Assembly (NCBI GenBank): GCA_012932865.1
Contig: SAXG01000023.1
Coordinates: forward strand, 499,559-563,558
DNA length: 64,000 bases
From: Amylostereum areolatum
Taxonomy: Eukaryota; Basidiomycota; Agaricomycetes; Russulales; Stereaceae
Reading direction: 5' to 3'
Position 1 is the stretch's first letter. Every line of letters starts with the position of its first letter. Both the position numbers and the translations under genes were made by a program. Shown piece after piece: positions 1-64,000 of the stretch. Under the pieces are notes generated by a model. That model did not search any database. It saw only the letters and a list, made by a program, of their open reading frames with translations, and was not told the DNA's origin.

Positions 1-263
1 ATGTGGGTGGGCATGACGCCGAGCCGGATGGGAGCCGTCGCGAGGAGAGTGGACTGGACGACGAGCGAGGAGATGGTGGGTGTGAGGCTGGAAACACCAG
101 GAGCGTAGGCGGCCAGGATGGTGGGCAGGGCATTAACTTGCGAGCGAGAGGCGCGGCGGCGGCGAATGAGGACGATCGCGAAGATAGAGCCGGCCGAGAA
201 GACCAAGAGGAGGAGGGTGATAATAAGAACGAGGATGGGCGTGGTGAGGGCGGTGGGCTTCAT
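1..263 (-). CDS. 5' part of a small single-pass membrane protein gene (runs off left edge)
   Basis: On the complement an open frame begins at the ATG at 261-263 and is still open after 87 codons at the window edge. Residues about 8-34 form one strong hydrophobic segment (TPILVLIITLLLLVF and onward), directly followed by an RRRRAS basic cluster, as in a stop-transfer helix. The rest is Ala/Leu/Ser-rich and not recognised. The N-terminus before the helix has only about 7 residues, so a type III-like or tail-in topology is possible. The gene is divergent from nothing nearby and lies 3' of SEC63 in the same orientation, 765 bp away. The function is unknown. An upstream start cannot be excluded, because the frame stays open for a while 5' of this ATG but shows no other ATG. 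Confidence 0.45.
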   Translation of the reverse strand, partial: MKPTALTTPILVLIITLLLLVFSAGSIFAIVLIRRRRASRSQVNALPTILAAYAPGVSSLTPTISSLVVQSTLLATAPIRLGVMPTH

Positions 264-1027
264 GGTGTTGGTGGTTTTGAGGACTTGGGCGGGCGAGTGG
301 GCGAAGCGCTGGCGAGGTGAAGCTGAGGCGACGGCGACGGCATGGTCGCTCTTTTATGCCTGCGGAATATTTAGTCGCAGACGGGTGGAGAAGGAGAGCA
401 AACGGTTGAGACTGGGATGCTGGCCTGACAACATGGTTTCGGCCTGGCAGTTATAGGTGTTTCTCCCACCGGTACCCGCTCGTTCCATTCAGCATCGGAG
501 GCCATTGGTCGCACACGTCCCTTGTACCAATCATTTGACGACTTTTGACCTTTGGGTACGGCGAGGAGGAGATACGAAACAGCGAAGGTCCTGGCACCGT
601 GGTTTGAAGTTTGAACTGTACGGTGAACGTCGACTTCGACTCCGAGCTGGCCGTTCGACCCGCACGTGACTGACCAGTCTGCTTCATGGTGTCTCGGTCT
701 CAGTCAACTCTCAAACGTCCTACTATTTTCGACAGTCTTCCGGTCGGCGAAGGGGAAGACGTGGCATAAAAATGAGACGGTATGTATGCTCTTATAGATC
801 AAGCTTCACATAAAAGAGAAAGGCAGAGTGCCCGCCGGCTGTAACGACAGTTACCTACATCTCGAGGCCTACATCGTCCGTTCTGGAACACGAAATCGGC
901 CGTTTGGTGCATTTGAACTAATTTCAATCTTGAACGTCGAACATCAACGTCAACCTAGAAAACGGGTAGGATAACAAGCGGGGAACAGAAAACATAAATA
1001 CAAAGCTCGGCAGCGCCCACCCGTCCC
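264..1027. other. intergenic region, no gene seen
   Basis: This holds the presumed promoter of the minus-strand gene at 1-263 and the 3' flank of SEC63. Short opposing ORFs (457-669 and 451-687) look like chance frames: low similarity to protein-like composition and no splice-compatible extension. No repeat or RNA gene was seen. Confidence 0.5.
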
Positions 1028-3579
1028 TCAGTCGCTGTCGCTGCTGCTATCCGCCGCCTTCACATCCTCGTCATCGTCTGTCGAGCTCTCGTCGTCGCTT
1101 TCTTCCTCGACGCGCTTCTTCACCGAGCCACCGCGCATGACCGCCATCTGACCCGCCAAACTATCTTCCTCGGGTTCCGAGATGTCGTCCTCTGCACCTT
1201 GCTCGTCTTGGCTGAGCGCGGTCACGTCCTCGATCTTCAACTATAACGCAACAAGCTCTCGTCAATACCAGGGTTATATACGGTTCCACACGAGGGAAAA
1301 CGCACTTGGATGGCACGGGAGGCATCCTCGCCGATGAAAGTGTCGCTGATGACGAACACCCTCCATGTGAACAAACCGACGCTTGGGGGCACCTGGAATT
1401 TGAGCTTGTACGAGCGGAAGTTATGTGCAAGCGATGGATCTGAGAAAGGTATGTCCGTGATGCGCATTGGCGGTACGACGACCTTGTTAGTCTTCATGTC
1501 TGCGAGGACGATCCACCATCCGGGGCGCCGTCTCTGTTGTGCCAAACCCGTCGTCAGTAATGGGGTGGTGAAAGGAAACATGTGCGGGACTCACGCCTGG
1601 CCAATACGGTGCGTGTGCCCATCCGAGCCTCTCGGTATCCGGTTGAGGCGCCTCTGCTTCCTCATTGGCGACGAGGAACTCGTCATCCTGTTTGGTGAAC
1701 GTCGTCGATGTCGCAGCAGGGGCCTCTTTCGCTTCGCCATTGGTGAGTTCCTCCACGATGGTGGGCGGTGATAGCCTGACTTTAACCACTAGGTAAACGA
1801 GGGCAGACGGCGTCACGATCCGTTCATCGATGACTGCAAAAATGCGTTAACGCGCATACATCCTCGATCAAATGAAAGTAGTTACCTCTGAAAGATGCGT
1901 CCACGAGCTCCAGCCTTCCCCATCGGTCCGCTGCCTTCTTAACATCATCGCTTGACTTGTCGCCTTTGATGTCCAGCAGACGCGCTACTTCAGCAATATC
2001 GGTCGCGTCGGGACCAAGCTCCGCGACGGTAGATTCTGAGATGCCAGGGAGCTGTTCGAATTTGGCTTGCCGGCTGCCGGGGAGCACGGCCTGGGCGAGG
2101 TAAGCGTGGAGGCGCATTGTAGCGACCATAGGCAAAAACCAAGCGCGGGCCATGCTAATGTTGAGAAGAGCATTAAGGAGGGCGGGGGTGCGCATCAGAA
2201 CCTGTCTTTGTGCTTTACAGTGATCGCGTGTTAGTGAGGTGGCAAGCATTCAAAGGAGCCTCACATACCTTTCTGCAGACCTGAGTCATGGATCGGTAGA
2301 CGGAGGAGATAGGCATGGAGTAGGATGAGCGCGCGCAAACGCCGTTCTTGGCCGTCGGTAGCCAGTGAGTGAAGTTGTGTCCAGCGGTCGCCGAGCTTGG
2401 TGGCAATGGTGTTTTCCAGAGACTTGAGCTCGTCTTGTGCGCCTTTCTCAGGGATACGTTCCCACTCCGACGCCTTGCCCAGCGCGTCCACGACTTCATT
2501 GATATCAGAGAACTCGGTGAGGGTCTTGAAGAAAATGGCTGCGGTTTGAGCGATGATACCGTCCTTCGTCTTGTCCTGGCTGCCGAACCACCATCGTCCC
2601 TGCGAAGGGGTGAGCGAAATGCGCGTTAGGGATGTCGGGATCACGTACTACGAGAGCGGGAAGGGCGCAACCAAAGACAAGCCCGTACACGCCGAGCACC
2701 CAGACGTTATTTTGAGCTTCGACGATCCAACGGGGTAGCGCGATGCCCATGGAAACTTCTTGCCTGCCGTCGGGGTGTCCATACTCCTCGAAATTCTTGC
2801 GAATTGTCTCGTCCGTGAGCCTGTTTAAGGCGTCCATGAAGACGGCGCGCAATGTCACGAAGGGAAAGGTCTTACGATTTATACGCCTTCGTAAGGTCCA
2901 CGAAATACGCGGAGACTTCGTCCGCTGTCTGGTTGACTGCCAGCCTGACCTTGTCTGGATGGCTGGACAGGACATAGCACGGCTTAGCAACAAGTAAGAG
3001 CGAGGACGAAGAGGCTACGCACAATTTCTTAGATAGCTTTTTGTAATGTGACTTGATCTCCTTCACGCTGCTCGACTGAGATAACGCGTGATAAGCAGAC
3101 TGTCGGACGGTCAGAATGTACAGCACGCACCGAGGAAATGCCGAGGATCTCAAAGGGGTCGTACACCTTGTTGTCGACCTTGATGTGCGCGACTTTGTAC
3201 GACAACGCGGCGAAGACTATCCAGCCCACGGTAACAAAAGCACCTCTGTGTACCGCTTGTGTTATTACGCAGATTCAGCAAGAAGAAGGGGCGACGTACT
3301 TCTTCGTGATGCTAGGACGCCACCATGAACCATTCTCCCTACGTAGAATCTTCGCGCGCTGTTGGACACACGGACTACATTGACACGCAGTCGTGGGCTC
3401 CGATTCTGGTTGCAAATCAGTAAACGGGAGCCGGGGGAATTAGAGCGCAAGAGCGGGCACGCACTTGGTGATGAGGACGGTCGAAGTGAGAGGGTGAGGG
3501 GAACGAGGATCATGAATAGGAATGTGATGATGAAGAAGAGGGCCATGCTGCCCGATTCGTCATAGTTGTAGCTGGCCAT
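1028..3579 (-). CDS. SEC63: Sec63-type ER protein-translocation subunit (multi-exon)
   Basis: J-domain membrane protein of the ER translocon; it recruits and activates the lumenal Hsp70 (BiP/Kar2) during post-translational import. The start is the ATG at 3577-3579 (MASYNYDESGSMALFF), and the first hydrophobic helix follows at once. I can join eleven exons through ten short GT-AG introns; the first intron starts at 3464. Order of domains: N-terminal helix; lumenal segment; second helix (VTVGWIVFAAL); J domain with KSHYKKLSKKFHPDKV, where the diagnostic HPD is created by splicing two exons near 2965-3010; third helix (WVLGVYGLVFGCALPALV) near 2650-2710; Sec63/Brl region through about 1250; Ser/Asp/Glu-rich acidic tail ending at the TGA 1028-1030. 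The spliced product is about 670 residues, close to the yeast protein. The acidic tail fits the known Sec62-binding C-terminus. It appears intact and is divergent from the coilin-like gene. Confidence 0.93.
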
Positions 3580-3807
3580 CGCGTCGGCCTGCTACGAGGA
3601 GACGGTGAGGAAGTGAGCGACGGTGTGCGCTGTTGACGCGCGCGGTGGTGGGAAAGGTGAAAGAAGGGCGAGGAGAATGTGAGCGTGGCGGACGTGGTCA
3701 AGGCTTCGTGCACCGAATTGCCAGCACACAACACACGCTGCCAGCCGTTTACGTAACACACGCGTCGCGCGCAAATTCCAATTCGTTCTGGTTTCCTTCC
3801 GTTCTCC
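3580..3807. promoter_or_regulatory. divergent promoter region between SEC63 and the coilin-like gene
   Basis: There are 228 bp between the two start codons. The stretch 3820-3850 and the region 3770-3800 are C/T-rich on the plus strand (cccctctcccctctct), typical of fungal core promoters. No convincing TATA box is seen. The assignment rests on gene orientation only. Confidence 0.4.
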
Positions 3808-5595
3808 ATGCGCATCCGGATATCCACCAGTCCCCCTCTCCCCTCTCTCAAGGCATGGTTCCCCATAAACGAGAGAGAGACGCCTGAAGAGCGTACCGTG
3901 ATATCGCTGAAGAAAATCCTATGCGCTAACGTGGAGGCGCTACGGAATGCACGCGTGCAGAGCTATGAGATCGCCCTCCTGCTCGACGACTTTGACCTGC
4001 TGGATGAAACGACGTTGGATGTATTGAGGGATGGTGATCTTGTATGGTGCGCATCTCTTTGTTTCCTCACGCTCCGCCGTCTTATTCGAGCCGAATTAGT
4101 ATTGAACGCAGAGTGACGGCGGTGAAACGCAAGGCAGAGGGCGAATATTCACCGCGGAAGAGGGCAAAAGTCACCAATTCCGCTCCATTGGCAAAGGCAC
4201 ATCCTCAAGTTGAAAGCTCCTCAGACTCCTCTTCGGATGATAGCTCAGATACCTCAAGCGACTCGTCTGACGATACCTCAGACGACGATTCTTCGGACGA
4301 CGATTGTTCGGATGATAGCTCTTCATCGTCATCGTCTTCGCCTCCCACTGTTTTGCCATCCAAACACCGTCTGAACAAGCCAAGGTGTGCATCGCTACTG
4401 TCCTCTGGAGTCATTCATGAACGTCCAATTTCCTAGATCCGCTGTCACGAAGTCTATCACTACTCTCGCGGTACATGCTATACCTAAGGCCAAGTAAGTC
4501 GTCACCTGACTCCCTCCCCCCGTATCCTAAGAAAATATGCTTTTCAGCGCACTTCCTGTCCCCCCAGGCTACGGCAAACCTTCCACACATTCCCGAAACC
4601 TGCGACGACGGAAAAAAATTCAATACGAACGCTCGACTGAATCTTCTTTGCCTCTCCCCGCTGCCTCCGCTAACGTGACACCGTTGGGTATTCCGTCTAT
4701 TCCTTTGTCTACCACCATGATCGATGATTCTGCTGTGGCGGCACCTACCTCGACACCTGACTATGACATGATGACCCTTTCGAACAAGAACAAGCGGCGC
4801 GGATTCAAACGCTCCATGGCCGGTGTCATTCCTCAACGCATCACGTTCGACGAGCCGTCGCAGGCGCCAGTTCTTCCATCCGGTGCAGCTTCTACCTCCG
4901 TATCACGCCCCACGTCCCCTACAAAATTCCCGCGACTCATACCCCCATCGGAGAAGCAAGAGCTTGGCCAGCTCCCGCCGAATATGTTCGTAACCAGCGT
5001 GGACGTTGAGGAGGGCCTTTGGCCACGGAAGCGCAAGAACAACAAAGGCCGGAACGCCGGCCCTGCGCGAGGCGATGGGATAGTGTGGGAAGAGGAAGGG
5101 TGGGATAGGAGACAGAAAAAACGACAGCGCGACACGTACGGGCAGGAGGCGGATGATACCTGGGACCGTGGTCTGCCTTACGATGACGAGGCGGCGGCGG
5201 CGATGGCGGCGGACGTCGACGGTCCCAACTGGGAACGGATCGAGAAGGACTTCGATAAGTTACCTTTGGTGCTCCCCGAATCACCTCTTTCACCCGAGAA
5301 CCTCCTTGCATGGAAGGCGAGTTCCCGTTACATTCCCTCCTTGCTCTAATGCTAACCATATATTTTCCAGGAGCTTGGTATCCACCCTGTCACCCTCACT
5401 CCTGAAATGATTCTCAACCTCGCACGCGTTACTCGGGTCGATTCAGATTCGGGTCGGTTATGGGTGCGGATGCTTGTGCGTCCGGTGGCATTTGGTGGTG
5501 CAGAGGAGGATGTGGACATTGCTGAAGAAACAGAGCATGCCCGCGTGAGTGTGGATACATCGCGATGGCGACTGGTGTCTTCTCAATACGGCTGA
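3808..5595 (+). CDS. coilin-like nuclear body protein (multi-exon)
   Basis: Coilin organises Cajal bodies and binds snRNP components. The predicted start at 3808 gives an N-terminal module (RIRISTSPPLPSLKAWFPI, then ALLLDDFDLLDETTLDVLRD) that resembles the ubiquitin-like coilin N-terminus. Exons join as 3808-4046, about 4099-4388, 4436-4493, 4548-5312 and 5372-5595. A Ser/Asp tract (about 4215-4345) is followed by a basic segment. Across the third intron the join gives LPVPPGYGKPSTHSRNLRRR, the conserved SRNxRRR-type motif found before the atypical Tudor-like C-terminal domain of coilins. The C-terminal part reads ELGIHPVTLTPEMILNLARV, then RLWVRMLVRP. The fourth intron appears to use a GC donor (AAG|GCGAGT). 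A further donor-like GTGAGT lies at about 5546, so the true 3' end may extend past the TGA at 5593-5595. Coilin is an inference from motif order. Confidence 0.62.
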
Positions 5596-5784
5596 AGGCG
5601 GAAACTCCGTCGCTGCAAGCAAACCTTACAACATCGTTCCATCTGCAGAGCTGTGTAAACCGAGAGCTCCAAAAGATGTTAGGGCCTGTTCGGCAAACTT
5701 TTGGAGTTGCAGTGACTGGTACTTGGTTCCCATATATGGTAGCGATAACTCAAATTATTACTAAATTTTCACTGGTACTTGGGG

Positions 5785-6980
5785 GGTTATGCCCAGTGGG
5801 AAGTCCGTCTCACGAGATCTACTCAAATGTGTCTGAATCCATTGAAAAATCTTGAATTCACACTGAAGAGATTTGAGGAGATAAGTGAGTAAATATGGCA
5901 TTTTGTATCTTGAAATCTATCTAGTTCAATTGTCCAAGCTCGATCGACGTCAAAACTGTGCCTTGTATCGTCTGATATCACTTCCGTTCACACCAAATAG
6001 CTGCAGAGCTGTTCATATCTACCCTCATATTCTCCTTCTCACATTGTAGCAGCCAATCAGATGACATTGAAACTGCATTGTATTCGGACACTACTAGATA
6101 CACGACAGTCTTATAAGCTACCACAACAATGTACACGGCGTACGGACAGGTGAAGAACAAGCTGTGGAATCACATTCAGACATAAGAATACACCGAAGAA
6201 GAAAATACGTGCACCGATCTGAGTTGCTGAAAATGTCGGGGGAGGAAGTCCGGTTTTGTGAGAGCTTGAAAGCGGAATGCACAATTGGATGTGCCGTGAA
6301 GGAGAAGGGATAACTGGATGAAGAAGGATGTTGTGTCAGCAAGGAAGACGAGACTGTGTATAAGTAGGTGACACGCGTGTGCCGGCGCGGCGCCGGCTCG
6401 TGCCGGTGTATAAGTAGGTGACACACCTGATCAAAAATAACTACGAAACACTTGAGGATACTGGCGCCGGTCCACAATCCAATGCAAGTCGAGTCAGACC
6501 GATCGAGCCGTCGAGAGCAGTCCAGTGCCCAGCATCCAGACACAAGGCATAGCCAATAGTTAGCAGTGGACTGTAGATCCCGATTGCCATCAGTAAAAGA
6601 CAGCATAGGCGACTTGAATGAACAGGAGGCGGAAGGAAAACCGAGTGCGTAGAGGGAAGGTAGAGGGAAGGAAAAGAGACACACGTCGCCTCGAAGATTT
6701 TCAGCAGGTTCAAAGTCCGCGGGAAAGGGCACGTGACTTGAATGGGTCGACGACGAGAGCGTGCGATGAGGGGACGTCGGGACTCTTGAGTCGACGAGGG
6801 CGTGAGAATAACTTCACGACAAGCGGATCCGCGATGCAAATGAGCGGGGCGCGACAAATCTTGTCGAGATTTTGATGGCAACCGAGGCTTGGACCCGGTT
6901 TGCGCTAATTCAATTGATTTCATGACATTTGGGTATCTCTGAGTAGATCTCGTGAGACGGACTTCCCACTGGGGGTTATG
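5785..6980. mobile_element. non-autonomous DNA transposon 1 (34-bp TIRs, 7-bp target duplication)
   Basis: The element is 5792-6973 (1182 bp). Its two ends are perfect inverted repeats over 34 bp, starting CCCAGTGGGAAGTCCGTCTC at 5792 and, on the complement, at 6973. The 7-bp direct repeat GGTTATG occurs immediately outside both ends (5785-5791 and 6974-6980). Further subterminal similarity (AAATGT, GAATT) continues inward. No internal frame resembles a transposase; the longest minus ORF (6118-6732) is Ser/Leu/Pro-rich and unconvincing. Inside, a 19-bp direct repeat (GTGTATAAGTAGGTGACAC) occurs at about 6355 and 6405, flanking a GC-rich palindrome (CCGGCGCGGCGCCGG). The superfamily is not assignable: hAT elements usually duplicate 8 bp. 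Confidence 0.9.
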
Positions 6981-7004
6981 AGCGACGGTTCGGGCGAGGC
7001 ACGA

Positions 7005-8187
7005 GTCCAGACCCAGTCAAAAGTCGGTCGATAGGATCCGATACAACTACGATACAAAATGATACGAAGGGATACGAAAAGATACGATCAAGAAAATAGC
7101 CGAAAGGGACGGATACAGACGGATACGGCGGATACGAACGGGATACAATACGATACAGACGGTACGACCCTATTTTGCTCGTCCGTCCTTATTCTCTCCT
7201 TCGCTTATTGTGTTCGCCTAATCTATAAACTTGTTCAAAGGTCTCGACGACTTCCAGTCCACGTGTTACATATTTATCTATGTAAGTATATTCTGTGAGC
7301 CTCGCTCCTGTGCGCTTTGTGTGTTCTTGTTTACTTTCGTGTAACTTTACGTCCACCTCAGTCGTCCTTCCGTTCCTCCACCATCTCTTTCTTCACAACT
7401 TCCACATCTCGTAGTTCCCGCACCCGCGACCTCCACCCACCTCCCCTGTCTGTGCCCCCCATTGCCGCCGCCATCCCGCGCTCTTGCCCCCACTGTCTCC
7501 ATGCTCTCATTGTCGCCAGCAAACCACCTCGTCGATAGCCGTGCCACTCCCATGCCCTAGCCTCGGTCTCTGCAATGCCGGCACTGCCCTCGCCACCTCA
7601 ACACCTCTTGCAACATCCTCACCCTCAGTGTTTATGTGCTATTGTCCCGGTGAGTCGTTGCCTCCTCCTAGTCGGGCCCTACCTGCCACATCGGCTGTGC
7701 GCCCTCCCCCGGTACGTTCACTTACTTTTGGCGCTTGGCCACATCTCCACCTAGCTTCTCTTCCCTACCATGCTTGCACCCCCTATACCTATGCCACCAT
7801 ACATCTTTCCCCCATGCTTGTCGCACCCTGTGCCAATAGACCAAATATGTAGTATATTAAATGATAATATAAATCTATTTCACTTGAAAGAGCTCGAAGA
7901 AAGGACCAAGAGCAGTGGCAAAGAACCCGAAAAGCAACCAAAAAGGGCACACCTAAGCCCAATAATAGCAAACCTAGGTCGAAAATGTTGGATACAAAAG
8001 GATAGGATAGTTAACGTATCGGATTGTATCGGACGGAAGCTCGATACGAACAGATAGGATCCACTAGAACGGCAACTTTCCTGATACGATCCGGACTCGG
8101 CGCTTAACGTCGTTCGTATCGGTTCGTATCGTTATGTATCATGTTTGGTATCGGATCCTATCGACGGACTTTTGACTGGGGTCCAGA
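7005..8187. mobile_element. non-autonomous DNA transposon 2 (33-bp TIRs, 7-bp target duplication)
   Basis: The element is 7012-8180 (1169 bp). The ends match over 33 bp with one mismatch, beginning CCCAGTCAAAAGTC at 7012 and on the complement at 8180. The 7-bp duplication GTCCAGA lies at 7005-7011 and 8181-8187. Dense copies of a GATAC(G/A) word fill the subterminal 150 bp on the left (for example 7036, 7049, 7058, 7069, 7081, 7112, 7120, 7130), and GTATCGG fills the right end, which resembles transposase-binding arrays. It shares the terminal CCCAGT, its size and its duplication length with the element 31 bp to its left, so both were probably moved by one transposase family. There is no coding capacity. 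The interior includes a C/T-rich stretch (7360-7800). Confidence 0.9.
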
Positions 8188-8476
8188 GCTAGTGTCCAGT
8201 CGAGCGGCACGTGCGGACGCTGTCACATAGTCAGTTTGGGTTTGTTTGGCTCCGCACTTTTTTCTCTTCCTACTACCACCTTCTCGTCTGTCGCCCTCGC
8301 TCGCTGGTACTTTAGTCGCTTTAGCCCTCCCCCCCCTGCAATGTGTATTAGCTGTATGGTAGCATCATACACATTGCTGCCTGTCTCCATCACCATGTGA
8401 GAAATCACGGAGCACAGTCTACCTGCCCACCCAGCGGCTCGACTCATGTTCTGTGTCCGACCTGGCTAGTCTCGTT
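8188..8476. other. intergenic, no gene seen
   Basis: No protein-like frame, repeat or RNA gene is visible here. Confidence 0.4.
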
Positions 8477-8618
8477 CCCAGACGTGAGGGAGGGAGTTGT
8501 GCAGGGGATGATATCATAGAGGACTCAGAGGAGGTTATATGGGATGACGAGAACTGGATGACACCAAGCACAACACCCCTGAAAAAACCCCTGCACAACT
8601 CCCTCCCTAACGTCTGGG
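8477..8618. mobile_element. 142-bp foldback/MITE-like element
   Basis: Two 31-bp arms, 8477-8507 and 8588-8618, are inverted copies with one mismatch and begin CCCAGACGT. They enclose 80 bp. The terminal CCCAG resembles the ends of the two larger elements to the left. No target duplication is evident (TCTCGTT on the left, GCACTTC on the right), so it may be old or may arise from a different event. Confidence 0.7.
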
Positions 8619-8742
8619 GCACTTCGTCAAGGCACGGTACATCGGTGACAGTGTGTGACGGTCAGGTGATCCTGACTCATACCACTTGCCTCATCCTATC
8701 ACCGGTTTGGTTGGCCGTGCCAACTTGTGCTAGCTGATTTCA

Positions 8743-8767
8743 AGATAGATAGATAGATAGATAGATA
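8743..8767. repeat. GATA tetranucleotide microsatellite
   Basis: About six perfect GATA units. Confidence 0.95.
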
Positions 8768-9741
8768 CTGCTCCTACGAGCTATACAAAGTAAATTTCTC
8801 CTTTTTCATCCCCTAAAGCACCTGTACTCCCATATACTCCAGCAAAGGTATATGTACATCATCCTTACAGGTCTCGCTGTTGGCAGCCTTTGCAGAAAGC
8901 CCGAGTTCTCGGAAGCCTCACCGCTCCTGCAATCCAAGATGGTTCGCATTGAACCCTAAGCTTACTGCAAATATACAAAAGGCGACACACGTGATCCAGC
9001 TCGAGCGCATTGAGCGGCGAGATGACAATTATTGTTTTCTTCGGATGGTAGAATAGCGGCGGGAGTGCGAACGGGATCGTCTTTCACACCCCGGTTGCAG
9101 CAACGAGCTCACAGTCTACACGGGAAATGAGACACTGTTCTGCAATGTCGAGTTGCCACTCAGGAGGCACGATCTTCCCTTGCAAGCGCGCCTTGCATTC
9201 ATCTGACACATTCATCCGACATCTTCTTCCGTGCTTCTGTTGAGTTGACGCAAACAAGCCGCTCCAAGATACATGTGCAAGAAGTTCCAAGCAGCGATGA
9301 CAGTCTTGATTGTGAGATTGCGCGTGCGCAAGGACTTCAGCCTGCGCACTTCTACCTGCGTTGATTCTGAGTTGACAGGATTACCACCGGTGTTCAGGAG
9401 CAGGGGACTCGAAGGCGACGACGGAGGCGGCGGCAGAGGCAACACGTGGGTGAAGCATCCAGCACACTGGCCGGGTAGCACAGTGTTTCAAGAGTAGGGA
9501 ATGTTGACGCCATTCGGTGTGACTTTGGTTGATAGTGGATCCAGGAGTCGTCCTTCGCAGAAATTTTCGACACAACACATCGAAATCAACAGCTGACACT
9601 CTTAGAATTACATTATATTGGACGCGTCGAGGACACGTATCATCACGTGTATTGCTTACTAACATCAGCCCCTGTGACAGCCTGTCACCGATGTGCATTT
9701 CATTGATGAAATACCCCAGACGTTCCACGAGTCCTTGCGCG
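8768..9741 (-). pseudogene. possible decayed host gene, unrecognised
   Basis: The stretch between the microsatellite and LTR B1 holds minus-strand frames that look partly protein-like: 9381-9728 (starts MERLGYFINEMHIGDRLSQG, with a plausible donor GTAAGC after it) and a segment near 9090-9200 (GKIVPPEWQLDIAEQCLISR). They are in different frames, with no complete joined product that I can build. No family is recognised. It may instead be plain intergenic DNA. Confidence 0.2.
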
Positions 9742-9946
9742 TGTCAGAAACGCAGTTTATGAGACCGATGGAACCACCTAAGTCGCGATGATGGGAGGAG
9801 CAAGAGAGAACAGATGGATTCGAGAGTGTCGGGCCTAGGGTAGTGCAACGTGCGCTACAGTACCGTATGACGAGATGGACAGTCTAGGGAAAAGGGAAGA
9901 GAAACACTGTCCTTATATACAAGTGGGAACGATGGTGCGATGCGAT
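9742..9946 (-). repeat. B1 3' LTR, distal part
   Basis: 205 bp starting TGTCAGAAACGCAG, colinear with the start of the intact LTR at 23934. It contains the complement of the LTR TATA box (ccttatata) and the R-region word ggacagtcta. It breaks off at GCGAT, where element A begins. Confidence 0.9.
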
Positions 9947-10404
9947 TGTCATGAACGGTCTATAATTTTCTTTTTACTTTACATCGGTTACACGCTTTAG
10001 GACTTATCGACTTATCACCGGTCCGGCTCCACCTTGGCCCGGACCCGGCTCATCTATATCCCGCCCGGACCCACGTGACTCATCTCGGTCCGGGTCTGAC
10101 TCCTTTCTCTTGACTCATGCTGTACGATACTGACTCATGCTGTGCTCTTTTACATACGACTGCTTACTTATACTTGGTCTGCTTACTGATCGCCCTGTAT
10201 TGGTTGCTTACCTAAGTCTCTCTCCTCTTGTGTATATAAGGCTCGCTCTCGCTGTACATATTCCTTATCTCGAGCTAGTCAATTCTACCGACTTTGCTTG
10301 CTTTCCCTCGTCTGTCGCCATGTCTGATCGGCTCCCCTCTGTCGTCCTCATCTTCTAGTCAGCTGTGTCGTAACTTGGTGCTGTCGCACTAGTCGTTGCT
10401 GACA
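9947..10404 (+). repeat. 5' LTR of element A
   Basis: 458 bp, TGTCATGAAC ... GCTGACA. TATA box TATATAAG at 10233-10240; the probable start of R, ATCTCGAGCT at 10267-10276, lies about 34 bp downstream. Confidence 0.95.
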
Positions 10405-10406
10405 TA

Positions 10407-10416
10407 AGCTCGAGAT
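10407..10416 (+). promoter_or_regulatory. self-priming primer-binding site of element A
   Basis: AGCTCGAGAT, starting 3 nt after the LTR, is the exact reverse complement of ATCTCGAGCT at 10267-10276, which lies where the transcript should start. No tRNA 3'-end complement (TGG...) follows the LTR. This matches the Tf1/sushi self-priming mechanism. The role is inferred. Confidence 0.7.
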
Positions 10417-10878
10417 CTGTTTACTCTTGCACCACCCTACGACCGTCCCTACGTACTGTAGCGTAGTAGTAGTAGTACCCGTCTGGTACTAACCTTGTTC
10501 TTCCCCCGTGCCGCCCTAGACCGTTGCCCCCAGAGTACGCGACTCGTTACCCTGACATTGTGGTCGTGCGCATGTATACCGGTGCCGGCTTGACGTTTCC
10601 TCGAAACGTTATACCTACTCGAGACTCTCCAATACCAGGAGTTGAAAGCTCAGAGGTGACAGTAGAAGGTGCACCTTTGGTATAGGAAACGAGTAAAAGC
10701 GGCGAAAGGAAAGCGGTTTAGGAAGTCTTTGGGCTCGTGTCCCCTAGACGAAGAGACAGCCAACAGGTCGAGAAGACTGAGGCAGACCATCTTGTGATTT
10801 CGTAACAGAACCACCTTCCCTCGACAAAATCTTCCCTTGCCGCACAGAGTAACCATTTCGGCTGGGGGCTCGTGCATG

Positions 10879-11583
10879 GAAGATTGGCGCTCGCAAGTAC
10901 AAGAATTCATCCCCATCAGCCACGACACTATCATCTCCCTCATCAACAAATCTAAAGACCCTTGGGCCTGGCACAATTGGAAGGTCGCCCTCGGCGTAGA
11001 AGAACTTGAAGACTCCATCATAGACATCCACTTCTATCGCCTCAAAATAAGCAAACAAGGAAACGGAAACCTCTACGTCTACTCCTGCCCATACGTCACC
11101 TACCGCTACAAACTCGAGCAACCCCCAAAGTCCTTCTACGCGCCCAACGAGAAAATACCAGTGGACACTCGACACACCCACCGCCTCCTTACACCAGGCA
11201 ACACCCCCAGCCCCACACCAGAGCCAGAGGTCATCGACCTCACCCAGCCAGAGGTCATCGACCTCACCCACTTATAAACAATTCCCTCATTCAGACTCAA
11301 CGGCTCCGACTCCAGTTCTGACTCCGACACCGACGTTGAGGACGAAAACTGCTACATATATCCCCTCCCTCTAGGCTTCACTGAACGAGGAAACGACTTC
11401 TTTGTCCAACTCGGAGACACCACTGTCGAAGTCGCCTTTGTAGCAACCCAAACAAGTGGCATCAGTTGGTACTTCGCCAACGAAAGCCAAGACAACCTCA
11501 CTGAAGCCGACTTCAACCTCATCGCCGCCTCCGCCCTACCACCTGTCACCGACGAAGACTTCTCCGACCTCGACGAACCAATC
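10879..11583 (+). other. ATG-free stretch in gag region of element A
   Basis: No ATG in any plus-strand frame over 705 bp, between the ATG at 10876 and the one at 11584. ATG is common immediately afterwards (for example 11584, 11664, 11707, 11726, 11738, 11747). Confidence 0.8.
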
Positions 11584-12832
11584 ATGGCTGCCCAGTGGAT
11601 CCGCACCGACCCCCAACCCCCTCTCCCTGCCGAACTTGCCAACTGCACCGAAATCGGTGGAACATGGAACATCATCATCGGCCAAACTGGCTCTCCCATC
11701 CAACACATGAATAACGGCACCGACGATGCCTGGCTCATGGAAGTAAATGGCCAATGGGTCGCCATCCCTGCCGTGCTTGTTGCCGCCCTCAACCTGCCAC
11801 CCCCCACCGTCAACGTCACGGCCCCCCCATCACCGTCAACCCCCCTGCGGTCACTGTTAGTGCCCCAGCCGCCGGCGCCGCCAGACCCCCCCGAAAGAAA
11901 GTCCACGCAAAAACTCCTGAAGGCTTCTCTGGGAAACGAGAGGACTTCAATAACTGGATGCGGTCGTGCGAGGAATACATGCGAGCCGCTGAAGATGACC
12001 TCGTGACGGACAAGGACAAAGTCCTCTTCATTCTCACCTACATGACGGGGGAGGCAGCACGCACCTGGAAGGCCGAGTATGAGGATGCACACTTGGCCAA
12101 TGGAGCCATGGTCGCCTGGGTGGACTTCCACAGAGCACTCAAAGGGGCCTTCACCGACGTCAATGAGCAACACCGTGCCGCAGTCGAACTGGACGGGTTC
12201 AAACAGACAAAGGGTACCACTGCCCATGAATACTTCGCCAAGTTCGAGCAACTCGCAAGGAAGGCAGGATACTCCACGGCGCAGGACCCTATCCACCTCA
12301 TGCAGCTGCTCAAACACAACGTATACTATCGGACCATCGACTCCATCTACGACAGCGGTCACGTTCCTCAGAAATATGAGGACCTCAAAGAGCGCATCAT
12401 CCTGATCGACGGTCTGCGACAGGAGCGAGAGGACCTTAAGACCCAGCGCAGTGGACCCGTGCAGAACCAAAAACCCAAAGGACAAGGATAGTCCAATGGG
12501 CAACAAGGGGGGCAGGTCCCATGGCGCCGCGATGGAACCGGCACGGTGCACGGTGGCAAAGGTCAGCCGATGGACGTCAACCGTGTCGACATCAAGGGGC
12601 GATGCTTCCGCTGCGGACAGAATGGCCACCAGGTGCGGGACTGCAGGGTGGATGTGAAAAACATCTGAGACATGTGGGGGAGGGACCGGTACACGGAACC
12701 ACCGAAGCGGGAGGCTCGAGCACAGACGTTCGAGACGCCCACCGCCTGGGCTAGGAGCCTGTCGGCCGAAGATCGGAAAAGCGTGATGGACGCGCTTCAA
12801 GCTCAGCCGAAGGTGGAAGAGAAGAAGGAGGG

Positions 12833-12839
12833 TTTTTGA
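12833..12839 (+). other. gag-pol junction TTTTTGA of element A
   Basis: In the gag frame this reads GGT-TTT-TGA. pol is open from the overlapping TTG in the -1 frame. The same junction is present in families B and C. Confidence 0.75.
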
Positions 12840-15800
12840 GGGGGCTGACGATGTACACGGCATCTGAAGCCCAAGTTTCTGTTTCTCGCCCGTCTGGTTT
12901 TATGGCGCCTCGGTGGCCTGGTTCTCGTTTACATATGCGCATCGTTGATTCGGACTGTACTACTACGGGGGATATCCCCATTATGACTTCTCTTACGGAC
13001 TCTATCGGTACGGGCACGCGTCCCGTTGTTATTTTAGATACTCAGGCTTCGATTTGTGAGCCTTCGGCCTTGGATATGGCTTCAGTTTCGGCTTCAGTTT
13101 TGGATACGGCTTTGGATACGGACTCGGTTTTGGATATGGACCCTGTGAAGTCAGGGACAACGCCGTGCGATGGAAGGGGCACGGCGCCCAAATCATGTTA
13201 TATGGCACCTGGAACGGCTCAATGGACGCTTCGTCGCTTAAGGGAAGACAAACCCGAAAGTGCGATTGCAATCCTTCGCATCTGGACACACCACCGACGC
13301 CGTGACGAGGCTACTTATGAAGCCATCAAGGAAATAACTGGCATGGGAGACGAGTTAGCATGTCAAGCTCTACTAGAGCTCGCCACTCCTATGCAGTTCA
13401 TACGCTCCTCCAGCGCCAAGGAACAAACGGTCATTCCTACACAACTGGTGGTAGATTCCAAGCGCATTGTCAAAGCTCTCGCACTCCTGGACAGTGGTTG
13501 CACTGGCTCGTGTATCAACACGAAGTTCGTGCAGGAAAATCACATCCCCACGCGACGGACTGCTCGCCCAATTCCAGTACGAAATGCAGACGGCACTCTC
13601 AACGCAGGAGGTCCCATCACGGAATATGTCACACTTCGTCTAAATATTCAAGACCATGAAGAAAACATTGACCTGGCGGTCTCCAACCTAGGAGATACGG
13701 ACCTTTTCATTGGACATGAGTGGCTAAAGAAGCACAACCCTCGCATCGACTGGAAATCCGGGTCAATTGAATTCGACCAATGCCCTATCAGCTGCTCTCG
13801 TCCCCCTCCCCTCCTCAATATCGATGATGATGAAGAAGAGGAGGAAGAGCCAGTCCACATGGAAAAGGACGAGCAGCTGTTTGCTTTCGACTGGGATGGT
13901 TACAAAGCGACATACCACATCCGGACCCATGCATCAGACATTGCAATTGAAGAGCACGCTAAGAAAAAGGAACAGACCTTCTCTGAGCGAGTCCCAACAG
14001 CGTACCACGAATTCAAGGACATCTTTGACAAAGACGACTTCGACAAGCTCCCTGAGCGACGCCCATGGGACCATGCCATTGAGCTCACTCCTAACTTCAA
14101 ACTGGTCGATTGCAAAGTTTACCCCCTCACATTGGATGAGCAGAAGCAACTGGACGCCTTTTTGGAAGAGAACCTGAGATCTGGCCGGATCCAACCGTCC
14201 AAATCACCCATGGCCTCCCCATTCTTCTTCATCAAGAAAAAAGACGGCTCGCTACGTCCTGTGCAGGACTATCGAAAGCTCAATGAAATGACAATAAAGA
14301 ACCGTTACCCGCTCCCACTCATCCAAGAGTTGGTTGATAAGCTTAAGGGAGCACGGCACTTTACCAAGCTCGATGTCCGATGGGGGTACAACAATGTTCA
14401 GATTAAATGAGGGGACGAATGGAAAGCTGCATTCCGCACGAACAAAGGTCTCTACGAGCCTACAGTTATGTTCTTTGGACTCACCAACTCCCCGTCTACG
14501 TTCCAAGCTATGATGAACGACCTGTTCAAAGACTTGATCCACCAAGGAGTCGTGGTCGTCTATTTGGACGACATCCTCATCTTCACGCATACGCTAGAAG
14601 AACATCGTCGAATAGTCAAGGAGGTCCTCCGGATCCTGCGAGAAAATAAACTCTATCTGAAGCCAGAAAAGTGCGAGTTTGAGAAGGCAGAAATCGAATA
14701 CCTGGGCATGATTGTCGGCGGAGGAAGGGTTCGCATGGATCCAGCAAAGGTCGCGGCAATCACCAATTGGCCAGCCCCCAAAACAAAGAAACAACTTCAA
14801 TCGTTTTTGGGCTTTTGCAACTTCTACCGTCGCTTTATCAAGGACTTCAGCGGCATTGCTCACCCAATGACTAAACTCACTGGGAAGACGGAATGGGTCT
14901 GGGACACCCCACAGCAGGAGGCTTTCGAGGAACTCAAGCGACGTATAACATCGCAGCCAGTTCTAGCAATCCCTACAGATGAAGGGCAGTTCCGTGTCAA
15001 GGCGGACTCCTCTGACTATGCCACGGGCGCGGTACTTTCGCAACAACAGGACAATGGCAAATGGCACCCGGTCGCCTTCCTCTCAATGTCCCTCAGCGAA
15101 GCTGAGAGGAACTATGAGATTTATGACAAGGAATTACTGGCTATCATGACGGCGCTAGAGGAATGGAGACAATACCTCATGGGGGCACGACAGGAGTTTG
15201 AAATCTGGTCAGATCATCGCAATCTCACGTACTTCCGCAAGGCGCAGAAGCTAAATCAGAGACAAGCACGATGGTTAACGGAGCTACAAGAGTATCATTG
15301 TACGCTACTCCACAAACCTGGCAAAACAATGGGTAAACCCGATGCTATTTCCCGACTAGCGGGCCTTGAGAAGGGGGAGAAAGACAATGAAAACATCGTC
15401 CTCCTGAAACCAGAACTCTTTCGCGCCCTCAATCATGCAGGAATCGTAACCAACGGACCTGACAATACCTTTATTGAGCGGATTCAGGAGGCTACCTTAC
15501 TCCGAGACCATGCAGTAGAACACGCCTTAGCACTCAAAGTAAAGGGATGGCTGGAACATGCAGATGGAACGGTCACCTGGCAACACAGACTCTATGTCCC
15601 AAGAGACAAAGGACTCCGTGCAGACATCATCCAGGCTCACCATGACGGCCCGCTTGTCGGTCATCCAGGACGATACAAGACCCACGAGCTCATCACGCGC
15701 AACTACTGGTGGCCGGCCATTAGAGATGACGTCCGGAAATATGTCGAAGGATGTGAGACCTGCCAACGTACCAAGATTAGACACGATCGTATTGCCGCTC

Positions 15801-17011
15801 CACTCCACCCACATGACCGGCCACAAGCACCTTGGGAGCACGTATCCATTGACTTCGTCATGCCACTCCCGGTCTCGGATGGAAAAGACGCCATCTGCAA
15901 TGTGAACTGCATGAGTACCAAGCAGGTTGTATTCTGGGCCACGACCAAAGACCTAACAGAGGACGAACTCGCCTTTGAGTACCTACGCGAGGTGGTCCCC
16001 CATCATGGAATTCCTAGAAAGATTGTCAGTGACCGCGGCAGCGTCTTTGTCTCCAAGTTCACCACGGCATTGTTCCAACTGCTAGGCATTGAAGGGAACC
16101 CGTCCACGGCGTATCACCCTCAGACGGATGGACAGACCGAACACTCCAACATGACCATGGAAAACTACCTTCACATCTTCGTCAATCAGCGACAAGACAA
16201 TTGGACACGTTACCTCCCACTTGCCATGACTGCGCTCAACAACATGGTCCATAGTTCGATTGGGATGTCTCCCAACTTTGCCAACTATGGTCGGGAACTC
16301 TACCTGGGGACAAACCCTCGACGTGAGACAGACAACCCATCGGCGAACGAGTTTGCACAACGCATGCGAGACATCTATGAGGAAGCCCGCTCTGCGCTAA
16401 AGGCAGCACAGGACGATCAAAAGCGCTTTTACGATCGCAAGAAGGATGAACCAATAGATTACAAAATTGGCGACTTCGTCTGGCTGGAAGCCAAGACCAG
16501 AGATGGCCAAACCGTAATCAAAACGGCACGTCCTATGCAAAAGCTAGATGACAAGCGCTTTGGTCCTTTCGAAATCCTGGAGAAAGTCGGAGCATCGGCT
16601 TACAAGCTTCGCCTCCCTACATCCTGGTCACGAAAACATCCGGTCTTCAACGAGTCCCTCCTATCTCCACACAACGGTCCCGCCTTTGACAATCAGAAAG
16701 CACCTACACCTCCACCGCCAGAGTTAGTCCAAGGAGAGGAAGTCTATGAGGTCGAAAAGATTATAGACTCCAAGAAGTTTGGTCGCGGCTTCAAGTACCT
16801 CGTCAAATGGAAAGGCTACCCAGACAATGACAATACTTGGGAGCCTCTCACCAATCTCCAGAATGCCAAGAAATGCATTGACGACTTCCACCGTGAACAT
16901 CCGGGTGCCCCGAAACCTGCACGCCTTAATCGTTGGAAACTCCTGTCGGAGGAAGAAACTGGATCTGATTACGACGAGGACGTCGAATCTAAGGAAGGGG
17001 TGATGTCATGA
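12836..17011 (+). pseudogene. pol of element A: protease-RT-RNase H-integrase-chromodomain, one in-frame stop
   Basis: Polyprotein of a chromovirus, in one frame from the gag-pol junction. Protease motif ALLDSGCTGSCINTKFV (about 13480-13530). RT has [16 protein letters not shown] and the catalytic VVVYLDDILIF (about 14555-14585). RNase H shows DSSDYATGAVLSQ, YDKELLAIM and SDHRN. Integrase has the HHCC zinc module (HHDGPLVGHPGRYKTHEL through CETCQRTK, about 15640-15775) and the DDE core (SIDFVM, VSDRGSVFVS, TEHSN). Chromodomain: VEKIIDSKKFGRGFKYLVKW at about 16750-16810. A TGA at 14408-14410 interrupts RT between K and G of IK-GDEWK; all later domains stay in frame. The stop codon TGA (17009-17011) lies 6 nt inside the 3' LTR. 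A segment at 13060-13150 repeats a LDTxSVLDxD-like unit, unusual for pol. Confidence 0.9.
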
Positions 17012-17461
17012 ACAGTCTATAATTTTCTTTTTACTTTACATCGGTTACACGCTTTAGGACTTATCGACTTATCACCGGTCCGGCTCCACCTTGGCCCGGA
17101 CCCGGCTCATCTATATCCCGCCCGGACCCACGTGACTCATCTCGGTCCGGGTCTGACTCCTTTCTCTTGACTCATGCTGTACGATACTGACTCATGCTGT
17201 GCTCTTTTACATACGACTGCTTACTTATACTTGGTCTGCTTACTGATCGCCCTGTATTGGTTGCTTACCTAAGTCTCTCTCCTCTTGTGTATATAAGGCT
17301 CGCTCTCGCTGTACATATTCCTTATCTCGAGCTAGTCAATTCTACCGACTTTGCTTGCTTTCCCTCGTCTGTCGCCGTGTCTGATCGGCTCCCCTCTGTC
17401 GTCCTCATCTTCTAGTCAGCTGTGTCGTAACTTGGTGCTGTCGCACTAGTCGTTGCTGACA
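17004..17461 (+). repeat. 3' LTR of element A
   Basis: 458 bp, preceded by the polypurine tract AAGGAAGGGGTGA. Differs from the 5' LTR at 17014 and 17377 only. Confidence 0.95.
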
Positions 17462-17466
17462 GCGAT

Positions 17467-17684
17467 ACGATAGTGGTGCGAGCGGGGGGAACAATAAGAA
17501 AGGAGTCATGGGGCGGAGGACGAAGGTCCGGAGCAATGATGTCATAGATAAGAATGCGGAACCCCGCTCGGAAGTCCGGGCAATGACGTCGTTGAAGCAT
17601 GTGATGCAAGGGAAAGTCATGTGCCGTGACACGTCGCGTGTACGAGGTCTGCAAATGAAGAGAGAAATGGAGCGATCCGTGACA
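17467..17684 (-). repeat. B1 3' LTR, proximal part
   Basis: Continues the LTR interrupted at 9946 and ends GTGACA. The adjacent 17685-17700 is the complement of the polypurine tract (TTAAAGGGGGGGTAA). Confidence 0.9.
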
Positions 17685-20600
17685 TTACCCCCCCTTTAAG
17701 ACGCGCTTTCGCCTGGAGCGCGATGTCATCTGCAAGAGTAGATGCGAGAAAATTGTCAAAGGAGATGCCGAGGGAATGCACAGGGCGGGGCACGTTTGGA
17801 TGGCGTTTGTGGAAGGCGTCAATCATGTCGGTGACCTTTGAGAGTGAGGAGCGAGGGAGCCAGGTATTCTCGGAGTCAGGATAGCCTGCCCACTTGACGA
17901 GGTATTGTATGCCTTTCTTGTTGCGGGTCGGCTTCGAGTCGATGATGTCTTCAACATCATATTCTTCTTCGTCATCAACGAGGTCAGGCGGCGGTTGTTC
18001 ATAGTTTGGACCATGTGCCATTGTCTCCTTGTACGCGGTGAGCAGCGAAGCATGGAAGACTGGGTGGATTCTCCACGTCTTCGGCAGCTTCAGGCGGTAG
18101 TTCACTGGGCTAATGACGTCAACGATCTCGAAGGGTCCAAATCGTTTGGCAGCAAGCTTAGCTTTCGGCCTCGTTGTCTTCAGGTTTTTGCCTTCGAGCC
18201 AGACCTTGTCTCCGACGGCAAACCATGTCGATTTGCGGATCGTGTCACCATTGTAGTGCTTCATCAAGTCAGATGCGAGGGTGAGGCTGGCCTTGATCTC
18301 CTGTCGGACTTCTTCAAGTTGACGGAGGCATTCTTCAACTGCAGGGACCTTTGAGGACGGGTTTACGGATGGGTACATCTTGGGGAGGAAGCCGTAGAGG
18401 ACTTCAAAGGGAGCCTTTCCAGTAGCTGCATAGGTGCGGGAGTTGTGAGAAAACTCGAAGAAGGGCAACCACTTCACCCAGTCATCTTGACGGTAGTTGC
18501 AGAATACTCGTAGGAACTGCTCAAGGTTCTGGTTCTCGTGTTCGGTCTGGCCGTCTGTCTGTGGGTGATACGCTGTGCTAAGGGCAGACTTGATCCCGAG
18601 CTTCTCATTGAGTGTACGCATTACCTGCCCAGCAAATTGGGGTCCACGATCCGAGATGATCTTGTCTGCTAAGCTGTAGTGTCGGTATACCTTATCGAGG
18701 AGAATGTCGGCTGTGCCATTGCTGGTGATCTTCGTTGTACATGGGGTGGTAACCACCATCTTGGTGAGGCGATCGACCACGACATTGATGGCATTATAGC
18801 CTTTGCAGTCAGGGAGCTCGACAATGAAGTCGGTAGAGATGACGCCAAATGGTCAGTCGGGTACTTCGTTCGGGATCATGTCGACGTGGGGTCAGCTGCT
18901 CTGTGTCTTTGTCGACTGGGAGGTTGCACATCCTGCTACGAAATCGCGGACGAAGACAGACATGCCAGGCCACCAATATTCACGACTCACAAGTTCGTAG
19001 GTCTTGAAGCGACCAGGGTGTCCAGCCAGGGGTGATTCATGGTACATTTTGACAATGTCGCGTCGCAACTCGTCATCTGCAGGGACATATACCTTTCCTC
19101 TAAACAGGACCAGGCCTTCTTCGTAGTTCCACTCTTGAAGGTTCTTGACGAGTGTACGTGGTCCGTTTCGTAAGATGGCGTCCAGGGCTTGAACGACCTC
19201 GATGTCCTTGGTTTTGCAGTCGCGGATACGTCGTCGGAGTTCAACATCACCGAGGGAGGTTACTGCTCCTGGCCTTGTTGCGCGTACTTGGAAGTACTTG
19301 GGGTCAAGCAAGACGCGCTCCTTGTTGTCGTTTTCAACACCATCCTTGTGATCGGGTCGTCGAGACATTGGATCTGGGCGATGGGATATTCCTGGTTTAT
19401 GAACGAGCGCGAAGTCAAATCGAGTGAGGAATAGAGCCCAACGTGCCTGTCGGCGGCTCAGCTTCTGTGCCGTCTTGAAGTGCTCCAGGTTCTTGTGATC
19501 TGTCCAGATTTCGACGGTGTCAGGGGCGCCTTCGAGGTAGTGGCGCCAGGCTTCAAGCACACGGATGATCACAAGTAGCTCCTTGTCGTAGATGTCGTAG
19601 TTCCGTTCCGGTTCCGATAGGGCCTTGGACAGATACGCCACTGGATGCCAGTGACCGTCGTCGCCTTTCTGCGAGAGTATACCTCCAGTAGCAAAGTCCG
19701 AGGCATCGACTTCAACGAGGTAAGGCTTCTTTGGGTCAGGCATGACCAAGACGGGGGAGGAAGTAAACGCAGCTTTCAGTGCGTCAAACACAGTTTGGCA
19801 GTCCGTTGACCAGTCCCATGTGCAGTCCTTCTTTGTCAGGTCAAATAGGGGTCGTGCAACCTTGGAGAAGTCCTTGATGAAACGTCGGTAGAAGTTGCTA
19901 AAGCTGAGGAAGGATTGCACATCTTTGACCGTTCGTGGTGTCGGCCAGTCCTGAATACCTGCTACCTTGACGGGGTCCATAGCGATCTTGTCGTGCGAGA
20001 TGATGAGTCCGAGGTATTCGACAGAGTCTTGCTCAAAGACACATTTCTCTGGTTTGAGGAAGAGGTCGTTGTCTTGCAAACACTGCAGAACCTGCCGCAC
20101 TATGGCACGGTGTTCGTCTATGGTGCGAGTGAACACCAAGATGTCGTCCATGTAGATGATGACCTTGCCCGAGTCGATGAGATCCTTGAACAGTTCATTC
20201 ATCATTGCCTGAAACGTTGCAGGGGAGTTCATAAGTCCGAAAAACATCACCGTAGGTTCAAAGAGACCGCGATTCGTCTTGAACGCAGCCTTCCACTCGT
20301 CGCCTTCCTTGATGCGGATGTTGTTGTAGCCCCAGCGAACATCCATCTTTGAGAAGATCTTTGCACCTTTGAGACGGTCGACGATTTCAGAGATCAGTGG
20401 CAAGGGGTATTCATTCTTGACAGTGCCCTTGTTTAATTCTCGATAGTCCTGTACGGGACGCAGCTTTCCATCCTTTTTCTTCACAAAGAAGAACGGACTC
20501 GCCTGAGGTGACTTCGATGGGTGGATATAGCCCTTCTTCAGGTGGTCGTCGAGGAAGGTGTCGAGTTCGATCTGCTCGGAAGGTGAGAGGGGGTAGATTT

Positions 20601-21708
20601 TGCACGGTTTGGGTTCAAAGCCATCTTTCATGTCGATAGCATGGTCCCATGGTCGTCGGTCAGGAAGTCGCTCGGAGGTTTTCTTGTCGAATACAGACGT
20701 GAAGTCGCGGTATGGAGGGGGGACTAAGTCTTCGAAGGTTTGCGGGCGTGCGTTCTCTTTTGAATGCTCTGCAAGCTCCTGCGCTTTTGTAAAGCCTGCG
20801 CGGATGGGTACTGCATCTGGATTAGGACCATCGGTTTCAGGGAGGATTCTAGCGCGGCGTAGTCTATTGATCTCCCAGTCTCGGAATACCATGGGCCGCT
20901 CGTCGTCATCCTCAGTGAAGAGTCGTGTAGGTAGAGGGGAGCGATGGACCGTGCGAACGCGAACACCTTTGACTCTGCGTGCAGGAATAACATAAGTGGG
21001 GACTGGGGTCCAGGACACATACGTCGGCTCTGGGAAGGGGTCGTCCAGAACGAGAGGTGTCCTTGGGGTTTTACCTGCTTCAACCTTACGCTGTGATTGG
21101 ACCGATGATGGTTTCCGTGGCTTGGTTGCGAGGTTCATCACAGGAGGCTTGGACAGAGTGCACGAGGGAGGGCAGCGGAGTATGTCAACACGGTCTCGTT
21201 GCCAGTCTATGGTGGGATTGTGCTCGTCGAGCCAGTCTGTTCCAAGGATCATGTCATGATCACTGATGTCGGTGATGAAGAACTCAGATTCTTCCTCATG
21301 GTACGCCTTTGAATCTTGCGAGTATATCCGGATTTGCTGGGTCGTTGTGTCACGTACCCAGCCCATGATGTTCTCGGTGCCGTCCACATTACGCACGGGG
21401 AACGGGTTTTCTAGTCTTCTTGTGGTAAACTTCTTGCGTTCAACGAAGCTTCGGTTCAGGATAATTCCTTCTGCGCCGCTATCAAGCAGCGCGTCTGCGT
21501 CGATTTCTCTTTTGGTAACCCGTCCGATCAGCTTGACCTTGAGCGTGATCGATGGTGTTTGCCTGTTCTTGGTGACGGTAGACAGATACAAACACGGGGG
21601 ATATGATTGCTCACAGGTATGCATGGATGATAATACAGCGAAACGATTCGACGATGATACCAAAAGTCCTTTGCCTCCACCAGACAACGCGACTGGGGGG
21701 TGTTTCAA
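17617..21708 (-). pseudogene. pol of B1 (dead): protease to chromodomain
   Basis: Read on the minus strand from 21708. Protease ALLDSGAEGIILNRSF near 21480. RT with [18 protein letters not shown] and catalytic [13 protein letters not shown] near 20140-20170. RNase H DASDFATGGILSQ and YDKELL. Integrase zinc module GHPGRFKTYELVSREYWWPG, but the CxxC is changed (GCATSQSTK instead of GCATCQSTK as in B2), losing a zinc ligand. Two nonsense codons (TGA, complement at 18892-18894 and 18853-18855) stand where B2 has CGA. Integrase core and chromodomain (DVEDIIDSKPTRNKKGIQYL) follow in 17617-18780. The frame passes the polypurine tract and ends 67 bp inside the LTR. Confidence 0.9.
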
Positions 21709-21711
21709 AAA
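21705..21711 (-). other. gag-pol junction TTTTTGA of B1
   Basis: gag reads GAT-TTT-TGA; pol continues from the overlapping TTG in the -1 frame. B2 has the identical site at 42578-42584. Confidence 0.75.
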
Positions 21712-23273
21712 TCCTGTGATTCCAGGATGTCCTTCAACAGCGCTACTGCCTGCTCCTTGCCTTCCGCGTCTAGATCCTTCAGCTGGCGAGTGATCGCCGC
21801 GATGGTTTTGGATGGGTCGGGAGCTGCTTTCGCAGTGGGTGGAGCCATGCTCGTCAGTGGGGGAGGGGCCTTAGATCCAGTCTCCACTGCGCCTACCCGT
21901 CGCGCGCTCGAGTCGCGGTTGGGGCAGTCGCGAGAGACGTGACCGGCCTGTCGACACATGAAGCACCTGCCCTCACACATCATCTTTGCGCGCTCATCAT
22001 CTGTCAGCTTTGCAGGGCGGGTTGAGGTGTTGGTGAAGGCGCCGACTCGGCGCGACGAGGAGTCGTTGGCCGAACCGTTCGAGGTGAGCGCGACAGCCCC
22101 CTTGGACTGACTGCTCTTCCTCTCCGGTTTCTCCTCGAGCCATTGGTGGTTGATGCGGCAGGCGCGCTCCTTCTACTCCGTGAGGTCAGTGGGGAATGGG
22201 TACGACCGGGCCACCTGCTTGCCAAGTTCTCGCTGCAGTCCTTTCTTGAAGAAGTGGATCAGCACTTCCTCATCATACTCCGTCATAGTTGCCAGCAGTT
22301 CAAACTCGGTGATGAAGTCAGTGACGTCCCGAGTAGTCATCGTGAGCTCGTTGATCTTACGCTGGGCCTCCATCTTCGGTTCGATGGGTACGAAGTCCCG
22401 ACCAAACCTGTCCGAAAGCTCCTTGTAGGTGCTGTAGTGGAGCTTTGGGGGTGTTTCACCGGAGTCCTCGGCTTCTTCCTTCTTGTCCTCGTCGGCAAAG
22501 AGCTCCATGCGGCGGTGCGTGGCCCAAGAGTTCGCCATGTCTCCCTCCATCAGGCTGAGGAGGAGCATCATCTTGGCATCATCTGTAGTGTAAACATCTT
22601 TGTTAACACGAAGGAACATGCGGAGCTCTAGGGAGAATCGGATGGTGTCGCGTCTGTCGCCCTTGAAGGGCTTCGGCTTGGGGCCGAGCTCGCGCTTAGA
22701 GGCGGTCGAGGGTTTGGTTTCTTCGTCGGGCATTTTGTCAGCGGGGAGGGCGATGTCGAGGGATCGGGTGAAGGCTGCTTCTTGTTGGCGTCGGAGTTCC
22801 TTGCGATGTTCTTCAGCTTCGTCAAGCTCGATTTGGACTTCACGCACAACTTGGAATTCGAGGGGTGTGATGAGTTCCTGGTTGTGTCTCCAAACCCAGA
22901 GATCCTGAACAGGGTTTGCACTAGAGGGTTGCCACTCAACTACTGTGCGCCCTGGTGTTCCTTGCCGGTTCCGTCGATACGCGTACCACTTCCTGGTGAC
23001 GCTGTCGAACTTGAATCCTCTGGGGGGGAAGAGGACGGTAGATCGGCGGGGCGGTGGGGAAGAGGATGCTGGTGGGTCGATGAAGGCGGCAAGGACGTCG
23101 GTTGCAAGATCAAAGCCTTCGTCTGTGAGATAGTTGCCTCCTTGAAAGTACCAGTCTTGTCTGCTTTCTTTGGGAGGGTTGTGGGCCCAATGTACTGGTC
23201 TCTTGGTGTCTAGGGAGGTGAGGACGGAGTACTCGTACGGACAATAGTTGCGGAAGATACCCGGGGGAAACAC
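21705..23273 (-). pseudogene. gag of B1 (one nonsense codon)
   Basis: Gag with, in order, an N-terminal domain (KWYAYRRNRQGTPGRTVVEW near 22975), a charged coiled segment (DEAEEHRKELRRQQEAA), capsid-like region (FKGDRRDTIRFSLELRMFLR to HFFKKGLQRELGKQVARSYP) and one CCHC knuckle (CFMCRQAGHVSRDC near 21930-21970). A TAG at 22173-22175 replaces the Trp of the B2 protein (AEWKERAR). The first ATG in the gag frame is at 22732-22734 (MPDEE); the upstream frame is open for at least 180 codons but contains no ATG. Conservation of this upstream part in B2 argues that it is translated. Confidence 0.85.
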
Positions 23274-23665
23274 GGGGGTGGGGGGACGGGTGAAGGTTTG
23301 GGAAGCGATGGTTCTAGAAGAAGTCGGCCGCGACGGGGCGACAACCGAGGAGTTTCTGGGTGAGGTAGCCGGCTTTTATAGCCTGGCGGATCTTGTGTTC
23401 GAGGTGACGGTGGCGGAGGGTCTTGCCCTTGATAGTGGGATGGAGGACTGGTGGCGGGGTGGATTCCGGTGTGGGGATTGCGAAATTGTAGACAGTGGGG
23501 AAGTTGTGTCGGATGATCGATGGAGGTAGATGGGTGTTGGAACAGGTGTGCCAGGTGGGGGAGTGAATTGAGAATTCGAACCGGTTCCGATCTACGTCAA
23601 AGCACGCAACAACACGAGCGTAGAGGCAGAGGATTGTCTGCCTACCGTGATCGTGATTCCAGCGC
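22735..23665 (-). other. ATG-free stretch in gag region of B1
   Basis: No CAT on the plus strand, so no ATG on the sense strand, for 931 bp. The opposite strand has many ATGs. The nearest upstream ATGs (23666-23668 and 23705) open one short uORF. Confidence 0.8.
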
Positions 23666-23920
23666 CATCGTATATGCGGCAATTGACTCCGTGGACCTTC
23701 CAGGCATGTTCCCTACAGAGGAGTTTGAGAGCTCGTATGTGATCGACGGTGGCCGTGTTTGCTCGGGGCCAGGGGAAGGGGGCGTTGCGATCGGGGTTGA
23801 ATGCTTGGAGATTGAAGGTGAGAAAGATCGGTTCAGCGGTGGGTTCCAGGGTGGGGGTTTTTAACGTCGTAGAGACGGCGAGAGAGGTATAGGGGAGAGG
23901 GGTGCGAGGTAGGCGTAGGG

Positions 23921-23930
23921 TAGACTGTCC
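23921..23930 (-). promoter_or_regulatory. self-priming primer-binding site of B1
   Basis: On the sense (minus) strand GGACAGTCTA lies 3 nt after the LTR end. It is the exact reverse complement of TAGACTGTCC inside the LTR (complement of 24069-24078; also 55161-55170 in B2), about 35 bp downstream of the TATA box. Confidence 0.7.
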
Positions 23931-23933
23931 AGG

Positions 23934-24357
23934 TGTCAGAAACACAGTTTATGAGACCGATGGAACCGCCTAAGTCGCGACAATGGGAGGAGCAAGAGAG
24001 AACAGATGAATTTGAGAGTGTCAGGCCTAGGGTAGTGCAACGTGCGCTACAGTACCGTATGACGAGATGGACAGTCTAGGGAAAAGGGAAAAGAGACACT
24101 GTCCTTATATACAAGTGGGAACGATGATGCGATGTGATGCAATATTGGTGCGAGCGGGGGGAGACAATAGGAAAGGAGTCATGGGGCGGAGGACGGGAGT
24201 CCGGAGCGATGACATCATAGATAAGGATGTGGAACCCCGCTCAGAAGTCCGGGCAATGACGTCATTGGAGCATGTGATGCGAAGGAAAGTCATGTGCCGT
24301 GACGCGTCGTGTGTATGAGGTCTGCAAACAAAGAGAGAAATGGAACGATCCGTGACA
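23934..24357 (-). repeat. 5' LTR of B1
   Basis: 424 bp, on the sense strand TGTCACGGATCG ... CTGACA. Intact in length; it serves as the reference for the interrupted 3' LTR. Confidence 0.9.
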
Positions 24358-25250
24358 GTCTTGACGGTAGTTGCAGAATACTTGCAGGAACTGTTCGAGG
24401 TTCTGGTTTTCACGTTCGGTCTGGCCGTCTGTCTGTGGGTTATACGCTGCGCTAAGGGCAGACTTGATCCCAAGCTTCTCGTTGAGCATATGCATCACCT
24501 GTCCAGCAAATTGGGGTCCACGATCTGAGATGATCTTGTCTGCTAAGCTGTAGTGTCGGTATACCTTGTCGAAGAGAATGTCGGCTGTGCCATTGCTGGT
24601 GATCTTCGTTGTACATGGGGTGGTAACCACCATCTTGGTGAGGCAATCGACCACAACATTGATGGCATTATAGCCTTCGCAGTCAGGGAGCTCGACAATG
24701 AAGTCGGTAGAGATGATGCCAAATAGTCAATTGGGTACTTTGTTCGGGATCATGTCAACGTGGGGTTGGCTGCTCTGTGTCTTCGTCGACTGGCAGGTTG
24801 CGCATCCTGCTACGAAGTCGTGGACAAAGACAGACATGCCAGGCCACCAATATTCACGACTCACAAGTTCGTAGGTCTTGAAGTGGCTGGGGTGTCCAGC
24901 CAGGGGTGATTCATGGTACATTTTGACAATGTCGTGTCGCAACTTGTCGTCTGCAGGGACATATACCTTTCCTCTGAACAGGACTAGGCCTTCTTCGTAG
25001 TTCCATTCCTGGAGGTTCTTGACGAGCGTATGTGGTCCGTTTTGTAAGATGGTGTCCAGGGCTTGAACAACCTCGATGTCCTTGGTTTTGCAGTCACGGA
25101 TACATCATTGGAGTTCAACATTACCAAGGGAGGTTACTGCTCCTGACCTTGTTGTGCGTACCTGGAAGTACTTGGGGTCGAGCGGATGCGCTCCTTGTTG
25201 TCATTTTCAACACCATACTGTGCTTGGATCGTCGAGACATTGGGTCTGGA
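24358..25250 (-). pseudogene. B3: integrase fragment of another B-family element
   Basis: On the minus strand it starts in the RNase H-integrase linker (near 25250) and runs through the zinc module (YHESPLAGHPSHFKTYELVS) into the integrase core (ISDRGPQFAG). It stops abruptly after FCNYRQD, where the B1 LTR begins. A TGA at 24727-24729 replaces the CGA of B2. Many substitutions (R to H, Q, C) reflect CpG transitions. No LTR of its own is present. Confidence 0.88.
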
Positions 25251-26015
25251 CCCCATGGTGCACCAAAGTCCATTGTCACGGTGAGTGGACGCGCACATTC
25301 GCCGATGGTGACTGGCAAGCGGACGTCGGCCGACGCCGCCTGGTTTAGACAAGACCCGGGCGGTGTGGGGTCGGCCGATGCCGGGCTTTCCAGTGGTATA
25401 CAACCAACCTCGTCAACCTCGGCCAAACCGAAGGGCTGTATCGGGGCGGCCAAAGCTTGGCCATCCAGCGAGGGCATCCCACCTCGTTGGGGTCGGCCGA
25501 TGTGTTCACCGCATCGGTGGGCCCATAGGGGGGATTCTCGCGTCAGCAGGGAAATTTTGCCATTTCTGCCTAAATACACGCAAATTGCACCCAATTATCA
25601 CACCGAGCACCTGTACCGCTCGCTGGCCAGAATTCCTGGCAGCAGCGGGGGACATTTTGCGGGTTTTCACCCTATATACGCCCAAATTGCACCCAATTAT
25701 CACACCGGGCACCTGTACCTCTTGCCGGGTTGCTGTGCAGGGGGTGATGGAGCCTCCTATTCATCGACATGATGGGAGTACTCCGTAGAAAGTTTCGATT
25801 TCCCTCCCTCCTCCGTACGGATTGTCCTTCGCGGACGGCAACTCTTAGCCCCTGGCGTGTTCCCGGCGTGTTTCCTGGCGTGTGGCCCCAGGTGTGGCCC
25901 CGGCGTGTGGCCCAGCTTGTGCCCCGGGTGTGGCCCGGCATGTGGCCCCGCGTGTTCCGGTGTGTTCTTCCGGCAAGTGCCTCCCTGCCACCCCATTTCT
26001 CCATCTAGCCACCAT
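25251..26015. repeat. degenerate repeat region (direct duplication and GTGTGGCCC minisatellite)
   Basis: No gene. Three features: (a) GTCGGCCGAYG occurs at about 25339, 25369 and 25493. (b) A 45-bp segment (AAATTGCACCCAATTATCAC core) is present at about 25571-25616 and 25674-25720, a direct duplication with about 104-bp period. (c) 25853-25960 is a degenerate 10-12-bp minisatellite of the word GGCGTGTGGCCC. Part may be the remnant of an unidentified transposon that ends B3 at 25250. Confidence 0.7.
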
Positions 26016-27106
26016 TCAGGACTGATGATTTGAGCCATCACACCCCGGTGACATCAGTGAAACCACACCCGAGGTTGCCCGCCAAGGACATTGATACAAG
26101 CAGAAGGCAATAGAACACAAGTACTCTACAAATTCTCCTCCTCTGTGGCAAGTCGTTCCAACCACTGAGCCAATCGGCCAACCCGTTACAATCCTCATCT
26201 GCTCATGCACCATATTCTGATGAATCCCCTCCGTGAGTCCCACGGACGCCAGCCGCTCTGCCTGCCTCCTTATCCACGCCTTCCAGGCCATCCCTTTTAC
26301 GTCGCGATTTCCTGCATTTCAACATCAGCTTTTGGGTACTGACACCCTCGCCGAGGAATGCAGACCTCGCCGACATTTGTCGCCAAGTGGGGAGCGGAGA
26401 CTCACCTCGCAAGCGCCATGTTGATGACCTGGGTGAACCCCGGACGTCGTATTCACCTTCGTCAATCCAGGTCCACCAGGTTGGGAGATGGAGAGCGGGG
26501 GTAGTGTGTTGGTGCTGCCCTGCCTCGCCGCGGTTGCGGAGATATCTGCCCAAGCCCCCTCCGCCTCGTAGAAGTAGAGGTAGACGGCGTGGAGGTGTGC
26601 GGTACGGACAGGGGTAGCCCCGAAGTCGACAAAGGCCGACGGCGAGCATGCCCATATCGGAGGGAATGAGCGCCGAGGGGACAGTGGGGAATCACCTTAC
26701 CATTTCATACTGTACGAGGTCTTGACGCCTTGAGGCTGTCCCATTCCCAGGAGAGAAGAAACGATGTGCCCCGCGTATCCATGAAGGCTTCGGGGCAAGT
26801 GAGGTGTGCAGCGGCACAGCGAATCCTCCAGTTGAAGACGTCGATGAGGACTTGGAGAAGTCGGCGCGTCAGCGTCATTGCGGACATATCGGCGAAGATC
26901 TCCATTGCCTCGCCGGGCACTCGGTGAGATGGGGCAGCCTGGAAAGGGCGGGCGGCTGCATCGAGTGGACAGTGATGGACATGTTTTGGGGATTTGGCGG
27001 GGTGGGGATGGCTGTGAATGGAAGGAAGGAGGAAGAAAGGAAGGAAAAAAACGATGAATGCGGGTGGCCTATTATCTATTGAGGGAAGAAGTCCGCCAGC
27101 GGCCAA
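26016..27106 (-). pseudogene. decayed multi-exon host gene, unrecognised
   Basis: Minus-strand segments have fungal-like third-position C/G bias but cannot be joined cleanly. One segment at about 26705-26910 reads IFADMSAMTLTRRLLQVLID and onward (TCPEAFMDTRG). A second at about 26410-26640 reads HAVYLYFYEAEGAWADISAT and ends at a clear donor (GAG|GTGAGT). A third is at 26016-26291 (WKAWIRRQAERLASVG). No AG acceptor that restores the frame was found between the first two. Function is unknown; it could be a real gene with an exon structure I misread. Confidence 0.35.
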
Positions 27107-27138
27107 GAGGACAAAACAGGCGGTTCATTGTTGGCCGG

Positions 27139-27586
27139 TGTCATGAACGGTCTATAATTTCTTTTACTTTACATCGGTTACACGCTTAGGACTTATCGGC
27201 TTATCACTGGTCCGGCTCCACTTCGGCCCGGACCCGGTTCATCCATATCCCACCCAGGCCCACGTGACTCATCTCGCCCGGGTCTGACTCCTTTCCCCTG
27301 ACTCATGCTGTAAAATACTGACTCATGCTGTGCTCTTTACATACGACTGCTACTTAACTTGGTCTGCTTACTGATCGCCCTGTATTGGTTGCTTACCTAA
27401 GTTCTCTCCTCTCATGTATATAAGGTCCCTCTCGCTGTACATATTCCCTATCTCGAGCTAGTTAATTCTACCGACTTGCTTGCTTTCCCTTGTCTGTTGC
27501 TGTGTCTGATCGGCTCCCCTCCGTCGTCCTTATCTTCTAGTCAGCTGTGTTGTAACTTGGTGCTGCCGCACTAGTCGTTGCTGACA
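27139..27586 (+). repeat. 5' LTR of A2
   Basis: 448 bp, colinear with 9947-10404 but with about ten missing bases and many substitutions. Confidence 0.9.
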
Positions 27587-28990
27587 TAAGCTCGAGATCT
27601 GTTTACTCTTGCACCACCCTACGACCGTCCCTACGGGCTGTAGAGTAGTAGTGTAGTACCCGTGGTACTGACTTGTTCTTCCCTCGTGCTGCCCTAGACC
27701 GTTGCCCCCAGAGTACGCAACTCGTACCCTGACATTGTGGTCGTGTGCACGTATACCGGTGCCGGCTTGACGTTTCCTCGAAACGTTACACCTACTCAAG
27801 ACTCTCCAATACCAGGAGTTGAAAGTCAGAGGTGACAGTAGAAGGTGCACCTTTGGTGATGAGAACGAGTAAAAGCGGCGAAAGGAAAGCGGTTTAGGAA
27901 GTCTTTGGGCTCGTGTCCCCTAGACGAAGAGACAGCCAAAAGGTCGAGAAGACTGAGGCAGACCATCTTGTGATTTTCGTAACAGAACCACCTTCCCCGA
28001 CAAAATCTTCCTTGCCGCACAGAGTAACCATTTCAGCTGGGGGCTCGTGCATGGAAGATTGGCACTTGCAAGTACAAGAATTCATCCCCATCAGCGACGA
28101 CGCTATCATCTCCCTCATCAACGAGTCTAAAGACCCTTGGGCCTGGCACAATTGGAAGGTCGCGCTCGGGTAGAAGAACTCGAAGACTTGTCATAGATGT
28201 CCATTTCTATTGTCTCAAAATAAGAGAACAAGAAAACGGAAACCGCTACGTCCATTCCGCCGTACGTCACATACCGCTACAGACTCGAGCAAACCCCAAA
28301 ATCCTTCTACATGCCCAACGAGAAAATACCTGGGACATCGACACACCCACCGCTCCTTACACAGGCAACACCCCGATCCCACACCAGAGCCAGAGGTAAA
28401 GACCTCACCCACTTATAAACAATTCCTCGTTCGGGACTCTCAACGGCTCCGACTCCAGTTCTGACTCTGACCAACGACGCCGAGGACGAAAACTGCTACA
28501 TATATCCCCTCCTCTAGGCTTCACTGAACAAGGAAACGACTTCTTTGTCCAACTCGGAGACACCACTGTCGAAGTCGCCTTTGTAGCAACCCCAAACAAG
28601 TGGCATCAGTTGGTACTTCGCCAATGAAAGCCAAGACGACCTCACTGAAGGGGACTTCAACCTCATCGCGCCTCCGCCCTACCACCTGTCACCAACGAAG
28701 ACTTCTCCGACCTCGACGAACCAATCATGGCTGCCCAGTGGATCCGCACCGACCCCCAACCCCTCTCCCTGCCGAACTTGCCAACTGCCCGAAATCGGTG
28801 GAACATGGAACATAGTCATCGGCCAAATGGGCTCTCCCATCCAACACATGAATAACGGACACGACAATGCATGGTCATGGAAGGTAAATGGCCAATGGGT
28901 GCCATCCTGCCGTACTTGTTGCCACCCTTAACCTGCCACCCCCCACCATCAACGTCACCGCCCCCCCCACCTCACCGTCAACCCCCCTGC
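27139..28990 (+). mobile_element. A2: truncated copy of chromovirus A (5' LTR and part of gag)
   Basis: The 5' LTR 27139-27586 (448 bp, TGTCATGAAC ... CTGACA), the same self-priming site after it, and a gag region similar to 10405-11840 of element A with many small indels. It stops at CCTGC, exactly where the LTR of C1 begins. The matching right half (from CCTGCGGTCACTG as in A at about 11850) is absent from the window, so it was lost after C inserted. Confidence 0.9.
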
Positions 28991-29492
28991 TGTTACAACT
29001 CCAATAAGGTTACTCCTTTTTCCCTCCTTATCGGAAGGACATTGCTAAATGACGGATTACGACATGTGGCCCCAGTTCGTAACCGTCTCGACGACGCGAC
29101 CACAACGGTGCCACAGATTGTACACCGTCTCAACGGCATAGCCACGACGGTGCCACAGTCTCGTTCTGTAGATACTTGATACAAACGTCGCTCAATGTAC
29201 ATATGTTTACTCGACCTCTTTCTTATAAAAGGGGCTCAACGAACGAGCTATTCCCCAGCTGTTCTCTTTGTAATACAGGACTGTTCTAAATAGAACCTCC
29301 TTTAAAAAGCTATAAAGAGAGACCAAAGTAACTAAGTCGAAAGCTCGCCTAAGTCTTCCGTGAAGACTTACTGCTCGCTTATCGACCTCCACCTTCGCAT
29401 AAACGAGACGTCTGGATCACCTGATCCCACTTCTCACACGTACGAGTACTGTAGCCTGAGCCGCTTGTACGTGATAAGGACCGTCCTTAACA
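28991..29492 (+). repeat. 5' LTR of C1 (type 1)
   Basis: 502 bp, TGTTACAACT ... CCTTAACA. Its U3 resembles the LTR at 44174-44713, not the one at 38615. TATAAAAG at 29224-29231. The R-start word here is AGCTGTTCT, one base short of AGCTCGTTCT in the other LTRs. Confidence 0.9.
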
Positions 29493-30286
29493 CTAGAACG
29501 AGCTCTCCTCTACATTAGCTCACCCTACAGTTTGGCGCAGAGCGTCAAACGAAAACATCCACCACGGAGTCAGCGGAACAACCCGCTGAAAAAAGACCAT
29601 CAGATTTTGAGATCCCTCAACTCCAATCAAATTGCAGTCGGAGATTCCCCAACCGAAACGAAGATCATCGCTGGACATTTGATCCCTATAATCTCATTTT
29701 TACTACGACGGAGCCCTCATCGCAAAGGAAAGCAAAGGGACATACGTATACCAGTGGAACCCACCATATACAGATACAACTTCCCAGCAGCAGAATACTA
29801 AGGATAGATCCAAAAGAGAAAAAGAAGACGGAAGCTACGACAACTCACATTGGAAGCGCCCGATTATTCAAGACCCATATCGGGCCCCTCTATCAGAAGA
29901 ACTCTGGAAACACCCGGACGCACAGAAAGTCGAAGAGAAGCCTTACGCCGGGAATATTAAGGACTACTGGGAATTTGATCCAGATACCACACAGCCGTAC
30001 AACAACCCGAAACACAGAACCCTCAAACCGAACTTCGGCATCCTCAAGAACCCGCAACAACTACACCGCCTCCAGAGGAAACCGCGCCAGAACCTAAGAG
30101 AACTATATCAAGCCCCCAAATTAAGTCCGATTCCGGAGGAAGTGAGAACGCAGCCCATCGAGCACAGCAGCAAAGAAAGGAAGAAACATACAGAGAACCA
30201 ACAAGATCCCCAATCACCTCCGATATCTTGGAACCACACGAGGAAGACAAGGGAATCTATTCGGAAGACCAGAGAACGTCACGACA
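29493..30286 (+). other. ATG-free leader of C1
   Basis: No ATG in any plus-strand frame from the LTR end to the gag ATG at 30287, although CAT is common on this strand. This part differs from C2 by several percent, so the property has been kept in two separate copies. The self-priming site AGAACGAGCT is at 29495-29504. Confidence 0.85.
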
Positions 30287-31566
30287 ATGGGAGACACTAC
30301 CACCTCGATACCCAACCCCGCGCCACACTTAGCAATGTCCCCCCTGGAGAAACTAGTATACCGCTCCAGACGCCTGCAACTCCAACACCAGCCGATCCCG
30401 CGAAACCAGGACATAAGGCTCGATTCCCCATAGGATTCGGTTTAGGCGAACCAATAGGATGGAAAGCACCATCACCGCAACCATCATCGCCTTCTGACCG
30501 ATCAGCTGATAATGAGAAAGGAAAAAAGGTTCAGGACTATGTATTCGGAAGAGGAGCAACCGCAGATCTTCCGGAAGGACCGAGACACCCACCATGGCAT
30601 TCACCACCGGGAGGAACAGGAACGATTGGATCTAAACCCGAAGACAAAGACAAAGGATTCAAACTGAACGCGCTAGGAGTGTACGACGGAAGAGACCGAG
30701 CGAAGGCAGCAAAATTCATTGAACAATGCGTACTTCGCTTCATAGCATTCCCCAACGCATACAAAACCAACATGCGTAAGATAACCTTTGTACTCTCGCA
30801 TCTCACAGATGGACCCGCCCTTCACTGGGCGTCCCTCTTAATAAGCAAGATCGATAAGACACGAGAGCGCGGCCATAGATCCAGAAAGGTATCTTCCATG
30901 GACAGGATTCCGTGACTACTTCTTAGAAACCTTTGGAGAAATAGACCCGGAAGAGACGCTAGATTCAACATACAGCGCCTGGAACAAGGCACTATGGAAA
31001 CCAAAGATTACATCACGGTCTTTAGAGACTATGCTATGGAAGCCGGTTACGATCATAAAGCATTGATCGACCAATTCAAGAGAGATCACATCTCGAACGA
31101 TATCGACGAATGGTATGAACTCGCACTGCGCATCGATAATAACTGGCGAGAAGCTCAAGCATTCCAACGACATTATACGAGACCAATGAACCCGACGAGT
31201 GATCTCACCCTTCTATACAAGAAACCACAGACGTACGTTCCATTCCGAAGAGGAAACGGAAATAAAGGGACGTTACCACCGCCAGGGCCGCTCAAACCGG
31301 AAACAATAACCGAAACTTCAGACGACTTACCCCGCAAGAACGTACCGAACTCCAGAAATCAGGATCATGATTCTATTGCCGAAAGCCAGGACACATCTCC
31401 AGGAACTGCCCAGAGAAACGTACCCAAACAACGATCAATGCACGAACAGCGAATCTAACAGAGGAAGAATCCCCGATTGATCAGATCACCAAGCTTGTGA
31501 ACAAGATGGACAGTGAAACGTTCGCACGCAACTGCCAACATGTTCAAAGACAATCAGGGTTTTTGA
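30287..31566 (+). pseudogene. gag of C1 (single-base frame breaks)
   Basis: Same Gag as in C2. It starts MGDTTTSIPNP and carries the capsid-like region (DRAKAAKFIEQCVLRFIAFP) and the CCHC knuckle, but one-base insertions or losses near 30331, 30873, 30950, 31271 and 31530 shift the frame. gag would end at TGA 31564-31566 in the TTTTTGA string 31560-31566. Confidence 0.85.
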
Positions 31567-34500
31567 ATCGTCCTTCAACCGCGGCTGTTGAAAGGACACA
31601 GACAATGAACTTTTCAAATCGGTCTCCTGTGCAGGAAACAGGAGATGACGTAAATAGAACAGTGTATATAAGGTCATACCAAGATGGAGCAACGCACGCT
31701 CCATCAATTCATATACCTGTTACATTTCATGGAAAGTTCCGTAAAGCCGCCGCAAAAGCACTGCTCGATAGCGGAGCAAGCAAGTACCCTGATCCATCCA
31801 GATTTCGTACGAAAACACAAGATGAATCTGATCCAATTGAAGAAGCCAATACCAATATATAACGTTGATGGATCTAGGAACACTCTAGGAGAGATCAAAC
31901 AGAAAGTGTACCTTCCAATGACGATGGAAGGGATCAACGGAGAAATTCACCGCGAAAACCTAGGATTGTTCGTCACAGCCCTGGGAGGAGACGAAGTAAT
32001 CTTAGGAACCCCTTGGCTCAAGAAACACAATCCTCATATCGATTGGAGAAAGAGACAGATTACACTACAAACATGTCCAGGTACGTGCCTCACTACCAGT
32101 AAAACAATGATCGTCCAAGGAAAAGACGAACACTCTCTACAATCATTCGAAGAACAGGAGATCAACCATCACGCAACGATAGAAGAACAAGAAGACCCCG
32201 AATCCAACTCCGATCTCGCCGATATCAGGATAGTCAGAACATTCCATGGAAAAACTGACGTAGAAACAATGCCGATTGCAAAAGAAGCAAACGAACCCGG
32301 TATTTGGATAACAGCAAGAGCAACCAAGGCACAAGAACTCGCAGAAAGAGCGGCCATAGGAGAGAAGAAGAAGACACTCGATGAGATGATTCCGTCTAGT
32401 TACAAACAGTATCAGAAGGTATTCGAAAAGAAAGCGTCGGAACGCTTTCCAATCAGCAGACCTTGGGATCACGCGATAGACCTGACTGAAGGATGGAAAC
32501 CTCGAAATTGCAAAGTATACCCAATGACGGTACCAGAACGGAAGGAACTGGACACATTCATAGACGAGCATCTACGAAAAGGGTACATCCGAGAATCAAA
32601 ATCAGAGATATCATCGCCCTTCTTCTTTATCAAGAAGAAAGACGGATCTCTTCGACCAGTACAGGACTATCGCTATCTTAACTCGATCACGGTTAAAAAA
32701 TGAATACCCGATACCACTCATCTCAGATCTCATCGACAAATTAAAGGGCGCTAAGATCTTCTCAAAGCTCGATCTCCGATGGGGATACAACAATGTTCGG
32801 ATCAAAGAAGGAGATCCAATGGAAAGCTGCGTTCAAAACAAACAGAGGCCTTTTCGAACCAATGGTAATGTTCTTCGGACTAACCAACTCACCCGCAACA
32901 TTCCAAGCAATGATGAACGCACTGTTCAAAGAATTAATAGACACCGGGAAAAGTAGTGGTCTATATGGATGACATACTGATATTTACAGAAACACTCGAC
33001 GAACATAGAAAACTGATGAAAGAAGCCCTCCAACTTCTAGAACGGAACGATCTATTCCTCAAACCAGAGAAGTGCTTCTTCGAACAACCATTGATCGAGT
33101 ACCTAGGCGTGATAATCACGCACAACAAGGTACAGATGGATCCGGTCAAAGTCCAAGGACTAGCCGAATGGCCCACACCAAGGAAAGTAAAAGAGTCCAA
33201 TCATTCCTCGGATTTGGAAATTTTCTATCGACGCTTCATCAAAGACTATTCCAAGATCGCCAGACCCCTATTCCAGCTCACAAAGAAAGACCACGAATGG
33301 AACTGGATGGCCGAATGTGAACGTACCTTCGAAAGACTGAAACGAGAATTCACATCGTCCCCAATCTTAATCATGCCCGATGAAAACAAACCATTCCGCA
33401 TAGAGAGTGACGCCTCCGACTTTGCGTACGGAGCCATCCTATCGCAGCCAGATGAGATCGAAAGATGGCATCCGGTCGCGTACCTATCCAAATCACTATC
33501 TCCCGCGGAACAAAATTACGAGATATACGACAAAGAACTCTTAGGAGTAGTGAAAGCCTTAGAACACTGGCGACACTATCTAGAAGGAGCGAACCACAAA
33601 GTCGAAATCTGGACAGATCATAAAATCTAGAATATTTCACAACAGCTCAGAAACTCAATCGACGACAAGCACGATGGAGCTTGTATCTGTCCCGTTTCGA
33701 CTACACCTTGGTACACAAACCAGGAAGTACAAAACAAGGCAGATGGACTTTCTAGAAGACCAGATCATAAGGAAGATATTCCAGACAACGACGATCGCAT
33801 CCTGCTTCACCCTTCGGTTTTCAGGACTAGAGCCACCGGAAGAGGAGCAGTCGAAGCAGTCGGAGACAAAGAACTTCTCAAAGAACTAAGAAACTTCTCA
33901 CACCTAGATGATGAGGTTTGGACAGCGTTAGAGACAATCAAAAGATCGGGACCACGCACCCTCGCAAAAGGAATCGAAGATTGGAACTTCGAGAACGATC
34001 TGATCATCAGAAAAGGAAAGATCTATGTGCCACAGAATCTCGAACTTAGACGCAGGATCCTAAAGTCGCATCATGATCTGGAAACAATTGGACATCCAGG
34101 CGAAATGAAAACTCTAGAGCTGGTACAAAGAAACTTTTGGTGGCCAAAGATGATTTCCTTCGTGAAAGGTTATGTTCAAGGATGTCCCGTATGCCAGTCA
34201 ACGAAGAATGTCACACATCCGGCAAAACATCCATTACAACCTACGGAAATACCAGAACGACCATGGGAAACGATCACATCGGATTTTATTACAGACCTTC
34301 CGATCTCCAACGGATTCGATTCGATCAACGTAGTCGTCGACAGGTTCACTAAAACCGCAGTATTCACGCCGTGCCTAAAGACGATCAACGCAGAAGAAAC
34401 AGCTGATCTTCTGATCGACAATGTTTACAGACGATTTGGACTATGGAAAAGAATGATATCGGACAGAGGCCCTCAATTCGCATCCAAAGTATTCCAATCC

Positions 34501-35454
34501 ATCTGCGAAAGCCTCGGAGTTATCTCGTCGCTCAGTACAGCGTATCATCCCCAAACGGATGGCGAAACAGAAAGAGTGAATCAAGAATTAGAACAATATC
34601 TTCGAGCATTCTGCAACGGAGATCAAACGAATTGGGCAAAACTTCTACCAAAAGCAGAATTTGCACACAATGTAAGACAACATTCAGCTACGAAAACCTC
34701 CCCATTTGAACTCCTACATGGGTATCAACCGGTTTTTAACCCGACAATACCAACCGATCCGCGAATACCGACGGCCGAAGAAAGAATAAAGAACTTTAAA
34801 GACGCATGGAACAACGCAGAAGCAAGTCTGGAAATAGCTGCCAAACTGATGAAAATGCAGCACGATCAAACGCTCACACTGTGAGATCAACTCAAACAGG
34901 GTGACCAAGTATGGTTAGACGGAAAAAATCTTAACACGGTATACCCGAAAACTAAACTAGCACCAAAGCGATTCGGCCCATTCAAAATCGAAAAAGTAAT
35001 AGGACCAGTAACCTATCGCTTAGAACTACCGGCAAAGTGGAAGATACATCCGGTATTTCACGCGGCACTATTAATTCCGTTCAAAGAAACAGAACAATAT
35101 GGAGAAGCTTACGAAAAACCGCCTCCGGAACTAGTAAACGATGAAGAACTCTACGAACTGGAAACAATAATAGCCTCGAAACTAGACAAACGATATTCCG
35201 AACCGTTACATTACTTCGTAAAATGGAAAGGATACCCCGACTCCGGTAACACATGGGAACCAGCATCTAATCTCGAAGGATCAAAAGATGCGATCGCAGA
35301 GTTCCATCGTAATAACCCCAAGGCACCGAAGTTACCACCACAGCCAATCAAAGATACCAACACAGAAGCCACTGATCGCGACGAAACCGACGCAACGCAG
35401 CGAGAACGAAGACCAACAAGACGAAAGAAACGCAAGACGAAAGTAAGACATTAG
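31563..35454 (+). pseudogene. pol of C1 (several single-base indels)
   Basis: Protease-RT-RNase H-integrase-chromodomain, as in C2. Homopolymer indels near 31785, 32696, 32815, 32950, 33195, 33628 and 33735 break it into pieces. The TGA at 34882-34884 in the integrase C-terminal part is shared with C2. After it the frame continues through a chromodomain to TAG 35452-35454. Confidence 0.88.
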
Positions 35455-35536
35455 TGAGACTCAACGGCATTCAGGCGAATGCACTGCCAACAAGGGGGGG
35501 ATAAAAACCCTACAGGTTCAACAAGACAGATCACCA

Positions 35537-37543
35537 ATGTCCACCACCCCGAACGCAACCAACATCTCCTCTACCAATCAGACCGTCTCAACCAACAATG
35601 TCGAACGCATCCGCCTCGTCTGCAACAAAGCACACCACACTCAACAGGAACGCACTCTCTGTGGAGACTGCTTCATCGCTCGATCGGCAGCAATCTTCGC
35701 AATTAAGTCAGTACCTCCTCCGTCTAGGTCAGGACCAGACGGAAGAACAGGGGGTAAGCTGATTAGAAGCATACAGAAGAACCCTAACTGAAGCACCCGG
35801 ATTCCTCACAGGTGCCAATGCAATTCCCGTGGTCCGGAGCGACGAAGGTCCCAACACCCGATTCCCCGATACTCGAGAATCAAATAGCCCACATGATAGC
35901 CGGAGTAGCGATCGAGCAGGCCAGGCAGCGGATCGACGACCTCAGGAGGGAGTCGGCCGACGTCCAGGGCATCCTGGAAGACCACAACAAGATGCTCGAC
36001 GAAGAACTCCACCAGCTGGACTTGAGGTACCTGACGCTCTCGACCGAAATGGAGGAACGAGAGGTCAAGCTCCTTCGACGATTCAGGAAGCTAGCGCAGC
36101 GGCTATACTCAACGTCGCAGAACTCCGAAAGTTCCTCACTGAAGTCGGACTCCGAGTCAACTGGCTCAACTGGGAAAGACATACCTTCCGTGCCGCCTAC
36201 GAAGGAGAAATCCTCCGAAGACGAATGGAAACTACCGGAGTTCCCCATATGTCGCCACGCGAAGGCCCCGACATCGACCTCATCTTCCATGGACATCACA
36301 TCTCCCCGGGCTATACTGTTCGACCCGATCCCATCGCACCCGCCCTCACCAGACCCCCGTTCCTTCCTAACGCCCCTCCACGACCCGTCACCGCCCCCAC
36401 GCCACCAGGATCCTTACCCATCCCCGGCATCACCCAGATTAACCCCGTCCAGCCTCCCGTCGCTAGAAACGGATTACCCGAAGAGCAGTTCGGACAGCCC
36501 CTGCCAAGAGAGCTATCGGGACAGTCCCTGGTCCTTCCAGAGCCCAGACAACCGACCGGACGACCGGCCAGCAGTCCGCGACCGGTACCTAGGACACCTC
36601 CTCGGCTGTCCGCCGTGTCTAGACCGCCAACTCCATTCCCACTATCTGCTAGCGACGCTCCCATGCCGTGGCACGGAAACCCTGCCCCCTATCCCTCATT
36701 CCTACGTCCGCACCCCGACCACGCTCGAGATCCCGTCACCCAGGATCCCCGAGTCACCGCACAGCGACGTAAACATGATTCTGTCGACCCCGACGGAAGA
36801 CCGTTCAAGCGGATCAGAGAGTTCAGACTCCCCGATGCATCGGGTGAGGAAGAACTTCAAGGAACTCAAGAAGATAGTCGATCGGATGATGGAAGACCGC
36901 GCTCGCCGGAGACAGGAACTCAACCTAACGGACGAGTCGGACAGTTCAGCGGACGAATCGGACAGCTCGGCGGACAAATCGGAGAAGGACAACAGGACGA
37001 AGGAAGTAGCCGAGAATCCCTCGGACCCATGGAGCGACGAACCAACCACGTGGACGCAAGAGAAGTGGGACGCGATTCCCTCGAAGCCGCGGAAACACTG
37101 CTGGAAATGCGGCAAGCGAGGCCATCTCCGCCGAGATTGCCCCCGTCGCAAGGGCGCTCCCCCTCACTTCCCCCGATCTCGGTCCTGCGATCCCCTCCGA
37201 CCACAGACTCCTCTTCCTCGCCCTCGCCCGGACCGTCCGGATATCAGTTACGGTCCAGGAACACTGATGTCCCACCCCCACCTCCGACGTACCGACGCTA
37301 CCGCCCCGCGCCCACAGGCAGCTTCTGGGATTCCTCACGCGACGCGAGAGCCTGACGCACGAAGCCGCCCAACACGCCACTGAGCAGTGGCTGTATTGGG
37401 AGGACGCAATGCTCCGCACTCAACGAGAACCCCCCTCACGCTTCAATCACTCATGGCGCGTCGACGATCTCTTCTGGAAGGAAGCAGATTGGGACTTGCA
37501 GGAAGCGGAGGAGTCGAAGGATCACTGGCCGGAGCCCTGGTAA
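35537..37543 (+). CDS. C1 accessory gene 1: spliced coiled-coil / CCHC zinc-knuckle protein with overlapping second frame
   Basis: Lies between pol and the 3' LTR, the env position. Exon 1 starts at ATG 35537 (MSTTPNATNISS) and contains a Cys/His cluster (RLVCNKAHHTQQERTLCGDC). An intron is strongly suggested: branch site CCCTAACTG at about 35783 and acceptor CCTCACAG ending at 35811. Two donors exist: GTACCT (35711), which joins to frame 1, and GTAAGC (35754), which joins to frame 2. Frame 1 encodes a coiled coil (IEQARQRIDDLRRESADVQG, about 35900-36100), a Ser/Pro linker, a basic helix (KNFKELKKIVDRMMEDRARR) and the zinc knuckle CWKCGKRGHLRRDC at about 37100-37141. Frame 2 is open over the same 1.5 kb and contains VAELRKFLTEVGLRVNWLNW and an NLS-like RRKHDSVDPDGRPFKRIRE. 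In C1 an extra C near 37310 breaks frame 1; C2 is intact. Function unknown. Confidence 0.6.
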
Positions 37544-37639
37544 GCGCGCGGACAGACTTCACCCATCATACGCACTCGGACTATTTCTCCCATCATCCCG
37601 CCTTTACGATTTCTCCTTACGATACTCCTCGGACTGATC

Positions 37640-37780
37640 ATGGACTGCGCCCTCATCCGCACGCATATTTTCCTCGGACTTCTCTACTATACCGGTTTCT
37701 ATCGCTATGAGGAAGGCGAGACGCTTGATATTCTCTCCGCGACGCGCTGGACGCGTCGCCTGCTTACGACTCAGTTTTGA
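37640..37780 (+). CDS. C1 accessory small hydrophobic ORF (46 codons)
   Basis: ATG at 37640, TGA at 37778-37780. The product starts MDCALIRTHIFLGLLYYTGF and has one hydrophobic stretch. The frame is open upstream from a TAA that overlaps a donor-like GGTAAGC at the end of accessory gene 1, so it could be a 3' exon. The copy in C2 is identical but lies in the homogenised core, so identity says nothing about selection. Confidence 0.25.
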   Translation: MDCALIRTHIFLGLLYYTGFYRYEEGETLDILSATRWTRRLLTTQF

Positions 37781-37926
37781 TTATGTACGAATCATCGCTT
37801 ACGATTGCTGGCAATGATTACATCATTGCCCCTCCGCATCGTAAGGATAAAAGGGAAAGCTACAAAGACCACAACACCCTCAGACATCGTCTAAACAAAC
37901 CCACTCGCACCACCCACACCAACCAA

Positions 37927-38310
37927 ATGTCTTCCACCCTCACCTCCTCATCGCGCAACCTCTCCACCACCGACCACACTCCCCCTACCACTCCTCCTCC
38001 CTCGCCCGTCCTCTCGCGCACTCCCACGCCCGACCCACAAGACGAAGAACTCCTTCGTCATCTCAAAAGAGTCACGGAACTCCTAAGCCGTCCGGACGTC
38101 GCTCGCGCCATGAAAAGGCCGAGAAGTCTAGACGAAGAAGCCATGCGGGAGTCGAAAGGGAAATGCGGCATTAGAGGGGTATTCCGGAAGCACGGCCCCC
38201 GGTTCAGAAGCCCGGACCACGCGACGACGGCGAGAATAGGGCATCGGCTAGGGTCTCCCACGATGGACGAGGAGGACGTAAAAGTAGTAGAGGCGTTACT
38301 GAAGCGGTAG
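37927..38310 (+). CDS. C1 accessory gene 2: 127-residue basic protein
   Basis: ATG 37927 (MSSTLTSSSRNLSTTDH), TAG at 38308-38310. Thr/Pro-rich N-terminus, then a helical charged part (DEELLRHLKRVTELLSRPDV) and a basic Arg/Lys/His-rich C-terminus. No family is recognised. Intact in both C copies. The frame is open 50 codons further upstream with another ATG (37783). Confidence 0.5.
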   Translation: MSSTLTSSSRNLSTTDHTPPTTPPPSPVLSRTPTPDPQDEELLRHLKRVTELLSRPDVARAMKRPRSLDEEAMRESKGKCGIRGVFRKHGPRFRSPDHATTARIGHRLGSPTMDEEDVKVVEALLKR

Positions 38311-38384
38311 AATAGAATTCTATCGCTCAATTCCGGATAAGGATAAAAGGAGTGAACATCAAAACATGAGGACTCAGAAGCGTG

Positions 38385-38639
38385 ATGCAGCCCACTCAGT
38401 CGCCCGATCTCGTGATTTTCAATACGCCTACTCCACGCTGGCTCATCACCGTCATCAGCATCATCGTAGGACTTACGATCCTCACCTTCCTCGCATCAAC
38501 CATATTCCTTCTCCAATGGCGAAGAGCGAGCGACCGACAACACGTTCAAGACATCCCGCTAGAACCACTTCGGTTCAGGAATCTACGAGACGTAGATTCT
38601 AGAGAGGGGGATAGTGTTACAACTCGTTCAAGCTCGTAA
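38385..38639 (+). CDS. C1 accessory gene 3: single-pass membrane protein
   Basis: ATG 38385; the frame runs through the polypurine tract and ends at TAA 38637-38639, inside the 3' LTR. The product begins MQPTQSPDLVIFNTPTPRW, followed by a hydrophobic helix (LITVISIIVGLTILTFLAS and on) and a basic QWRRASDRQH, then PLEPLRFRNL. It is a typical one-helix membrane protein with a short N-terminal ectodomain. In the stretch where C1 and C2 differ (38474 on) I count nine synonymous and two amino-acid-changing codons over the protein part, which suggests selection on the protein. Position and topology recall an env or viroporin-like product, but no homology is claimed. Confidence 0.6.
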   Translation: MQPTQSPDLVIFNTPTPRWLITVISIIVGLTILTFLASTIFLLQWRRASDRQHVQDIPLEPLRFRNLRDVDSREGDSVTTRSSS

Positions 38640-39098
38640 CCGTCCCGACGACATAGCCACGACCGCGCCACAGCTCGTCGGCATCTCGACAACACAGCTC
38701 CGACAGTGCCACAGTTCGTCGACATGTCGACAACACAGCTACGACCGTGCCACAGTCGCGTCCCCGTAGATACTTGATACGATCGTTGCCTTATGTACAT
38801 TTATTTACTCGACCTCCTTTCATATAAAAGGAGGCTCAACGAACGAGCTATTCCTCAGCTCGTTCTCTTTGTAAATACAGGACTGTTCTAACTAAAGAAC
38901 CTCCTCTTAAGTATACTAAAGAGAGCCCAAAGTAACTAAGTCGAAAGCTCGCCTAAGTCTTCCGCGAAGACTTACTGCCTAGCTTACCGACCTCAACCTT
39001 CGTATAAACGAGACGTCTGGATCGCCTGATCCCACCTCTCATCTACACAAATACTGTAGCCTGAGCCGCTTGTCACGTGATAAGGACCGTCCTTAACA
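38615..39098 (+). repeat. 3' LTR of C1 (type 2)
   Basis: 484 bp, TGTTACAACTCG ... CCTTAACA, preceded by the polypurine tract AGAGAGGGGGATAG. Near-identical to 53852-54335. R-start AGCTCGTTCT at 38857-38866, about 35 bp after ATATAAAAG. Confidence 0.93.
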
Positions 39099-39103
39099 GT
39101 CGA

Positions 39104-42100
39104 TTTGCTGATCGTGTCACCATTGTAGTGCTTCATTAAGTCGGATGCGAGGGCAAGGCTGGCCTTGATCTCCTGTCGGACTTCTTCAAGTTGACGGAGG
39201 CGTTCTTCAACTGCAGGGACCTTTGAGGACGGGTTTACAGATGGGTACATCTTGGGGAGGAAGCCATAGAGGACTTCAAAGGGGGCCTTTCCGGTAGCTG
39301 CATGGGTGCGGGAGTTGTGAGAAAACTCGAAGAAGGGCAGCCACTTCACCCAGTCATCTTGACGGTAGTTGCAGAATACTCGCAGGAACTGCTCAAGGTT
39401 CTGGTTTTCGCATTCGGTCTGGCCATCTGTCTGTGGGTGGTACGCTGTGCTAAGGGCAGCCTTGATCCCGAGCTTCTCGTTGAGTGTACGCATTACCTGC
39501 CCAGCAAATTGGGGTCCACGATCCGAGATGATCTTGTCCGACAAGCCGTAATGTCGGTATACCTTATCGAAGAGAATGTCGGCCGTGCCATCGCTGGTGA
39601 TCTTCGTTGTACATGGGGTGGTAACCACCATCTTGGTGAGGCGATCAACCACGACGTTGACGGCATTATAGCCTTCGCAGTCAGGGAGCTCGACAATGAA
39701 GTCGGTAGAGATGACGCCAAATGGTCGGTCGGGTACTTCGTTCGGGATCATGTCGACGTGGGGTCGGCTGCTCTGTGTCTTTGTCGACTGGCAGGTTGCG
39801 CATCCTGCTACGAAGTCGCGGACGAAGACAGACATGCCAGGCCACCAATATTCACGACTCACAAGTTCGTAAGTCTTGAAGCGACCAGGGTGTCCAGCCA
39901 GGGGCGATTCATGGTACATTTTGACAATGTCGCGTCGCAACCCGTCGTCTGCAGGGACATATACCTTTCCTCTAAACAGGACCAGGCCTTCTTCGTAGTT
40001 CCACTCTTGAAGGTTCTTGACGAGTGTACGTGGTCCATTCCATAAGATGGCATCCAGAGCTTGAACGACCTCAATGTCCTTGGTCTTGCAGTCGCGGATA
40101 CGTCGTCGGAGTTCGACATCGCCGAGGGAGGTTACTGCTCCTGGCCTTGTTGCACGTATCTGGAAGTACTTGGGGTCGAGCAAAATACGCTCCTTGTTGT
40201 CGTTCTCAATGCCCTGCTTGTGATCAGGTCGTCGGGACATTGGGTCTGGGCGATGGGATACTCCTGGTTTGTGAACGAGCGCGAAGTCAAATCGAGTGAG
40301 GAATAGAGCCCAACGTGCCTGTCGGCGGCTCAGCTTCTGTGCCGTCTTGAAGTGCTCCAGGTTCTTGTGGTCTGTCCAGATTTCGACGGTGTCGGGGGCG
40401 CCTTCGAGGTAGTGGCGCCAGGATTCGAGCGCACGGATGATCGCGAGCAGCTCCTTGTCGTAGATGTCGTAGTTGCGTTCCGGTTCCGATAGGGCTTTGG
40501 ACAGATACGCCACTGGATGCCAGTGACCGTCGTCACCTTTCTGCGAGAGTATACCTCCAGTAGCAAAGTCCGAGGCGTCAACTTCGACAAGGTAGGGTTT
40601 CCTTGGATCAGGCATAACTAAGACAGGGGAGGAGGTGAACGCAGCTTTAAGTGCGTTAAACGCCGTCTGGCATTCCATCGACCAATTCCATGTGCAGTCC
40701 TTCTTTGTCAGGTCGAATAGAGGTCGTGCGATCTTGGAGAAATCCTTGATGAAGCGTCGGTAGAAATTACCAAATCCGAGGAAGGATTGTACATCCTTGA
40801 CCGTCCGGGGTGTCGGCCAGTCCTGGATACCAGCTACCTTGACGGGGTCCATGGCGATCTTGTCGTGGGAGATAATGAGTCCGAGGTATTCAACGGAGTC
40901 CTGCTCGAAGACACATTTCTCTGGCTTAAGGAACAGGTCATTGTCTTGTAGGCATTGGAGAACCTGTCGCACTCTGGCACAATGTTCCTCCATAGTTCAA
41001 GTGAATACGAGGATGTCGTCCATGTAGATGATGACTTTGCCCGAGTCGATAAGATCCTTGAAAAGTTCGTTCATCATTGCCTGGAACGTCGCGGGGGAGT
41101 TCATAAGGCCGAAGAACATCACCGTAGGTTCAAAGAGGCCACGATTCGTCTTGAACGCAGCCTTCCACTCGTTGCCTTCCTTGATGCGGACATTGTTGTA
41201 CCCCCAGCGGACGTCCATCTTGGAGAAGATCTTTGCACCTTTGAGGCGGTCAACAATTTCTGAGATCAGCGGCAAGGGGTACTCGTTTTTGATGGTACCC
41301 TTGTTCAGCTCTCGATAGTCCTGTACAGGCCGCAGCTTCCCATCTTTCTTTTTGACGAAGAAGAACGGACTTGCCTGCGGTGATTTCGATGGGCGAATGT
41401 AGCCCTTCTTCAGGTGGTCGTCGAGGAAGGTATCGAGCTCGATCTGCTCGGAGGGGGAGAGCGGGTAGATCTTGCAGGGCTTGGGTTCGAAGCCGTCCTT
41501 CATGTCAATGGCATGATCCCATGGTCGCCGGTCGGGTAGTCGTTCAGAGGTTTTCTTGTCGAATACAGGTGCAAAGTCGCGGTATGGAGGGGGAACCAAG
41601 TCTTCAAAGGTTTGCGGACGTGCATTTTCCCTTGAGTGCTCTGCAAGCTCTTGCGCCTTGGTGAAGCCCGCTCGGATTGGTACTGCCTCCGGGTTGGGGC
41701 CGTCAACTTCAGGAAGAATCCCAGCACGACGCAGGCCATTGATCTCCCAGTCTCGGAAGACCCTGGGTCGTTCGTCGTCGTCTTCAGTGAAAAGGCGGGC
41801 AGGTAAAGGTGAGAGATGGAATGTGCGGATGCGAACTCCTTTGACCCTGCGCGCGGGGATGACATACGTAGGGATAGGGGCCCAGGAGACATACACTGGT
41901 TCTGGGAATGGGTCGTCCGGGGCTAGAGGTACCTTAGGCCGCATCAGCTCGAACATTTTGCTGTGATCGGGTCGACGATGGTGTTCGCGGCTTTGTTGCA
42001 AGGTTTGTCACGGTCGGTTCGGAGAGGGTGCAAGAGGGAGGGCAGCGGAGCATGTCAACACGATCTTGCTGCCAGTCTATGGTGGGGTTATGCTCATCGA

Positions 42101-42581
42101 GCCAGTCTGTTCCAAGGATCATATCGTGATCACCGATGTCGGTGATGAAGAACTCAGCTTCTTCCTCATGGTATGCCTTCGAGTCTTGCGAGTATATCCG
42201 GATCCGTTGGGTCGTCGTATCACGCACCCAGCCCATGATGTTCTCGGTGCCGTCCACGTTACGCACGGGGAACGGGTTTTCTAGTTTTCTTGTAGTCAGC
42301 TTCTTGCGTTCAGCGAAGCTTCGGTTGATGATGATTCCTTCTGCACCGCTGTCAAGCAGTGCCTCTGCGTCGATTTGTCGGCCTGTCGCTCGTCCAATCA
42401 TTTTGACCTTGAGCGTTATCGAGGGTGTCTGCCTGTTCTTCGTGACAGTAGAGAGGTGCACACACGATGGATACGATTGCTCACATGAGGTCATAGATGA
42501 TAGTACAGAGAAGCGATTGTAAGATGCCGATGATATAAGTCCTTTGCCTCCGCCAGACGACGCGACTGGGGGGCGTTTCAA
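39104..42581 (-). pseudogene. pol of B2 (protease to integrase, continues at 54336)
   Basis: Protease EALLDSGAEGIIINRSF near 42350, RT with YMDDILVFT near 41010-41040, RNase H, integrase zinc module GHPGRFKTYELVSREYWWPG with intact GCATCQSTK, and DDE core (STDFIVELPD, ISDRGPQFAG, TECENQNLEQ). A frame change occurs near 41935-41965 between protease and RT, and a TGA (complement of 40997-40999) follows DDILVFT where B1 has CGC or CGT. The frame ends at the C1 LTR after ATTAGCAAATCGAC-equivalent sequence; the chromodomain part is at 54336-54950. Confidence 0.9.
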
Positions 42582-44173
42582 AAATCCTGCGACTCTAGGA
42601 TATCCTTCAACAGTGCCACTGCCTGCTCCTTACCTTCCGCATCCAGATCCTTCAGCTGGCGAGTGATCGCCGCGATGGTTTTGGATGGGTCAGGAGCTGC
42701 TTTCGCAGTGGACAGAGCCGTGTTCGTCGGCAGGGGAGGGGCCTTGGACCCAGTCTCTACTGCGCCCACCCGTCGCGCGCTCGAGTCGCGGTTGGGGCAG
42801 TCGCGAGAGACGTGACCGGCTTGTCGACACATGAAGCACTTGCCTTCGCGCATCATCTTTGCGCGCTCGTCGTCCGTCAGCTTTGCAGGGCGGGTCGAGA
42901 TGTTGGTGAAGGCGCCGACTCGGCGCGACGAGGAGTCGTTGGTCGAACCGTTCGAGGTGAGCGCAGCCCCCTTGGACTGACTGCTCTTCCTCTCCGGGTT
43001 CTCTTCGAGCCACTGGTGGTTGATGCGGCGGGCGCGCTCCTTCCACTCCGCGAGCTTGGTGGGGAACGGGTACGACCGGGCCACCTGCTTGCCGAGGTCA
43101 CGCTGAAGTCCCTTCTTGAAAAAGTGGATTAGCGCCTCGTCGTCGTATGCTGACATGGTTGCCAGCATCTCAAACTCGGTGATAAAGTCAGTGACGTCCC
43201 GGGTGGTCATTGCGAGCTCGTTGATCTTACGCTGAGCCTCTATCTTCGGATCGACGGGCACGAAGTCTTTGCCAAACCTCTCGAAGAGCTCTTTGTAGGA
43301 GTTATAGTGGAGTGTTGGGGGCGTGGGGTCGAGGGTGTCGGCGTCTTCCTTCTCGTCTTCGTCGGCGAAGAGTTCCATGCGGCGATGCGTGGCCCAGGCT
43401 TTCGCCGTGTCGTCCTCCATCAGGCTGAGGAGGAGCATCATCTTGGCGTCATCTGTGGCATAAACATCCTTGTTAACGCGCAGGAACATGCGGAGCTCGA
43501 GGGAGAACCGGAGGGTGTCGCGTCTATCGCCTTTGAATGGCTTTGGCTTGGGGCCGATCTCCCGCTTGGAGACGGCAGGTTTGGATTCGGCATCGGACAT
43601 CTTGTCGAAGGGGAGGGGGACGGTGAGGGATTGGGCGAGTTCTTGATCAAGGCGGCGTAGAGTTTCTCGTCGGCGTTCTTCTGCTTCTTCAACTTCGTCC
43701 TCAACTTGTTTTGCGACAAGGAAGTCGGCGGGGGTGAGGAATTGCTGGTTATGATGCCACGACCAGTGATCTTGGACGGGACTGAACGAAGTGGGCTGCC
43801 ACTCAACTACTGATCGTCCTGGGGTTCCGTTCTTGTTCCGTCTATAGGCGTACCACTTCCCAGTTGTGTCGTTGTGGTTGATCCCTTCTGGGACTTCGAT
43901 TACAGTACGTCGACGGGGTGGGGGCGAGTTGGTCGGAGGGGGGTTCAGGAAGCGCTGTAGAACGTCCGCAGCGGTGGCAAAATCCGATTCTTCGACGTAG
44001 GGTTGTTCATCGCGGTCGTCGAAGTACCAGTCTTGACGTTGCCGGTTTGGTTCGTCGTGTAGCCAACGTACGGATTCCTTAGTCTGCTGCGAGGTGAGGA
44101 TATAGTATTCTTCGGGACAGTAGTCTCGAAAGACGCCTGGGGGAAGGTTCGGGGTGGGGGGACGAGGGGCTGT
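42578..44173 (-). CDS. gag of B2 (intact from first ATG, N-terminal frame truncated at C2)
   Basis: From ATG 43598-43600 (MSDAESKPAVSKREIGPKPK) an uninterrupted 340-codon frame runs to TGA 42578-42580. It has a capsid-like region (FKGDRRDTLRFSLELRMFLR, HFFKKGLQRDLGKQVARSYP) and the zinc knuckle CFMCRQAGHVSRDC near 42800-42840. Upstream the same frame is open up to the C2 junction (about 190 codons) and encodes a conserved N-terminal domain (KWYAYRRNKNGTPGRSVVEW). The sense strand there has only one ATG, out of frame, at about 44010. gag ends in the TTTTTGA string like the other elements. Confidence 0.85.
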   Translation of the reverse strand, partial: TAPRPPTPNLPPGVFRDYCPEEYYILTSQQTKESVRWLHDEPNRQRQDWYFDDRDEQPYVEESDFATAADVLQRFLNPPPTNSPPPRRRTVIEVPEGINHNDTTGKWYAYRRNKNGTPGRSVVEWQPTSFSPVQDHWSWHHNQQFLTPADFLVAKQVEDEVEEAEERRRETLRRLDQELAQSLTVPLPFDKMSDAESKPAVSKREIGPKPKPFKGDRRDTLRFSLELRMFLRVNKDVYATDDAKMMLLLSLMEDDTAKAWATHRRMELFADEDEKEDADTLDPTPPTLHYNSYKELFERFGKDFVPVDPKIEAQRKINELAMTTRDVTDFITEFEMLATMSAYDDEALIHFFKKGLQRDLGKQVARSYPFPTKLAEWKERARRINHQWLEENPERKSSQSKGAALTSNGSTNDSSSRRVGAFTNISTRPAKLTDDERAKMMREGKCFMCRQAGHVSRDCPNRDSSARRVGAVETGSKAPPLPTNTALSTAKAAPDPSKTIAAITRQLKDLDAEGKEQAVALLKDILESQDF

Positions 44174-44713
44174 TGTTAAGGACGGTCCTTATCACGTGAC
44201 AAGCGGCTCAGGCTACAGTATTTGTGTAGATGAGAGGTGGGATCAGGCGATCCAGACGTCTCGTTTATACGAAGGTTGAGGTCGGTAAGCTAGGCAGTAA
44301 GTCTTCGCAGAAGACTTAGGCGAGCTTTCGACTTAGTTACTTTGGGCTCTCTTTAGTATACTTAAGAGGAGGTTCTTTAGTTAGAACAGTCCTGTATTTA
44401 CAAAGAGAACGAGCTGAGGAATGGCTCGTTCGATGAGCCTCCTTTTATAAGAAAGGAGGTCGAGTAAATATATGTACATTGAGCGACGGTCGCATCAAGT
44501 ATCTACGGGGATGAGACTGTGGCACCGTCGCGGCTGTGCCGTTGAGACGGTGACGATCTGTGGCACTGTCGTCGGGACGGTGACGATCTGTGGCACTGTC
44601 GTCGTCGCGTCGTTGAGACGGTTACGAACTGGGGCACAGTCGTAATCCGTCGTTTAGCGACGTCCTTCCTAATAAGGTAATGGAAAATGAAGTACCTTGG
44701 ACAAGTTGTAACA
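44174..44713 (-). repeat. 3' LTR of C2 (type 1)
   Basis: 540 bp. Its U3 contains tandem copies of a GACGGTGACGATCTGTGGCACTG-like word (on the plus strand near 44545-44610). Resembles the LTR at 28991. Confidence 0.9.
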
Positions 44714-44943
44714 CTATCCCCCTCTCTAGAATCTACGTCTCGTAGATTCCTGAATCGAAGCGGTTCTAGAGGGATTTCTTGAACATGCTGTCGATCGCTC
44801 GCTCTTCGCCATTGGAGGAGGAATATTGTTGATGCGAGGAATATGAGGATTGTAAGTCCTACGATGATGCTGATGACGGTGATGAGCCAGCGTGGAGTAG
44901 GCGTATTGAAAATCACGAGATCGGGCGACTGAGTGGGCTGCAT
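44503..44943 (-). CDS. C2 accessory gene 3: single-pass membrane protein
   Basis: Same protein as at 38385, starting MQPTQSPDLVIFNTPTPRW with helix LITVISIIVGLTILIFLAST and QWRRASDRQH. It differs at T-to-I in the helix and D-to-E after it. The conserved part ends at the LTR (about residue 73). In this copy the frame stays open further into the diverged LTR, so the last 70 or so residues are probably not meaningful. Confidence 0.6.
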   Translation of the reverse strand: MQPTQSPDLVIFNTPTPRWLITVISIIVGLTILIFLASTIFLLQWRRASDRQHVQEIPLEPLRFRNLRDVDSREGDSVTTCPRYFIFHYLIRKDVAKRRITTVPQFVTVSTTRRRQCHRSSPSRRQCHRSSPSQRHSRDGATVSSP

Positions 44944-45017
44944 CACGCTTCTGAGTCCTCATGTTTTGATGTTCACTCCTTTTATCCTTATCCGGAATTG
45001 AGCGATAGAATTCTATT

Positions 45018-45401
45018 CTACCGCTTCAGTAACGCCTCTACTACTTTTACGTCCTCCTCGTCCATCGTGGGAGACCCTAGCCGATGCCCTATTCTCGCCG
45101 TCGTCGCGTGGTCCGGGCTTCTGAACCGGGGGCCGTGCTTCCGGAATACCCCTCTAATGCCGCATTTCCCTTTCGACTCCCGCATGGCTTCTTCGTCTAG
45201 ACTTCTCGGCCTTTTCATGGCGCGAGCGACGTCCGGACGGCTTAGGAGTTCCGTGACTCTTTTGAGATGACGAAGGAGTTCTTCGTCTTGTGGGTCGGGC
45301 GTGGGAGTGCGCGAGAGGACGGGCGAGGGAGGAGGAGTGGTAGGGGGAGTGTGGTCGGTGGTGGAGAGGTTGCGCGATGAGGAGGTGAGGGTGGAAGACA
45401 T
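45018..45401 (-). CDS. C2 accessory gene 2: 127-residue basic protein
   Basis: Identical in product to 37927-38310 (MSSTLTSSSRNLSTTDH). Open frame continues 50 codons upstream to an ATG near 45545. Confidence 0.5.
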   Translation of the reverse strand: MSSTLTSSSRNLSTTDHTPPTTPPPSPVLSRTPTPDPQDEELLRHLKRVTELLSRPDVARAMKRPRSLDEEAMRESKGKCGIRGVFRKHGPRFRSPDHATTARIGHRLGSPTMDEEDVKVVEALLKR

Positions 45402-45404
45402 TTG

Positions 45405-45784
45405 GTTGGTGTGGGTGGTGCGAGTGGGTTTGTTTAGACGATGTCTGAGGGTGTTGTGGTCTTTGTAGCTTTCCCTTTTATCCTTACGATGCGGAGGGGC
45501 AATGATGTAATCATTGCCAGCAATCGTAAGCGATGATTCGTACATAATCAAAACTGAGTCGTAAGCAGGCGACGCGTCCAGCGCGTCGCGGAGAGAATAT
45601 CAAGCGTCTCGCCTTCCTCATAGCGATAGAAACCGGTATAGTAGAGAAGTCCGAGGAAAATATGCGTGCGGATGAGGGCGCAGTCCATGATCAGTCCGAG
45701 GAGTATCGTAAGGAGAAATCGTAAAGGCGGGATGATGGGAGAAATAGTCCGAGTGCGTATGATGGGTGAAGTCTGTCCGCGCGC
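45405..45784 (-). other. spacer with hydrophobic small ORF and palindrome
   Basis: Mirror of 37544-37926 in C1. It holds the 46-codon hydrophobic frame and a palindromic segment around the repeated word CTTACGATTGC / GGCAATGATT. No other feature is seen. Confidence 0.4.
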
Positions 45785-47790
45785 TTACCAGGGCTCCGGC
45801 CAGTGATCCTTCGACTCCTCCGCTTCCTGCAAGTCCCAATCTGCTTCCTTCCAGAAGAGATCGTCGACGCGCCATGAGTGATTGAAGCGTGAGGGGGGTT
45901 CTCGTTGAGTGCGGAGCATTGCGTCCTCCCAATACAGCCACTGCTCAGTGGCGTGTTGGGCGGCTTCGTGCGTCAGGCTCTCGCGTCGCGTGAGGAATCC
46001 CAGAAGCTGCCTGTGGGCGCGGGCGGTAGCGTCGGTACGTCGGAGGTGGGGGTGGGACATCAGTGTTCCTGGACCGTAACTGATATCCGGACGGTCCGGG
46101 CGAGGGCGAGGAAGAGGAGTCTGTGGTCGGAGGGGATCGCAGGACCGAGATCGGGGGAAGTGAGGGGGAGCGCCCTTGCGACGGGGGCAATCTCGGCGGA
46201 GATGGCCTCGCTTGCCGCATTTCCAGCAGTGTTTCCGCGGCTTCGAGGGAATCGCGTCCCACTTCTCTTGCGTCCACGTGGTTGGTTCGTCGCTCCATGG
46301 GTCCGAGGGATTCTCGGCTACTTCCTTCGTCCTGTTGTCCTTCTCCGATTTGTCCGCCGAGCTGTCCGATTCGTCCGCTGAACTGTCCGACTCGTCCGTT
46401 AGGTTGAGTTCCTGTCTCCGGCGAGCGCGGTCTTCCATCATCCGATCGACTATCTTCTTGAGTTCCTTGAAGTTCTTCCTCACCCGATGCATCGGGGAGT
46501 CTGAACTCTCTGATCCGCTTGAACGGTCTTCCGTCGGGGTCGACAGAATCATGTTTACGTCGCTGTGCGGTGACTCGGGGATCCTGGGTGACGGGATCTC
46601 GAGCGTGGTCGGGGTGCGGACGTAGGAATGAGGGATAGGGGGCAGGGTTTCCGTGCCACGGCATGGGAGCGTCGCTAGCAGATAGTGGGAATGGAGTTGG
46701 CGGTCTAGACACGGCGGACAGCCGAGGAGGTGTCCTAGGTACCGGTCGCGGACTGCTGGCCGGTCGTCCGGTCGGTTGTCTGGGCTCTGGAAGGACCAGG
46801 GACTGTCCCGATAGCTCTCTTGGCAGGGGCTGTCCGAACTGCTCTTCGGGTAATCCGTTTCTAGCGACGGGAGGCTGGACGGGGTTAATCTGGGTGATGC
46901 CGGGGATGGGTAAGGATCCTGGTGGCGTGGGGGCGGTGACGGGTCGTGGAGGGGCGTTAGGAAGGAACGGGGGTCTGGTGAGGGCGGGTGCGATGGGATC
47001 GGGTCGAACAGTATAGCCCGGGGAGATGTGATGTCCATGGAAGATGAGGTCGATGTCGGGGCCTTCGCGTGGCGACATATGGGGAACTCCGGTAGTTTCC
47101 ATTCGTCTTCGGAGGATTTCTCCTTCGTAGGCGGCACGGAAGGTATGTCTTTCCCAGTTGAGCCAGTTGACTCGGAGTCCGACTTCAGTGAGGAACTTTC
47201 GGAGTTCTGCGACGTTGAGTATAGCCGCTGCGCTAGCTTCCTGAATCGTCGAAGGAGCTTGACCTCTCGTTCCTCCATTTCGGTCGAGAGCGTCAGGTAC
47301 CTCAAGTCCAGCTGGTGGAGTTCTTCGTCGAGCATCTTGTTGTGGTCTTCCAGGATGCCCTGGACGTCGGCCGACTCCCTCCTGAGGTCGTCGATCCGCT
47401 GCCTGGCCTGCTCGATCGCTACTCCGGCTATCATGTGGGCTATTTGATTCTCGAGTATCGGGGAATCGGGTGTTGGGACCTTCGTCGCTCCGGACCACGG
47501 GAATTGCATTGGCACCTGTGAGGAATCCGGGTGCTTCAGTTAGGGTTCTTCTGTATGCTTCTAATCAGCTTACCCCCTGTTCTTCCGTCTGGTCCTGACC
47601 TAGACGGAGGAGGTACTGACTTAATTGCGAAGATTGCTGCCGATCGAGCGATGAAGCAGTCTCCACAGAGAGTGCGTTCCTGTTGAGTGTGGTGTGCTTT
47701 GTTGCAGACGAGGCGGATGCGTTCGACATTGTTGGTTGAGACGGTCTGATTGGTAGAGGAGATGTTGGTTGCGTTCGGGGTGGTGGACAT
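45785..47790 (-). CDS. C2 accessory gene 1: spliced coiled-coil / zinc-knuckle protein, both frames intact
   Basis: Exon 1 from ATG 47788-47790 (MSTTPNATNISS). Intron with alternative donors as in C1 and an acceptor just before 47515. Frame 1 then runs 576 codons from 47515 to TAA at 45785 without interruption: coiled coil, Ser/Pro linker, zinc knuckle CWKCGKRGHLRRDC, and a C-terminal part (ARAHRQLLGFLTRRESLTHE, WYWED-like Trp-rich end, PEPW). Frame 2 is open for 517 codons at 45945-47498. Codon third positions look coding for frame 1 in the first 0.3 kb and last 0.7 kb, and for frame 2 in the middle (mirror of 36100-36810). So either dual coding or two compensating shifts in the family ancestor are possible. 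Confidence 0.6.
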
Positions 47791-47872
47791 TGGTGATCTG
47801 TCTTGTTGAACCTGTAGGGTTTTTATCCCCCCCTTGTTGGCAGTGCATTCGCCTGAATGCCGTTGAGTCTCA

Positions 47873-50800
47873 CTAATGTCTTACTTTCGTCTTGCGTTTC
47901 TTTCGTCTTGTTGGTCTTCGTTCTCGCTGCGTTGCGTCGGTTTCGTCGCGATCAGTGGCTTCTGTGTTGGTATCTTTGATTGGCTGTGGTGGTAACTTCG
48001 GTGCCTTGGGGTTATTACGATGGAACTCTGCGATCGCATCTTTTGATCCTTCGAGATTAGATGCTGGTTCCCATGTGTTACCGGAGTCGGGGTATCCTTT
48101 CCATTTTACGAAGTAATGTAACGGTTCGGAATATCGTTTGTCTAGTTTCGAGGCTATTATTGTTTCCAGTTCGTAGAGTTCTTCATCGTTTACTAGTTCC
48201 GGAGGCGGTTTTTCGTAAGCTTCTCCATATTGTTCTGTTTCTTTGAACGGAATTAATAGTGCCGCGTGAAATACCGGATGTATCTTCCACTTTGCCGGTA
48301 GTTCTAAGCGATAGGTTACTGGTCCTATTACTTTTTCGATTTTGAATGGGCCGAATCGCTTTGGTGCTAGTTTAGTTTTCGGGTATACCGTGTTAAGATT
48401 TTTTCCGTCTAACCATACTTGGTCACCCTGTTTGAGTTGATCTCACAGTGTGAGCGTTTGATCGTGCTGCATTTTCATCAGTTTGGCAGCTATTTCCAGA
48501 CTTGCTTCTGCGTTGTTCCATGCGTCTTTAAAGTTCTTTATTCTTTCTTCGGCCGTCGGTATTCGCGGATCGGTTGGTATTGTCGGGTTAAAAACCGGTT
48601 GATACCCATGTAGGAGTTCAAATGGGGAGGTTTTCGTAGCTGAATGTTGTCTTACATTGTGTGCAAATTCTGCTTTTGGTAGAAGTTTTGCCCAATTCGT
48701 TTGATCTCCGTTGCAGAATGCTCGAAGATATTGTTCTAATTCTTGATTCACTCTTTCTGTTTCGCCATCCGTTTGGGGATGATACGCTGTACTGAGCGAC
48801 GAGATAACTCCGAGGCTTTCGCAGATGGATTGGAATACTTTGGATGCGAATTGAGGGCCTCTGTCCGATATCATTCTTTTCCATAGTCCAAATCGTCTGT
48901 AAACATTGTCGATCAGAAGATCAGCTGTTTCTTCTGCGTTGATCGTCTTTAGGCACGGCGTGAATACTGCGGTTTTAGTGAACCTGTCGACGACTACGTT
49001 GATCGAATCGAATCCGTTGGAGATCGGAAGGTCTGTAATAAAATCCGATGTGATCGTTTCCCATGGTCGTTCTGGTATTTCCGTAGGTTGTAATGGATGT
49101 TTTGCCGGATGTGTGACATTCTTCGTTGACTGGCATACGGGACATCCTTGAACATAACCTTTCACGAAGGAAATCATCTTTGGCCACCAAAAGTTTCTTT
49201 GTACCAGCTCTAGAGTTTTCATTTCGCCTGGATGTCCAATTGTTTCCAGATCATGATGCGACTTTAGGATCCTGCGTCTAAGTTCGAGATTCTGTGGCAC
49301 ATAGATCTTTCCTTTTCTGATGATCAGATCGTTCTCGAAGTTCCAATCTTCGATTCCTTTTGCGAGGGTGCGTGGTCCCGATCTTTTGATTGTCTCTAAC
49401 GCTGTCCAAACCTCATCATCTAGGTGTGAGAAGTTTCTTAGTTCTTTGAGAAGTTCTTTGTCTCCGACTGCTTCGACTGCTCCTCTTCCGGTGGCTCTAG
49501 TCCTGAAAACCGAAGGGTGAAGCAGGATGCGATCGTCGTTGTCTGGAATATCTTCCTTATGATCTGGTCTTCTAGAAAGTCCATCTGCCTTGTTTGTACT
49601 TCCTGGTTTGTGTACCAAGGTGTAGTCGAAACGGGACAGATACAAGCTCCATCGTGCTTGTCGTCGATTGAGTTTCTGAGCTGTTGTGAAATATTCTAGA
49701 TTTTTATGATCTGTCCAGATTTCGACTTTGTGGTTCGCTCCTTCTAGATAGTGTCGCCAGTGTTCTAAGGCTTTCACTACTCCTAAGAGTTCTTTGTCGT
49801 ATATCTCGTAATTTTGTTCCGCGGGAGATAGTGATTTGGATAGGTACGCGACCGGATGCCATCTTTCGATCTCATCTGGCTGCGATAGGATGGCTCCGTA
49901 CGCAAAGTCGGAGGCGTCACTCTCTATGCGGAATGGTTTGTTTTCATCGGGCATGATTAAGATTGGGGACGATGTGAATTCTCGTTTCAGTCTTTCGAAG
50001 GTACGTTCACATTCGGCCATCCAGTTCCATTCGTGGTCTTTCTTTGTGAGCTGGAATAGGGGTCTGGCGATCTTGGAATAGTCTTTGATGAAGCGTCGAT
50101 AGAAATTTCCAAATCCGAGGAATGATTGGACTTCTTTTACTTTCCTTGGTGTGGGCCATTCGGCTAGTCCTTGGACTTTGACCGGATCCATCTGTACCTT
50201 GTTGTGCGTGATTATCACGCCTAGGTACTCGATCAATGGTTGTTCGAAGAAGCACTTCTCTGGTTTGAGGAATAGATCGTTCCGTTCTAGAAGTTGGAGG
50301 GCTTCTTTCATCAGTTTTCTATGTTCGTCGAGTGTTTCTGTAAATATCAGTATGTCATCCATATAGACCACTACTTTTCCGGTGTCTATTAATTCTTTGA
50401 ACAGTGCGTTCATCATTGCTTGGAATGTTGCGGGTGAGTTGGTTAGTCCGAAGAACATTACCATTGGTTCGAAAAGGCCTCTGTTTGTTTTGAACGCAGC
50501 TTTCCATTGATCTCCTTCTTTGATCCGAACATTGTTGTATCCCCATCGGAGATCGAGCTTTGAGAAGATCTTAGCGCCCTTTAATTTGTCGATGAGATCT
50601 GAGATGAGTGGTATCGGGTATTCATTTTTAACCGTGATCGAGTTAAGATAGCGATAGTCCTGTACTGGTCGAAGAGATCCGTCTTTCTTCTTGATAAAGA
50701 AGAAGGGCGATGATATCTCTGATTTTGATTCTCGGATGTACCCTTTTCGTAGATGCTCGTCTATGAATGTGTCCAGTTCCTTCCGTTCTGGTACCGTCAT

Positions 50801-51760
50801 TGGGTATACTTTGCAATTTCGAGGTTTCCATCCTTCAGTCAGGTCTATCGCGTGATCCCAAGGTCTGCTGATTGGAAAGCGTTCCGACGCTTTCTTTTCG
50901 AATACCTTCTGATACTGTTTGTAACTAGACGGAATCATCTCATCGAGTGTCTTCTTCTTCTCTCCTATGGCCGCTCTTTCTGCGAGTTCTTGTGCCTTGG
51001 TTGCTCTTGCTGTTATCCAAATACCGGGTTCGTTTGCTTCTTTTGCAATCGGCATTGTTTCTACGTCAGTTTTTCCATGGAATGTTCTGACTATCCTGAT
51101 ATCGGCGAGATCGGAGTTGGATTCGGGGTCTTCTTGTTCTTCTATCGTTGCGTGATGGTTGATCTCCTGTTCTTCGAATGATTGTAGAGAGTGTTCGTCT
51201 TTTCCTTGGACGATCATTGTTTTACTGGTAGTGAGGCACGTACCTGGACATGTTTGTAGTGTAATCTGTCTCTTTCTCCAATCGATATGAGGATTGTGTT
51301 TCTTGAGCCAAGGGGTTCCTAAGATTACTTCGTCTCCTCCCAGGGCTGTGACGAACAATCCTAGGTTTTCGCGGTGAATTTCTCCGTTGATCCCTTCCAT
51401 CGTCATTGGAAGGTACACTTTCTGTTTGATCTCTCCTAGAGTGTTCCTAGATCCATCAACGTTATATATTGGTATTGGCTTCTTCAATTGGATCAGATTC
51501 ATCTTGTGTTTTCGTACGAAATCTGGATGGATCAGGGTACTGCTTGCTCCGCTATCGAGCAGTGCTTTTGCGGCGGCTTTACGGAACTTTCCATGAAATG
51601 TAACAGGTATATGAATTGATGGAGCGTGCGTTGCTCCATCTTGGTATGACCTTATATACACTGTTCTATTTACGTCATCTCCTGTTTCCTGCACAGGAGA
51701 CCGATTTGAAAAGTTCATTGTCTGTGTCCTTTCAACAGCCGCGGTTGAAGGACGATTCAA
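47873..51760 (-). pseudogene. pol of C2: protease-RT-RNase H-integrase-chromodomain with one TGA
   Basis: Uninterrupted 1105-codon frame 51760-48443: protease KALLDSGASSTLIHPDFV near 51560; RT with [18 protein letters not shown] and [13 protein letters not shown] near 50345-50375; RNase H (ESDASDFAYGAILSQ, YDKELLGV, TDHKNLEYF); integrase zinc module (HHDLETIGHPGEMKTLELVQ, CPVCQSTK) and DDE core (SDFITDLP, ISDRGPQFAS, TERVNQELEQ). A TGA at 48443-48445 interrupts the region after MQHDQTLTL; the frame goes on with WLDGKNLN, GPFKIEKVIG and a chromodomain (HYFVKWKGYPDSGNTWEPAS near 48090) to a Lys/Arg-rich end at TAG 47873-47875. The TGA fits a CGA-to-TGA change and is shared with C1. Starts by -1 shift from gag. 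Confidence 0.93.
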
Positions 51761-51763
51761 AAA
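51757..51763 (-). other. gag-pol junction TTTTTGA of C2
   Basis: gag reads GGT-TTT-TGA; pol is in the -1 frame from the overlapping TTG. Confidence 0.75.
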
Positions 51764-53037
51764 CCCTGATTGTCTTTGAACATGTTGGCAGTGCGTGCGA
51801 ACGTTTCACTGTCCATCTTGTTCACAAGCTTGGTGATCTGATCAATCGGGGATTCTTCCTCTGTTAGATTCGCTGTTCGTGCATTGATCGTTGTTTGGGT
51901 ACGTTTCTCTGGGCAGTTCCTGGAGATGTGTCCTGGCTTTCGGCAATAGAAGCATGATCCTGATTTCTGGAGTTCGGTACGTTCTTGCGGGGTAAGTCGT
52001 CTGAAGTTTCGGTTATTGTTTCCGGTTTGAGCGGCCCTGGCGGTGGTAACGTTCCCTTTATTTCCGTTTCCTCTTCGGAATGGAACGTACGTCTGTGGTT
52101 TCTTGTATAGAAGGGTGAGATCACTCGTCGGGTTCATTGGTCTCGTATAATGTCGTTGGAATGCTTGAGCTTCTCGCCAGTTATTATCGATGCGCAGTGC
52201 GAGTTCATACCATTCGTCGATATCGTTCGAGATGTGATCTCTCTTGAATTGGTCGATCAATGCTTTATGATCGTAACCGGCTTCCATAGCATAGTCTCTA
52301 AAGACCGTGATGTAATCTTTGGTTTCCATAGTGCCTTGTTCCAGGCGCTGTATGTTGAATCTAGCGTCTCTTCCGGGGTCTATTTCTCCAAAGGTTTCTA
52401 AGAAGTAGTCACGGAATCCTGTCCATGGAAGATACCTTTCTGGATCTATGCCGCGCTCTCGTGTCTTATCGATCTTGCTTATTAAGAGGGACGCCCAGTG
52501 AAGGGCGGGTCCATCTGTGAGATGCGAGAGTACAAAGGTTATCTTACGCATGTTGGTTTTGTATGCGTTGGGGAATGCTATGAAGCGAAGTACGCATTGT
52601 TCAATGAATTTTGCTGCCTTCGCTCGGTCTCTTCCGTCGTACACTCCTAGCGCGTTCAGTTTGAATCCTTTGTCTTTGTCTTCGGGTTTAGATCCAATCG
52701 TTCCTGTTCCTCCCGGTGGTGAATGCCATGGTGGGTGTCTCGGTCCTTCCGGAAGATCTGCGGTTGCTCCTCTTCCGAATACATAGTCCTGAACCTTTTT
52801 TCCTTTCTCATTATCAGCTGATCGGTCAGAAGGCGATGATGGTTGCGGTGATGGTGCTTTCCATCCTATTGGTTCGCCTAAACCGAATCCTATGGGGAAT
52901 CGAGCCTTATGTCCCGGTTTCGCGGGATCGGCTGGTGTTGGAGTTGCAGGCGTCTGGAGCGGTATACTAGTTTCTCCAGGGGGGACATTGCTAAGTGTGG
53001 CGGCGGGGTTGGGTATCGAGGTGGTAGTGTCTCCCAT
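51757..53037 (-). CDS. gag of C2
   Basis: 426 codons from ATG 53035-53037 (MGDTTTSIPNPAATLSNV) to TGA. Pro-rich start, capsid-like region (GRDRAKAAKFIEQCVLRFIA, LPWTGFRDYFLETFGEIDPG, MEAGYDHKALIDQFKRDH) and one CCHC knuckle CFYCRKPGHISRNC near 51930-51970. The same frame stays open about 255 codons upstream to the LTR border and encodes a tyrosine/tryptophan-rich, protein-like sequence (HHWTFDPYNLIFYHDGAFTA, YAYQWNPPIYRYNLPPAAEY), yet contains no ATG, TTG, CTG or GTG that I can see. Start choice is therefore uncertain. Confidence 0.9.
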   Translation of the reverse strand: MGDTTTSIPNPAATLSNVPPGETSIPLQTPATPTPADPAKPGHKARFPIGFGLGEPIGWKAPSPQPSSPSDRSADNEKGKKVQDYVFGRGATADLPEGPRHPPWHSPPGGTGTIGSKPEDKDKGFKLNALGVYDGRDRAKAAKFIEQCVLRFIAFPNAYKTNMRKITFVLSHLTDGPALHWASLLISKIDKTRERGIDPERYLPWTGFRDYFLETFGEIDPGRDARFNIQRLEQGTMETKDYITVFRDYAMEAGYDHKALIDQFKRDHISNDIDEWYELALRIDNNWREAQAFQRHYTRPMNPTSDLTLLYKKPQTYVPFRRGNGNKGNVTTARAAQTGNNNRNFRRLTPQERTELQKSGSCFYCRKPGHISRNCPEKRTQTTINARTANLTEEESPIDQITKLVNKMDSETFARTANMFKDNQGF

Positions 53038-53851
53038 TGTCGTGACGTTCTCTGGTCTTCCGAATAGATTCCCTTGTCTTCCTTTTCTGGTTTCGAAGAT
53101 ATCTTTGTCTGATTTAACTGATGGAGATCCTGTTGATTCTTCTGTATGTCTTTCCGTTTCTGTTGCGCTCGCTGGGCTGCCTTCTCGACTTCCTCCGGAA
53201 TCGGACTTAATTTGGGGGCTTGATACAGTTCTCTTAGGTTCTGGCGCGGTTTCTTCTGGAGGCTGTGCGCTTGCTGCGGGTTCTTGAGGATGCTGGAGTT
53301 CGGTTTGAGGGTTCTGTGGTTCGGTTGTCGTGTCGGTTGTGTCGGTATCGGGATCAAATTCCCAGTAGTCCTTAATATTCCCGGTGTAAGGTTTCTCTTC
53401 GACTTTCTGTGCGTCCGGGTGTTTCCAGAGTTCTTCTGATGAGAGGGGCCCGATATGAGGTCTTGAATAATCTGGGCGCTTCCAATGTGAATTGTCGTAG
53501 CTTCCGTCTTCCTTTTCTCTTTTGGATCTATCCTTGAAGTATTCTGCTGCTGGGGGAAGGTTGTATCTGTATATAGGCGGGTTCCACTGGTATGCGTATG
53601 TCCCTTTGCTTTCTTTTGCGGTGAATGCTCCGTCGTGATAAAAGATGAGATTATAGGGATCAAATGTCCAGTGATGATTTTCTTTTCCGTTGGGAAATTC
53701 TCGACTACAATCTGATTGGGGATAAGGGATTTCGAAGTCTGATGGTCTTTTCTCAGCGGGTTGTTCCGCTGGCTCCGTGGTGGGTGTTTTTTCGTTTGAC
53801 GCCCTGCGCCAAACTGTAGGGTGAGCTAGTGTAGAGGAGAGCTCGTTCTAG
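53038..53851 (-). other. ATG-free leader of C2
   Basis: No CAT on the plus strand over 814 bp, so no sense ATG in any frame between the LTR and the gag ATG. Antisense ATGs are frequent here. Confidence 0.85.
53840..53849 (-). promoter_or_regulatory. self-priming primer-binding site of C2
   Basis: Sense strand AGAACGAGCT, 2 nt after the 5' LTR, is the exact complement of AGCTCGTTCT in R (complement of 54084-54093), itself about 35 bp after the TATA box. No tRNA-like TGG follows the LTR directly. Confidence 0.7.
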
Positions 53852-54335
53852 TGTTAAGGACGGTCCTTATCACGTGACAAGCGGCTCAGGCTACAGTATT
53901 TGTGTAGATGAGAGGTGGGATCAGGCGATCCAGACGTCTCGTTTATACGAAGGTTGAGGTCGGTAAGCTAGGCAGTAAGTCTTCGCGGAAGACTTAGGTG
54001 AGCTTTCGACTTAGTTACTTTGGGCTCTCTTTAGTATACTTAAGAGGAGGTTCTTTAGTTAGAACAGTCCTGTATTTACAAAGAGAACGAGCTGAGGAAT
54101 AGCTCGTTCGTTGAGCCTCCTTTTATATGAAAGGAGGTCGAGTAAATAAATGTACATAAGGCAACGATCGTATCAAGTATCTACGGGGACGCGACTGTGG
54201 CACGGTCGTAGCTGTGTTGTCGACATGTCGACGAACTGTGGCACTGTCGGAGCTGTGTTGTCGAGATGCCGACGAGCTGTGGCGCGGTCGTGGCTATGTC
54301 GTCGGGACGGTTACGAGCTTGAACGAGTTGTAACA
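53852..54335 (-). repeat. 5' LTR of C2 (type 2)
   Basis: 484 bp, near-identical to 38615-39098 in inverse orientation. Confidence 0.93.
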
Positions 54336-54950
54336 TCGACACTGTTCGCCGTCGGAGACAAGGTCTGGCTCGAAGGCAAAAACCTGAAGACAACGAGGCC
54401 GAAAGCTAAGCTTGCTGCCAAACGATTTGGACCCTTCGAGATCGTTGACATCATTAGCCCAGTGAACTACCGCCTGAAGCTGCCGAAGACGTGGAGAATC
54501 CACCCAGTCTTCCATGCTTCGCTGCTCACCGCGTACAAGGAGACAACGGCACACGGTCCAAACTATGAACAACCGCCGCCTGACCTTGTTGATGACGAAG
54601 AAGAATATTACGTTGAAGACATCATCGACTCGAAGCCGACCCGCAACAAGAAAGGCATACAATACCTCGTCAAGTGGGCAGGCTATCCTGACTCTGAGAA
54701 TACCTGGCTCCCTCGCTCCTCGCTCTCAAAAGTCACCGACATGATCGACGCCTTCCACAAACGCCATCCAAATGCGCCCCGCCCTGTGCATTCCCTCGGC
54801 ATCTCCTTTGACGATTTCCTCGCATCTACCCTTGCAGATGACATTGCGCTCCAGGCGAAAGCGCGTCTTAAAGGGGGGGTAATGTCACGAATCGCTCCAT
54901 TTCTCTCTTCGTTTGCAGACCTCGTACACGCGACGTGTCACGGCACATGA
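54336..54950 (+). pseudogene. 3' end of B2 pol: integrase C-terminus and chromodomain
   Basis: Begins TCGAC (the target duplication) and continues the integrase C-terminal module (FAVGDKVWLEGKNLKTTRPK, KRFGPFEIVD) and chromodomain (YVEDIIDSKPTRNKKGIQYL, WAGYPDSENTW). The frame passes the polypurine tract (TTAAAGGGGGGGTAA) and ends at TGA 54948-54950, inside the LTR. The LTR-encoded tail (MSRIAPFLSSFADLVHATCH) is the same in B1. Confidence 0.9.
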
Positions 54951-55302
54951 CTTTCCCTTGCATCACATGCTTCAACGACGTCATTGCCCGGACTTCCGAG
55001 CGGGGTTCCGCATCCTTATCTATGACATCACTGCTCCGGACCTTTGTCCTCCGCCCCATGACTCCTTTCTTATTGTTCCCCCCGCTCGCACCACTATTGC
55101 ATCGCATCGCACCATCGTACCCACTTATATATAAGGACAATGTTTCTCTTCCCTTTTCCCTAGACTGTCCATCTCGTCATACGGTACTGTAGCGCACGTT
55201 GCACTACCCTAGACCCCGGCACTCTCGAATCTATTTCCTTCTCGCTCCTCCCATCGTCGCGACTTAGGCGGTTCATCGGTCTCATAAACTGCGTTTCTGA
55301 CA
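54883..55302 (+). repeat. 3' LTR of B2
   Basis: 420 bp, TGTCACGAATCG ... TTCTGACA. TATA TATATATAAGG at 55126; R-start TAGACTGTCC at 55161-55170. It marks the right end of the retrotransposon complex. Confidence 0.92.
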
Positions 55303-55350
55303 CGAAGTGAACAAACGGTCACGTGTATCCAGGCTTACCTACCTGAAGAG

Positions 55351-55985
55351 GCTGTTCCGGACGATTTTCTCGGATGGTCCCGGATTTTATCTTTTTGTAG
55401 TAATCTATAGCACTGTATGTAGCTAAATATGCAACAATACTGAAATTGGACGGGTTTACAGCAATTTGCAGAACCTTGTAGCGGCCGTGATTCGAACTCG
55501 AGGGCACGGTTTTCATGATCCGACCGGGTGATGCCGAAAAGAGTTCCAGGGGCTGTCGCCGCCGGGCCCCCCCTGCCCGACATCTCGCCCGACTTGGGCG
55601 GCAGCACACCGCGGCGGCATTGTCATCCTCGACGTCGACGGCACACCAATCTCGTCCTCAGCGCAAACTTCTGTATTGAGCTTCAGTAGATTGTACGTGC
55701 CTTCTCTCCGACATGAAATACAGTTTAGGGGAGCGGGGATGGAGTGGCGGGAGCGAGCGATGGGCAACGCGGTCATCGGTGAGCGGAGGGCGGGGACGTG
55801 GCGGGGTCATCAGTGTCGGCAAGTCACGTGATACCCAGACGGGGCGACCCGCCTCGGCATCGATCGGCATCCCGTCGGTGATCAAACTCCCACAAATGTG
55901 TTTGAAATGAGACCGCTACAAGGTTCTGCAAATTGCTGTAATCGACCTTCGGAATTCAAACAAGTCGGGCGCTTAAACTGGCTCG
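55351..55985. repeat. dispersed repeat, copy 1, carrying a MITE
   Basis: 55351-55456 (AAGAGGCTG ... GACGGGTTT) and 55941-55985 (CGACCTTCGGAATT ...) together match 58049-58215, where the two parts are adjacent. The 58-kb copy thus shows the empty site for the MITE at 55459-55938. Confidence 0.8.
55457..55940. mobile_element. 480-bp MITE with TA target duplication
   Basis: The element 55459-55938 has 26-bp perfect terminal inverted repeats (CAGCAATTTGCAGAACCTTG...) and is flanked by TA on both sides, as expected for Tc1/mariner-type insertion. The repeat at 58.1 kb lacks it. The left end contains gattcgaactc, a complement of a tRNA B-box-like word, probably by chance. No ORF. Confidence 0.85.
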
Positions 55986-58045
55986 CAGCAAAGCGCCGCG
56001 CACCTGACTGCAGAAGTCCCTCTCGCCTCCACCTTCACTTAACTCCTTCCACCTTTCTCGCACCCATCCATCACTCTCGCGCAACTTCCTTCGGATCGAG
56101 GCCCTCAATGCTCGCATGGTTGGAGATGCCGGGCTTGGAGAGCCAGACAGGATTATGGTTCTGGGCACATAGGTGAGTCTCCCGCCTCTGGCAGATCAAG
56201 CGATTGCTTACCGTGTGGGTACGCACGTCCCTCGTCCGTCGCCCTCCTCATAACACCTCAGTGGCTTTCAGCCGCATTCTGGCCTTCATGAAGTGCTAGA
56301 GACGACACACGCCTGTGCCGCTCCTCGCTCGCTGCTTCTACCCCGCCTCCTCATCAACCCTTTCGTCGAACCATCGACCCCTCCTGCACAAGATCTCACC
56401 TTGCGCTCCACGTGACGGATGTCGTGCACCCGTGCGTCGCACGCCGTGACGACGCCCGTCGCGTTCAGTGGAAGGAGTTTGATCCCTCCCTCCCCTCGTC
56501 CTGTCCTCCACGGGCACTACCCTCCTTCCTCCATGTACCCGTCACCCCTATCAAGCACGCCGCTGCCTTGTGCTCCCACGTGGCAAATTCGTGCGCCGCA
56601 CGTCACGACGACACGACAACCTCGGCGGCACCAACCGTCGAAGTCTGCCTTCAACACCACCCTCAACGCCACGCCACCGTCGTCTCCTGCCCCATCCGCG
56701 TACTTGCACATGGGCACCCGTTTCCTCCCAGCTCGCCGCCCTCACCCCGACCCGTTCCTCGTGCAGTGCGTACGCGCTCTCTATCCGCCCCCATCACCGC
56801 CCCCATCGCATGCGCGATCCCGAATCAGCGCCAATGCGTCCCCGACAGCGGTAACCGCGAACGTAACCGACGAGCATAGCGAGTGAGTAGCACCCCCCTC
56901 TCGCACCCGCACCTGCACACCATCACCGCTCCTTCAGCTCACCCCTGGCAACCCTTGCCTCTCACTCCGTGGATGGCACGCGTGCGCGATGGCCCTGGCC
57001 ACCCTTCTTTGCCCGCCCATCCCAGCATCTCACGAGTCGACGCGAACGCGAAGCCTCCGACTCCGCGCTCAACGCCACCGAAAATTTCCCATCGACGGGT
57101 GCGCCTGTAGGCCCATGCCCTCCTCGGGGAGCATCATCGGCGGATGGAGATATGCCGAGAAGAGCGCGTCGCTGTCATCGGAGGGGAGCATGGGCGGGTG
57201 CAAGAAGTCCATCGGGGACTCCTAACCAATGCACCCATTGTAACGCGACGGAATTCGTGTGCTCGTGCGTCGCACGCGGTGACGAATTCCGTCGTGTTTG
57301 TGCAAGCTCTCTGCAATACGCACCTCCACCCTCCTCCCCACCTTCTCGTGCATGAACGTAGCGAGACTGGTGTCATGTCCAGCCCTACACAAGCTGTCTG
57401 TGGCCGACACCTCTCTGTTGCATATCCCTTATCGTCCAACATACCAGTAAGACCACCTCCCTCTCTCACTCTTCATGCAATTGACACCGTGTGCGCGTGC
57501 GTCGCATGCCACAACAGTGTCAATTGTGTTGAGTACAGAAGCGGTGGGTATGCAAGTCGTCAATGAACATGGACGATGACTTGAATGATCTGGGGTCATC
57601 CTCAGAGATGAATGACCGGCGGTGGACGACAAGTGAGCAGTAGATTGCGGGGTAGGTGTTATTTACTCACTTGCTTGTCCAGCGGTTCTCCATGAGGTCA
57701 CAACAGGCTGGAGGCAACACTCTGTCCGCATGCGTGCTTGCGTGCATCCCTCCCAGCTTCCTGCCCTCACCCCCGCCCATCCTTATCCACCTGTTTGCGA
57801 GGCGCGTATGCACCCTTCACGTCCCGCAGACTCGAAAATGAAACGACGGGCGTGGATGATGAGTGTGCATCTGACCGCAGAAAGGGTGCTATCTACTCAC
57901 CTTCCTCGAGTCGGCCGGTGGCCCTCCCGTCGATACCTGTTAATGAGATGGGCTTGGAAGATGGAACGTAGTGAGGAGAACGAAGCGCGGAGAACAATAC
58001 AGATACCTTACTGACATCATCAAATGGCAGCCACGTGAGCCAGAC
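55986..58045. repeat. gene-poor region with recurring GTGCGTCGCAC core and hairpins
   Basis: C/T-rich on the plus strand, with many overlapping Ser/Pro/Arg ORFs that look spurious. A core of GTGCGYCGCAYG occurs at about 56437, 56588, 57265 and 57497; three of these are loops between long inverted arms (56414-56460, 57246-57294, 57478-57526). At protein level the cores read CVARRDD, CAARHDD, CVARGDE and CVACHNS in one frame, so a degenerate coding repeat cannot be excluded. CAGCTYSCYGCCCTCACCCC also appears twice (56727, 57752). Confidence 0.55.
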
Positions 58046-58048
58046 CCA

Positions 58049-58215
58049 AAGAGGCTTTCTTGGACGACTTTCTCGGACGGTCCCGGAGTTTCTCTTTTTG
58101 TAGTAATCTATAAGCCTGTATGTAGCTAAATATGCAACAATAACCAGATTGGATGAGTTTGAGCGACCTTCGGAATTGAAACAAGTTCGGCACTTAGTCT
58201 AGTACCTCACGCGCG
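58049..58215. repeat. dispersed repeat, copy 2 (empty site)
   Basis: Matches 55351-55456 plus 55941-55985 in direct orientation, about 85 percent identical by eye, including TTTTTGTAGTAATCTATA and ATGTAGCTAAATATGCAACA. Confidence 0.8.
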
Positions 58216-58488
58216 GCATACAGTATATACTATACTCACACCTCCGCTACCAACGCTCCTTCGGATTCATCATGCTCGCACACACTACGCTATCACCGTC
58301 AATATTGAGGGCATAAAATGGTATGTTTTATCAATTACCCAACCAACAACGTATACTCCACCCCATCCGCGCCTCGCCTGCAATGTACTCCAAGTCAACC
58401 CATTTCATCAACGCAAAATGTTTGGAGCTCGTCTAGAAATTGGTTAAGTACAATGGTACGTGATAGATATGAACTGAACATACCTGAA
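58216..58488. other. intergenic, no gene seen
   Basis: 3' flank of the next minus-strand gene. Nothing else recognised. Confidence 0.4.
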
Positions 58489-60371
58489 TTAAGGGGGTGA
58501 AAGACCCTCCAGGTATGCCAGAAAGCTTTGCACGCCAAAGATGGTGCTTGCATCATCGTCGTTGAGGTACCCTCTCACCTCTTCGTTCCAATCCCCTCTC
58601 TCGGCCATTAATGCTGCAAGAGTCTGGCACGTTCTAATCCACGAGTCTCCCCTCCTCAAGAACTGTTGCAGGTGTAGCTTTTTGATACGCTTGTTACGTG
58701 CCCCCGAAGGTGCATCTGTGTCGACTCGCCAGGCTGGCTTTGCCTCACACCGGTCCAGGAAGTAAGCGACCTTCAGAATAAATTGGCGAAGTGTACTGAT
58801 GGGTAAGCCATGGCGACGACCACCCTGGGCCCTGATATCTTGGACTATACTGTCGTCCGAATACTTCTTGTTCAGCCATGCTACAACCGGGTCTTCGTCT
58901 TCGTCGTCGGCGTCGACGGCGTCGACATTGGAGGCGGTGTCAGGAATATCTTCTTGAGCTTCATTCTCTGCAGTGGGTTTGCTGGTGAGCTATAGAAGTA
59001 CAGGATTAGTGTGCAACATAATTGATCTTTGTGGCCACTCACAGTCTCAACGTAAAGATCAATCTTCCACTCCTTCTTGTTCGCACTCCAAAACGCCATT
59101 AGAACGGTTTCTGTGATGCTATCTGTGTTCATCTCTGCGATGCTTGGGGTTGAAAGGAGCGGAATCTTGAGATTGTTTGCCATTCGCACCATATATCCTA
59201 TTTTGACGGCACCTACACGTGCTTATTAGAGCACCTCCGATCAAGAACAAGGTAAGATTACTCACCCACTATGTCTGACTCACTGCTGAGCCACTCATCC
59301 AGGACTTTCTGTGCATTAACCTTTGCAACTGTAGCTCCTGGTTCGTACACAAGGTCCAAATCGGAGACTAGCATGAAAATCGGGTTGGCTACAGCGATTT
59401 GGCCTTCACGGTGATCGTGTATCATGACCTGGGCGTATACTTCATTTCTATTGATGTCCGACTCGTCTGCAATAGATGGCGTCAAGGTATGGACAGTGGG
59501 TGTGTTAGAATTCTAGATGTTGAGATTCAAAGCGACAGCTTACCATGGATGTTCCCAGACTCTATACGTGGGTGGTTTGTGGACGCAACCACGGGGGAAG
59601 GGCCTTGAATGCCTGCCATTTGTATGTCCTCGTTGCCACCTGTGTTACGTAGGTAAACTGAATGCTCCTTCTGACATGGTTTACATATACGCACCCAGAT
59701 CGTTCCCATGTTCGTTCTCATGGCGCGCATCATTTCCGTCGCTTTGCGGGATATCAGAGAGAGGTGAAGAGGCGCGTGAGTGATCATCTCTGTCTTTCGA
59801 AGTGTTTCCAATGTGGTGGTGATTACTAGGGAACTGTCGGGGAAAACAAGTCAGATGTAGTCTCAGGCTGGCCTGCGTCAATAGAGCACACAACACTTGT
59901 ATAACTCACCAGGTCCATGGGCTTTTCTATGAGACCCTTCTGGTAAGCATCCCTCACTGCCTGATCAGTCTGCAGCTCATTTTTTGACAACTTCTCTCCA
60001 CCATCCATATATCTGCCACGCTCGACAAACTCCCAGTCAACGGTAACATTTGTGCCAGTGAGTAATCGTGCTCTTGCAGCACTGGGTGTTGATGGCGTCG
60101 GGTTTAGCCTTTGAACGTTGAGATGAGCTCGCAGGATACTCTGTAGGGGATCTTTAGATGCATCGGAACAAACACTGAAAGGTTGGAGTTTACGCGAAGT
60201 GCATCTAGGGTGGTTTTTTTTCTGTATGGTTGTCAATACCGAAGACGCTATGGAACGAGGGTACAACTGACATGTTTTCGCGGGTCAATTGTGTTCTCAT
60301 AGACGGTGATAAAAGGGGAAAACAGCAGGTGGGTAAAGGGAAAAACGACAAGGAGAAAATATGTCCTCAGG
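58489..60371 (-). CDS. hypothetical multi-exon protein, acidic, unknown family
   Basis: Stop TAA at 58489-58491. Joining short introns (for example donor GTGAGT near 59043, acceptors TATAG near 58989 and TGTAG near 59213) gives one continuous frame. From the N-terminal side: FITVYENTIDPRKH, KKNHPRCTSRKLQPFSVCSD, VQRLNPTPSTPSAARARLLT, SNHHHIGNTSKDRDDHSRAS, QVMIHDHREGQIAVANPIFM, MVRMANNLKIPLLSTPSIAE, an acidic stretch (VDAVDADDEDEDP) and a basic-aromatic C-terminal part (LPISTLRQFILKVAYFLDRC, LHLQQFLRRGDSWIRTC, FGVQSFLAYLEGLSPP). About 460 residues. The 5' end is open after a TAG near 60375 with no ATG in the first exon, so a first exon is missing or the gene is truncated. No domain recognised; similar architecture to the neighbour at 60672 suggests a lineage-specific family. 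Confidence 0.55.
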
Positions 60372-60430
60372 CTATCGGCTACACCCTCGTCCTCACTGGG
60401 ACAAAGTCTTCATATAAAGATGCATATCCA

Positions 60431-60511
60431 GGTCAAGTAGTGTAACGGTATCTGCTATCAGTATGGGGCTAAATTATGTGTGACAGGTGTGGGGTTCAAA
60501 TCCTCTGTACC
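60431..60511 (+). tRNA. tRNA-like sequence, possibly intron-containing or a pseudogene
   Basis: A perfect A-box-like word TAGTGTAACGG (60438-60448) and a perfect B-box-like word GGTTCAAATCC (60493-60503) are 44 bp apart and followed by TTTT at 60516. GGTCAAG (60431-60437) and CTGTACC (60505-60511) can pair at five of seven acceptor positions. D and anticodon arms pair poorly; a 13-nt intron after the anticodon loop would help. The anticodon cannot be named. Confidence is limited by the mispairs. Confidence 0.35.
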
Positions 60512-60671
60512 CTACTTTTGGGCCCAGCTCCTATTTTGCTCCATGTGGTCCGAGTCATCCAGTGTGTAGTCTACTACTATTGCACTGCACTTGTACCAGT
60601 GTCCGTAGCTCAAGTATCTTCCTCAATTAATTTCTGTTTATGGATAACATTGTCCCTCAGACCAATATGTA

Positions 60672-62300
60672 CTACTTTTTCATCGGAAACTGTCTTCTAA
60701 GCTTTTGCCACTCTCCCTGCGGTGTCCGCCCCTGTCCGATCGACTCTGCCAGAATATGATGTGGCACCCTCTTCCACAACCGATGGTTGTCATTAAACGT
60801 ACTAGACTTCCATGGAGAGTGAAAGACGGATGAGAAGATTGCCTCTGCTTTCTCACCCGTCTCTTTCTGCTTCTTCTCTATGAGCTGAAAGCCATAGACC
60901 ATATCGCAAGTATACAGGAGCGGCCAGCGAATACCGACACATGTTGGTGCTTCCGATAGATCACTATACACCTCTTTTAGCAAGATATTCTGATGCAAAG
61001 CACGTAGATTCAAACTTACATTGGGATGTCGTCATTACTGCTCCGAGTCGGAGCTCCTGATCCACTCGCATCCGGGCTTTTCACTCTAACAGATGGCGGC
61101 TGTGGATCTCTGACCTGCAGCTCCCGGAAGTTTTCTGTTATGAGGGATTCAGGTGTGATAGTGGTGTCTGGATCGAAGGGGTTTCTATTTGGAGAGACGT
61201 GAGCCTCCATACATGAGTATAGAAAGAGCGTGAGATTACATACCGATCGTCGTCGTCGTCGTCAGAGATCTCAATGGGTCCTACTTCTGGTGAAGAGGTC
61301 CTTGGTCGTTGAGCTGCAGGTGTTCCTGGCGTCGAGTCGGGACTGGGCTCTCGCCTTCGCTTTGGTGTTGAGAAAGGAGTTCGAGGGAGCGGAAGACCCC
61401 GACATACAGACACCCCCCTTGTGCATAAATAGAGGACCATATCCGCATGGACACGCTGAGAGGAGCTGGTAATCGTCCATGTACCAGTCAAGAGACTGTA
61501 AATTTCATAGATTTTGCACTGGTCGCCTCCTATTACCTCGCAGAGGACTATGCTGTCCTGTGGATGGAACTCGGGAAAATGAGGGACTTCAACGTCAAAC
61601 TGAAGAGGCTCTTGGCCGTCCTAGATGCCAGAGATAAGAATATGCGTGGAAATAATGTTACAGCCACACACCTGAATCCACCATTGGACATGAACCAGAG
61701 TCGCCTTTGCCTTTGCATATTGTGTCCGCTGGACGGCATTTTGAGCTTCCACCTGGGAAAAGAAGCTAATATCGTGGAGCTTTTGCGCATATGTTGGGGA
61801 GAGCATCTTGCCATACGAGCCAAGGGAAGGTACAGGAGTGATAGCAGAGGAAAGGATGGCAGGTGGTGGAGCAGAGGATGATGGTGATGACGACATTGCA
61901 CTGGAACCACTGGATGAGTCTGCAGAGAGAGTAGAGGGAAGGCCACGACGGTGCGTCTGAACAGTGCACAGTCAGCCATCCCTGGTCGATGCATCCGGGC
62001 AGCAGTCGACGCAATAATTGTGGATGCATTTGGAATGAAGAACTTTGGAAGAGCCTCGAGCGATGCACAGCGGCCCTTTGCAGTGTTGGTAGCGTGAGTT
62101 GCACTGGCTTTCTGCATTAAGGTCATCACGCCAAAAGAAGCCGGAGCAAGTCTTATTTGCGTCGAAAGAGTTTCCTTCACACTGGTGGGAATAACTGAGT
62201 CCAACACTTAATGACATACCATAGAAGCTTCGTACCTTCTGATACATTCTTCCTTTATGGTCTGGAGTACGCCATCCTGTTGAGGCCTTCGGTATAGTCA
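60672..62300 (-). CDS. hypothetical protein with partial GRF-type zinc finger, 5' end disrupted
   Basis: On the minus strand the first visible exon gives TPDHKGRMYQK and, after a short intron, CEGNSFDANKTCSGFFWRDD, matching the second half of a zf-GRF finger (GRxFYxC...CxFFxW). A second Cys/His cluster follows (QCNSRYQHCKGPLCIARGSS, KCIHNYCVDCC). Next are a Ser/Pro linker, a helical part (YAQKLHDISFFSQVEAQNAV), FDVEVPHFPEFHPQDSIVLC, and an NLS and acidic region (PKRRREPSPDS, EISDDDDDDR). The C-terminal part reads GIRWPLLYTCDMVYGFQLIE, FWKRVPHHILAES-like sequence and FPMKK, then TAG. Two introns use AAATAG and GTATAG acceptors. A TGA at 61972-61974 interrupts the frame unless an intron with a weak GTCGAC donor removes it. 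The first half of the finger is missing, where the CAAG/CTTG-rich sequence begins. Function unknown. Confidence 0.55.
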
Positions 62301-62660
62301 GATACATCAGGAAAACTCCACTTACTTGACAGTGCCTTGGGACCCTTGGGCAAGTCAATCAAGGCCCCAAGCTCTAAGTAACTAGTGACTTGGCCAAGCC
62401 ATGTCCACTTACTTGGCCAAGCCCTCACGCACCTTGAGTGTACTTGACAACAGACTTGGGGAGTACCTGGGAAGCTTGCCAAGGTGTCTTTCAAGTACAC
62501 AAGTATAGTGCAAGGTTTGGCTCCAGTGTGTATAAGTTAGAGCTGATGTCGTCAAGCACTTCGTAAGTGTATTGTCAAGTACATTGTAAGCTTGACAAGT
62601 CTGGCCATAAGTTCTACTTCAAGCATTCACAAGCTATCTTATGGTTCCCCAAGGTCACTT
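62290..62660. repeat. CAAG/CTTG-rich repeat block
   Basis: About 28 CTTG or CAAG words in some 370 bp, in both orientations, often as ACTTGGCCAAGC, ACTTGACAA or TTCAAGTACAC. This looks like a subterminal repeat array of a DNA transposon or Helitron-like insertion that replaced the 5' end of the gene on its left. Exact borders are not found. Confidence 0.5.
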
Positions 62661-62889
62661 ACAATCACACATGAAGGAGGCTTCAAGCTTAATTTTCAAC
62701 CATAATAACAATATTGAAATGAATGATATTTCAAATCAAATGTATACATAAAATCATGGAATGCGGCAAGAATGTGGTACCTGCCACTCTAATATAGGCA
62801 AGCACTCGGAATGGAAAGCAATGGGTCATGTGAAATCTAAACAAAAAACCCCGATCAGAATCTATTGCAGAGTGAGATCATGGAACATA
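62661..62889. other. intergenic, AT-rich
   Basis: 3' flank of the gene at 62890. No further feature. Confidence 0.4.
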
Positions 62890-64000
62890 CTATGCGTCCT
62901 CGGAATCAGCAGCTGGGGCATCGGATGTCATAATATCGTCGGAATCGGGAGGCGGGGCATCAGATGTCATCTCGAAGTCGGAGTCATTGTCAGATAGTTC
63001 AGCGACGTCATCGGATTCAGCAACGGCAGGCTTATCTAGCCACGCAAAGGCGCTATCAATGATCTTCAACCAGCAGTTATCATCGAGACTGCCGACAGCG
63101 GGCACGAACTTGCCAGCCTTGCGGCGCAGCTTCATGTGACCTTCATCAGTACGCACGGTCTTGTCACCCCAGTTTTCTCGTGAGAAGAAACCTTGCGGGC
63201 CGCGCGGAATGACCTGGACGCCGGTCACCCAGAATTTCAACGCACGCTCAACCTGTCGGGAGCAATCAGTCTGCGGAATCAGGATCGGAATAGGGCGTAT
63301 ACTTACCGCAACAATACAGAGTATGAGCGCCCCGGACGGATAGAGGAGGAAGTTGGCCGGTATGACTGCGAGGTGCGCCGAAAAGGTCTTCAGGATCAGA
63401 TGAAACTGGAAACGGCCCTAAAAAGGTCGAAGAATGAGTATACCGACACTGTCTATACAAACCAGCAAGACATACCTCCTTCTTGACCCCGTTGTTCCAA
63501 GTAGCCCAGTACATGGGGGCATTTTTGCCATCTTCGCTGGAGAGCGCCCACTCGACGTACGCGGCAGCGCTAACGAAAGACTTGTGTATGCCGGAATCGG
63601 GGTTCATGTCGCCTTCGAGCACGCCGCCTTCGAGGTACATCCTCACATTGTTGAGAGCTTCGGTACCAATCATGGATCGCCATTCCTTCAGCCGCTGGAT
63701 CGTCTGACACAGTAGGGGTGAGCGGGGCTTGACGAGATGATGAATCACGTACAAGATCATAGATGATCTCCCCTTTCGCGATGATGAGTTCGACGTCCGG
63801 GTACATCTTGTCAAATAACATCTGCACCTCTTCGACGGTCGGCTCGTCCCAAGGCGGCAACGCGCCCGCGAACTCACGCACGCTGGGCATGAACACGCCG
63901 TTGAAGGTTGGCCGGATAGCTTCGTCCAATGTGTCTGTGGTCCACCGAGGCTTCCGCGCACGTTTGGGTGTTCCGTCGACCGCGCGAGGCTTCGTTCCCA
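62890..64000 (-). CDS. hypothetical Agaricomycete-type protein, 3' part (runs off right edge)
   Basis: Open from the right edge on the minus strand. Exon 1 has PKRARKPRWTTDTLDEAIRP, FMPSVREFAGALPPWDEPTV and ELIIAKGEIIYDL. After GT-AG introns come TIQRLKEWRSMIGTEALNNV, AAYVEWALSSEDGKNAPMYW, GRFQFHLILKTFSAHLAVIP, NFLLYPSGALILCIVA and VERALKFWVTGVQVIPRGPQ, then FSRENWGDKTV and an acidic Asp/Ser tail (SDNDSDFEMTSDAPPPDSDD) to TAG 62890-62892. Three introns of 50-60 bp lie near 63710-63765, 63420-63478 and 63250-63305. It resembles a large family of basidiomycete proteins of unknown function that end in an FSxxNWGD-type motif. This recollection is not verified. Frame and splice sites look intact. 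Confidence 0.6.

What the first reader, a model, noticed from the sequence alone, without database searches (positions are those of the whole stretch)
35455..38614. Chromovirus with a 3.1-kb accessory gene block between pol and the 3' LTR
Family C carries, after the chromodomain stop, a probably spliced coiled-coil/zinc-knuckle gene, a 127-codon ORF, a small hydrophobic ORF and a single-pass membrane protein; the same set is present in C2 (44714-47872). Typical fungal chromoviruses go from pol directly to the polypurine tract, as A and B do here. A second CCHC protein besides Gag, and a membrane protein in the env position, would make this element unusually virus-like.
Basis: partly seen in the sequence, partly recalled or inferred. 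Interest (0 to 1): 0.9.

Follow-up and report, generated by a model that had tools for sequence, protein, structure and literature searches.

The report
Retrotransposon with two overlapping accessory genes
A high-copy retrotransposon, probably fungal, carries extra genes after its polymerase gene, and one stretch of about 1,700 bases appears to encode two different long proteins at once, an economy usually seen in viruses.

Summary
The accessory block is real and belongs to the family: at least 136 of 150 scored pol ends in this genome run into it, the other 14 unexamined. The 127-codon ORF (pN/pS 0.24) and the single-pass membrane protein (0.35) are conserved. The small hydrophobic ORF is not supported: its ATG is missing in 32 of 44 copies. 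The zinc-knuckle gene (B, 628 aa) shares a 58-nt intron with a second ORF in another frame (A, 595 aa), overlapping for about 570 codons; 27 of 44 copies keep both long. Synonymous shuffles of B never clear frame A (at least 5 stops), and changes that would stop A are avoided: 1 of 974 cells against 271 of 882 controls. Selection alternates between the frames. Two copies lack exactly the intron, so it is spliced. The start codons lie 61 nt apart, weak context first, strong second: leaky scanning is likely but not shown. Protein functions are guesses. Extra ORFs after pol and overlapping genes are each known; my searches listed no report of the combination.

The parts
34885..35454 (+). C-terminal end of pol: SH3-like integrase tail and chromodomain
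   Evidence: Pfam PF24626 5.5e-19 and PF00385 2.3e-15. pN/pS 0.06 and 0.13 in the last two 300-nt windows.
35492..35501 (+). polypurine stretch just after pol, where a neighbouring chromovirus has its polypurine tract; possible old or second tract
   Evidence: Read, compared with 54870-54879 of another element. Purine-rich but variable: identical to C1 in 26 of 44 readable copies. 35455-35544 is less variable than 37526-37885 (12 of 90 columns against 27-49 of 90). Function inferred.
35537..35753 (+). ORF A exon 1 (MSTTPNATNISS...); ORF B starts inside it at 35598
   Evidence: A start ATG in 44 of 44 readable copies with position -3 always C. Spliced reading.
35598..35753 (+). ORF B exon 1 (MSNASASS...), +1 frame relative to A
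   Evidence: B start ATG in 44 of 44 readable copies with position -3 always a purine; no ATG between the two starts in the window copy.
35754..35811 (+). 58-nt GT-AG intron shared by A and B
   Evidence: GT..AG in 45 of 46 aligned copies, 58 nt in 44 and 59 nt in one; the remaining copy is L015, which lacks it exactly. Also exactly absent in L064.
35812..37355 (+). ORF A exon 2 as it reads in C1 (counterpart in C2: 45945-47515, minus strand, ending REPDARSRPTRH)
   Evidence: No stop over the 573 codons shared with B in L010; synonymous shuffles of B give a mean of 14.7 stops, minimum 5 in 2000.
36084..36446 (+). conserved core of protein A
   Evidence: Frame A pN/pS 0.27 (0.18-0.40) while frame B there is 0.95 (0.61-1.51). 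Protein alignment A1, 28 copies, 94% mean column identity.
35812..37383 (+). ORF B exon 2 as it reads in C1 (counterpart in C2: 45785-47515, minus strand, ending KDHWPEPW; in most copies it corresponds to the stretch up to 37543)
   Evidence: 75 places scored of 312 candidates, 80-100% identity, 65 of the 75 without an internal stop.
37099..37140 (+). CCHC zinc knuckle of B
   Evidence: zf-CCHC E 4.5e-05. Of 40 copies the Cys/Cys/His/Cys are kept in 39, 40, 40 and 40. Matches retroviral Gag/nucleocapsid knuckles in the PDB, best E 0.00076.
37255..37543 (+). C-terminal tail of B in most copies (in C1 it lies in another frame after the length difference near 37304)
   Evidence: pN/pS 0.11 (0.06-0.18), the lowest of the block's segments; alignment A2, 22 copies.
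37927..38310 (+). 127-codon ORF (ORF4), no known family
   Evidence: 150 places scored of 228 candidates, 143 without an internal stop. ATG in 42 of 43 readable copies; pN/pS 0.24 (0.18-0.32), other two frames 1.60 and 1.27. No Pfam match at E 0.1.
38385..38639 (+). single-pass membrane protein frame; in C1 it ends inside the 3' LTR
   Evidence: 150 places scored of 201 candidates, 137 without an internal stop. pN/pS 0.35 (0.25-0.48), other two frames 0.93 and 1.43. Frame passes the polypurine tract into the LTR in 15 of 19 copies read.
38601..38614 (+). 3' polypurine tract
   Evidence: Read; conserved in the alignment.
38615..39103 (+). 3' LTR of C1
   Evidence: Repeat arms and comparison of the LTRs.
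44714..47872 (-). same block in C2, with both A and B frames uninterrupted

Best explanation
Family C is a high-copy chromovirus whose region between pol and the 3' LTR is a conserved accessory module. Its first gene is a dual-coding gene. One spliced RNA (58-nt intron) carries two ORFs in different frames that overlap for about 570 codons: A (595 aa, a conserved core of about 120 residues in a proline-rich chain) and B (628 aa, an apparent coiled coil, a serine/proline-rich middle, a CCHC knuckle and a highly conserved tail). Supported by sequence tests: both frames are kept open by selection, the intron is real, and in the segments tested one frame is strict where the other is loose. Inferred: ribosomes make A from the first AUG (weak context) and B from the next AUG 61 nt downstream (strong context) by leaky scanning. 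Inferred and weaker: B is an RNA-binding protein that self-associates and works alongside Gag, A is its regulatory or structural partner, the 127-codon protein is a further factor, and the small membrane protein anchors or moves particles or alters a membrane. Downstream ORFs probably need shorter RNAs; none was seen.
For: Permutation test in 5 copies, chosen because both frames are open in them: A span 0 stops against means of 14.7-15.9 and minima of 5 (7 in L054) in 2000 synonymous shuffles of B each; B within A also 0 against minima of 2; the third frame has 23-25 stops. Stop avoidance in A at B third positions: 1 of 974 cells against 271 of 882 (control), with no avoidance in the third frame, 618 of 1206 against 237 of 1049. 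Changes seen in at least 2 of 40 copies: 0 that stop A against 14.0 expected, 3 that stop B against 13.7. pN/pS switches between frames. Both ORFs long in 27 of 44 copies (with L015 corrected). Of 12 kinds of coding indel shared by two or more copies, 11 are multiples of 3, against 12 of 26 kinds seen once. Two exact intron losses. Start codons fixed, -3 positions C and purine, in 44 of 44.
Against: No transcript or protein data. Frame A is short (under 550 codons) in 15 of 44 copies and frame B (under 560) in 8 (L015 corrected), so A may be the less essential. If changes seen in a single copy are included, stops in A are only halved (15 against 29.0 expected; B 4 against 24.2), which fits decay after insertion but also weaker selection on A. 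Outside the core and a late segment A's amino acids drift (pN/pS 1.00 and 0.98; changes that alter both proteins are not rarer than expected in 36445-37164, 97 against 80). All copies are from one genome and related, so counts are not independent. AlphaFold2 gave no confident fold for either conserved part (mean pLDDT 43 and 50). No homologue names a function. An ATG at 35479 in the third frame would interfere with scanning if the RNA starts upstream of it.
Confidence: 0.78

Rival explanations
1. Only B is a gene; frame A is open by codon bias or by recent common descent of the copies.
For: All copies come from one genome, about 85-100% alike; frame A drifts in amino acids over more than half of its length and is short more often than B (15 against 8 of 44).
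Against: Synonymous shuffling that keeps B's codon usage gives at least 5 stops in A in each of 5 copies. Stop-making changes are avoided in A but not in the third frame. In the core A is constrained (0.27) and B is not (0.95), the reverse of what B alone predicts.
Confidence: 0.04
2. One mosaic protein is made by two programmed frameshifts: B frame, then A frame over 36085-36444, then back to B.
For: Constraint switches B to A to B along the gene.
Against: Both frames avoid stops outside the segment where each is strict: A at 35815-36084 and 36445-37254, B at 36085-36444 (the numbers for B there are small, 0 against 4.7 expected). A late A segment at 37164-37256 is constrained again (0.38, 0.18-0.81). 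A has its own invariant start codon. Slippery sites were not searched for.
Confidence: 0.08
3. A and B are made from two different RNAs (two transcription starts or alternative splicing of the first exon) rather than from one RNA by leaky scanning.
For: A TATA-like GATAAAAA, 30 nt before the A start, is kept in 43 of 44 readable copies, so a start site close to, or between, the two ATGs is possible.
Against: Weak-then-strong start contexts with no ATG between them fit scanning without extra assumptions; both frames run across the same splice.
Confidence: 0.25
4. The membrane protein is a true envelope protein and the element is an errantivirus-like virus.
For: Env position and one hydrophobic stretch; a conserved frame (pN/pS 0.35) found in 150 scored places.
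Against: Only about 83-140 aa, no ectodomain by eye, no envelope family in Pfam at E 1.
Confidence: 0.05
5. The block is a captured host or mycovirus gene cluster.
For: B resembles Gag only at the knuckle; the block has its own intron.
Against: No match in the protein set or IMG/VR. Whether every hit lies inside an element was not checked one by one.
Confidence: 0.3

Closest known systems
Additional ORFs (aORFs) between pol and the 3' LTR in plant LTR retrotransposons: Athila, Bagy2, Grande, RIRE2, Retand (PMC7264820, first of three parts read)
   Same: ORFs after pol, present in most copies, some with transmembrane segments or splicing, function unknown.
   Different: Here a chromovirus with at least four accessory ORFs, two of them in the same nucleotides.
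Fungal Gypsy elements with an 'add. ORF' (Novikova et al. 2010, PMC2864245, section 5 read, figure not seen); fungal LTR surveys (PMC3248453 and PMC3411680, passages only)
   Same: Fungal chromoviruses; an extra ORF of unknown function is named in the figure legend of the first.
   Different: That section gives one or two ORFs as the majority, and none of the passages seen mentions an overlapping pair.
ORF3 of bdelloid rotifer LTR elements (PMC5408684, passages)
   Same: Non-envelope accessory ORF, said to be expressed from spliced messages.
   Different: There the ORFs carry DEDDy-like or GDSL-like domains; the word 'overlap' does not occur in the paper.
Tymovirus movement protein nested in replicase (PMC8227390, passages; its two close start codons are recalled)
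   Same: Very long same-strand overlap.
   Different: RNA virus, no intron, and one partner is an enzyme.
Retroviral tat/rev and nef (recalled)
   Same: Overlapping accessory genes after pol; nef, like the membrane protein here, runs into the 3' LTR.
   Different: No homology found; here the overlap is much longer.

Membership tests
Chromovirus (chromodomain-bearing Ty3/Gypsy) | pol order protease, RT, RNase H, integrase, with a chromodomain at the end | tested here: met
   RVP_2, RVT_1, RT_RNaseH, H2C2, rve in order; Chromo PF00385 in the next frame segment. In C1 and C2 a stop lies between the two parts; it is absent in most other copies read.
Chromovirus (chromodomain-bearing Ty3/Gypsy) | LTRs and CCHC Gag | tested here: met
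   LTR arms; Gag CCHC read by eye. Not all fungal Gypsy Gags have a CCHC (PMC2864245, section 5).
Same-strand overlapping gene pair | both frames stop-free beyond chance | tested here: met
   five copies chosen because both frames are open.
Same-strand overlapping gene pair | purifying selection on both frames | tested here: met
   for A strong in the core, elsewhere mainly against stops.
Same-strand overlapping gene pair | both proteins are made | not testable with these tools
   No RNA or protein data for this genome.
Retroviral-type envelope gene | long ectodomain with signal peptide, fusion segment and membrane anchor | tested here: not met
   Frame of about 83-140 aa with one hydrophobic stretch near residues 19-45, read by eye.
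Retroviral-type envelope gene | expressed from a spliced subgenomic RNA | tested here: inconclusive
   The only intron shown is the 58-nt one. One copy with a gag-to-pol deletion (L019) joins at a 5-nt repeat, and no placement of the joint gives GT-AG.
Gag duplication | sequence similarity to the element's own Gag beyond the knuckle | tested here: not met
   BLASTP: only the knuckle is significant, 8 of 18 residues, E 0.001; all other matches E above 1.

The most novel reading that the evidence does not exclude
A chromovirus that has evolved a retrovirus-like regulatory region of its own: a long dual-coding spliced gene, a further small protein, and a membrane protein that reads into the 3' LTR, with an old polypurine tract left between pol and the new region. 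It would be an independent step from retrotransposon towards virus in a fungus.
Probability: 0.35. Interest if true: 0.92.

Novelty: new variant of a known kind. Interest (0 to 1): 0.8.

Why it matters
Long overlapping genes are largely a viral trait (general knowledge). Here a pair of about 570 codons sits in an LTR retrotransposon with over a hundred copies in one genome. That gives an unusual natural data set for how selection is shared between two frames, and a place to ask whether retrotransposons gain accessory genes the way retroviruses did. It also warns that annotating the longer ORF alone would hide a conserved protein.

Tried and rejected
Subgenomic splice from the gag side: L019 lacks most of gag-pol, but the joint lies at a 5-nt repeat and no placement gives GT-AG; rejected as splice evidence. 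Separate promoters before the 127-codon ORF and the membrane ORF: the motif GGATAAAAGG occurs twice in only 9 of 46 copies; left open, weak. A donor-like GTAAG overlaps B's stop codon and is kept in 42 of 44 readable copies; no acceptor was tested systematically. B as a copy of Gag: rejected. Homologues by protein search: none in three searches; in the first, only the 7,999 candidates sharing most words were scored, and it is not known how many fungal proteins that set holds. IMG/VR: none. Structure prediction of A core and B tail: low confidence, so no fold search was made. Alternative frame inside gag of C2 (311 codons): 2.5% of shuffles reach it, not followed.

Errors found on the way: two ORFs were read from a start one or two bases off; one search is the corrected version, and the 'tail' residue list printed is in the wrong frame and not used. 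In one search copy L015 is misread because of one aligned base; its lengths are (595 and 628). One search's count of B missed a subclade whose start differs from the search word; one search replaces it. pol values include two copies (L019, L023) badly aligned because of a deletion and an insertion; no recount without them was made. Membrane-protein lengths are cut at about 139 aa by the stretch read (this affects L010). In one search one B position was mistyped by 300 (C136); the match holds with the right number. The counts 'A at least 550, B at least 560 codons' include copies, C1 type, whose ends are changed by a late frame change.
Full report
What was checked. The window lies in an unnamed 57.1-Mb assembly of 182 contigs. 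The host was not identified.

The block. DNA search with 35455-38614 scored 40 places (of 221 candidates), 35 of them over the full 3160 nt, at 88-100% identity. From the other side, 150 places (of 1021 candidates) were scored for the chromodomain end of pol. For 127 of them an accessory gene lies within 4.5 kb downstream on the same strand (with incomplete lists). Of the 23 left, one has the block. Eight more were fetched and all eight run from pol into the block; one of these (L059) has lost the rest of it and one (L057) is interrupted by other sequence. So 136 of 150 have it and 14 were not examined. Among the copies examined none goes from pol directly to the LTR.

Two genes in one. In C2 the block holds two long frames: B, 584 codons in exon 2, and A, 539 codons. 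In C1 a 1-nt length difference near 37304, against 30 of 31 other copies, changes both ends. Read across a 58-nt GT-AG intron at 35754-35811, A starts at 35537 and reaches 595 aa, and B starts at 35598 and reaches 628 aa. The intron is exactly absent from L015 and from L064, which carries the 12-nt insertion of another subclade. Loss of exactly this stretch twice is best explained by reverse transcription of spliced RNA. Of 46 aligned copies 45 have GT..AG there (44 of 58 nt, one of 59), and the remaining one is L015.

Is frame A real? Synonymous shuffling of B within the A span gave no shuffle with fewer than 5 stops in A in any of five copies (2000 shuffles each; means 14.7-15.9; observed 0). 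The five were chosen because both frames are open in them. The third frame has 23-25 stops, more than its shuffles give on average (16.0-18.9). Across 40 non-redundant copies, B-silent C/T positions that would stop A (next bases AA or AG) carry T in 1 of 974 cells, against 271 of 882 where no stop would result. At CpG-type positions it is 56 of 1131 against 144 of 860, and 46 of those 56 lie in 37255-37383, where A ends early in some copies. The same test on the third, non-coding frame shows no avoidance (618 of 1206 against 237 of 1049). Cells are not independent because copies are related. Counting each change once and taking those in at least 2 copies, 0 stop A against 14.0 expected and 3 stop B against 13.7; with single-copy changes included it is 15 against 29.0 and 4 against 24.2. 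Of 12 kinds of indel in 35537-37543 shared by two or more copies, 11 are multiples of 3; of 26 kinds seen once, 12 are.

How selection is shared. pN/pS with bootstrap over codons: 35815-36084 B 0.28, A 1.00; 36084-36446 A 0.27, B 0.95; 36445-37164 B 0.44, A 0.98; 37164-37256 A 0.38, B 0.66 (wide intervals); 37255-37540 B 0.11. In exon 1 both are near 0.5 with wide intervals. So frame A is strict in a core of about 120 codons and perhaps a short late segment, and elsewhere mostly just kept open. Of 44 copies with both start codons, 29 keep A for at least 550 codons, 36 keep B for at least 560, and 27 keep both (with L015 corrected).

How it is probably translated. The A ATG and the B ATG are present in 44 of 44 readable copies. 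Position -3 is C in 44 of 44 for A and a purine in 44 of 44 for B, with no ATG between them in the window copy. This is the pattern expected for leaky scanning; it is inference. A further ATG at 35479 lies upstream in the third frame, so where the RNA starts matters. A TATA-like GATAAAAA 30 nt before the A start is kept in 43 of 44.

The other ORFs. The 127-codon ORF was scored in 150 places (228 candidates), 143 without an internal stop, at 79-100%, pN/pS 0.24. The membrane protein was scored in 150 (201 candidates), 137 without an internal stop, at 63-100%, pN/pS 0.35. Its frame runs through the polypurine tract into the 3' LTR in 15 of 19 copies read (two ended before it and two were not found by the pattern). 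The hydrophobic ORF at 37640 is not supported.

Relatives. Three protein searches, two IMG/VR scans and the PDB gave nothing beyond the zinc knuckle. Ten literature searches were made. They show that extra ORFs after pol are well known in plants (PMC7264820, first of three parts read) and rotifers (PMC5408684, passages), and that an 'add. ORF' is named in a figure legend for fungal Gypsy elements (PMC2864245, section 5 read). No title or abstract beginning in the listings describes a long overlapping gene pair in a retrotransposon. The listings are capped and the library is open-access only, so this is no proof of absence.

Reading. The element is a chromovirus by tested features, with a conserved accessory module that may work like a retroviral regulatory region; no homology to one was found. 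What the proteins do is unknown. My guess for B (RNA-binding, self-associating, alongside Gag) rests on a conserved knuckle and a by-eye coiled coil. For A, the 127-aa protein and the membrane protein the guesses rest on position and conservation alone.

Noticed in passing
38615-39103, 53847-54335, 28991-29492, 44174-44713: C1's 3' LTR and C2's 5' LTR are 99.8% identical over 484 nt, while the two LTRs of C1 are 83.7% alike and those of C2 about 89%; the bodies are nearly identical and inverted. Recombination or gene conversion between the two is likely.
   Followed up: partly
34882-34884 and 48443-48445: pol of C1 and C2 is interrupted by an in-frame stop just before the chromodomain part, shared with one other copy (L017) of the 19 read; the other 16 do not have it there.
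   Followed up: partly
52890-53825 (minus): A 311-codon open frame overlaps the N-terminal part of gag in C2; 2.5% of codon shuffles reach that length. Possibly another overlapping ORF.
   Followed up: no
35492-35501: Polypurine stretch directly after pol resembles the polypurine tract of a neighbouring chromovirus (54870-54879), as if the block had been gained downstream of an old tract.
   Followed up: no
L024, L031, L038: Some copies match C1 in two pieces of different identity (for example 97.5% and 87.9%), suggesting recombination between subfamilies.
   Followed up: no
L019: Copy with gag joined to the end of pol at a 5-nt repeat; its accessory block is present with both frames long.
   Followed up: yes
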